NCBI GenBank assembly: GCA_903868115.1
Contig: CAIPUA010000088.1
Coordinates: forward strand, 1-34,819
DNA: 34,819 bases
Direction of reading: 5' to 3'
From: an uncultured Holophagaceae bacterium
GTDB taxonomy: Bacteria; Acidobacteriota; Holophagae; Holophagales; Holophagaceae
Shown: piece after piece, positions 1 to 34,819 of the stretch
Numbering within the stretch: position 1 is the first letter of the stretch
Layout of the letters: each line of letters opens with the position of its first letter
Program-made: the position numbers and the translations under genes
Notes under the pieces: generated by a model
What the model saw: the letters and a program-made list of their open reading frames with translations, nothing else
What the model was told of the DNA's origin: nothing
The model's database searches: none

Positions 1-2
1 CC

Positions 3-569
3 AAGCAGCGCGAGACCCTCAGGTTCCTCGAGGGAACCCTCTTCTCGGACGCCATGTTCAAGGTGAAGCCCGAGCTCCTGCGCAAACTGACCCTCGACCG
101 CACGAACTTCGGCCCCACCAACCAGGACTACGACCTGGGCGCCCGGGTGCTGGGGATCCAGCGCGGCGTCCTGAACCAACTCACGGATTCGTCCGTGGCC
201 CGGCGCATCCTCAGTTCCGAGGCCAAGGCCACGGAACCCAAGCAGGCCTTCCGCCTCACCGAGCTCTACGACAGCCTGCAGAACGCCATCTGGAGCGAGC
301 TGAAGGGCGCCAGGGACATCTCCGCCCTCCGGCGCAACCTTCAGCGGGAGCACCTGCGCATCATCGCAGGCCAGGTGGTGCGGCCCGCCCAGGACCTACC
401 CGCCGATGCCCGTGCCTTGGCACGTGAGAGCCTGAAGGGCCTGCAGGCCCAGCTGAAGGCGACCGCCGCCAAACCCGGCTTCGGCAAGGAATCCAGAGCC
501 CACGTCCAGGACAGCCTGTCCCTCATCGAAGAGACCCTCAAGGCCAGCCTCCAGAAGGCCGGCGTGTAG
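3..569 (+). CDS. Zinc-dependent metalloprotease with DUF4953-type C-terminus (3' fragment)
   Basis: The reading frame is open from the window edge, so this is the C-terminal part of a longer gene. The visible ~188 residues match, from memory, the tail of large secreted zinc-dependent metalloproteases of the DUF5117/DUF4953 family. Features are an LDRTNFG...YDLGARVLGIQRGVL segment, a helical section ending in LRRNLQREHLRIIAG, and a PADARALARESLKGL segment. The HExxH active site would lie upstream of the window and cannot be checked. The ATG at 54 is internal, because the frame upstream of it stays open and looks coding. The gene ends 36 bases before a strong terminator hairpin, so it is probably the last gene of its transcript. 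Family assignment is fairly sure; substrate is unknown. Confidence 0.75.
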   Translation, partial: KQRETLRFLEGTLFSDAMFKVKPELLRKLTLDRTNFGPTNQDYDLGARVLGIQRGVLNQLTDSSVARRILSSEAKATEPKQAFRLTELYDSLQNAIWSELKGARDISALRRNLQREHLRIIAGQVVRPAQDLPADARALARESLKGLQAQLKATAAKPGFGKESRAHVQDSLSLIEETLKASLQKAGV

Positions 570-605
570 CGCGTCCCCACGGCGCGGGCTCGCCACTCGG
601 CACAT

Positions 606-637
606 CGCCCCCCGGCCTCTACCCCGGGGGGCGTTTT
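606..637 (+). terminator. Rho-independent terminator after the metalloprotease gene
   Basis: A perfect 10-bp stem (606-615 with 624-633, arms CGCCCCCCGG and CCGGGGGGCG) encloses an 8-nt loop and is followed directly by TTTT. It lies 36 bases past the metalloprotease stop codon. Confidence 0.85.
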
Positions 638-761
638 CGCGCGTCTCCAGACGGAAGCGCCCCTGGGTCTACTCAGGATGAGTAAGCCGCTGGCCACGAC
701 TATCGTCGTGCATCCCGACCTTCAAGGAGTGCGCGGCTTCAACCTTGCGACCGACGAGTCA

Positions 762-1017
762 CTACTTGCTTTTTCCCGCGTGGAGTCTCAAAAGCGATGC
801 CACGGCGAGGCCCCCGAGGGGTTGCGCCTTCTTGGTGGCATCGTTCACCTGAACAATGACGGTGAGGGCGGTCGCAACGCACGTCCCCTTCTGGAACAAG
901 CCCTGCTCGATGGTGACTGAACTCGACCCTATCCTACCGATCGGTATCGCAGTATCGGAGCTTGTCCGAGGTGATGACTGCGAAGTCCCCGATGTCTGGG
1001 TTTTCCTTCTGATCCAT
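762..1017 (-). pseudogene. Acyl-CoA thioesterase (hotdog fold) with its middle deleted
   Basis: On the minus strand an AGGAGG ribosome site precedes an ATG at 1017. It opens a frame starting MDQKENPDIGDFAV and reaching LRYCDTDR, the start of a 4HBT/YbgC-like acyl-CoA thioesterase, where RYCDTDxxGHVNN is expected. A stop follows at once. In another frame, from about position 940, the text continues IGSSSVTIEQGLFQ...CVATALTVIVQ, which matches the C-terminal half of the same family, and ends at 762. About 50 residues of the hotdog core are missing and the two parts are out of frame, so this is a dead gene with a preserved start signal. Family recognition is from memory; the frame break is visible. 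Nothing else was seen in 638-761 or 1018-1070. Confidence 0.7.
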
Positions 1018-1070
1018 GGATGAGCCTCCTGCCCTTCCCCTTCGCCATCACGCCTGAAGTTGCACAAAGA

Positions 1071-3368
1071 CTACTTCCAGTTGTAGGTCAGGCTCACGCC
1101 GAAGATGCGGCCGGGCTGGGAGTAGCGGGGGATGTAGGCATCGCCGGCAGAGGAGCCGCGGACATCCTCCCAACGCCAGTAGGTTTTGTTCAGCAGATTG
1201 AAGACGCCACCCTGAATGCGCCAGTCGCCCTTCCACTGGAAGGTAGCGAAGCTGATGAGGTCCAGCTTGGCGTAGCCGGGAGAAAGGAAGGGGTTGATGT
1301 AGTCGTTGGAGGGGTCCAGGGCCACATCGCCGGCCCGCTTGGCGGACACGACGGTCAGGGTGGCATCCGCACCCCAGCGCTCCCGCTGGTGGTAGCCGAT
1401 GCCCAGCGAGGCCCGCAGGGGGGCGACACTGTTGATGGGGGCCTTGGTGCGTTGGTCCTCGCCCTTGGCGTAGGCCAGGGAGAGGTTCGAGCGCCAACCC
1501 TGGAAGAAGACGCAGCCCGCCCGCACCTCGGCTCCCTGGATCAGGACGTCCTGGATGTTCTGATACTGGAAGGTATAGTCGATGCCCGAGGCGGGGTCGG
1601 GGCCCAGGTTCACATCCGTCATGAAGTTGCTGTAGCGATTCTGGAACACGGCGAGACCCAGGTTCCAGGAGTCCCCCTCGCCGCGGAGGCCGCCCTCATA
1701 GCTGCGGCTGCGCTCGGGCTTCAGGTCGGGGTTGGGGATGATGCGGTAGCCCGAGGCGAAGGAGGTGAGGGTCATGTTCGTGTAGTCATAGGGGGGGTTG
1801 CGGAAGCCCTGGGCGTACTGGGCATAGGCCGTCCACGTGGCGTCCAGCTTGCCGATGATGCCCAGCTTGGGGGTGACGGCGGTGTTGGAGATCGAGGCCG
1901 CCTCGGCGCCCAGCACGTTCCCCAGTTCGTAGACCGCGTCTGGGTGGGGAGTCAGGGTGTATTTATCGACGCGCAGGCCCGGCACGAAGGACCAAGTGCC
2001 GCTGGGGCTGAGGATCTCACCCTGGAGGAACAGGCCCTGGGTGCTGGTGGTGGAGTCGGGGATGAGCTTGGTGGGGTAGGATTGGCCCGCCACGATGTGG
2101 GTCATGACGCCGGTGTTGAAGGTGTACTGGCTGCGGTCGTAGGGCTCGGAGGTCTCGGTGCGGTTCAAGTCCAGGCCGAAGAGCAGGCGGTGGAACCAGT
2201 CCCCCACGGTAAAGCGGCGCTCGACCTGGGAGCGCAGGCCCCAAATCTTCTGGTCGAAGGTGTAGTCCGTGAAGCGGACCGTCTCCAGCATGGGCGTGAC
2301 GGTCCGCTTCTCGCGGAACTCGTCCGTGTGCTCCAGGCTGTTGGCGGTCTGGTAGAAGGCGCGCCATTCCACCCGCTGGAGGTAGGCTGAGTCGTCCTCG
2401 AAAATGTGCTCTACGCTGAACTGGTTGCGACGATTTCGGTCGCTGCCCTGGTCCTTGATGACGAAGGTGCCTGGCGTCATGAAGGCCGGGCCGACCAGGT
2501 TCAGCAGGTTGATCTCGTCCTTGCGCTCGAAGCCCTGGAAGCCTAGGCGCACCTGGTTGTGGCCGTTGGGTTTCCACCCCAGCTTGCCCAGCACGCTGGT
2601 GGAATTGACGGCCATGGGATTGGGTTGGCCGGCGGCAGGCGTGGTTTCATTTCCCACCCGGTAGGTGGTGGTGAGGATGCCGTCCCAGCTGCCCCGACGC
2701 CCGGCCACGATGGCCGTGGTGGACTTCTGGTTGTTGACGCTGGTGTAGCCAACCTTGAGGCGGCCCGCAAAACTGCCGCTGGCGCTGAGGATGTCTGCGG
2801 GGTCCAGGGTGGTGTAGGTCACCACCCCGGCCAGGGCGTCACTGCCATAGAGGGCGGAACCCGAACCGCGCAGGATCTCCACGCGCTTGAGGGTGTCCAG
2901 GTCCACGAAGTCCCGGCTGAGACCGCGGGAGGCCTCGGCGCCGTCCGGCAGGTTCACCCCGTCCACCAGGATCAGGACCCGGTTGCCGCCGATGCCGCGG
3001 ATGCTGAAGCTGGAGGCGCCCTGGCGGTCCGGCTGGTTGCCCACCTCCACACCCGGCTCATTGCGGGTGAGATCGATGATGTTGGTTACCAGCTGTCGCT
3101 CGATCTCCTTGTCCGTGGTCACGGTGACGGTGGTGGTGGTGTCCTTCTCCGCGCGCTCCGTGCGGGTGGCGGAGACCATCACCACCGCCGAAGGGACATC
3201 CTCCTTCTTGGGCTTCTTGGCCTTCTCCTCGGCCTTCCTGGCTTTGTCATCAGCCTGCTTGGTGGCCGGAGCCACCTGCTGCGGAGGCTCTGCGGCTCGC
3301 AACCGGGTGCCGGTGAGCACCAGGGCCAAGCCAGAAAGCAGGATGGGGAGGGAGAAGGGTGGGCGCAT
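1071..3368 (-). CDS. TonB-dependent outer-membrane receptor, haem/haemoglobin-receptor-like
   Basis: About 765 residues. The start at 3368 is chosen because it begins a clear signal peptide (MRPPFSLPILLSGLALVLTG...RAAEP); the longer frame upstream has no such signal. A Lys/Ala/Glu-rich segment (about residues 35-60) is followed by a TonB-box-like stretch (VVMVSATRTER) and a plug domain (about 60-180, with SIRGIGGNRVLILVDGV and RVEILRGSGSALYGSDALAG). The rest fits a 22-strand beta-barrel ending GVSLTYNWK, with the aromatic near-terminal residue expected of outer-membrane proteins. A GFRNPP...IPNPDLKPE box resembles the FRAP/NPDL region of haem receptors, so haem or haemoglobin is the likeliest ligand, but vitamin B12 or a siderophore cannot be excluded. 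It stands alone between a dead gene and cheY, with no TonB or ABC partner visible. Confidence 0.88.
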   Translation of the reverse strand: MRPPFSLPILLSGLALVLTGTRLRAAEPPQQVAPATKQADDKARKAEEKAKKPKKEDVPSAVVMVSATRTERAEKDTTTTVTVTTDKEIERQLVTNIIDLTRNEPGVEVGNQPDRQGASSFSIRGIGGNRVLILVDGVNLPDGAEASRGLSRDFVDLDTLKRVEILRGSGSALYGSDALAGVVTYTTLDPADILSASGSFAGRLKVGYTSVNNQKSTTAIVAGRRGSWDGILTTTYRVGNETTPAAGQPNPMAVNSTSVLGKLGWKPNGHNQVRLGFQGFERKDEINLLNLVGPAFMTPGTFVIKDQGSDRNRRNQFSVEHIFEDDSAYLQRVEWRAFYQTANSLEHTDEFREKRTVTPMLETVRFTDYTFDQKIWGLRSQVERRFTVGDWFHRLLFGLDLNRTETSEPYDRSQYTFNTGVMTHIVAGQSYPTKLIPDSTTSTQGLFLQGEILSPSGTWSFVPGLRVDKYTLTPHPDAVYELGNVLGAEAASISNTAVTPKLGIIGKLDATWTAYAQYAQGFRNPPYDYTNMTLTSFASGYRIIPNPDLKPERSRSYEGGLRGEGDSWNLGLAVFQNRYSNFMTDVNLGPDPASGIDYTFQYQNIQDVLIQGAEVRAGCVFFQGWRSNLSLAYAKGEDQRTKAPINSVAPLRASLGIGYHQRERWGADATLTVVSAKRAGDVALDPSNDYINPFLSPGYAKLDLISFATFQWKGDWRIQGGVFNLLNKTYWRWEDVRGSSAGDAYIPRYSQPGRIFGVSLTYNWK

Positions 3369-3541
3369 GGATCTCTCGGAGCAGGATGTGGAAGGTCGGG
3401 GGCACGCTAAGGAAGATCTTACTGCCCTCCGTGTTCCCCGCACCCTTGCAACCCTCTCGGTATCGGCTGCGCCGATTGACGAGACAAACTGAAATTTCGC
3501 GTGCCCTGTATTTTTGAGAACGGGGTTGGAGTGGAATGGGC

Positions 3542-3922
3542 CTAGAAGAAATCACCCAGGCACGCGGCCATCTTGGCGGCCAGATCATCGGGCGCGAAGG
3601 GCTTGACTAGATAGTTGGCGGCCCCGTCGTGGATGAAGTCCAGGATGCGGGTGCGTTCGGATTCCGTGGTCAGCATCATGACGGGGATGGACTGGAAGCG
3701 CGGGTCCTTCTTCATGGCCAGCAGCGTTTCGCCGCCGTCCATCTCGGGCATGTTCACATCCAGCACCACCAGGGCGATATCCGCGTATTCCTTTTCCAAC
3801 ACCGCCAGAGCCTCCCGCCCATTGGCGGCCTCCAGGATCTCCATGCCGAGCGTGGCGACGACGCGCCCCACGATCCGGCGCATGGTGGCGGAATCATCGA
3901 CGGACAGAATCTTGTTGGCCAT
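3542..3922 (-). CDS. cheY: CheY-type single-domain response regulator
   Basis: A 126-residue receiver domain with nothing attached. The acidic pair is D9/D10, the phosphoacceptor is D55 in VVLDVNMPEMDG, the switch threonine is T85 in MMLTTES, and the conserved lysine is K107 in YLVKPF. It should accept phosphate from a CheA kinase and signal to a motor or other effector; no CheA lies in the window. It is the third gene of cheB-cheR-cheY, starting 10 bases after the cheR stop, so translation is probably coupled. The MANKILSVDDSATMRRIV start is typical of chemotaxis CheY proteins. Whether it acts on flagella, type IV pili or a non-motility output cannot be told from sequence. Confidence 0.92.
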   Translation of the reverse strand: MANKILSVDDSATMRRIVGRVVATLGMEILEAANGREALAVLEKEYADIALVVLDVNMPEMDGGETLLAMKKDPRFQSIPVMMLTTESERTRILDFIHDGAANYLVKPFAPDDLAAKMAACLGDFF

Positions 3923-3932
3923 GATGTCCCCC

Positions 3933-4781
3933 CTAGCCGATCCGGCTGCGATAGTAGGTTCCCGACCCGTGGGACCGAGGTTCGAAGAGGTCCGGGGCGT
4001 TCTGGAGATTCTCTACGGCGCTGGTGAAAAAGTAGCCGCCCTGAGTGGTCAACCGGGCGATGCCCTCGAAGATCTGGCGCTTGAAGGCATCCGAAAAATA
4101 GATCGTGACGTAGCGACAGAAGACGATATCGAAACGGCCCAGGGAATCAGGCGCGTCCTGGAGATTGAACTTGCGCAGGGTCACCATTTTTTTCACGGCA
4201 TCATCTAGCACCCAGACCTGGCCATCCTGCCGGAAATAGCGGGCCCGAAAATCATCGGGCATGCCCCGACCCAGGGCAGAGGAATCGTAGCGGGCCGCAC
4301 GCGCCAGGAACAGCGCGGAGGGGGAAATGTCCGAGGCCACGATCTCGAACTGATCCGGCCGCAGTCCCGGATGCTCCCGGCAGTATTCCTGGATGGTCAT
4401 CGCAATGGAGTACGGCTCCTGGCCCGTGGAACTGGCCGCGGACCAGATGCGGATGCGGAAGCGAGCACCCGACAGCAGGTGGGCGCAGAACTCCGGCAGC
4501 ATGACTTCCCGCAGGATCTGAAAGGGATGTCCATCACGGAACCAGAGCGTTTCATTCGTGGTCATGGCATCCACGATCTTGTCCCGCAGCGCTGTGCCCG
4601 TTTCTGCCGAAGCTAAACGGTAGAACGCCCCGTAGTCCGCGCTGCCCGTTTCCGCCAGCAGTCCGGCCAGCCGGGTTTCGATCAGATAGGCCTTTTCCTC
4701 GCCCAGCAGGATGCCGCAGTTCTTTTCGATGTAGTCCCGCATGAGTTTGAACTCATTCGGTTGGATGGTTTCATTCGCCAT
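3933..4781 (-). CDS. cheR: Chemoreceptor glutamate methyltransferase CheR
   Basis: 282 residues, the usual CheR length. The N-terminal all-helical domain (about 1-80) contains GILLGEEKAYLIETRL and the TTNETLWFRD motif. The Rossmann-like SAM domain follows with IWSAASSTGQEPYSIAM as the cofactor loop and FDIVFCRYVTIYF near the C-terminus. The enzyme transfers methyl groups from SAM to receptor glutamates in chemosensory adaptation, opposing CheB. The canonical CRNVLIYF motif reads CRYVTIYF here, an Asn-to-Tyr change in a well-conserved stretch. The gene overlaps the end of cheB by 11 bases and precedes cheY by 10 bases, so the three form one translationally coupled unit. No receptor gene is in the window. 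Confidence 0.93.
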   Translation of the reverse strand: MANETIQPNEFKLMRDYIEKNCGILLGEEKAYLIETRLAGLLAETGSADYGAFYRLASAETGTALRDKIVDAMTTNETLWFRDGHPFQILREVMLPEFCAHLLSGARFRIRIWSAASSTGQEPYSIAMTIQEYCREHPGLRPDQFEIVASDISPSALFLARAARYDSSALGRGMPDDFRARYFRQDGQVWVLDDAVKKMVTLRKFNLQDAPDSLGRFDIVFCRYVTIYFSDAFKRQIFEGIARLTTQGGYFFTSAVENLQNAPDLFEPRSHGSGTYYRSRIG

Positions 4782-5913
4782 GTCGCCTTCCTCGTGAGGC
4801 CAGTTGGTTCACACGGTAGCCCAGGGCGGCCAGAGGCACCCGCTCATCAGAAAGGCCCGCCTCGTCCACCGCCAGTGGCATGCCATAGACCACACAACTG
4901 TCAGCGCCCTGAGAAAGGCAGTAGCAGCCACGCCGTTTCATGGCGCGCACCCCCTCACGGCCATCGTTCCCCATGCCCGTCATGATCACGGAGAGCATGC
5001 CACCGTCAAATTGGGCGGCGATGGAACGGAACAGGACATCCACCGAGGGGCGGCAACTGTTTTCCGGTGGGTTCTCATTGAGGCCCACGATCAGGGCCTC
5101 GGGTTCCGTATCGGTGGCCGGTCGCCGGCGGACAACCATGTGCCGACCCCCTGGCGCGATGTAGACCCTGCCGGAACGAATGGTTTCGCCTTCCGAGGCC
5201 TCGCAGACTTCGAGCTTGGAGCGCTTATCCAGGTGCTCCGCCAGGGAGGCCGTGAAGCCCGCCGGCATGTGCTGAACCAGCAGGATGGGCAAAGGGAAAT
5301 CGGCTGGTAGCCCGGGGATGAATTCGCCCAGCGCATTCGGACCGCCGGTGGAAACCCCCACACCAAGGACTTCGAAGCGCAGGGGCAAGGGCGCGGTGTG
5401 GGCCGTCGCGGCGAGGCGCGGAGGCGCCGGTGCCGGCGGCGGGGTTGCCGTCACCTTGGGGGTGGAACTGGATGGGGCCGGAGCCTCGGCGCGAAGATTG
5501 TGGCGCATGCGGACATGGCGCAGGAGCGGCTTCAGGGTCTCCTTGAGTTCCCGGCGGCTGGCTTCGGGATCGTTGCCTTCGGGCTTGCGGACGAAATCCA
5601 GGGCGCCCTGCGCCAAGGCCTGGATGGTGGCTTCGGCAGCCCGGGCGTTCTGCCCACTGATCATCACCACCGAGATGTCCGGATAGAGTCTGCGGATGTG
5701 GCTCAGAGTCTCCAGACCATCCATCTCAGGCATTTCGAGATCCAAGAGCACCAGATCCACCGGCCCCTGCTCGAGGCGCGCCAAGGCCAGCCGTCCCTGA
5801 GGCGCCGTGGCCACCACCTCCGCATCGCCGAGGCCCTCGATGACATCCGAAAGGATGCGGCGGTAGGTCACGGTGTCATCCACCACCATGACGCGAAGGG
5901 GATCGAGACTCAT
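4771..5913 (-). CDS. cheB: Chemotaxis response regulator / protein-glutamate methylesterase CheB
   Basis: 380 residues with the standard two-domain layout. Residues 1-140 form a receiver (acidic pair D12/D13, phosphoacceptor D58 in LLDLEMPEMDG, K110). A Pro/Ala-rich linker spans about 142-178. The C-terminal esterase domain carries the catalytic triad: S188 in GVSTGGP, H215 in QHMP, and an Asp in MTGMGNDG near residue 310. It removes receptor methyl groups and can deamidate glutamines, with activity raised by CheA-dependent phosphorylation. It is the first gene of cheB-cheR-cheY. Its upstream region (5914-6081) is shared with the divergent CheR-like cassette, so the two units could be co-regulated. 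The linker is longer and more proline-rich than in enteric CheB. Confidence 0.95.
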   Translation of the reverse strand: MSLDPLRVMVVDDTVTYRRILSDVIEGLGDAEVVATAPQGRLALARLEQGPVDLVLLDLEMPEMDGLETLSHIRRLYPDISVVMISGQNARAAEATIQALAQGALDFVRKPEGNDPEASRRELKETLKPLLRHVRMRHNLRAEAPAPSSSTPKVTATPPPAPAPPRLAATAHTAPLPLRFEVLGVGVSTGGPNALGEFIPGLPADFPLPILLVQHMPAGFTASLAEHLDKRSKLEVCEASEGETIRSGRVYIAPGGRHMVVRRRPATDTEPEALIVGLNENPPENSCRPSVDVLFRSIAAQFDGGMLSVIMTGMGNDGREGVRAMKRRGCYCLSQGADSCVVYGMPLAVDEAGLSDERVPLAALGYRVNQLASRGRRHGE

Positions 5914-6081
5914 CTTGAATTCCTTAGCGCATTCGTCGTTCGATATTCGTGATCGGCCTGAGATAAGTCTAACTCAAATATGAGAACACAATTCGACATT
6001 TCCACCTTCGTGTCTTTGATCTGGGCAGAATGGTATGGGGTCACTTGTTCCATTTCCCCCCACCGAAAGCAGAGCCGAAGC

Positions 6082-6696
6082 ATGGCCTACACTTCCTTTT
6101 TCAGGGATACCGACGCCTTGAATGCCATTGGCGACATCGCCGTACCGGCCCTGGCTCATTGGCGGGCGATTCGCGTCTGGGATGCCGGGTGTGCCACCGG
6201 CGAAGAACCCTTCACCCTGGCCATTCTTTTTGCCTCCAAACTGCGACCTTTCCCCTTCCGCAATCTCGACATTCTGGCGACCGACTACGAAGAGAGTAGC
6301 TTCCCGCAATTCGCCGACCAGATCCGCCTCGGCCGTTACAGCCGCAAGGATATTTTCTGGGTGCCCCAGGAGCCACGGGACCTCTACTTCGAGCCCACCG
6401 AAGACCCGGAAGTGTTCCAGCTCACGCAGCACATCCGGGATCGCGTCCGCTACATCCAGCACGATCTCCTGACGCTGGTACCGCCGGAAACGGGGCAGTC
6501 ACTCATCGTCTGCAAGAATGTGCTGATGCATTTCACGCCCGAATATCAGATCAAAGTTCTCGAAATGTTCCACCAGTCCCTCGCCCCTGGAGGCTTCCTG
6601 GCGCTGGATGGGAACCAGGCCATGCCCGAGGTGTTTGCAAGCCGTTTCGTGCGCCTGGAACCCGGCGCCCCGCTCTTCCAGAAGCCGACGGATTGA
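6082..6696 (+). CDS. CheR-like SAM-dependent methyltransferase lacking the CheR N-terminal domain
   Basis: 204 residues. The frame is also open from an ATG at 5980, but MAYTSFFRD at 6082 matches how I recall members of this short CheR-like group beginning, and the stretch before it does not look like protein. Motifs are VWDAGCATGEEPFTLAI (SAM loop), LATDYEES (acidic loop), IQHDLLTL and LIVCKNVLMHF, the counterpart of CheR's CRNVLIYF. The N-terminal helical receptor-binding domain of CheR is missing, so its substrate may not be an MCP. It heads a tightly packed four-gene run (methyltransferase, MBL hydrolase, HDAC-like, GNAT-like) and faces away from cheB across about 170 bases. The methyltransferase call is solid; the substrate is unknown. 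Confidence 0.82.
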   Translation: MAYTSFFRDTDALNAIGDIAVPALAHWRAIRVWDAGCATGEEPFTLAILFASKLRPFPFRNLDILATDYEESSFPQFADQIRLGRYSRKDIFWVPQEPRDLYFEPTEDPEVFQLTQHIRDRVRYIQHDLLTLVPPETGQSLIVCKNVLMHFTPEYQIKVLEMFHQSLAPGGFLALDGNQAMPEVFASRFVRLEPGAPLFQKPTD

Positions 6697-6699
6697 GCC

Positions 6700-7317
6700 A
6701 TGCGTGTCATCCCACTGCATCGAGAGGACCCCTCCGACTATTCCTGCATTGCCTACTGGGTGCTGGGTGAGAACAACACGCCCTCGGATCGCAATACGCT
6801 CATCGATACGGCCAGCACCGATCCCGAAAATCTGGCCTTTTTCCTGCGAGAAATGGTCCTGCAGCCTAAAGGCATCGGGAAGAAGGCCGTGGAACAGGTC
6901 ATCCTGACCCATAGTCATTTCGATCACTCGGGCGGCGTGCCAGGCATCGACGAGCACTTCCATCCGGCCACCTATTCCTGGCTTCCAGCGGGCAGATCTC
7001 ATAAAAAAACCCGGGACGGCATGTCGCTGACCGTGGGCGACCAGAGCGCCACCCTGTTACACACGCCGGGTCATTCGGAAGATTCCATGTGCGTGTTTCT
7101 TCCCGAGACCGGCACCCTGTTTTCCGGCGATACCCTGTACCGCATCACGGACCATCTCGGGGCCTATCCCAAAGCCTATCTGGATACGCTGGAACGCTTG
7201 GCCCAACTCGATATCCGCACCATCTTGCCCGGCCATGGTCATGCCATCACGCAGGACGCTCTCGCGTTCATCCGTGTGTGTCTGGGCAATGTGCGCCAGT
7301 CCCTTCTGCACGATTGA
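6700..7317 (+). CDS. Metallo-beta-lactamase-fold hydrolase
   Basis: 205 residues. The metal-binding HSHFDH motif is at residues 71-76, followed by a second histidine in LLHTPGHSEDS, an Asp in LFSGDTLY and a final His in LPGHGHAI. This is the full set expected for a dinuclear-metal hydrolase of the glyoxalase II-like superfamily, with no signal peptide. The ATG lies three bases after the stop of the CheR-like gene, with little ribosome site of its own, which argues for translational coupling. Glyoxalase II-like thioesterase activity would fit beside acyl-transfer and deacylation enzymes, but that is inference. The N-terminal MRVIPLHREDP...YWVLGE stretch is family-typical. Confidence 0.85.
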   Translation: MRVIPLHREDPSDYSCIAYWVLGENNTPSDRNTLIDTASTDPENLAFFLREMVLQPKGIGKKAVEQVILTHSHFDHSGGVPGIDEHFHPATYSWLPAGRSHKKTRDGMSLTVGDQSATLLHTPGHSEDSMCVFLPETGTLFSGDTLYRITDHLGAYPKAYLDTLERLAQLDIRTILPGHGHAITQDALAFIRVCLGNVRQSLLHD

Positions 7318-7324
7318 ACACTCG

Positions 7325-8086
7325 ATGAAACTGGTCTACGACGAACGGTTCCGCGATTCCCGGTACGCCGAGGACAATGCCGCCATGCCGGGTCGGATCG
7401 AGGCCGCAATGAGCGGACTCATGCAGAGCCCGTGGGATCGCGTCGCACCGGTCCCGGCCACGGTGGAACAGCTGCTGCTCGCGCATGACGCAACGTATGT
7501 CGAGCGAGTCGCGGCAGACAAACCACGCTTCGCCATGGCAAGCCTAGCCGTCGGCGGTGCCATTCTGGCGGCCCGCCTGGCGCACGGCGGAGATCCCGCC
7601 TTCGCATGTGTCCGGCCTCCAGGACATCACGCCGCACGCGAGGAAGCCTGGGGGCATTGCACCTTCAACAATGTCGCCCTCGCGCTGCTCGTCATGCGCG
7701 CTGAGAAACGCATCGACCGCGCCTTCGTCATCGATATCGACGCCCACACCGGGGATGGCACGCGCAAGGTGCTCGCTCCCTGGCCCGAGGCTGAGGTCTT
7801 CAATCCCTTCGCGCCCGATGCCAGGGAATATCTGGAACTCGTTGAATCGAAGTTGTCCGCCATCCAGCGTACCGATATCGTGGCCGTCTCGGCCGGCTTC
7901 GACGCCTATCGGCTCGATGTTGGCCACAAGCTTGATACCCCCGATTTCGAGCGGATCGGCACGCTTGTTCGCGTGGCATCCAAGCGTCTGTGCCGCGGGC
8001 GGCGTTTCGCCGTGCTCGAAGGTGGCTACTACCTGCAAGACCTGGGGGCCAATGTGCTCGCCTTTTGCCGGGGGTTCGCGGGATGA
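7325..8086 (+). CDS. Histone deacetylase / acetylpolyamine amidohydrolase-fold protein
   Basis: 253 residues from the ATG at 7325, seven bases after the previous stop. Earlier in-frame starts lie inside the MBL gene. The arginase-deacetylase fold is recognised by RPPGHHA (tandem catalytic histidines H101/H102), FNNVALAL, DIDAHTGDGT (zinc ligands D139 and H141), SAGFDAY (third zinc ligand D193) and EGGYYLQDL, which carries the transition-state tyrosine. The usual DxHHGNG reads DAHTGDG, so the second His is Thr; zinc ligands are kept. At ~250 residues it is shorter than the 300-370 of most class II deacetylases. It probably removes acetyl or other acyl groups from a lysine or amine. Its stop overlaps the start of the next gene, a GNAT-like acetyltransferase, suggesting opposing acylation and deacylation. 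Confidence 0.87.
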   Translation: MKLVYDERFRDSRYAEDNAAMPGRIEAAMSGLMQSPWDRVAPVPATVEQLLLAHDATYVERVAADKPRFAMASLAVGGAILAARLAHGGDPAFACVRPPGHHAAREEAWGHCTFNNVALALLVMRAEKRIDRAFVIDIDAHTGDGTRKVLAPWPEAEVFNPFAPDAREYLELVESKLSAIQRTDIVAVSAGFDAYRLDVGHKLDTPDFERIGTLVRVASKRLCRGRRFAVLEGGYYLQDLGANVLAFCRGFAG

Positions 8087-8448
8087 CGGTGCTCATCGGA
8101 CTGGATCTAGCGTTGATTCAACAGCCGCGCGCCGCGGAACTCGGCGACTACGACTGGTTCGATATCGAACGGGCGGGCACCCAGGTGGGCAAGACGCGCT
8201 GCCGCATCGAGCCGGATCGGTTCACCGTCTTCTCGATCATGGTCTACCCCGAGTACGAGGGACACGGCTACGCGCGGGCCGTCATCGACCATTTCAAGCG
8301 TGAATACCCGCTGATCATCGCCGACCGCGTCCGGTTCACGGCGCGCGCCTTCTGGATCAAGGTCGGCTTTGCCCCGGAAACCATCGACAGATATGTCTGG
8401 CGCAGGGAAGAAGGCACGGTGGCACTTCGGCTAGATCCCGCCCCGTAG
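8083..8448 (+). CDS. Small GNAT-like N-acetyltransferase
   Basis: 121 residues, beginning in an ATGA overlap with the stop of the HDAC-like gene. The acetyl-CoA pyrophosphate loop is visible as IMVYPEYEGHGYAR (residues 52-65, fitting V-x-P-x-Y-x-G-x-G-x-A), followed by a helix and the ARAFWIKVGF segment typical of GNAT motif B. It is short for a GNAT protein, with a minimal N-terminal region. With the preceding deacetylase-fold enzyme it makes a candidate writer/eraser pair. The last 18 bases overlap the 3' end of truB on the opposite strand. Fold assignment is good; the acceptor is unknown. Confidence 0.72.
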   Translation: MTVLIGLDLALIQQPRAAELGDYDWFDIERAGTQVGKTRCRIEPDRFTVFSIMVYPEYEGHGYARAVIDHFKREYPLIIADRVRFTARAFWIKVGFAPETIDRYVWRREEGTVALRLDPAP

Positions 8449-9336
8449 ATTAGCTGCGGTCCGGAGCCGCCCGTTCTGCTCGTGCAGCAGAGCCACCAAG
8501 TGCTCCCCATGGATTCCCCGAAGCGGGGCACCGGGATCGGGGAAGCCCTCGGGCAGCAACACCGTCGCAGCCTGGAACTCGCCCAGGGGAATGGCCCGAC
8601 CATGCGCCAGGTGATCGGCTTCTTCGTCCGAAAGGATCCGCGAGATGCACCAGGGAATCAGGGCCGCGCCCTGGAGAAGGAGTTTCTGGCCCGCCCCGGG
8701 ATCCAGCCAGGGACCGATGGCCGTGCGCTGGAGCCGCCCCAGGTGGGCGCCGCAGCCGAGCCTTTGCCCCAGGTCCCGGGCCAGGCTGCGCACATAGAAA
8801 CCGCCGCGACAGGTGATGCGGAGGGTGCTGGACCGCGGCAGATCGTGGGCGACCCACGAGGCCTCGTGCAGGTAGACCCGGCTGGGCGGCAGCACGACTT
8901 CCTCGCCTCGATGGGCCTTCTTGTAGGCGGCCTCGCCGCCGATCTTCTTGGCGCTGGTAGCTGGAGGAATCTGATCCCGCCAGCCGAGAAAGGCCGACAG
9001 CGCCGCATCCAGGACCTCTGGTGTGAGAACTGCCGGATCGCCTTCGCGCACCGGCTTCCCCAGGTGATCGCAGGTATCCGTTTCCACGCCCCAAACCACC
9101 TTGGCCTCGTAGGTCTTCGGCAGCGGGTGCATCAATTCCATCAGCCGCGTGGCCTGCCCGGAGAGCACCAGCAGCAGACCTTCCGCAAAGGGATCCAGGG
9201 TTCCACCGTGGCCCAGCGCCCACTTCCTCTGTCCGGCCTCATAGGCCGCATGTTTGAAGCGCCGCACCACATCGAAGCTGCTCTCGCCCACCAATTTATG
9301 GACGAGGAAAACGCCCGGCTCAACCGGCCCGTTCAT
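8431..9336 (-). CDS. truB: tRNA pseudouridine-55 synthase TruB
   Basis: About 301 residues. It makes pseudouridine at position 55 in the T-loop of tRNAs. Motifs: FLVHKLVGESSFDVVRRF at the N-terminus, GHGGTLDPFAEGLLLVL with catalytic D48, the motif II region KTYEAKVVWGVETDTCD, and RGGFYVRSLARDLG. The C-terminal ~60 residues fit a reduced PUA-like domain. The start at 9336 (MNGPVEPGVFLVHK) matches family N-termini and places catalytic Asp at 48; an in-frame ATG at 9354 inside the end of rbfA is an alternative. rbfA-truB is a common pairing in translation/ribosome-maturation operons. The 3' end overlaps the GNAT-like gene by 18 bases tail to tail. Confidence 0.95.
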   Translation of the reverse strand: MNGPVEPGVFLVHKLVGESSFDVVRRFKHAAYEAGQRKWALGHGGTLDPFAEGLLLVLSGQATRLMELMHPLPKTYEAKVVWGVETDTCDHLGKPVREGDPAVLTPEVLDAALSAFLGWRDQIPPATSAKKIGGEAAYKKAHRGEEVVLPPSRVYLHEASWVAHDLPRSSTLRITCRGGFYVRSLARDLGQRLGCGAHLGRLQRTAIGPWLDPGAGQKLLLQGAALIPWCISRILSDEEADHLAHGRAIPLGEFQAATVLLPEGFPDPGAPLRGIHGEHLVALLHEQNGRLRTAANLRGGI

Positions 9337-9343
9337 CCCCGAT

Positions 9344-9736
9344 TCAGTTCCCATTTTCCGATTCCGGCACGGCATCTGACTCTGGAGGTCGCGCCGCGCG
9401 TTCCTGCTCAAGCTCCGCGAACAGCGTTTCCATCTTGTTGCCCTGTTCCAGCGTGGTGTCGAGGAAGAAGCGCAACTCGGGCGCCTTCTTCAAGCGCAAA
9501 CGCTGGGCCAGTTGGGTGCGAAGAAAGCCCGTGCCCCGGGCCAGGGCCTTGGCGCTCTTCTCCTGCTGCGCCTCCTCGCCCAGCACGGTGTAGTAGACCT
9601 TGGCGATGCCGCGGTCCCCGGTCATGCGCACGGCGGTGAGCGTGAGGAACCCGAGATCGGGGTCGCGGAGCTCGCGCTGAATCAAGGTGGAGAGAAGGAA
9701 ATGGACCTGATCTTCGAGTTTTTCTGGGCGGAGCAT
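9344..9736 (-). CDS. rbfA: Ribosome-binding factor A
   Basis: 130 residues from the ATG at 9736 (MLRPEKLEDQVHFLL...), the typical start position for RbfA; longer frames upstream have no ribosome site and run into the divergent promoter. Family features are ELRDPDLGFLTLTAVRMTGD, AKVYYTVLG and the C-terminal AQRLRLKKAPELRFFLDTTLEQGNK split over about 80-105, carrying the KH-like fold with the RYxPEL-like element as KAPELRF. It acts in maturation of the 30S subunit around the 5' region of 16S rRNA. It precedes truB with the two genes abutting or overlapping, and is divergent from the methyltransferase gene at 9792 with only 55 bases between starts. Confidence 0.93.
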   Translation of the reverse strand: MLRPEKLEDQVHFLLSTLIQRELRDPDLGFLTLTAVRMTGDRGIAKVYYTVLGEEAQQEKSAKALARGTGFLRTQLAQRLRLKKAPELRFFLDTTLEQGNKMETLFAELEQERAARPPESDAVPESENGN

Positions 9737-9791
9737 GGCGGAATCCTTGAAGATTCCAGTGTAGCGGCAATGGCCCTGCCACACTTGCTTC

Positions 9792-10526
9792 ATGGACGAA
9801 TGGTTCAAGGATTGGTTCGACGCCGATTACGCCGCGCTCTACGGCCATCGCGACGATGAGGAAGCGGAACGCGCCGTGCGCACGGCCCTGGGTGCAGCGC
9901 CAGGGTTGGCTCAAGGCCCCGTCCTGGACCTGGCCTGCGGCATGGGCCGCCACCTGACGCCCCTGCGCCGCCGGAATCCCCTCGCCTTCGGGCTGGACCT
10001 TTCGGCGCATCTTCTGGGCGAAGCCGCTGCCGAACTCCGCCCCTGGCTGCTGCGGGGCGACATGCGGCACTTACCCCTGAAGCCCGCGTCGCTCTCGGGT
10101 ATCACCCTCTGGTTCACGCCCTTTGGCTATTTTTCGGATGCAACCAACCGCACGCTCCTGGTCCGACTCACCGAATTATTGCGCCCCAGCGGCATCCTGC
10201 TCCTGGATTTCCTGAACGCCTCGCACATGGCGCGAACCCTCGTCACCGAGGATGTCCTGGAACGAGGTGGGGTGCGCGCTCACAGCCGCCGAGCCATCGA
10301 GGGCGACCGCATCGTGAAGCGCATCACGCTCACCCGCCTGGCTTCCGGAACCTCGCGTGAGGTAGTCGAATCGGTCCGCCTGTACACGCCGGAAGAACTG
10401 CGCGGCATGGCCTCCGGGGCGGGACTGGAGTGCTGCGCAGAGCTCGGCACGTACGGAGGAACCTCATTCCGATTGAACGATTCCCCTCGCTGGATCGGTA
10501 TTTTTCGCAAAAATTTCAATCCCTGA
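9792..10526 (+). CDS. Class I SAM-dependent methyltransferase, substrate unknown
   Basis: 244 residues. The SAM-binding motif I is VLDLACGMGRH (residues 44-54), followed by FGLDLSAHLL (motif II acidic), RGDMRHLPL and SGITLWFTPFGYFSD. It belongs to the broad methyltransferase type 11/25 group; I do not recognise a specific orthologue. MDEWFKDWFDADYAALYGHRD is a characteristic N-terminus of a bacterial subfamily that is often annotated only by fold. It is transcribed away from rbfA and lies 50 bases before pgk on the same strand, so it may be co-transcribed with pgk-tpiA, although a promoter in that gap is possible. No signal peptide or membrane segment is seen. Confidence 0.82.
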   Translation: MDEWFKDWFDADYAALYGHRDDEEAERAVRTALGAAPGLAQGPVLDLACGMGRHLTPLRRRNPLAFGLDLSAHLLGEAAAELRPWLLRGDMRHLPLKPASLSGITLWFTPFGYFSDATNRTLLVRLTELLRPSGILLLDFLNASHMARTLVTEDVLERGGVRAHSRRAIEGDRIVKRITLTRLASGTSREVVESVRLYTPEELRGMASGAGLECCAELGTYGGTSFRLNDSPRWIGIFRKNFNP

Positions 10527-10576
10527 ATACGGGTGGACTTGGTGCGACAATGGGCCTCGTATTCACCGGAGGCCAT

Positions 10577-11773
10577 ATGGGATTCAGGACTCTCAAGGAG
10601 TTGGAGATCGGAGGACATCGCGTGTTCCTGCGCGCGGACCTCAATGTGCCCATCAAGGAAGGCGTGATCAAGGACGCCACCCGCATCCGCGAGACCCTAC
10701 CCACGCTCAAGCATCTGCTGGAAGGCGGTGCCTCGGTGGTGATGTGCAGCCACATGGGCCGTCCCGAGGGAATCGGCTTCGAGCAGGCCTACAGCATGGC
10801 TCCCGTGGCGAAGTGGCTGCAGGAAAACGGTATCGATACCAAGCTGGCCAGCGGGATCATCGGCGAGGCCGTGGAAGCCGAGGCCAAGGCTCTGAAACCA
10901 GGTCAGGTGTTGCTTCTCGAGAACCTCCGCTTCGATAAGGGCGAAACCAAGAATAAGCCCGAATTCTGTGAGGCACTGGCCCGTCTCGCCGATACCTATG
11001 TGAACGACGCCTTCGGCAGCGCCCATCGCGCCCACGCCTCTGTTTCAGGCATGGTCCCTCATTTCCCCAAGGACCGCACGGCTGCGGGTTTCTTGATGGA
11101 AAAAGAGTTAAAGGCGCTGGGCAAAGTGCTCCATCACGCCGAGAAGCCCCTGGTCGCCGTCATGGGCGGCGCCAAGGTCTCCGACAAGATCGACCTCATC
11201 AAGCGGTTCCTCGGCATGGCCGACGCCATCCTCATCGGCGGCGCCATGAGCTACACGCTGCTGAAGGCCCAGGGCATCACCATCGGGAAGAGCCTCTGCG
11301 AAGAGGACAAGCTGGAAATGGCCAAGGCACTGCTGCTGGAAGCCAAGGCCAAGGGCACCCGCCTCGTGCTGCCCCTGGACCATGTGGTGGCCTCCGAGAT
11401 CAAGCCCGAAGCCGAATGCGCCATCACCCAGGATCAGGCCATTCCCGACGACAAGATGGGCCTGGATATCGGACCCGAAGCCGTGGCCGCCTTCGCCCAG
11501 GAGATCCGCGCCGCCAAGACCATCGTCTGGAACGGCCCCATGGGCGTCTTCGAGATGGATTGCTTCGCGGCGGGGACACTCGCCATCGCCGACGAAATGG
11601 CCGACGCCGCGGACAAGGGCTGCTTCGTGGTGGTGGGCGGCGGCGATAGCGTGAGCGCCGCCAACAAAGCGGGCGTGACGGCCCGCATGAGCCATGTCTC
11701 CACGGGCGGCGGTGCCAGCCTGGAATTCCTAAGCGGCCTGGAACTGCCCGGCGTCGCGGCACTTTCGATTTGA
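10577..11773 (+). CDS. pgk: Phosphoglycerate kinase
   Basis: 398 residues, normal length. It interconverts 1,3-bisphosphoglycerate plus ADP with 3-phosphoglycerate plus ATP in glycolysis and gluconeogenesis. The start at 10577 follows a GGAGG ribosome site at 10568-10572 and gives the usual N-terminus ending VFLRADLNVPI. Also visible are SHMGRPEG, LLLENLRFDKGE, VNDAFGSAHRAHAS, AVMGGAKVSDKI, the KTIVWNGPMGVFE segment and the C-terminal VVVGGGDSVSAANKAG nucleotide region ending in a STGGGASLEFL motif. An upstream in-frame ATG overlapping the methyltransferase gene lacks support. tpiA follows after 13 bases, forming a glycolytic pair. Confidence 0.97.
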   Translation: MGFRTLKELEIGGHRVFLRADLNVPIKEGVIKDATRIRETLPTLKHLLEGGASVVMCSHMGRPEGIGFEQAYSMAPVAKWLQENGIDTKLASGIIGEAVEAEAKALKPGQVLLLENLRFDKGETKNKPEFCEALARLADTYVNDAFGSAHRAHASVSGMVPHFPKDRTAAGFLMEKELKALGKVLHHAEKPLVAVMGGAKVSDKIDLIKRFLGMADAILIGGAMSYTLLKAQGITIGKSLCEEDKLEMAKALLLEAKAKGTRLVLPLDHVVASEIKPEAECAITQDQAIPDDKMGLDIGPEAVAAFAQEIRAAKTIVWNGPMGVFEMDCFAAGTLAIADEMADAADKGCFVVVGGGDSVSAANKAGVTARMSHVSTGGGASLEFLSGLELPGVAALSI

Positions 11774-11786
11774 AGCAGAGGCTCCC

Positions 11787-12530
11787 ATGAAGATCGTCAT
11801 CGCCAACTGGAAGATGAACATGCTGGGCCGGGAGGCGGCGGCCTTCTGCGAGGCCTTCAAGGCCGACTATACACCCAAGGCTGGCTGTGAAGCGGGCATC
11901 GCGCCGCCCTTCACGCTGCTGCGCGAGGTGGCAGTTCATGCGGCGGGCAGCGGGGTTAAGGTCTTCGCTCAGAACGCCTACTTCGAGCCCAAAGGCGCCT
12001 TCACGGGCGAGATTTCCATGGGCCAATTGAAGGATGCAGGCTGTCATGGCGTGCTGTTGGGCCATAGCGAGCGGCGCCATGTCTTCGGCGAGAGCGACGA
12101 GAACCTGGTCAAGAAACTGAAGGCCGCCTGGGAATACGAACTCCTGCCGGTGCTCTGCATCGGCGAAACCCTGACCCAGCGCGACGCGGGCTTCACCCTG
12201 GATGTGCTGCATAAGCAGCTTGAGGTGCTGAATGCGACCGGACCCGGGCCCCTGGTCCTGGCCTATGAACCCGTCTGGGCCATCGGCACCGGTCGGGTGG
12301 CCGAACCCATGCAGATCGAGGAGGTCCACGCCTTCATCCATGACGAACTCTGGCGCCTCTGGAGTGACCGCGGCCTCGAGGTTCCCATCCAGTACGGGGG
12401 CAGCGTGACGCCCGATAATTTCGAGGGAATCCTAAAGGTCCCCTTCGTTGCGGGTGGCCTCGTAGGCGGCGCCAGCCTGGATCCCGCGAAGTTCCTGAAA
12501 CTTGTGGGACAGACCCAGGCCAGCCTCTGA
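11787..12530 (+). CDS. tpiA: Triose-phosphate isomerase
   Basis: 247 residues, standard length. It interconverts dihydroxyacetone phosphate and glyceraldehyde 3-phosphate. Active-site residues are all present: N7 and K9 in IANWKMN, H93 in LLGHSERR, and E161 in AYEPVWAIGTG. The phosphate-binding loops are YGGSVTPDN and the C-terminal GGLVGGASLDPAKF. The gene starts 13 bases after pgk and is presumably co-transcribed. A long hairpin of unusual polarity lies just downstream (12562-12600). Confidence 0.98.
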   Translation: MKIVIANWKMNMLGREAAAFCEAFKADYTPKAGCEAGIAPPFTLLREVAVHAAGSGVKVFAQNAYFEPKGAFTGEISMGQLKDAGCHGVLLGHSERRHVFGESDENLVKKLKAAWEYELLPVLCIGETLTQRDAGFTLDVLHKQLEVLNATGPGPLVLAYEPVWAIGTGRVAEPMQIEEVHAFIHDELWRLWSDRGLEVPIQYGGSVTPDNFEGILKVPFVAGGLVGGASLDPAKFLKLVGQTQASL

Positions 12531-12561
12531 ATTATTTTCGCAATCCCGGCTTGTCTGTTTC

Positions 12562-12600
12562 TTTTCAGCCCCGTTCGTCCGAAGACGAACGGGCTGAAAA
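12562..12600. other. Long hairpin between convergent tpiA and transporter genes
   Basis: Arms 12562-12579 and 12584-12600 form a 17-bp stem with a single bulged C and a 4-nt loop (CGAA on plus, an extra-stable C-UUCG-G loop on minus). The T-run is at the 5' side and the A-run at the 3' side on both strands, the reverse of a normal intrinsic terminator. For the transporter transcript on the minus strand, a weak GC hairpin followed by eight T residues (12601-12617 region) sits before it and may be that gene's real terminator. The hairpin could block read-through or protect 3' ends. Confidence 0.6.
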
Positions 12601-12622
12601 AAATGGAGCGCTTCGCGCCGGT

Positions 12623-14197
12623 TCAGCTATGTCCGCCCATCAATTTGTTGATGATGCGGCTCACGACGAACCAGAGCAGGAAGCTCATGCCCAGGGCTAT
12701 GCAAGCGGCAATGAGGAACACCTGGTAGAGGGGCACGGAATCCATGAAACCCGCCGCCTTCCCGGCGAGGTACGCACCGATGCCGAGGCTGAAGAACCAG
12801 GCACCCATCATCTGACTGGTGAGGTGCTTGGGGGCCAGCCGGGACACGTAGCTCAGGCCTACGGGACTGATGCAGAGCTCGCCGATGGTGTGTAGAAGAT
12901 AGACACCCATGAGCCAGCTCATATTCACCGTGGCGATGGGATCCGCAGGCGTGGGCCGCGCCATCTTCGCGGCGGGCACCAGGAGGAAGAAACCCAGGGC
13001 CGCGAAGAACAGGCCCAGGGCGAACTTCACGGGGCTGCTGGGGAACTTGCCCGCCCGCTTGGTCCAGATCCACACGAAGACCGGTCCCAGACCCACGATG
13101 AGGAAGGCGTTGACGGTCTGGAACCAACTGGCGGGGATTTCGAAGCCGAACATCACACGGTTGGTGTATTCCTTGGCAAATAGGGTCAGCGTCGAGCCCG
13201 CCTGCTGAAACACGAACCAGAAGGAGATGCTGAAGAGCAGCATCATGAACACCACCATCAGGCGATTCATCTCCTCCTTGGTGAGCGTGGGATGTTCTTC
13301 GGTAGCGCCTGATGCGGTGACGGCCTGGGCGCGAATCTTCACCATGCCCCGGTTCACCATCATCTGCACCACGGTCATGAGGGTGGCCGCAGCCCCGGCC
13401 CCGAAGAGCAGCTGGGTGGGCCAGTTCTTGCCCGAAACCACGATCCAGGCAAGCCCCACGAGGATGGCGAGCAGGGCGGCCACGAAGGGCAGGCTCACGG
13501 GCTTGGCTTCCACCGTGCCCTCGGGCTGGCTCACATCCTTGATGTGCTTCCGGCGCAGGATGAAGTTCAGGAGGCCCAGCAGCATGCCAAAGCCCGAGAC
13601 CCCGAAGGCCCAGGACCACCCTGCGGAGGAATTGAGGCCAAGGGTGTTCAGGAAGCGATGAAAACTCGCGCCCTCCGCCATGAATCCGCAAATGAGCGGG
13701 GCCACCGTGGCGCCGATGTTGATGCCCATGTACTCGATGGTGAAGGCACCATCCCGCCGAGAATCTTCCTTGCTGTAGAGGCGCCCCACAGAGGCGCTGA
13801 TGTTGGGCTTGAGCAGGCAGGTGCCGATGGCGATGAGCACCAGGCTGGCCACCAGACCGTTCATGCTCTTCACCTGAAGCAGCAACTGGCCCGTGGCGAT
13901 GAAGAGGCCACCCAGCACGATGGTGCGCTTGGCCCCCAGGAAGCGATCCGCGATCTGGCCGCCGTTGATGCTGAACAGGTAGATCGAGAGCAGGTAGCCG
14001 CCCAGGAGACCGCCGGCGCGCATCTTGTCGAGGCCCATGCCGCCCATGGCGATCGGAGCCGTGAGGTAGAGGATCAGCAGGGCGCGCATGCCGTAGTGGC
14101 TGAACCGCTCCCAGGTTTCCGTAAAGATCAGCACCCAGAGTCCGGCCGGATGCCGGAGAGGGGCCGCGTTCGCGTCCACGGTCTGCGCTTGATTCAT
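12623..14197 (-). CDS. Proton-dependent oligopeptide transporter (POT/PTR2 family)
   Basis: 524 residues from the ATG at 14197, which follows a GGGAG ribosome site; in-frame codons further upstream run through a palindrome and are unlikely. The POT signature FTETWERFSHYGMRALLILYL contains the proton-coupling ExxER motif at E27/E30/R31. FALGLFFAALGFFLL and many other hydrophobic segments give about 14 predicted membrane helices, including the two extra ones seen in bacterial members. ISPVGLSYVSRLAPK is the second family signature. It imports di- and tripeptides with protons across the inner membrane. The gene stands alone, converging on tpiA, with a 20-bp perfect palindrome just upstream of its ribosome site. 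It fits the peptidase-rich lifestyle suggested by S41 and metalloprotease genes in the window. Confidence 0.93.
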   Translation of the reverse strand: MNQAQTVDANAAPLRHPAGLWVLIFTETWERFSHYGMRALLILYLTAPIAMGGMGLDKMRAGGLLGGYLLSIYLFSINGGQIADRFLGAKRTIVLGGLFIATGQLLLQVKSMNGLVASLVLIAIGTCLLKPNISASVGRLYSKEDSRRDGAFTIEYMGINIGATVAPLICGFMAEGASFHRFLNTLGLNSSAGWSWAFGVSGFGMLLGLLNFILRRKHIKDVSQPEGTVEAKPVSLPFVAALLAILVGLAWIVVSGKNWPTQLLFGAGAAATLMTVVQMMVNRGMVKIRAQAVTASGATEEHPTLTKEEMNRLMVVFMMLLFSISFWFVFQQAGSTLTLFAKEYTNRVMFGFEIPASWFQTVNAFLIVGLGPVFVWIWTKRAGKFPSSPVKFALGLFFAALGFFLLVPAAKMARPTPADPIATVNMSWLMGVYLLHTIGELCISPVGLSYVSRLAPKHLTSQMMGAWFFSLGIGAYLAGKAAGFMDSVPLYQVFLIAACIALGMSFLLWFVVSRIINKLMGGHS

Positions 14198-14210
14198 GTG
14201 GTTCTCCCAA

Positions 14211-14230
14211 AGGATGGATGCATCCATCCT
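14211..14230. promoter_or_regulatory. 20-bp perfect palindrome before the peptide transporter
   Basis: AGGATGGATGCATCCATCCT is its own reverse complement with no spacer. It ends 13 bases before the transporter start codon (14197), directly upstream of the ribosome site. Position and symmetry fit an operator, or an mRNA hairpin that hides the ribosome site. No matching regulator is encoded nearby. Confidence 0.55.
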
Positions 14231-14545
14231 GGGGCAATTGGGCCTGGGAGACAATGCAAGCGCGCCTCGGCATAGGAGAAAGCGAGCCGTCGATTGCCGA
14301 TGCGATCGTTGTCGACGTATTCCAGCGCGGCTTACAGGAAAGTGGCAGGAGGCATGCAAGCAGGAGCCTTACCCTCCGCAGCGTCCCAAGTAGGGACCTT
14401 CCTCGAACTTCAGGAAACAAAAGCGCCCTGTTGGAAACCCGGATCGCAAGCGCATGAAATTATTTCATCGGAGAAGGTCCGTGGGTCAGGTCCCAAGAGT
14501 GGCCGGAGACAATCACCCGTTTCGTTTTCTCGTCAGGCCGCCCCT
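14231..14545. other. Non-coding spacer between the transporter and thrC
   Basis: I see no gene in these 315 bases on either strand. It contains an AT-rich inverted repeat at 14454-14468 (ATGAAAT-T-ATTTCAT) that stands out from the GC-rich background and might be an operator, and a GTCCC-aagta-GGGAC dyad near 14384-14398. It must hold the transporter promoter and the end of the thrBC transcript; no clear terminator hairpin with a T-run was found for thrC. Confidence 0.45.
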
Positions 14546-15826
14546 TCATCCCGGCCCTTCCAGAACGGCCTTGAGGGCGTCGAGGTCGGCGGGAAGGCGC
14601 CTGGAATGGAGAGGTTTCCTCAGGAGATCCGCCAGGGCCGGTGGCAGCTCCACGGTCCAGGAAAGCCGGGCTTCGAGTACCTCTCGGAACTTGGCGGGAT
14701 GGGCCGTAGCCAGGAAGACCCCCGGCTGGTCCGCTTGCCGGTGCCGCCGGAGCCGACCGTAGGCCACCCCGCCATGGGGGTCCGCAGTGTAGCCTAGCTG
14801 GTGCAGCTCGCGCAGGGCTGCGAGGGTGGCCTGATCGTCCAGGCAACCCCACTGCAAGGCGCTGCGCAAGGCCTCCAGGTCGTGACTGAAAAAGTGCAGG
14901 ATGCGCTCCCAGTTGCTGGGATCCCCCACATCCATGGCGTTGCTCAGGGTCGCCACGCTGGGGCGGGGAAGGTATTTCCCGGTATCGAGATGGTCGGGGA
15001 CCGTGCGGTTGTCGTTCGTGGCGGCGAGGAAATCAGCCCTCATGCCCAGTCGTTTCGCCAGAAGCCCTGCACAGAGGTTGCCGAAGTTGCCACTGGGGAC
15101 CGCGAACAGGGGCATTGCGTTCTCGCCAAAGGCCCGAAGCTGGGCGATAGCCTCGAAGTAGTACAGCACTTGGGCCACCAAGCGGGCGATGTTGATCGAA
15201 TTCGCGGAGGTGAGGCCCAGCCTGGAAGCCAGGGCGGCATCCTGGAAACAGCTCTTGGCTAGGCGCTGACAATCGTCGAAGCTGCCCTGGACGGCCAGAG
15301 CCTCCACGTTATCCCCCATGCAAGCGATCTGGCGCTCCTGGAGAGGCGAGACGCGCCCCTCGGGGTAGAGAATCACGACGCGGAAACCCGGTCGCTGCCA
15401 GAAGGCGGAGGCCACTGCCGCGCCCGTGTCGCCACTGGTGGCGGTGAGCACGGTGCGGGGGCCACCGCCGATCCGAGCCAGCACGGCGGCCAGGAAGCGG
15501 GCCCCGAAATCCTTGAAGGCCAGGGTGGGGCCGTGGAAGAGTTCCAACGCGAAGACACTTTCCCCTACACACACCAGGGGGACCGGAAAGTCGAAGACCT
15601 CCTGTGCCATGGCCTCCAGATCGGGCCTGGAGAATTCGTCCCCCAGCATCCGTTCGAGCAGTACGGCGTTGCGTGCCTGCCACGGAAGCGCAAGCAACTC
15701 CTCCATATCCGGCAGGGGATCCCAGACCTCTGGCATGAAGAGTCCCCCATCTCCGGGGGTGTTGTGGAGCACAGCTTCGGAAAAAGAAATCGAGATTCCA
15801 GAGGTTCGGGTGCTGAGCAACCTCAT
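14546..15826 (-). CDS. thrC: Threonine synthase
   Basis: 426 residues. It converts O-phospho-L-homoserine to threonine, the last pathway step, using pyridoxal phosphate. The N-terminus LLSTRTSGISISFSEAVL and GDGGLFMPE are typical of the longer bacterial/yeast-type class. The PLP lysine is K105 in LAFKDFGARFL, with TATSGDTGAAVASAF, LYPEGRVSPLQE, NSINIARLVAQ and PSGNFGNL as other signatures. The ATG at 15826 has a GAGGAG ribosome site and overlaps the thrB stop (ATGA), so translation is coupled. The transcript is under the attenuator upstream of thrB. Confidence 0.96.
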   Translation of the reverse strand: MRLLSTRTSGISISFSEAVLHNTPGDGGLFMPEVWDPLPDMEELLALPWQARNAVLLERMLGDEFSRPDLEAMAQEVFDFPVPLVCVGESVFALELFHGPTLAFKDFGARFLAAVLARIGGGPRTVLTATSGDTGAAVASAFWQRPGFRVVILYPEGRVSPLQERQIACMGDNVEALAVQGSFDDCQRLAKSCFQDAALASRLGLTSANSINIARLVAQVLYYFEAIAQLRAFGENAMPLFAVPSGNFGNLCAGLLAKRLGMRADFLAATNDNRTVPDHLDTGKYLPRPSVATLSNAMDVGDPSNWERILHFFSHDLEALRSALQWGCLDDQATLAALRELHQLGYTADPHGGVAYGRLRRHRQADQPGVFLATAHPAKFREVLEARLSWTVELPPALADLLRKPLHSRRLPADLDALKAVLEGPG

Positions 15827-16905
15827 GCGTTCTCCTCGATCCGGGCGCCCTGGTGATCCAGTTCGCAGCATCTGAATGCCGCTCCCACCCCCGCGTTGGC
15901 CCAGGCACTCACCATCGAAGCACCCACGGCCTGAGCGGCGTCCGCGGTCGCCACGGCGAACATGGCTGGCCCGGCGCCGGAGAAAGTGCAGCCCTCGGCC
16001 CCGGCCTCGATGGCGGCCGCCTGTACCTCCCGGAAGCCCGCCACCAGAGGAGCCCGATGGGGCTCCGCCAGCAGATCCCGGAGGCAGGCGCGCCGCAATT
16101 CTCCATCCCCGGCGTGGAGGGCATGCACGAGCCCGGCTAAATTTTGTGCGTGGGCCACAGCCAATCCCATGGAAACTTCAGGCGGCATGGCTCTGCGGGC
16201 CTCGCGGGTGGTGAGTTCCAGGCGCGGACTGACCACCACGAATCGGAGCGCTTCCGGGAAGGGTAAGGCATGAGCACGACCCGTTGCGTCCACCAGACGC
16301 AACCCCCCCAACAGGGCCGGGGCCACATTATCCAGGTGCGCGGCCCCGCAGCCGTGGCCTTCTGCCTCTCCTGCGGCTTCCAGGAGCTGGTCTTCACGGA
16401 AGGGGTTGTCAAGGAAGGCGTTCAGGGCCTTCAGGGCGGCCACCACTGTGGCGCTGCTGGACCCGAGACCACTCCCCACCGGTAGGCCCTTGTGAAGGCG
16501 GAGGGCCAGAGGCGGCAGGGAGCTTCCCAGAATTCGCTGAAAGGCCCCGCAAGCCTTGAGGGCCAAGTTGTCCTCGGGGGCGAGGGGCAGGCGATGGGCG
16601 AAGGGGCCCTCGCAGACGAAGGAGGATACCTCGGCTCCACCCACCTCGACCCAGTCCCCCCACGGGGCTCCCGTCAAGGGACGGATAGCGGCTCCCAGGA
16701 CATCGAAGCCCGCGGCCACATTGCCGATGCTGGCGGGACCGAAGGCCCGCACGCGCCTCAAGGCCTCACCACCGAGGTGCCCGGAGCCCATTCTCGGGCA
16801 CGCCTGCGCCAAAAGATCCAGAGAAGGCTGCTGCATTCCCCCTGAAGAACCTGAGGCAAGTGCCCGCAAACCCCGGAAAGAAGGGCGGGAGTGGGCAGTT
16901 TCCAT
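15823..16905 (-). CDS. thrB: Homoserine kinase
   Basis: About 360 residues; phosphorylates L-homoserine, feeding ThrC. GHMP-kinase features: VRAFGPASIGNVAAGFDVLG near the N-terminus, the ATP loop GLPVGSGLGSSSATVVAAL, and the C-terminal GCTFSGAGPAMFAVA. The start at 16905 follows AGGAAAG at a good distance and lies just after the attenuator terminator. It gives an N-terminal extension of about 45 residues over typical enzymes, so starts at 16836 or 16791 are possible, but neither has a better ribosome site. It overlaps thrC by four bases. The thrA/hom gene for homoserine dehydrogenase is not in the window, so this is a thrBC unit with its own leader. Confidence 0.94.
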   Translation of the reverse strand: METAHSRPSFRGLRALASGSSGGMQQPSLDLLAQACPRMGSGHLGGEALRRVRAFGPASIGNVAAGFDVLGAAIRPLTGAPWGDWVEVGGAEVSSFVCEGPFAHRLPLAPEDNLALKACGAFQRILGSSLPPLALRLHKGLPVGSGLGSSSATVVAALKALNAFLDNPFREDQLLEAAGEAEGHGCGAAHLDNVAPALLGGLRLVDATGRAHALPFPEALRFVVVSPRLELTTREARRAMPPEVSMGLAVAHAQNLAGLVHALHAGDGELRRACLRDLLAEPHRAPLVAGFREVQAAAIEAGAEGCTFSGAGPAMFAVATADAAQAVGASMVSAWANAGVGAAFRCCELDHQGARIEENA

Positions 16906-16930
16906 TTCTTTCCTGCATGGAGGATCCTTG

Positions 16931-17014
16931 ACAAGAAAAGGCCCCGCGGAAGAGCGGGGCCGTAGATGAGATGGTTGGCGTTCGTCTAGGACGGCCCCGC
17001 CCCGCAGACGCGGG
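16931..17014 (-). promoter_or_regulatory. Threonine attenuator (alternative hairpins before thrB)
   Basis: On the minus strand three pairings can be read. A terminator stem (16954-16961 with 16940-16947, arms GGCCCCGC and GCGGGGCC, 6-nt loop) is followed by TTTTCTTGT. An antiterminator pairs segment 16991-17000 (GCGGGGCCGT in RNA sense) with 16954-16963 (ACGGCCCCGC), ten perfect base pairs that consume the terminator's 5' arm. A leader hairpin 17010-17014 with 17001-17005 abuts the antiterminator segment inside the leader peptide. Low charged Thr-tRNA would stall a ribosome on the Thr codons, favouring the antiterminator and thrBC expression. The arrangement matches textbook amino-acid attenuation; function is inferred. 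Confidence 0.85.
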
Positions 17015-17045
17015 TGCAAGTGGTGGTCCAAGTGGTCCGGATCAT
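16986..17045 (-). CDS. Threonine operon leader peptide (thrL-like)
   Basis: A 20-codon frame reads MIRTTWTTTCTRVCGAGPS and stop. Six of 19 residues are threonine, clustered in eight consecutive codons, plus one Ile, echoing the E. coli thr leader in composition though not in sequence. It lies on the same strand as thrBC, 24 bases before the terminator stem, and its 3' half encodes the antiterminator segment. The ribosome site is weak: GGGTG is close to the ATG, and AGGGG is about 16 bases upstream. The peptide itself probably has no function; its translation is the sensor. Confidence 0.85.
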   Translation of the reverse strand: MIRTTWTTTCTRVCGAGPS

Positions 17046-17106
17046 TGCGGCACCCAGCCCCTCATCCAAAGAACTCGGGACGATCACGAGGTGGAGGGGA
17101 GATGGC

Positions 17107-17135
17107 AGCATAGGCCCACAACTTAGCATGAGCAA
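17107..17135 (-). promoter_or_regulatory. Probable promoter of the thr leader and thrBC
   Basis: Minus-strand TTGCTC (17130-17135) and TATGCT (17107-17112) are separated by 17 bases. The predicted transcription start near 17100 would give a leader of about 55 bases before the leader-peptide ATG. Matches to consensus are moderate (3/6 and 4/6), but placement is right. Confidence 0.45.
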
Positions 17136-17156
17136 CGGATTCCGCAAGAGCGACTC

Positions 17157-17378
17157 GGTCCGAATCCGGCGCATCACAACATGAAACTTGGTGGCCCCAC
17201 AGGGATTCGAACCCTCCGTCCCGCCGCGCGGATGGCTGCGCCCGGATCTGTGGCTTCGCCGCACCGCGCGGAACGCATGCGTCCCGCGCTGATCCTTGCG
17301 GCGCGCCCCCGCGATCCAGGGTCCGAATCCCGGCGCCGAAAGCTTCTTCTTTGGTGGCCCCACAGGGATTCGAACCCT
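17157..17378. repeat. 163-bp-offset direct repeat containing the tRNA-Ile 3' end
   Basis: A 28-base segment is present exactly at 17188-17215 and 17351-17378. In the second copy it is the CCA end, acceptor strand and T-arm of the tRNA-Ile gene. A second block (GGTCCGAATCC[C]GGCGC) occurs at 17157-17172 and 17320-17336, again 163 bases apart, so the repeat unit extends beyond the tRNA. The first copy lacks the tRNA 5' half. Between the copies lies a GC-rich, ORF-free stretch with a 24-bp near-palindrome at 17266-17289 (one mismatched pair around a perfect ACGCATGCGT). This looks like an attachment-site scar or a partial tandem duplication. Confidence 0.75.
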
Positions 17379-17427
17379 GGACCAAGCGGTTATGAGCCGC
17401 CAGCTCTGACCGCTGAGCTATAGGGCC
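17352..17427 (-). tRNA. tRNA-Ile2 (anticodon CAU)
   Basis: 76 bases on the minus strand, with CCA encoded. The cloverleaf reads cleanly: acceptor GGCCCTA with TGGGGCC (one G-U pair), D-arm AGCTCAGCGGTCAGAGCT, anticodon stem GCGG/CCGC around loop CTCATAA, and T-arm CAGGGTTCGAATCCCTG. The CAU anticodon with a GGCCC acceptor and CTCATAA loop matches tRNA-Ile2 of E. coli far better than elongator or initiator Met. The wobble C would be modified to lysidine by TilS to read AUA codons. A TAGAAT (17434-17439) lies just upstream but is very close to the mature 5' end. Confidence 0.93.
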
Positions 17428-17523
17428 GTTTCCATTCTAGCCACAGGCCGCAGGGGTTTTGCTTGGGCTGGCGAGATGGCTCTGTTCTCGGGGATAATCG
17501 GGGTTCCCTTCCCGGAGTTTCCT

Positions 17524-18096
17524 GTGCGCCCAACCTTTGCTGCCCTGTTTCTCGCGCTGCCCCTCCTGGCGGCCGGCCCCAAGCCCAAGGTCCAATTCGT
17601 CACCTCGATGGGCGCCTTCACGGTCCAGTTGGAGCCCGAGGCCGCACCGAAAACCGTCGAGAACTTTCTGAAATATGTCCGCAAGGGCTTCTACAACGGC
17701 ACCGTCTTCCACCGCGTCATGCCCTCCTTCATGGTGCAGGGCGGAGGTCACCTGCCCGACCTCACCAAGAAGCCCACCGAAGCGCCCGTTCCACCTGAAA
17801 GCGATCTGGCCAAGGCGAAGGGCATGACCAACAAGCGTGGCACCGTGGCCATGGCCCTGCCGGTGGGCAACCCTTTCGGCGCCACGGCCCAGTTCTTCGT
17901 GAATGTGAGGGACAATCCCAACCTCGATTTCAAGGCGAAGAACATGACCGAATACGGCTACACAGCCTTTGGCAAAGTGGTCCTGGGCATGGCGGTCATC
18001 GACAAGATCAAGGCCGTGAAGACCAGGACCGTGAAGGACATGAAGGATGTGCCGGTCACGCCGGTCCTCATCAAGGAAGCCAAGGAAGTGCAGTAA
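17524..18096 (+). CDS. ppiA: Cyclophilin-type peptidyl-prolyl isomerase, exported
   Basis: 190 residues from a GTG at 17524. That start follows a CGGAG ribosome site at 17513-17517 and gives a clean signal peptide ([18 protein letters not shown]); the ATG at 17476 would bury it. The cyclophilin fold is shown by [47 protein letters not shown] (catalytic-region FHRVxxxFMxQGG), [17 protein letters not shown] and [16 protein letters not shown]. It would speed proline isomerisation in periplasmic protein folding. The tryptophan that confers cyclosporin binding is absent, as in most bacterial PpiA proteins. A B12-binding mutase subunit follows after 52 bases. Confidence 0.92.
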
Positions 18097-18148
18097 GGCA
18101 CAGGGTGCGCGAGCTAGACTGTCCCTGGTGCAACTTTCTGGAGCGACG

Positions 18149-18553
18149 ATGTCCACACCTCCCATCCGTGTGCTGATCGCCAAGCCCGGCCTGGACGGCC
18201 ACGACCGCGGGGCCAAGGTGGTGGCTCGCGCACTGCGGGACGCGGGCATGGAGGTCATCTACACCGGCCTGCGCCAGACGCCCTCCCAGATCGTCGCCGC
18301 CGTCGTCCAGGAAGATGTGCGGGTGCTGGGCCTTTCCATCCTCAGCGGCGCCCACAACCAGCTCTTTCCCGAGATCCTGCGGCTGATGAAGGAACAGGGC
18401 GTGGACGATGTGCTGGTCTTCGCGGGGGGCATCATTCCCGACGAGGATCTGCCGGGGCTCAAGGCCATCGGCATCAGGGAGGTCTTTCAGCCCGGGGCCC
18501 GCACGGAAGATGTGGTGGCCATGATTCGCCGGGAAGTCGCCGTCAACGCCTGA
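18149..18553 (+). CDS. Stand-alone cobalamin-binding subunit of methylmalonyl-CoA mutase type
   Basis: 134 residues consisting only of a B12-binding domain. The cobalamin motif is D16-x-H18-xx-G21 in GLDGHDRG, followed by the LSILSGAH and [11 protein letters not shown] loops that hold the nucleotide tail. The sequence closely resembles the C-terminal domain of methylmalonyl-CoA mutase, here as a separate small subunit as in archaea and some bacteria. The large catalytic subunit is not in the window, so the partner could be methylmalonyl-CoA, ethylmalonyl-CoA or isobutyryl-CoA mutase. Start chosen at 18149 with a GGAGCG ribosome site; the longer frame upstream overlaps ppiA. Confidence 0.9.
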
Positions 18554-18554
18554 T

Positions 18555-18572
18555 ACTCCGCTTCAGCGGAGT
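18555..18572. terminator. Hairpin at the convergent mutase-subunit/LolA-like ends
   Basis: ACTCCGC-TTCA-GCGGAGT forms a perfect 7-bp stem with a 4-nt loop, placed two bases after one stop codon and overlapping the other. There is no T-run on either side, so it is at best a weak bidirectional terminator. Confidence 0.4.
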
Positions 18573-19144
18573 TCGAGCCACCGGGTTCCCGCGGGGACCC
18601 GCAGCTTGTAGGCCGAGTCGGGAATGGAGACCGGAACCCATGGATCTACCAGTTCCAGCACCTGCCGGGCCCCGGTGGCATCCACCCAGGCAAGCTTCTT
18701 CAGCAGACCGCCCTGCCCTTCCAGCTCGATCTTGGGCAGCCCCGGCTTCCTGGGTTCCAGGCGCACGCTGCCGGAGGGCTGCACCTCGGCCCGATAGACC
18801 GCATCGAGTGCGCGGGGATCGAGGAGCACATTCAGCAGCGGCATCTCCAGCGCCGCCGCGCGCAAATCCAGCTTCTGGGCGGTCCGGGCTCCCGGGTCGT
18901 ACTGGAAGAGGGTCTTCCCGTCGGAGACGATCAGCAGTCCCCCTGTGTACGCCACCCGGATCCGACCGCCCTTCGTGAGCTGCAGACGCCCTTCCTTGCG
19001 CAGCTTTCCGAAGACGGCACTCTCGGATTCCTGGATGAATGCACACTCCAGGTGCGGATGGCTAGGCAGCATCTTCCACCAGGCGGGCAACTCCTGGGCC
19101 GCGAGAGCAGGGACACCAAGGGCCAGGATGATAGACCACCGCAC
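18563..19144 (-). CDS. LolA-like outer-membrane lipoprotein carrier protein
   Basis: 193 residues from a GTG at 19144, four bases after the stop of the GTPase gene and preceded by GGAG. The N-terminus (MRWSIILALGVPALAAQ) is a signal peptide. The body matches the LolA/LppC-type half-barrel: FIQESESAVFGKLRKEGRL, GGRIRVAYTGG, LLIVSDGKTLFQYDPGARTAQ, and a strand-rich C-terminus. LolA carries lipoproteins through the periplasm to the outer membrane. The call rests on fold-pattern resemblance; the sequence is divergent, so a LolA-related protein with another hydrophobic cargo is possible. Coupling to an MglA-like GTPase gene is notable. Confidence 0.68.
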   Translation of the reverse strand: MRWSIILALGVPALAAQELPAWWKMLPSHPHLECAFIQESESAVFGKLRKEGRLQLTKGGRIRVAYTGGLLIVSDGKTLFQYDPGARTAQKLDLRAAALEMPLLNVLLDPRALDAVYRAEVQPSGSVRLEPRKPGLPKIELEGQGGLLKKLAWVDATGARQVLELVDPWVPVSIPDSAYKLRVPAGTRWLELR

Positions 19145-19148
19145 GCGA

Positions 19149-20330
<1,182 letters not shown>

Positions 20331-20411
20331 CCTTGCGTTCCCCTGTTGTCTCTGGAGTCTATCTTGAAGCGCCTCGAGGCTCCAATGAGGATCTTAGGGG
20401 CTGTCCATAAT

Positions 20412-20924
20412 TCAGGCCAGGGTCTTGAGGATCTCCAGCACCTGCTGATCGTGATGTTTCGTATCCACATCTCGGAGGATGCGTCGGACCAGACCCTGCT
20501 TGTCAATGATAAAGGTGACCCGCTTGGCGATCCCAAGGACCGGCATTTTGACGCCGTAGGCCTCGATGATGGCTCGCTTGGGGTCCGCGAGGAGAGAGAA
20601 GGGCAGCGAGTACTTCATGGAAAAGGCCTGATGGCTGCTCGCGTCATCGGCGCTGACACCCAGCACGATGGCGCCTGCGGCCTGGATGGCGCCAAGGCCA
20701 TCCCGCAGGGAACAGGCCTGGGCCGTGCAACCCGGCGTGTCGTCCTTGGGGTAGAAGTAGAGCACGATGTTCGCCTTGCCGTTGAAATCCGAAAGGCGCA
20801 CCGTCTTCCCATGCTGGTCTTGGGCTTCAAAATAGGGGGCCTTGGTGCCCTCCGAGAGATCCGTGGCATGGGCCAGACCCGCCACGGAGAGGAGCGCTGC
20901 GAAGAAGCTTCGTCGGATGGACAT
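20412..20924 (-). CDS. bcp: Peroxiredoxin of the Bcp/PrxQ type, exported
   Basis: 170 residues from the ATG at 20924, preceded by GGAG. The N-terminus (MSIRRSFFAALLSVAGLAHAT) is a signal peptide, so the protein is probably periplasmic, whereas most Bcp proteins are cytoplasmic. The peroxidatic Cys is C66 and the resolving Cys C71 in TPGCTAQACSLRD, the alpha-type PrxQ spacing. YFYPKDDTPGCT, LGVSADDASSHQAF and YGVKMPVLGIAKRVTFIID are typical. It reduces hydrogen peroxide and organic peroxides with electrons from thioredoxin-like partners. It is divergent from the dehydrogenase gene at 21004. Confidence 0.93.
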   Translation of the reverse strand: MSIRRSFFAALLSVAGLAHATDLSEGTKAPYFEAQDQHGKTVRLSDFNGKANIVLYFYPKDDTPGCTAQACSLRDGLGAIQAAGAIVLGVSADDASSHQAFSMKYSLPFSLLADPKRAIIEAYGVKMPVLGIAKRVTFIIDKQGLVRRILRDVDTKHHDQQVLEILKTLA

Positions 20925-20955
20925 GGTTTTCTCCAAAGTCTGCTGAAATGACGAG

Positions 20956-20980
20956 GACGCGGCCCCATCCGGGGCGTGTC
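20956..20980. promoter_or_regulatory. Stem-loop between divergent bcp and dehydrogenase genes
   Basis: GACGC-G-GCCCC (20956-20966) can pair with GGGGCGTGTC (20971-20980) around loop ATCC, with one bulged G and one G-U pair. It sits 23 bases ahead of the dehydrogenase start, within the shared promoter region. There is no T-run, so it is not a terminator; an operator or 5'-leader structure is possible. Confidence 0.3.
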
Positions 20981-21003
20981 ATTGGGATGACGCGGAGCGG
21001 AAC

Positions 21004-22062
21004 ATGTTACAGATCGCAGTGATTCCAGGCGATGGTATTGGGCCCGAAGTGATGGCTCAGGCCATCCCGTTCCTCGAATGGGCCCAGGCCCGGGGTCGAA
21101 GCCTGGCCTGGACGGTCTTTCCCTGTGGCGCTGAGCGCTTCCTGGCCACCGGTTGCGCGCTCTCGGAGGAAGAGTTCGTCCGCCTCCGGGATGACCATGA
21201 CGCCCTTCTCTTTGGGGCCGTCGGGGATCCAAGAATCCCCGACGGGAGGCATGCCGAGGAGATTCTCCTCCGCTTGAGGCGCGACCTTCGCCTGCATGTG
21301 AACCACCGTCCCTGCTTCCCCCTGCTGGATCGACTGGTACCGCTAAAGGGAGTCGCAGCCAATGAGATCCGAATCGATGTGCTGCGCGAGAACACCGAGG
21401 GTCCCTATTGCCTACAGGGTGAGACCCAGCCCGGACAGGCCATGGACTTTTCCATTCACACCGAAGCAGCCGTGGAGATCCTCCTGCGTGAGGCCTTCCG
21501 GCTGGCCGCATCCCGGGGCTGTCGCCTGCATCTGGCCCACAAGGCGAATGTACTCAAGCATGGACATGGTCTCTGGATGCGAATCTTCGCGGGGTTGAAA
21601 CTTCAGTTTCCCAGCGTGGAGGCCCTGCCTATTCATGCCGATGCCCTGCTCTGTGCCCTGGTCCAGGATCCACGACCCTTCGGTGTGATTGCCGCTGATA
21701 ATTTCATCGGTGATCTCGTCAGCGACCTCCTGGCGGCCTTCCAGGGTGGGCTGGGGCTCGCGGCCTCGGTCTCCTTCAGCCCACAAGCCAATCACCGATG
21801 TGCGGCCCTCTTCGAGCCCGTCCACGGCTCCGCCCCCGACCTCGTGGGGCTGGATCTTGCCAATCCCTCCGGAATGATCCTCAGCGCCGCCTTGCTGTTC
21901 CGCCGAGCGGGCTGGGAAGATGAGGCCAAGGCTATCGAATCAGCTGTCCTGGCGGTCCTTGAAAGCGGTCTTGGCACGCGCGACCTGGGGGGCACCCTTG
22001 CTTGCGGACAGATGGGCCAGGCCATTCTGAACCACCTGCCCCGCTACATTGCAGGCATCTAG
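21004..22062 (+). CDS. leuB: Isocitrate/isopropylmalate dehydrogenase family enzyme, probably 3-isopropylmalate dehydrogenase
   Basis: 352 residues, right for LeuB. AVIPGDGIGPEVMAQA begins the protein; LRRDLRLHVNHRPC carries the substrate-binding arginines; HLAHKANVLKHGHGLW gives the catalytic lysine; AADNFIGDLVSDLLAA gives the metal-binding aspartates; FEPVHGSAPDLVG and NPSGMILSAALL are the nucleotide region. The specificity loop reads RENTEGPYCLQG, close to one LeuB subgroup but also to homoisocitrate and tartrate dehydrogenases (RENTEGxY). 3-Isopropylmalate oxidation in leucine synthesis is the best guess, although no leuA, leuC or leuD is nearby. A GGAGCGGAAC ribosome site precedes the start. 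The stop overlaps the lexA stop by four bases tail to tail. Confidence 0.75.
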   Translation: MLQIAVIPGDGIGPEVMAQAIPFLEWAQARGRSLAWTVFPCGAERFLATGCALSEEEFVRLRDDHDALLFGAVGDPRIPDGRHAEEILLRLRRDLRLHVNHRPCFPLLDRLVPLKGVAANEIRIDVLRENTEGPYCLQGETQPGQAMDFSIHTEAAVEILLREAFRLAASRGCRLHLAHKANVLKHGHGLWMRIFAGLKLQFPSVEALPIHADALLCALVQDPRPFGVIAADNFIGDLVSDLLAAFQGGLGLAASVSFSPQANHRCAALFEPVHGSAPDLVGLDLANPSGMILSAALLFRRAGWEDEAKAIESAVLAVLESGLGTRDLGGTLACGQMGQAILNHLPRYIAGI

Positions 22063-22697
22063 CAGCTTCGCATCACGCCCACGAGAAGGCCCTGCACCTG
22101 TACCCGGTCAGGGGCATAGCACTTCGGGCCGAAATTGGGATTATGGGGAATCAGCCAGACGCCTTCGGGATCTCGGCGGAATTCCTTCAGCGTGACATCC
22201 TCACCATCAATGAGCACCACGACCCGGTCCCCGTTGCGGTAGTCACCTCGCCGTTGGAGCACGACCAGGTCGCCATCCAGGATGGAATCCTCCATCATCG
22301 AATCGCCCCGAACCCTGAGCACGAAGAGTTCATCCCGATTCCGGTGGATGGCATCAGGCACTTCGATGGGAATGGCGCGGGTCTCGGGGATGAGAGGCGC
22401 CCCGGCCGCCACATCGCCACAGAAGGGGAGCATGCGCCCCAGGCCCTGGGACCGGGCAGGGGGAAGCGGAACTCCGTCCTCCTCGGTCACCACGATGTTG
22501 TTGCCGGCTCCGTGGCTCCGATCCAGAAAGCCTTTCCCCATCAGGTGCTGAACATGCTTGTGGATGGTGCTCACGGCGCTGGAACCCACACCTTCGGCGA
22601 TTTCTTTCAGGGTAGGACTGCGCCCCTCGTCCTGAAGAAAGGCGCGGATGAACTGCAGGACAGCCAATTGGCGTTTGGTAAGATTCGAGGGCTTCAT
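22059..22697 (-). CDS. lexA: SOS repressor LexA
   Basis: 212 residues from the ATG at 22697. The N-terminal winged helix (LTKRQLAVLQFIRAFL...GRSPTLKEIAEGVG) binds operators. The self-cleavage bond is A98-G99 in CGDVAAGAP. The protease dyad is S133 in RGDSM and K171 in DVTLKEF, with 38-residue spacing as in other LexA proteins. It represses DNA-damage genes until RecA triggers cleavage. The chosen start fits the family N-terminus; in-frame codons upstream are translated from A-rich promoter sequence. There is no ribosome site, and the predicted transcription start coincides with the ATG, suggesting a leaderless message. No recognisable SOS box was identified. Confidence 0.94.
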   Translation of the reverse strand: MKPSNLTKRQLAVLQFIRAFLQDEGRSPTLKEIAEGVGSSAVSTIHKHVQHLMGKGFLDRSHGAGNNIVVTEEDGVPLPPARSQGLGRMLPFCGDVAAGAPLIPETRAIPIEVPDAIHRNRDELFVLRVRGDSMMEDSILDGDLVVLQRRGDYRNGDRVVVLIDGEDVTLKEFRRDPEGVWLIPHNPNFGPKCYAPDRVQVQGLLVGVMRSC

Positions 22698-22704
22698 GCA
22701 TCCA

Positions 22705-22757
22705 AAGTTAGACAGCGAAGGGGGTCCGGTCAATCCTTTTTTTTCGCTTTTTTTTGC
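22705..22757 (-). promoter_or_regulatory. lexA promoter with A-tract upstream element
   Basis: On the minus strand TTGACC (22728-22733) and TAACTT (22705-22710) are 17 bases apart. Immediately upstream two runs of eight A (22737-22757) resemble an UP element. Only seven bases separate the -10 from the lexA ATG, so the transcript would begin at or next to the start codon. Confidence 0.5.
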
Positions 22758-22789
22758 CAACAATCATCAACCTGTTGCCACGATCAAAA

Positions 22790-22810
22790 ACTTGACCAAA
22801 TTGGTATAGT
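22790..22810 (+). promoter_or_regulatory. korAB promoter with extended -10 inside an operator-like dyad
   Basis: A 21-bp dyad reads ACT-tg-ACCAA-a-TTGGT-at-AGT, eight complementary positions per arm. Its right arm contains TGG-TATAGT, an extended -10 element at 22802-22810. A regulator bound here would cover the -10. The korA start is 72 bases downstream. The regulator is unknown; Rrf2-type repressors use sites of comparable size, but that link is speculative. Confidence 0.5.
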
Positions 22811-22881
22811 TTAATTCCCTGACGCTGACCGCGTGCCCTTGTCGATCCCAACCCACAGATGCACGCTTCGAGAGGAGAATC

Positions 22882-24705
22882 ATGCCTTCCACCCAAGAGG
22901 TTCCAGTCGTGGCCCAAAACGCGAAATCCCTGATCAATGATTTTTCCATCGAGATCGCCACGGTCAACGGCTCGGGCAGCCAGACAGCCAACAATGTGCT
23001 GATGCGCTCCATCTTTCAGATGGGTGTGCCCGTGAGCGGCAAGAACCTCTTCCCCTCGAATATCGCGGGCTTGCCCACCTGGTTTCAGATCCGCGCCAAC
23101 CCCAGGGGCTACGCGGCCCGCAAGCAGAGCGTGGACCTGATGATCTGCATGAACGCGGAGACTGCTCGCGAGGATGTGACCAAGTTGGAACCCCAGGCGC
23201 TGTGTCTCTACGACGAACCCTTGAAGCTGGACACGCTCCGCACGGATCTGGCCTTCTTCCCCGTGCCCTTCCAACAGCTCGTCGCCGCCTCCTGCCCGGA
23301 GCCCAAGCTCCACAAGCTCGTGAAGAACATGATCTATGTGGGCGTGACGGCACGCATGCTCGGCCTCGATATGGAGGAGGTCCGCAAGGCCATTGCCCGG
23401 CAGCTCAAGGGCAAGCAGAAGGCCGTCGAACTCAACAGTGGCGCCGCCCAGGTCGGCTACGACTGGGCCGCCCAGAGCCTCATGGAACAGGACCGATTGA
23501 AGATCGTCCGCGACAACAAAACGGAAGGCCAACTCATCATCGATGGCAATTCCGCCTGTGCCTTGGGTGCCATGTTGGCGGGTGTCACCGTGGTGGCCTG
23601 GTATCCCATCACCCCCAGTTCCAGCGTGGTAGAGACGCTCGCAGCTTACGCGAAGGAACACCGCGTCGATCCCGGCACCGGCAAGACGAATGTCGCGATC
23701 GTGCAGATGGAGGATGAACTCGCCAGTGCCGGGGTGGTCATCGGCGCGGGTTGGGCAGGCGCCCGTTCCATGACCGCCACGTCCGGGCCCGGAATCTCGC
23801 TGATGTCCGAATTCATCGGCCTGGGCTACTTTGCCGAATGCCCCAGCGTGTTCATCGATGTGACCCGCATGGGCCCCTCCACAGGTCTGCCCACCCGCAC
23901 CAGTCAGGGTGATATCGAAATGTGCGCCAAGTGCAGTCACGGCGATACCTACCACATCTGTCTCTACCCGGGAAACATGGAAGAGTGCTTCCGTTTTACC
24001 TACGAAGCCTTCGACCTTGCCGAGCGTTTCCAGACGCCCGTCTTCGTGGTCACGGATCTCGACTTGGGGATGCAGAACTGGGTGACGAAACCCTTCACCT
24101 ACCCCGACGGAAAATTTGATCGCGGGAAGGTGCTGGGCGAAGCTCAGCTCAAGGAGGTCCAGGACTGGGGCCGCTACAAGGATGTCGACGGAGATGGCAT
24201 CTGTTGGCGCACCCTTCCAGGAACGCCCGGTGGCAAGGGCGCCTACTTCACCCGTGGCACGGGCCATAGCATCCACGCGCTCTACTCCGAAAAGCCCGTG
24301 GATTGGCAGTCCAACCTCGATCGTCTTCGCCGAAAATTCGATACCGCTCGCGTTTTCGTACCGGCGCCCGTCCTTCGCAGCACCCAGTCCACCTGCGGCG
24401 TCCTGGCGTATGGCTCAAGCGATTCCGCGGTTGTAGAAGCCCTGGATATTCTCGAGGAAGTCCACGGCAAGCGGGTGGACTATCTGCGGGTTCGCGCCCT
24501 TCCCTTCACCCTGGAAGTCGAAGCGTTCCTGGAACGGATGGAAGTCGTTTATGTGGTGGACCAGAATCGCGACGGCCAGATGGCCAATCTCCTTCGTGAA
24601 TTTTTCCCTGGGTTCTCACAGAAGATCCAGAAGATCCGGCACTACGACAGCACGGCCATCAACGCCCAGACCCTCGTCGACCAGATCAACGCTTTCGAGA
24701 AGTGA
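22882..24705 (+). CDS. korA: 2-Oxoacid:ferredoxin oxidoreductase, fused gamma-alpha subunit (KorA type)
   Basis: 607 residues with a GAGGAG ribosome site. Residues about 20-210 are the gamma domain (IEIATVNGSGSQTANNVLMR, PTWFQIRANPRGY). Residues about 225 onward are the alpha part, with AWYPITPSSSVVETLA, VQMEDELASAGVVIGAGWAGARSMTATSGPG (split) and GLPTRTSQGD, which hold the thiamine-diphosphate pyrimidine region and CoA contacts. With KorB it forms the alpha-beta enzyme that interconverts 2-oxoglutarate plus CoA with succinyl-CoA plus CO2 and reduced ferredoxin. 2-Oxoglutarate is the likeliest substrate given this fused layout; pyruvate or branched-chain oxoacids are not excluded. korB starts eight bases after its stop. 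Confidence 0.93.
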   Translation: MPSTQEVPVVAQNAKSLINDFSIEIATVNGSGSQTANNVLMRSIFQMGVPVSGKNLFPSNIAGLPTWFQIRANPRGYAARKQSVDLMICMNAETAREDVTKLEPQALCLYDEPLKLDTLRTDLAFFPVPFQQLVAASCPEPKLHKLVKNMIYVGVTARMLGLDMEEVRKAIARQLKGKQKAVELNSGAAQVGYDWAAQSLMEQDRLKIVRDNKTEGQLIIDGNSACALGAMLAGVTVVAWYPITPSSSVVETLAAYAKEHRVDPGTGKTNVAIVQMEDELASAGVVIGAGWAGARSMTATSGPGISLMSEFIGLGYFAECPSVFIDVTRMGPSTGLPTRTSQGDIEMCAKCSHGDTYHICLYPGNMEECFRFTYEAFDLAERFQTPVFVVTDLDLGMQNWVTKPFTYPDGKFDRGKVLGEAQLKEVQDWGRYKDVDGDGICWRTLPGTPGGKGAYFTRGTGHSIHALYSEKPVDWQSNLDRLRRKFDTARVFVPAPVLRSTQSTCGVLAYGSSDSAVVEALDILEEVHGKRVDYLRVRALPFTLEVEAFLERMEVVYVVDQNRDGQMANLLREFFPGFSQKIQKIRHYDSTAINAQTLVDQINAFEK

Positions 24706-24713
24706 GTCCGACC

Positions 24714-25748
24714 ATGTCCCCGACACCGACCGTCCCCACCAACCAACTCGGCCTCACCAAGCAAGACTATGTGGGCGCCAAGTCCACTCTCTGTCCAGGC
24801 TGCGGCCACGATGCCATCACCGCCCAGATCATCCAGTCGGCCTTCGAAATGAATATCGAGCCGCACCGGGTGGCCAAGCTCTCGGGAATCGGCTGTTCCA
24901 GCAAGACCCCCACCTATTTCATGAACCAGGCCTGGGGCTTCAACTCGGTGCATGGGCGCGCGGCCGCGGTCTGCACGGGCGTCACGCTGGCGAACCGGCA
25001 GCTCATCAATATCATCGCCAGCGGCGATGGGGATTCGATGTCCATCGGCATGGGCCAGTTCGTGCATATGATCCGTCGGAACGTGCCCGTCGTCTACATC
25101 CTGGAGGACAACGGCGTCTACGGCCTGACTAAGGGGCAGTTCTCCGCCACGGCCGACATCGGTTCCGTACTCAAGAAGGGGGATGTGAATGAACTCCCTC
25201 CCATCGATCCCTGCACCCTCGCCATGGAAGTCGGCTGCGGCTTCGTGGCTCGCAGTTTCAGCGGCAATCCTAAGCAGCTGAACACCATCCTCAAGGCCGC
25301 CTTCGCGCATCGCGGCACCGCCCTCATCGATGTGATCAGCCCCTGTGTCACCTTCAACAATCACGAGGGCAGCACGCGGTCCTACAAGGTGGCCAAGGAC
25401 AAGGAAATTCCTCTCCAGGAGTTGGGCTTCGTGCCCTACTACGAACTCGATCAGGTGGACATCCCCGCTGGGGAATCCCGCGAGGTGGCCTTCCCCGATG
25501 GCAGCCGCCTGACATTGCGCACGCTGCGCGCGGACTACGACCCCATGGACCGCTTCGGTGCCATGCGGGCCATCCACGAAGCCCGCCAGGCTGACGAATT
25601 CCTTACCGGCATCCTCTACCTGCAGCCCGATCGTCCCACCCTGCACGACTACCTCCACGTGGTGGATGAGCCCCTAGCGCACCTGGCCCAGGATGTCGTC
25701 AAACCGGGCCCTGAGGTGCTTCAGGCCTGCATGGAAGAGCTCCGGTAG
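24714..25748 (+). CDS. korB: 2-Oxoacid:ferredoxin oxidoreductase beta subunit (KorB type)
   Basis: 344 residues. It carries the thiamine-diphosphate pyrophosphate site: STLCPGCGHDAIT near residue 25, GIGCSSKTPTYFM, HGRAAAVCTGVTLAN and GDGDSMSIGMGQFVHMIRRN, the GDGDxxxIG...N motif binding magnesium and cofactor. VVYILEDNGVYGLTKGQFSAT follows. As in other KorB proteins there is no ferredoxin domain, so the partner is a separate ferredoxin. Start chosen at 24714, eight bases after korA; a GTG overlapping the korA stop at 24702 is an alternative. The pair would support anaerobic TCA-cycle flux in either direction. Confidence 0.94.
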   Translation: MSPTPTVPTNQLGLTKQDYVGAKSTLCPGCGHDAITAQIIQSAFEMNIEPHRVAKLSGIGCSSKTPTYFMNQAWGFNSVHGRAAAVCTGVTLANRQLINIIASGDGDSMSIGMGQFVHMIRRNVPVVYILEDNGVYGLTKGQFSATADIGSVLKKGDVNELPPIDPCTLAMEVGCGFVARSFSGNPKQLNTILKAAFAHRGTALIDVISPCVTFNNHEGSTRSYKVAKDKEIPLQELGFVPYYELDQVDIPAGESREVAFPDGSRLTLRTLRADYDPMDRFGAMRAIHEARQADEFLTGILYLQPDRPTLHDYLHVVDEPLAHLAQDVVKPGPEVLQACMEELR

Positions 25749-25767
25749 AAGCCGTCGCTGGGGGGCC

Positions 25768-26346
25768 TCAGCGCTTGCCCGGGTAAAGGATCATCGGTCG
25801 ATCGGAGGGCGTGTTGGAAATGACCACCCTGCCTGTCGAGGATCCGGCCCAGAAGCCCGGTGAGGATCCTGCCGTAGCTCCTGCCGGGGATTCCCACCCC
25901 TGCAGCACCCAGTAGGGGATGAGGCCGTTGTAGAAGACGGACGGGACCGAAGGAGGACGCAGGTTCGCCGCTGTCATGCCCATGAATTCTGAGAGGATCT
26001 GGGCGGTGTAGGAACTCCGCCAGCCAAGCTGGAAGGAACGAGCGAGCGCCGGCGCCCAGGTGGTGTTGAGTTCGAGGATCCGTTCCCGCCGCTCATCGAG
26101 GAAACGATCGACCACCTCCACCGTGGCTCCCGGAACCCCCCGAACCCGACCCGCCCTGCGTGGCGCCTGCTCCGAGGCAACCCAGGCCCGCCAGTCGCCA
26201 CCACCCCACTCGCGCATCGGAAGCACGATGGACCACTCCCAGGCGAATCCCTGCGGCTGGACCGAAGCAACCAGGGGTTCGGCAGCTCTCATTACTCCAC
26301 CAGACAGGAAACAAAGAACCACTGCCACGGAACGCATCTTGCTCAT
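25768..26346 (-). CDS. Secreted protein of unknown function
   Basis: 192 residues. The N-terminus (MSKMRSVAVVLCFLSGGVMRAAEP) is a likely signal peptide, or starts at M4. The mature part has many Trp residues (FAWEWSIVLPMREWGGGDWRAW), a basic stretch (RRAGRVRG), SFQLGWRSSYTAQILSEFMGM, and a Ser/Gly-rich C-terminus. No cysteine follows the signal region, so it is not a lipoprotein. I do not recognise the family. It converges on korB and sits next to tRNA-Ala. The start has no strong ribosome site. Codon use matches neighbouring genes and the signal peptide supports coding, but function is open. Confidence 0.6.
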   Translation of the reverse strand: MSKMRSVAVVLCFLSGGVMRAAEPLVASVQPQGFAWEWSIVLPMREWGGGDWRAWVASEQAPRRAGRVRGVPGATVEVVDRFLDERRERILELNTTWAPALARSFQLGWRSSYTAQILSEFMGMTAANLRPPSVPSVFYNGLIPYWVLQGWESPAGATAGSSPGFWAGSSTGRVVISNTPSDRPMILYPGKR

Positions 26347-26410
26347 GACATAAAGATCGGTTCCTGCTCCCGGGAAAACAAGAGGGTTGCTGGGCCTCGA
26401 GGATGCACCG

Positions 26411-26438
26411 TTGACGCCACACCACGCCCCGCTAGACT
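26411..26438 (+). promoter_or_regulatory. Promoter of tRNA-Ala
   Basis: TTGACG (26411-26416) and TAGACT (26433-26438) are separated by 16 bases, and the mature tRNA begins 13 bases after the -10. Both boxes match consensus well for a GC-rich genome. Confidence 0.65.
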
Positions 26439-26451
26439 GAAAGTTCCCATT

Positions 26452-26527
26452 GGGGCTGTAGCTCAGTTGGGAGAGCGCTGCAATCGCACTGCAGAGGTCG
26501 TCAGTTCGATCCTGATCAGCTCCACCA
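26452..26527 (+). tRNA. tRNA-Ala (anticodon CGC)
   Basis: 76 bases with CCA encoded. Acceptor GGGGCTG pairs with CAGCTCC (one G-U). The D-arm is AGCTCAGTTGGGAGAGC, the anticodon stem CTGCA/TGCAG surrounds loop ATCGCAC with anticodon CGC, and the T-arm is GTCAG-TTCGATC-CTGAT. The GGGGCTRTAGCTCAG start is typical of alanine tRNAs. It reads GCG codons. A promoter precedes it and a terminator follows, so it is a single-gene unit. It marks the left edge of an accessory-looking region. Confidence 0.93.
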
Positions 26528-26539
26528 AGGCAGAATAAG

Positions 26540-26575
26540 CAGGACCAAGGCTTTACCGCCTTGGTCCTGAGTTTT
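26540..26575 (+). terminator. Terminator after tRNA-Ala
   Basis: A perfect 12-bp stem (CAGGACCAAGGC with GCCTTGGTCCTG, 26540-26551 and 26558-26569) with loop TTTACC is followed by AGTTTTC. It begins 13 bases past the tRNA CCA end. Confidence 0.85.
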
Positions 26576-26620
26576 CATGGAGTCAAAATTGTCCCTCTGT
26601 GGTAACAGGGTGGTAAAAGG

Positions 26621-26660
26621 CATCCATGGAAATCCATGGACAGTCATGGACTCGGCTGGA
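26621..26660. repeat. Four 10-bp imperfect tandem units
   Basis: Four successive 10-base units read CATCCATGGA, AATCCATGGA, CAGTCATGGA, CTCGGCTGGA. The first two differ by one base and contain the palindrome TCCATGGA. The 10-bp period puts each unit on the same face of the helix. Confidence 0.6.
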
Positions 26661-26833
26661 CAGCTTCCTGGTAGGGAGGCAATGTTTTAAGGCCCCACCA
26701 CCCAAGTAGGGTTGCAGCCTTTCCAGCACAGGAACGGGGGACCAGGACTACGCTGAGGCGTATATTTGGCTGAGCTTAGCGGCCACCACATCCCCAGACC
26801 CTAGCAAAGGCCCAAGCCCGGGCGCGGAAGCGC

Positions 26834-26896
26834 CATCCGTGGATCCAAATATTCCATTCGTGGATGCACACATTCAGTTCATGGAAGGCACCTCGG
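26834..26896. repeat. 21-bp tandem repeat, two clear copies and a worn third
   Basis: Units at 26834-26854 and 26855-26875 agree at 17 of 21 positions (CATYCGTGGATSCAMAYATTC). A third unit at 26876-26896 keeps only the TTCNTGGA core. The 21-bp period equals two helical turns. Confidence 0.6.
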
Positions 26897-27147
26897 TTCC
26901 TGACGCGCCCAACGTAGCCTTGGAACCCAAGGAGCTTCCATGTCATTGAATCCCTTCTGCGCCGTGTGGCCCTTTCCTTGACCCGCATGATCGCCAAACC
27001 CAACGACTTCCGGGAGTGCGGCTGAAATACCGGATTCCAAGAGCGAGTTTCTATCCTCGTCGCACTACGACTCCTTACAAAGCCAGCCACTGACAGCTCA
27101 ATCCCCTCCCGGATCCTTCCCAACCGCGCAATCCAACGGAGCCCTCG

Positions 27148-27480
27148 ATGATCAGACCAAAATCTCTGCTGACCCTGCTGGTTCTTGCCTTTTCTCTGAC
27201 CCTGGTCGGGCAAGGGGCGCCCAAGGTGGAAGCCCGGGCTTTGGACAAGGATTCCAAAACGAAGGTCGTGGAAGAAATTTCCAAGGCGCTCATCGATCAA
27301 TACGTCTTCCTTGACGTGGCGCAGAAGTGCGCCGCGCGGATCCGCTCCAAGCTCGGCGCTGGAGCATTTGACGGGATTACGGATTCGACCGCCTTTGCCA
27401 CGGCCCTGACGGAAGAGTTGCAAGGCATCAGCAAGGATAAGCACATGCGGGTCAGGGTCATTCGAGACCGTCGAGACTAA
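27148..27480 (+). CDS. Secreted S41-peptidase N-terminal domain without the catalytic domain
   Basis: 110 residues. MIRPKSLLTLLVLAFSLTLVG is a signal peptide. The rest (KTKVVEEISKALIDQYVF...AARIRSKLGAGAF...STAFATALTEELQGISKDKHMRV, quoted in parts) matches the helical N-terminal domain that precedes the protease domain of IRBP/S41-type peptidases, including the D-K-H-M element at its end. The catalytic domain with the active Ser is absent: the frame stops after VRVIRDRRD. A second gene follows after ten bases with its own AGGAG site. It is either a truncated peptidase gene or a free-standing domain. The same domain occurs in the full S41 gene at 28419. Confidence 0.65.
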   Translation: MIRPKSLLTLLVLAFSLTLVGQGAPKVEARALDKDSKTKVVEEISKALIDQYVFLDVAQKCAARIRSKLGAGAFDGITDSTAFATALTEELQGISKDKHMRVRVIRDRRD

Positions 27481-27490
27481 GGAGAAGAGA

Positions 27491-28189
27491 ATGCGCAAAA
27501 GGTTTACGTCAATCCTCATCATGATGATGTCCGTGATCTCATCGCGCGAAGGGAATGGTCAGCCGCCGCCTCCCCCGCCGCCGACTGGACATGCCCAATC
27601 GACACTGATTCCCACCTCCAGATTGGCCGCGGGTGGCCCAGTCTCAGTTCCAGATGGCAGCGGTGTCCCGGTTATTACCGACGGCCTGTTCACTCCTGGA
27701 GAGTGGGATGACGCCCTCCGGGTCTCCCTGAGCGAGACCGTCGAGCTTCGCCTCAAACATTTTCGTGGCGTGGTCTTTATCGGTATTCGCGGTCTTGGCA
27801 ACACAACCATCGGCCCGTCCGAATTGTTCCTGGCCGTTCCAGGTGGCCCGGTCCATAAGCTTCACGTGTCGGCGCAGCTGGGCGAGATCGTCGTCCCTCC
27901 AAGCGGTGCAGAGCCTCCATACCGGTTTGGCCTCACGACCGACTGGTACGCGAACGAACAGCGCAGGGATATGAAGGAAGCCGGACGTCTCGAAAAGGAG
28001 GGCAAGGATCCTCTCTCCATCATTCGTGCCACGTCGTATCCATCGGAAGGCATAGAGTTCGCCATCCGTCGATCGAAGTTCCCGGGCCAGCGTTGGTTGA
28101 TGCGCATCGGAGCCTCTGTCCTTACCGGCGACAAGCCCGGATGGATTGACCATCCGAAAGATGGATGGCTGGAACTGCATTTCCATTAG
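27491..28189 (+). CDS. Secreted protein with CBM9/DOMON-like beta-sandwich
   Basis: 232 residues, ATG preceded by AGGAG. The N-terminus MRKRFTSILIMMMSVISSREGNG is a short, weak signal sequence followed by a run of seven prolines. The core VITDGLFTPGEWDDALRVSL with later VELRLKHFRGVVFIGIRG resembles the CBM9/DOMON pattern (IDGxxxxxEWxxA, then alternating strands), seen in secreted carbohydrate- or haem-binding modules. The C-terminal part (PSEGIEFAIRRSKFPGQRWLMRIGASV) fits the closing strands. It lies directly after the S41 N-terminal fragment and probably shares its transcript. Ligand unknown. The 28190-28418 gap after it holds no supported gene. Confidence 0.6.
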   Translation: MRKRFTSILIMMMSVISSREGNGQPPPPPPPTGHAQSTLIPTSRLAAGGPVSVPDGSGVPVITDGLFTPGEWDDALRVSLSETVELRLKHFRGVVFIGIRGLGNTTIGPSELFLAVPGGPVHKLHVSAQLGEIVVPPSGAEPPYRFGLTTDWYANEQRRDMKEAGRLEKEGKDPLSIIRATSYPSEGIEFAIRRSKFPGQRWLMRIGASVLTGDKPGWIDHPKDGWLELHFH

Positions 28190-28418
28190 GCGAGTGCATA
28201 TAGGCCATCCAATCCACGGAGTCCGGTATGTATCCAATACCGCGAAGTCTTATCAAGTCTCAGTTTCCATGCCTTACGATCCCCGCCCTACCTTCACATC
28301 GATTTGGCATTCCTCCCCGAACATTTCCCGTCTCTTTGCCTTGCCACCTGCCAAGCCCAAGAAGCAGGAAATGACTGCAACTTAATCGGCCAATTCCCAG
28401 GCCTTGGAAGGAGAATAC

Positions 28419-29771
28419 ATGTCCCGATCTACCTGCTTGACCCTGGTGGCCGCGATGCTTTGCGCCCCGGCACTCCATCCCCAGGCCGCCCCTCCCCTCG
28501 TGGCCGCTGCACCCTCCTCCGCCGCCCTCCCGGCGCTGGTGACGACCCTGACTGCCGCCATCCGCACCGAGCTCATCCAGACGGCCACCACCCAGTTGGC
28601 TCAGAGTTATGTGGATGAGAAGGTGGGGCGGGACATAGGGGAGCTGCTGAAGCAGCAGCTCCAGGCGGGTGCCTACGATCGCCTGGACAATCCCGCCCAG
28701 TTCGCCGAAGCCGTCACAAGGGACCTGCAGAAGACCAACGGGGACCTGCATCTGACACTGCGCTACTCCCCCGCTCCGGCGGCCCCAGGGGGTCAGGCTG
28801 GCTTCGATCCCTTCGCCGGGGCCCGGCAACAGAATTTCGGCATCACCCGTGCGGAGATCCTGGAGGGCAACATCGGCTACCTGGAGTTCACCGGCTTCCT
28901 GCAGGCCAGCGGCTGGGAAGAGGCTCTGGTGGACGCCCTCCGCTTCCTCGGCCGCACGGATGCCGTGATCATCGACCTGCGCAGGAACGGGGGCGGCAGC
29001 GGCCATATGGGGGATTTCCTGTTGAGCCACTTCCTGGGAGCCAAGCCGGTACCCACCGTCAAGATCAAGTCCCGACAATCGCCCGAGCCCTTCGTCGTGC
29101 AGAGCATGGCCGAAGTGCCGGGTCCGCGACGTCCTGAGGTGCCGCTCTACATCCTGGCCAGCCAGGGCACGGGCTCCGCGGCCGAGGCTTTCGCCTTCGT
29201 CCTGAAGAATCTGCGCCGGGCTACTGTGGTGGGCACGAGGACCGCGGGCGCGGGCCACATGGTCGGCTTCCTCCCAGCGGGACATGGCTTCACCCTTGGT
29301 TTCTCTATCACGAATGTTTCAGATCCCAGAACCGGGCTGCAATGGGAGCAGGTCGGCGTGCAGCCCGATATCACCGTCCCAGCGGAACGGGCCCTGAAGG
29401 AGGCCCATGTCACCGCCCTCCGGCGCCTCCTCGACACCACACCGGATCCCAACAGGAACCGGACCCTGAAACGCGTGCTGGCGATGGCCGAAGCGCGCCG
29501 CCAACCCCAGCCCATCGATGAAGGGAAAACGGCCCGGTGCGCGGGAACCTACGAGGGACGCGTGGTGACGGTCAGCGAGGGCCATGTGACCTATGCCCGC
29601 ATCGCGGGAGCCATGCCGGAGGAGTTGATCCATCTAGGCTCGGGCCAATTCGCGCTGGGATCCACCCTGCTTCGTTTCGAGGAACGGGAAGGCAAAGCTA
29701 CGCTCCTCCTTGAACGTGCGGACGGAACCTCCGTGAGTTTTCCGCGCAGTGCCCCGCAACCCTCCCACTAA
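28419..29771 (+). CDS. S41-family serine peptidase (IRBP/CtpA-like), secreted
   Basis: 450 residues from the ATG at 28419 after AAGGAG. MSRSTCLTLVAAMLCAPALHPQ is a signal peptide. An N-terminal helical domain (about 35-110, with QFAEAVTRDLQKTNGDLHLTL) precedes the protease domain: ILEGNIGYLEFTGFL, AVIIDLRRNGGGSGHMGDFL, and LASQGTGSAAEAFAFVLKNL with the catalytic serine in GSAAEAF, then TVVGTRTAGAGHMVGF. No PDZ domain is seen. After the protease domain a C-terminal strand-rich section (RCAGTYEGRVVTVSEGHV...) resembles domains found behind S41 and beta-lactamase-like enzymes. It would cleave C-terminal regions of periplasmic or extracellular proteins. Confidence 0.88.
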   Translation: MSRSTCLTLVAAMLCAPALHPQAAPPLVAAAPSSAALPALVTTLTAAIRTELIQTATTQLAQSYVDEKVGRDIGELLKQQLQAGAYDRLDNPAQFAEAVTRDLQKTNGDLHLTLRYSPAPAAPGGQAGFDPFAGARQQNFGITRAEILEGNIGYLEFTGFLQASGWEEALVDALRFLGRTDAVIIDLRRNGGGSGHMGDFLLSHFLGAKPVPTVKIKSRQSPEPFVVQSMAEVPGPRRPEVPLYILASQGTGSAAEAFAFVLKNLRRATVVGTRTAGAGHMVGFLPAGHGFTLGFSITNVSDPRTGLQWEQVGVQPDITVPAERALKEAHVTALRRLLDTTPDPNRNRTLKRVLAMAEARRQPQPIDEGKTARCAGTYEGRVVTVSEGHVTYARIAGAMPEELIHLGSGQFALGSTLLRFEEREGKATLLLERADGTSVSFPRSAPQPSH

Positions 29772-29848
29772 GTTCCGAAAGGCAGGTCCCTGAAGGAACC
29801 GTGAAGACGGATTCCCGTTCATCTCAATCCACATCAAAAGGAGCCCCA

Positions 29849-30083
29849 ATGCGCCGTGCCGCTTCGCTCGCCACCTTCATCACTCTGCTGGGTCCCGCCA
29901 TCCCCTCGTTGATGGCCCAGGAACTGGACGCGAACCGGAACCCTAAGCTTCGCGAATGAGGCGGTGGACTATGTCGATACGTGGGAGTTGACGCCCGAAG
30001 GCAAGCTCCTCCAACGCTATGTCCCGACCAAGGGGAACGGCCACGTGTTGGAGATGGAGAAGGCGTCCCCCGTCGCCAAGTAG
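29849..30083 (+). pseudogene. Frameshifted gene for a small secreted protein
   Basis: A strong AAAAGGAG site precedes ATG 29849, which opens MRRAASLATFITLLGPAIPS...AQELDANRNPKLRE and stops at 29957. In the next frame the text carries on without pause from 29949: FANEAVDYVDTWELTPEGKL, then LQRYVPTKGNGHVLEMEKAS, ending at 30083. The second part has clear coding character and no start of its own, so one gene was broken by a small indel or internal deletion near 29945-29950. Reconstructed length is about 75 residues, probably shorter than the ancestor. Family not recognised. A programmed frameshift is unlikely, since there is no slippery run at the junction. Confidence 0.6.
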
Positions 30084-30168
30084 ATCTCCGGTGACTGTTC
30101 CGCGAAGCCTTCCGAGGCAAAGTTGGAATCCGAACAATCGTAAGAGACCTCTTCAAATTGGGTAGCCC

Positions 30169-30595
30169 ATGAACCGAATTCCCATCACCCCAACAGAGCT
30201 GATCCTGCCGGCCATTCTCCAATGGGCCAGTGACCGGTTCCTGCTTACTGCCGGCGACTATGGGGCCGAGGATTTCAACACCATGACGGTCGGGTGGGGC
30301 AGCCTCGGCGTGATGTGGAACAAGCCCATCGCCATGGTTCTGGCACGCCCCAGCCGGTACACCTACGAATTCCTGGAGCGGCACGATTCGTTCACCCTTT
30401 CCTTCCTTCCCGAAGCGCAGCGCGACGCCCTGCAGATCTGTGGAACGATCTCGGGCCGCGATACGGACAAGATCCAGCTAGCCGGTTTGACCCCCATCGC
30501 GTCTACAGGCGTCAGCGCACCTGGCTTCGACGAGGCGGAACTGATCATCGAATGCAGGAAGATCTACGTGGACTCGCTCGCACCCAGCAAGTTCC
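30169..30595 (+). pseudogene. Flavin reductase-like FMN-binding protein, C-terminus lost
   Basis: From ATG 30169 about 142 residues match the flavin reductase-like split barrel: WASDRFLLTAGDYGAEDFN, NTMTVGWGSLGVMWNKPIA, LARPSRYTYEFLERHDSFTL, QICGTISGRDTDKIQLAGLT and EAELIIECRKIYVDSL. The family normally continues some 40-50 residues to a dyHrxYiGEI-like end. Here the sequence changes at about 30595 into a different gene read in another frame, and the original frame runs on as nonsense to 30702. Such proteins act as NAD(P)H:flavin reductases or bind FMN for other reductions. Very likely non-functional. Confidence 0.75.
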
Positions 30596-30928
30596 TCCAA
30601 CGCGGTCTCCATGGGCGGCGCCCTCGTCAATATCGACGGCGATGGGAACCGCGTTTCAGCCCTCGGCTTCGGCCCTCGACGTGTCTTCCTGTTCATCGGT
30701 AGAAACAAGCTCGCCGAGGATCTGGAGGGCGCCATCCACAGAGCCAGGAACGTCGCCTCGGTGGCCCTCGCGACTCAACTGGGGAAGAACACACCCTGCG
30801 TCAAGACCGGCAAATGTCAGGACTGCGATTCGCCCGAGCGGATCTGCAGCAACCTCTCGATCATCGAGCGCAGTAACCCGCAGGGGCGAATCAACCTGCT
30901 CTTCATCAACGAGGATCTGGGGTTATAG
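30596..30928 (+). pseudogene. LUD-domain (DUF162, lactate-utilisation type) C-terminal fragment
   Basis: Starting as SNAVSMGGALVNIDGDGNRV and continuing FGPRRVFLFIGRNKLAEDL, TPCVKTGKCQDCDSPERIC and INLLFINEDLGL, this is the C-terminal half of a LUD-domain protein (~210 residues when whole). The TGKCxDCxSPxRIC cysteine motif is intact. The N-terminal half is missing, and the fragment is joined out of frame to the flavin-reductase remnant within a few bases, so a single deletion probably removed the end of one gene and the start of the next. The ATG at 30611 is internal and has no ribosome site. Confidence 0.75.
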
Positions 30929-30956
30929 GCAGTGTACGGGACGTCGAGAATGCAGG

Positions 30957-31171
30957 ATGCTCTTCCACGCTAGGCCGCATGAGAACAACACCTACTTGTT
31001 GGAGACAGGCACGGAGGGGCGAATCCGACTGGCCCGTCCGGAGAACTCGCCCACCGCCTTCGAGGCACCACGGCACCCTTGAGACTCTGCGGCCATTCCC
31101 ATGTCTCCAGGCTGGTGCGATACGGCGAGTCGCTCATCGGGACTCAAGGCATCGTTGGCCTTCCTTTAGCC
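30957..31171 (+). pseudogene. Metallophosphoesterase (YfcE/calcineurin-like) C-terminal remnant
   Basis: From 30957 one frame reads MLFHARPHENNTYLLETG then RIRLARPE, like the ChGTPxxDxTYLLE segment of small metallophosphoesterases. About 40 bases later, in another frame (from about 31073), it reads LRLCGHSHVSRLVRYGESLI followed by GTQGIVGLP, matching the metal-binding GHSH motif and the VNPGSVGLP end of that family (here degraded). The N-terminal metal sites are gone and the frame is broken. Its tail overlaps the 3' end of the S41 gene on the other strand. Recognition is from memory of the family pattern. Confidence 0.6.
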
Positions 31172-32880
31172 GCCAGACGCAGGGCGTATTCACGCTGAGT
31201 GTCGATGCCTGCGGCGAGATCCTCCGGGCGCTGATTAACGATTGCGTCGGGCTGGATCCCTTGTCCCTTGGGCAAACGCTCCACGGCCACGGCAAAGGAA
31301 CGGCGGGGCACGGAAAGGCGGTACCCACTGGCTGGCAGGGTATAGGTTTGGCTGCCATCGTTGCAGACGTACGTCCCACCCGCGTCGGTGCCGACGAGGG
31401 TGCCGATCCGATGGTGCTTCATGAGGGCCAGGAGATGGGTGGTGGAAGAGAAACATCCCCCGTCCATCAGCACGAAAAGGTGGCCCTGGAAGGCATCCTT
31501 GGCCCTTGGGATGGGCTTTGCCATGGGCGCGTAGCGGGTACCGTACTCCCGGGCGAAATAGGGAATCGGTGTGCGTTCCAGATACGAGAGCAGGTGGGTG
31601 GAACAAAAGGGGTCGCCACCGCTGTTATCCCGCAGGTCCAGGATCAGGCTTCCGAGCCCGGCCTCCCGGACCTTTCGGAAGGCATCGTCGACGAAGACCT
31701 TGAACACTTCCGGATTGCGATAGTAGCCGAATGAGCGGATGGTCAGGATTCCGGTACGGAGGTCGGGCCTAGCCTCGAAGCCCAGCCTACGGTCGGGCGA
31801 GGATCCATAGCGCAAGGCCACATCCTCCTGGGCCTTCGTCACAGTGGTCCGCGCCACGCCGGCCACGGTCGTGGTTTCGTCCTCCTTCGCACCCGGCCGA
31901 CGGAAGGTGACCTGGAACATGGGACGGGTCCCGTAGCGGAGGGCATACAGACTGGGGAACCGCGTGTTCAGTTGACTGTCCTGGGCCGAGATGTTCTCGC
32001 CGTCCGTGGACAAGCCACCCCGCAGGTCGGCGATCACGTCCTTGAGCGAAGCCCCATCCAAAGCGAGCAGTTCTGATCCGGCCGGGAAGGTCTTGGACCC
32101 AGCCTGCGCGATCCACGCCCGATCCCCCGCGATCTGCAGGCGAAGGGGGAAGAAGCCATCCTTGAAGTGCTCCCAGTAGCCCGCCGGCGTGGCAAGCCGC
32201 GTATGGCCGCAGTGGACCCGCGCCATCGCCGGAGCGAGGATGGCCCCGAAGGCCTGGACACTCATGGGCGCCTTGATGCGCTGGCCCTGTGCGTTCAGGA
32301 AGGTTTCCAGAGCCCGCCTGGGGATGAAGGCGACCGGATCGGGATGAACATGCAGCAGAAGCCGACGCAGTCGACGGAAGTCCTCCTGCATCTCTGCCAC
32401 GCTCAGAACAGCCGTCACGGCGCGCGGAGCCTGGGTCTCGGTCAACACGGGGGTAACCCGACTCCCCGCCCACCGGATCTCACGGGCACAGACTTCCAGG
32501 CGAGGTGGGCCGCTGGGATCGTTCTTGAAGCTGAGCGCCACGGGCGTCCCCGCTGCCTCGGTGAATCCCCCGGGATCCGCCGTCCTGAACGATCCCGGTT
32601 TCGACTCGGGTTCCAGACGCTGCGCGGTCTTGCCCTGGAGTTGCAGCCACAGCCCATTCTCACGGGGGAACACCGAAACCCAGACCACCTCCTTCACGGG
32701 GGTTTCCAGGACCAGTTCGTAGGTACCTTCGAAGCGGGCAGCGGCAAGGGGCATGGCCGCCTTGCCTGCGGGCTCCCGGGTCCGGAGGTGTGGATTACCG
32801 TAGGTGTCCGACTGCGCGGTGACCGGGCTGCCGAGCACTAGCGTCGACAAGAGCAGGATGGTCATTTTTCTGAAGTTCAC
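31144..32880 (-). CDS. S41-family serine peptidase, secreted
   Basis: 578 residues from a GTG at 32880, which follows AAGGGGG at the right spacing and gives a good signal peptide (MNFRKMTILLLSTLVLGSPVTA). An N-terminal ~150-residue region of unknown type precedes the S41 part. Landmarks: ILAPAMARVHCGHTRLATPA, LLALDGASLKDVI (PDZ-like), LTIRSFGYY, LILDLRDNSGGDPFCSTHLL, and VLMDGGCFSSTTHLLALMK with the catalytic serine in the CFSSTTH turn, then IGTLVGTDAGGTY. Length fits peptidases with an N-terminal beta domain. It follows the esterase gene by 14 bases on the same strand, so the two form an operon. The substrate is unknown. Confidence 0.85.
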   Translation of the reverse strand: MNFRKMTILLLSTLVLGSPVTAQSDTYGNPHLRTREPAGKAAMPLAAARFEGTYELVLETPVKEVVWVSVFPRENGLWLQLQGKTAQRLEPESKPGSFRTADPGGFTEAAGTPVALSFKNDPSGPPRLEVCAREIRWAGSRVTPVLTETQAPRAVTAVLSVAEMQEDFRRLRRLLLHVHPDPVAFIPRRALETFLNAQGQRIKAPMSVQAFGAILAPAMARVHCGHTRLATPAGYWEHFKDGFFPLRLQIAGDRAWIAQAGSKTFPAGSELLALDGASLKDVIADLRGGLSTDGENISAQDSQLNTRFPSLYALRYGTRPMFQVTFRRPGAKEDETTTVAGVARTTVTKAQEDVALRYGSSPDRRLGFEARPDLRTGILTIRSFGYYRNPEVFKVFVDDAFRKVREAGLGSLILDLRDNSGGDPFCSTHLLSYLERTPIPYFAREYGTRYAPMAKPIPRAKDAFQGHLFVLMDGGCFSSTTHLLALMKHHRIGTLVGTDAGGTYVCNDGSQTYTLPASGYRLSVPRRSFAVAVERLPKGQGIQPDAIVNQRPEDLAAGIDTQREYALRLAAKGRPTMP

Positions 32881-32894
32881 AGGTGCCCCCTTTT

Positions 32895-34076
32895 TCAACG
32901 TCCGCGCAACTGTTTCAGCATAGCCGTGGCGTGGACGTGGCCAGGCTCCAGCTCCAGGCAGCGTTCAATGCTCTTGAGGGCCGCAACGGTGTTTCCTTCA
33001 GCCATATAAGCCTCGCCCAAGCTGTCGTAGGCATTGGCGGAGCGGGGATAGCATTCCACCTCCAGGCGGAACATCTCGACGCCCTCGGCCATGCGTTGCT
33101 GGCGCAGGAAGCCATAACCGATCTGGTTGAGCTTCGCCTCCAACGGAAGCACAGGATAGCCCATGCGCTTCGAGAGACCAGCAAAGTGGGCCTTATACTC
33201 GGCGGGCGTGCCCGTGTACTGCTGGGTGAAGCGGTCCTGAGGCGGCCGCCATCCTGCGAAAATGTGCTTCAGCCCCCAGTAATTGGAGAGAAGCATCACG
33301 GTGGCATGTTCCTCCCCGGCCAAATGCATGGAGCCCCAGGTGAAGCCCCTTGCCTGAATGCCCGAAAGGGCGGTGCACAACGTGTCGAAGCGATTGGGCC
33401 GGGCATCACCCTCCTCCTCGTTCCCCATGGTCACAAAGAGGCTGTGGGGAAGACGTCCCTCGGCCTTGAAATATGCCTCGATGCGGGTCTTCAGGACTTG
33501 GTTGTCCCAGCCCGGTGTGGGGGAGGCAGCGATGAAGGCCTGGAACTGTTCAGGCCGCTGCACCAGGAGCTGGAGGGCCAGCAAGCCTCCGAAGGAGGTC
33601 CCCGAGAAGATCCGGTAAGGCGCGGTGCGGTAGCGGGACTCCACGAACGGGATCACCTCCTGTTCCAGGAAATCCACGAAGCGGTCCGATCCCTTTTTCT
33701 CGGTTGCCACACTTCCGAATGGGCCACCGGGGGCGAGGTCTCGATTCCGGTTGGGAGTGGCGATGGCCACGATGATGAGATCGGGCATGAGGCCGTTGCG
33801 GACGAGGAAATCCACTGTCCCCCGCGTGTGGGCTAGATGGGCCGGCCCGTCGGTCAGGTAGAGCACGGGGTAGCGCCCCTGGTCTTGGGCATAGCTGGCA
33901 GGTGGGGAGACCTGGAGCAGCCGTTGCTCGCCGTACACCTTGGACGTGATGGTTAGGGCCGTTCCCAAGGTGATAGGTGTTCCCTCCGCGGGCGCTGTGG
34001 ATTGTGCGAACAAAGGCAGGCAGATGTTCAGCAGAAGGATGGCCAGGCTGAAGGCTCGGACGGAGATGTGCTTCAT
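32895..34076 (-). CDS. Secreted alpha/beta-hydrolase esterase with C-terminal TPR-like repeats
   Basis: 393 residues, ATG after GAGGA. MKHISVRAFSLAILLLNICLPLFAQ is a signal peptide. Residues about 35-270 are a Fes/IroE-like (COG2819-type) esterase: YPVLYLTDGPAHLAHTRG, LIIVAIATPNRNRDL, FLEQEVIPFVESRY and the nucleophile elbow SGTSFGGLLAL, with a likely catalytic His in LAGEEHATVM. Residues about 300-393 hold TPR-like helices (AKLNQIGYGFLRQQRMAEGV, NAYDSLGEAYMAEGNTVAAL). Family members hydrolyse siderophore or other acyl esters, but the TPR tail is typical of uncharacterised secreted ones. It is the first gene of an esterase-S41 pair. Confidence 0.87.
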   Translation of the reverse strand: MKHISVRAFSLAILLLNICLPLFAQSTAPAEGTPITLGTALTITSKVYGEQRLLQVSPPASYAQDQGRYPVLYLTDGPAHLAHTRGTVDFLVRNGLMPDLIIVAIATPNRNRDLAPGGPFGSVATEKKGSDRFVDFLEQEVIPFVESRYRTAPYRIFSGTSFGGLLALQLLVQRPEQFQAFIAASPTPGWDNQVLKTRIEAYFKAEGRLPHSLFVTMGNEEEGDARPNRFDTLCTALSGIQARGFTWGSMHLAGEEHATVMLLSNYWGLKHIFAGWRPPQDRFTQQYTGTPAEYKAHFAGLSKRMGYPVLPLEAKLNQIGYGFLRQQRMAEGVEMFRLEVECYPRSANAYDSLGEAYMAEGNTVAALKSIERCLELEPGHVHATAMLKQLRGR

Positions 34077-34157
34077 GGGGGGTCCTCGACGGAACGGGGC
34101 TACTGGAAGGCTTGGCAGCCCCTAGGCAAGTCGGTTTTGCGGCTGGGACGTCCCATT

Positions 34158-34819
34158 TCAGGGCGCCTTCACGAACCTCGCGATCGCCGTCAACACGGGG
34201 TCCTGGGGCTTTGGGATCTCCGTGATCAGGCTGATGTGGTTGCGGTCCTGGATCTCCAGGTAGCGGTGGGCCGAGTGCCCCTTGGTCTGTAGCAGGGCCA
34301 TCAGATACTGGTTTTCCAGCCTGCGGTCCGCGTGGTCACCGTCGGCGCAGATGGCCAGGATGGGCGGGACCTTGGCGTGGGCGTGATAGCAGGGTGCGCC
34401 GTGGTCAAGGATGGGGGTGCCTTCCGGGTCGGGAATGCCCCGCTCCTGGCGGAGGGTGTAGTGGGTGAAGGTTTGCCCTGAGACGGGAATGTAGCCCTTC
34501 AGTTGCTCGGGAACGGCCCCGTGAGCCTTCAGCCACTTGGCTTCCGTGGCCAGCATCAGGGCCAGGTAGCCTCCCGCAGAGTGGCCCGCGACGAAGACCC
34601 GCTTGGGATCCCCGCCGTGCTCGCCGACGTGGGCGAGCACCCAGGCGGTGGCGGCGGCGATCCCCTGGGCGGCGAAGGCCGCCGCCAGATTCCGGGTGGC
34701 TAAGTTCTCCTTGCTCTGCGAGTTCAAGCTGCCCCCGTGAAACCAGACCAGGACGGGAAAGCCCCGGGCGCCTTCCGGGAGCACCAGGTCGAGCCTGCAT
34801 CGCTCCTGTTCGTACACCG
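34158..34819 (-). CDS. Alpha/beta hydrolase (esterase/lipase, BD-FAE-like), 5' end outside window
   Basis: About 220 residues, open at the window edge. The oxyanion motif is VLVWFHGGSL, the nucleophile elbow AGHSAGGYLALML, the acid ICADGDHAD and the base RNHISLI, so the catalytic set is complete. Between FAAQGIA and AATAWVLAHVGEHGGDPKR the family normally has about 20 further residues, including a conserved YRLSP-type strand and turn (GIAVVSxxYRLSP...yxxDAAAAxAW). Here GIA runs straight into AATAW. That is an in-frame internal deletion in the protein core. It is on the same strand as the esterase-S41 pair, 81 bases upstream. Confidence 0.8.
   Translation of the reverse strand, partial: VYEQERCRLDLVLPEGARGFPVLVWFHGGSLNSQSKENLATRNLAAAFAAQGIAAATAWVLAHVGEHGGDPKRVFVAGHSAGGYLALMLATEAKWLKAHGAVPEQLKGYIPVSGQTFTHYTLRQERGIPDPEGTPILDHGAPCYHAHAKVPPILAICADGDHADRRLENQYLMALLQTKGHSAHRYLEIQDRNHISLITEIPKPQDPVLTAIARFVKAP

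Follow-up and report, generated by a model that had tools for sequence, protein, structure and literature searches.

In Bacillus, the acuABC genes encode a GNAT acetyltransferase (AcuA) side by side with a zinc-dependent deacetylase of the HDAC fold (AcuC) in one operon, and the gene of their known target, acsA, a metabolic enzyme, lies next to this operon and is divergently transcribed (PMC13121692). Lysine acetylation is also known from chemotaxis proteins: in E. coli, CheY is deacetylated by CobB, an NAD-dependent sirtuin, and the deacetylase changes chemotaxis (PMC2883070). Similarly, in Azorhizobium caulinodans, deletion of the zinc-dependent HDAC-type deacetylase AZC_0414 affects chemotaxis, as does acetylation of CheY1; the passages of that study on the enzyme liken it to HDAC4/7 and to the larger HDAH type and mention no paired GNAT (PMC9927263). 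Our search of open-licence papers returned no specific account of HDAC/GNAT genes with chemosensory clusters. CobB is not known to have its gene among the che genes. If an array came with its own modifying enzymes, the regulatory role of chemotaxis-protein acetylation could be tested directly.

The window, i.e. the whole 34,819-nt contig CAIPUA010000088.1 of an uncultured Holophagaceae bacterium, belongs to a Holophagaceae-type metagenome-assembled genome (MAG; 93.65% complete, 419 contigs) and carries four consecutive genes on the plus strand. They encode a CheR-type SAM methyltransferase, here CheRl (6082..6696, 204 aa; Pfam CheR 5.5e-33, no CheR_N), an MBL-fold hydrolase (6700..7317, 205 aa; Lactamase_B 1.5e-25), an HDAC-fold deacylase (7325..8086, 253 aa; Hist_deacetyl 2.4e-36) and a minimal GNAT-fold protein (8083..8448, 121 aa; Acetyltransf_7 3.4e-6). 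According to the ORF coordinates, 3 bp separate CheRl from MBL and 7 bp MBL from HDAC, and HDAC and GNAT share an ATGA overlap; family alignments favour the starts at 6082 (CheRl) and 7325 (HDAC) over longer ORFs. Across a divergent intergenic region of 168 bp (5914..6081, from the ORF coordinates) lie, on the minus strand, cheB for a receptor methylesterase with a receiver domain (4771..5913; CheB_methylest 1.2e-60), a full-length receptor methyltransferase gene, cheR (3933..4781; CheR 1.1e-43 and CheR_N 3.7e-9), and a cheY-like single receiver domain (3542..3922; Response_reg 6.3e-24). The downstream neighbour of the cassette is truB (8431-9411, minus strand). ORF coordinates and Pfam matches thus confirmed the genes, positions, spacings, orientation and divergence from cheB-cheR-cheY described in an earlier note on this DNA, together with its domain assignments for all four products. 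Scanning 5700-8700, including the 168-bp divergent region, gave no match to a sigma-70-like promoter or a terminator, and a single transcript is therefore argued for by spacing and conservation only. Several genera of Holophagaceae and two spirochaetes show the same four-gene order, which is therefore not due to chance. Elsewhere in the window, a TonB-dependent-receptor-like ORF lies downstream of cheY (1071-3443, minus strand), and an Rfam scan of the window returned two tRNA genes (17355-17427, minus strand; 26452-26524, plus strand) and nothing else.

By its Pfam match, invariant residues and arginase-deacetylase fold, the HDAC-fold protein is a member of the Hist_deacetyl superfamily. All residues of the zinc site and of catalysis (H101, H102, D137, D139, H141, D193 and Y235) were invariant in 25/25 aligned sequences, upholding the complete set of zinc ligands read from the sequence earlier, and an AlphaFold2 model (pLDDT 95) matched PDB entry 5ji5 best (TMq 0.87) and lies close to class II HDACs. 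The family is compact (∼253 aa versus 305 or more in generic bacterial HDACs), and its active-site segment from DxDxH to GFD spans 52 residues (51 in one member) versus mostly 79-87 in the controls, i.e. it is 27 residues shorter than in generic bacterial HDACs (typically 79), where it includes the loop completing the substrate tunnel. Judging from the alignments, this deletion should open the active site. The tunnel position holds H in 20 of the 30 family HDACs, versus F in those controls that could be scored. In a phylogenetic tree, the cassette HDACs formed one clade with 100/100 support, apart from generic bacterial HDACs and divided into three subclades (Holophagaceae plus spirochaetes; betaproteobacteria; Latescibacterota). 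Given the short segment and the separate clade, we rejected an assignment to the generic bacterial HDAC, HDAH or AcuC type, and an NCBIfam search gave no match for the cassette HDAC. The acetylpolyamine amidohydrolase/HDAC10 type was rejected as well, since the column after D198 holds V, L, Q, R or W, never E; this column aligns with the leucine of HDAC6 that corresponds to the gatekeeper Glu of HDAC10, which confers polyamine specificity. The cassette further differs from AcuA/AcuC in having no AcuB-type protein and a much smaller GNAT. Such a compact HDAC clade would be defined as an object for the study of open active sites.

Scanning genome contigs with the HDAC alignment yielded 23 full-length loci of at least 41% identity and then, after an abrupt drop, generic HDACs of at most 35%. 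Independent searches in five taxon sets, with the GNAT as seed, brought up more loci, with an HDAC gene adjacent in each. Among 31 fully read loci, a count that omits the fragment L008 and four Holophagaceae loci found later that share the four-gene order (L143-L146), the HDAC and GNAT genes were adjacent in 29; the exceptions, L040 and L042, are both divergent family members. HDAC-GNAT loci were found in Acidobacteriota, Spirochaetota, Latescibacterota, Ignavibacteriota, Bacillota and betaproteobacteria, and the HDAC family also in UBP16; the Bacillota member is a MAG, as are all named records behind L021-L043. The gene order therefore extends beyond close relatives into several phyla and so passes the synteny test set in the earlier note. 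HDAC and GNAT distance matrices correlated strongly (r = 0.93, permuted maximum 0.49), which demonstrates co-inheritance and not interaction. Adjacency and co-inheritance of GNAT and HDAC genes are thus both found, as in an AcuA/AcuC-like pair, and support the predicted writer/eraser pairing that the note had suggested.

CheRl and MBL genes occur together in Holophagaceae, in the spirochaetes L027 and L124 and in Latescibacterota (L029), and in L126 CheRl lies beside CheW at a contig end. Two Holophagaceae loci (L141 and L142) contain CheRl-MBL with no HDAC or GNAT match in 12 kb, and betaproteobacterial and other loci contain HDAC-GNAT without CheRl-MBL. The cassette therefore consists of two separable modules, CheRl-MBL and HDAC-GNAT, which also occur apart, and we rejected the four genes as a conserved unit: of the single unit proposed earlier, the order and spacings stand and the unity does not. 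Frequencies in the GNAT-seeded searches were low (5/347 in Acidobacteriota, 4/247 in the spirochaete phylum, 2/197 in the class of G052, and 2/399 and 2/300 in the overlapping sets for the orders of G055 and G057), and the patchy spread within Holophagaceae suggests gain and loss or transfer. Plasmids contained only distant HDACs (<60% identity). Viral contigs gave no HDAC match, and a phage origin is therefore not supported. One relative (G003) has a transposase-like ORF, identified by reading, ∼0.5 kb from the GNAT end (L112:454-1575, plus strand), which is possibly relevant to patchiness. A MAG under the name Sandaracinus (Myxococcota) has an HDAC (L032:7800-8570) that falls inside the betaproteobacterial clade, reflecting either transfer or a binning error, and the record JAIFMW010000078.1 (L025), titled Deltaproteobacteria, carries the same cassette as G003:C77 of the window's genus, so that its name is probably wrong.

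Chemosensory genes, counted as MCP, CheA, CheW, CheR, CheB or CheD in flanks of ∼8 kb, were present near 14 of the 23 HDAC-seeded loci versus 2 of 57 generic-HDAC loci (Fisher p = 5e-8), where both sets come from one scan, contig ends hide some neighbours in each and members of one clade do not count as independent loci. This linkage, which bears out the chemosensory connection drawn in the earlier note, was seen in all three HDAC subclades and in several phyla. In the betaproteobacterial locus L108, for example, the genes run CheY-STAS-CheA-MCP-CheW-CheR-CheD-CheB and are followed first by that of a PAS/GGDEF/EAL protein and next by HDAC-GNAT; CheA and MCP lie directly downstream of the cassette genes in L027; and 16 kb of L132 (genome G024) hold CheR-CheB, the four cassette genes, a poly-HAMP MCP, CheW and CheA. 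CheRl-MBL lies within a complete cheA-cheW-MCP-CheRl-mbl-cheB-cheR-cheY operon in L141/L142, exemplified by L142, where STAS, CheA, CheW, MCP, CheRl, MBL, CheB, CheR and CheY follow one another on one strand and CheRl and MBL overlap. The window's cheB and cheR products are 67% and 63-66% identical, respectively, to those of this operon. CheB was found in 25/25 genomes searched versus 6/14 control genomes. About one-third of the loci (e.g. L033, L035, L037, L043 and L128) show no chemosensory gene in view, in some cases owing to contig ends. Taken together, the four enzymes very probably belong to chemosensory systems.

Most nearby typed receptors were 4HB chemoreceptors with tandem HAMP_2 domains, of the architecture 4HB-HAMP-(HAMP_2)2-7 and followed by MCPsignal unless this was lost to a contig end or fragment (Pfam). 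HAMP_2 matches on cassette contigs extended this receptor type to L021, L029, L032 and G024; the exception was L038, whose receptor fragment shows only a CZB domain. HAMP_2 proteins were found in 0/14 control genomes, in 23/347 Acidobacteriota and in 4/5 GNAT-bearing Acidobacteriota (p = 7e-5), in three of these four within 5 kb of the GNAT gene. Poly-HAMP receptors also occur without either module, and the modules are therefore accessory. Several loci have the receptor and lack cheBRY, which led us to reject cheBRY as the specific partner; of the association proposed earlier, the chemosensory link remains, with the poly-HAMP system in place of cheBRY. The window's own 93.65% complete genome gave nine MCP matches and no HAMP_2, so that either the MAG lacks its poly-HAMP receptor or the lineage uses another receptor. 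Overall, the note's grouping of the genes holds, and the system proves both broader and more modular than had been guessed there. That the modules travel with one type of chemosensory system suggests a second tuning layer for bacterial sensing, and their repeated occurrence in different phyla allows natural with/without comparisons between relatives in which this receptor type is accompanied by both modules, by a single one or by neither.

Alongside the observed gene order, conserved catalytic residues, HDAC monophyly and chemosensory linkage, we infer the substrates, the directions, the link to acetyl-CoA and the effect on signalling, and the activities are predicted. HDAC-GNAT and CheRl-MBL would serve a dedicated chemosensory system, usually one with a 4HB/poly-HAMP MCP as its receptor, as accessory modules for protein modification. 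The GNAT protein would acylate lysines of an array protein (receptor, CheW or CheY), most likely by acetyl transfer from acetyl-CoA, and the HDAC-fold enzyme, whose active site is predicted to be unusually open, would remove the acyl group again. Together, the two modules would supplement the ordinary CheR/CheB cycle with a metabolic or slow form of adaptation and give poly-HAMP receptor systems adaptation beyond it. The case for acylation of array proteins comes by analogy from the AcuA/AcuC design, from acetylation and deacetylation of CheY in E. coli and from the zinc deacetylase of Azorhizobium, even though CobB is a sirtuin and the cassette enzyme has the HDAC fold. We put the probability that HDAC-GNAT reversibly acylates chemosensory proteins at roughly one in two.

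The GNAT-like protein might instead bind acetyl-CoA as a sensor and in this way control the HDAC or the array, with the HDAC erasing acetylation that arises non-enzymatically or is written otherwise, as CobB does on CheY. This minimal GNAT may lack catalytic activity: family members have only ∼105-121 aa, and in the AlphaFold2 model (pLDDT 91) no helices separate the first strands from the core, whereas such helices usually form the acceptor site of a GNAT. Among the 50 PDB matches listed, the top TM-scores were those of 4cry/4crz, structures of PanZ, an acetyl-CoA-dependent partner of PanD and likewise a small GNAT fold of similar size. These TM-scores are modest (0.62-0.66), however, identity to PanZ is only ∼8-10%, no panD was noticed among the neighbouring genes, and the conserved motifs would also suit a catalyst, namely the (V/I)ADRVR signature, strongly conserved in an alignment of 23, and the pyrophosphate loop of the Q/RxxGxG/A type, though the loop varies, reading QxxGxG or A in many members and ExxGxA in the window protein. 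We consider a sensor less likely, yet a serious alternative, and reversible acylation of chemosensory proteins remains our preferred reading.

The genomic linkage itself fits protein targets and a small-molecule ligand alike, and HDAC-GNAT might produce or degrade a ligand of the receptor, either a small amine or another metabolite, e.g. N-acetylated polyamines, given that acetylpolyamine amidohydrolases and HDAC10 share the HDAC fold and are among the sequence relatives. Against this, the HDAC10 gatekeeper position is never E, transport or amine metabolism genes do not recur at the loci, and the partner genes are cytoplasmic signalling genes; the small amine or polyamine substrates of the earlier note found no positive evidence, and we judge such a role improbable, more so than the sensor. 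The patchy distribution, the transposase-like ORF in one relative and the loci without chemosensory genes in view could also mean that these are small mobile enzymes which ended up in signalling islands without a functional tie to their chemosensory neighbours. This is hard to reconcile with linkage to the same receptor type in each of the three HDAC subclades and across several phyla, or with CheRl-MBL lying co-directionally and with an overlapping start inside a complete operon, and is the least likely of these explanations.

For the CheRl-MBL module, the comparison is with CheR/CheB adaptation. CheRl shares the catalytic fold of CheR, and its gene lies near cheB, cheR and receptor genes. 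It differs in that it consists of the SAM domain only, without the N-terminal receptor-binding domain CheR_N (Pfam), reads CKNVLMH at the catalytic motif CRNVxIY of CheR (alignment with two full CheRs), has an MBL partner and occurs in addition to a normal cheR and cheB. Its nearest solved structures are CheRs, aligned only from around residue 69 on. In the MBL-fold hydrolase, the HxHxDH motif and the further H, D and H form a dinuclear site whose seven ligands (H71, H73, D75, H76, H125, D144 and H179) are invariant in the alignments, so that the metal site recognised earlier is complete. The nearest solved structures are mixed (LACTB2, PqsE and glyoxalase II) and point to no single reaction; a thioesterase role, previously considered, gained no positive evidence. 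The truncated CheR would methylate a second site, and the MBL enzyme would hydrolyse a bond in the CheRl pathway, possibly the methyl ester, the latter being a guess from symmetry. That there are two extra writer/eraser cycles, a CheRl/MBL methyl ester outside the CheR/CheB sites and GNAT/HDAC lysine acetylation, is doubtful; if true, one poly-HAMP receptor system would be tuned by both marks and by acetyl-CoA.

Further genes were seen beside these systems. G024 contains a second cheR-cheB pair (L111:10606-12590, minus strand) next to the cheY-cheR beside the cassette. In the Acidobacteriota genome G120, HDAC-GNAT (L128:8506-9596, plus strand), with no chemosensory match in 19 kb, has a probable Ser/Thr kinase gene, identified by reading, just upstream. 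The PAS/GGDEF/EAL protein between cheB and HDAC-GNAT (L108:2154-5591, minus strand) suggests a c-di-GMP link in betaproteobacteria. Ahead of cheA, L142 encodes a STAS protein and, by reading, a possible anti-sigma-type ATPase (11290-11984, minus strand); STAS likewise precedes cheA in L108, making a partner-switching input to poly-HAMP systems possible.
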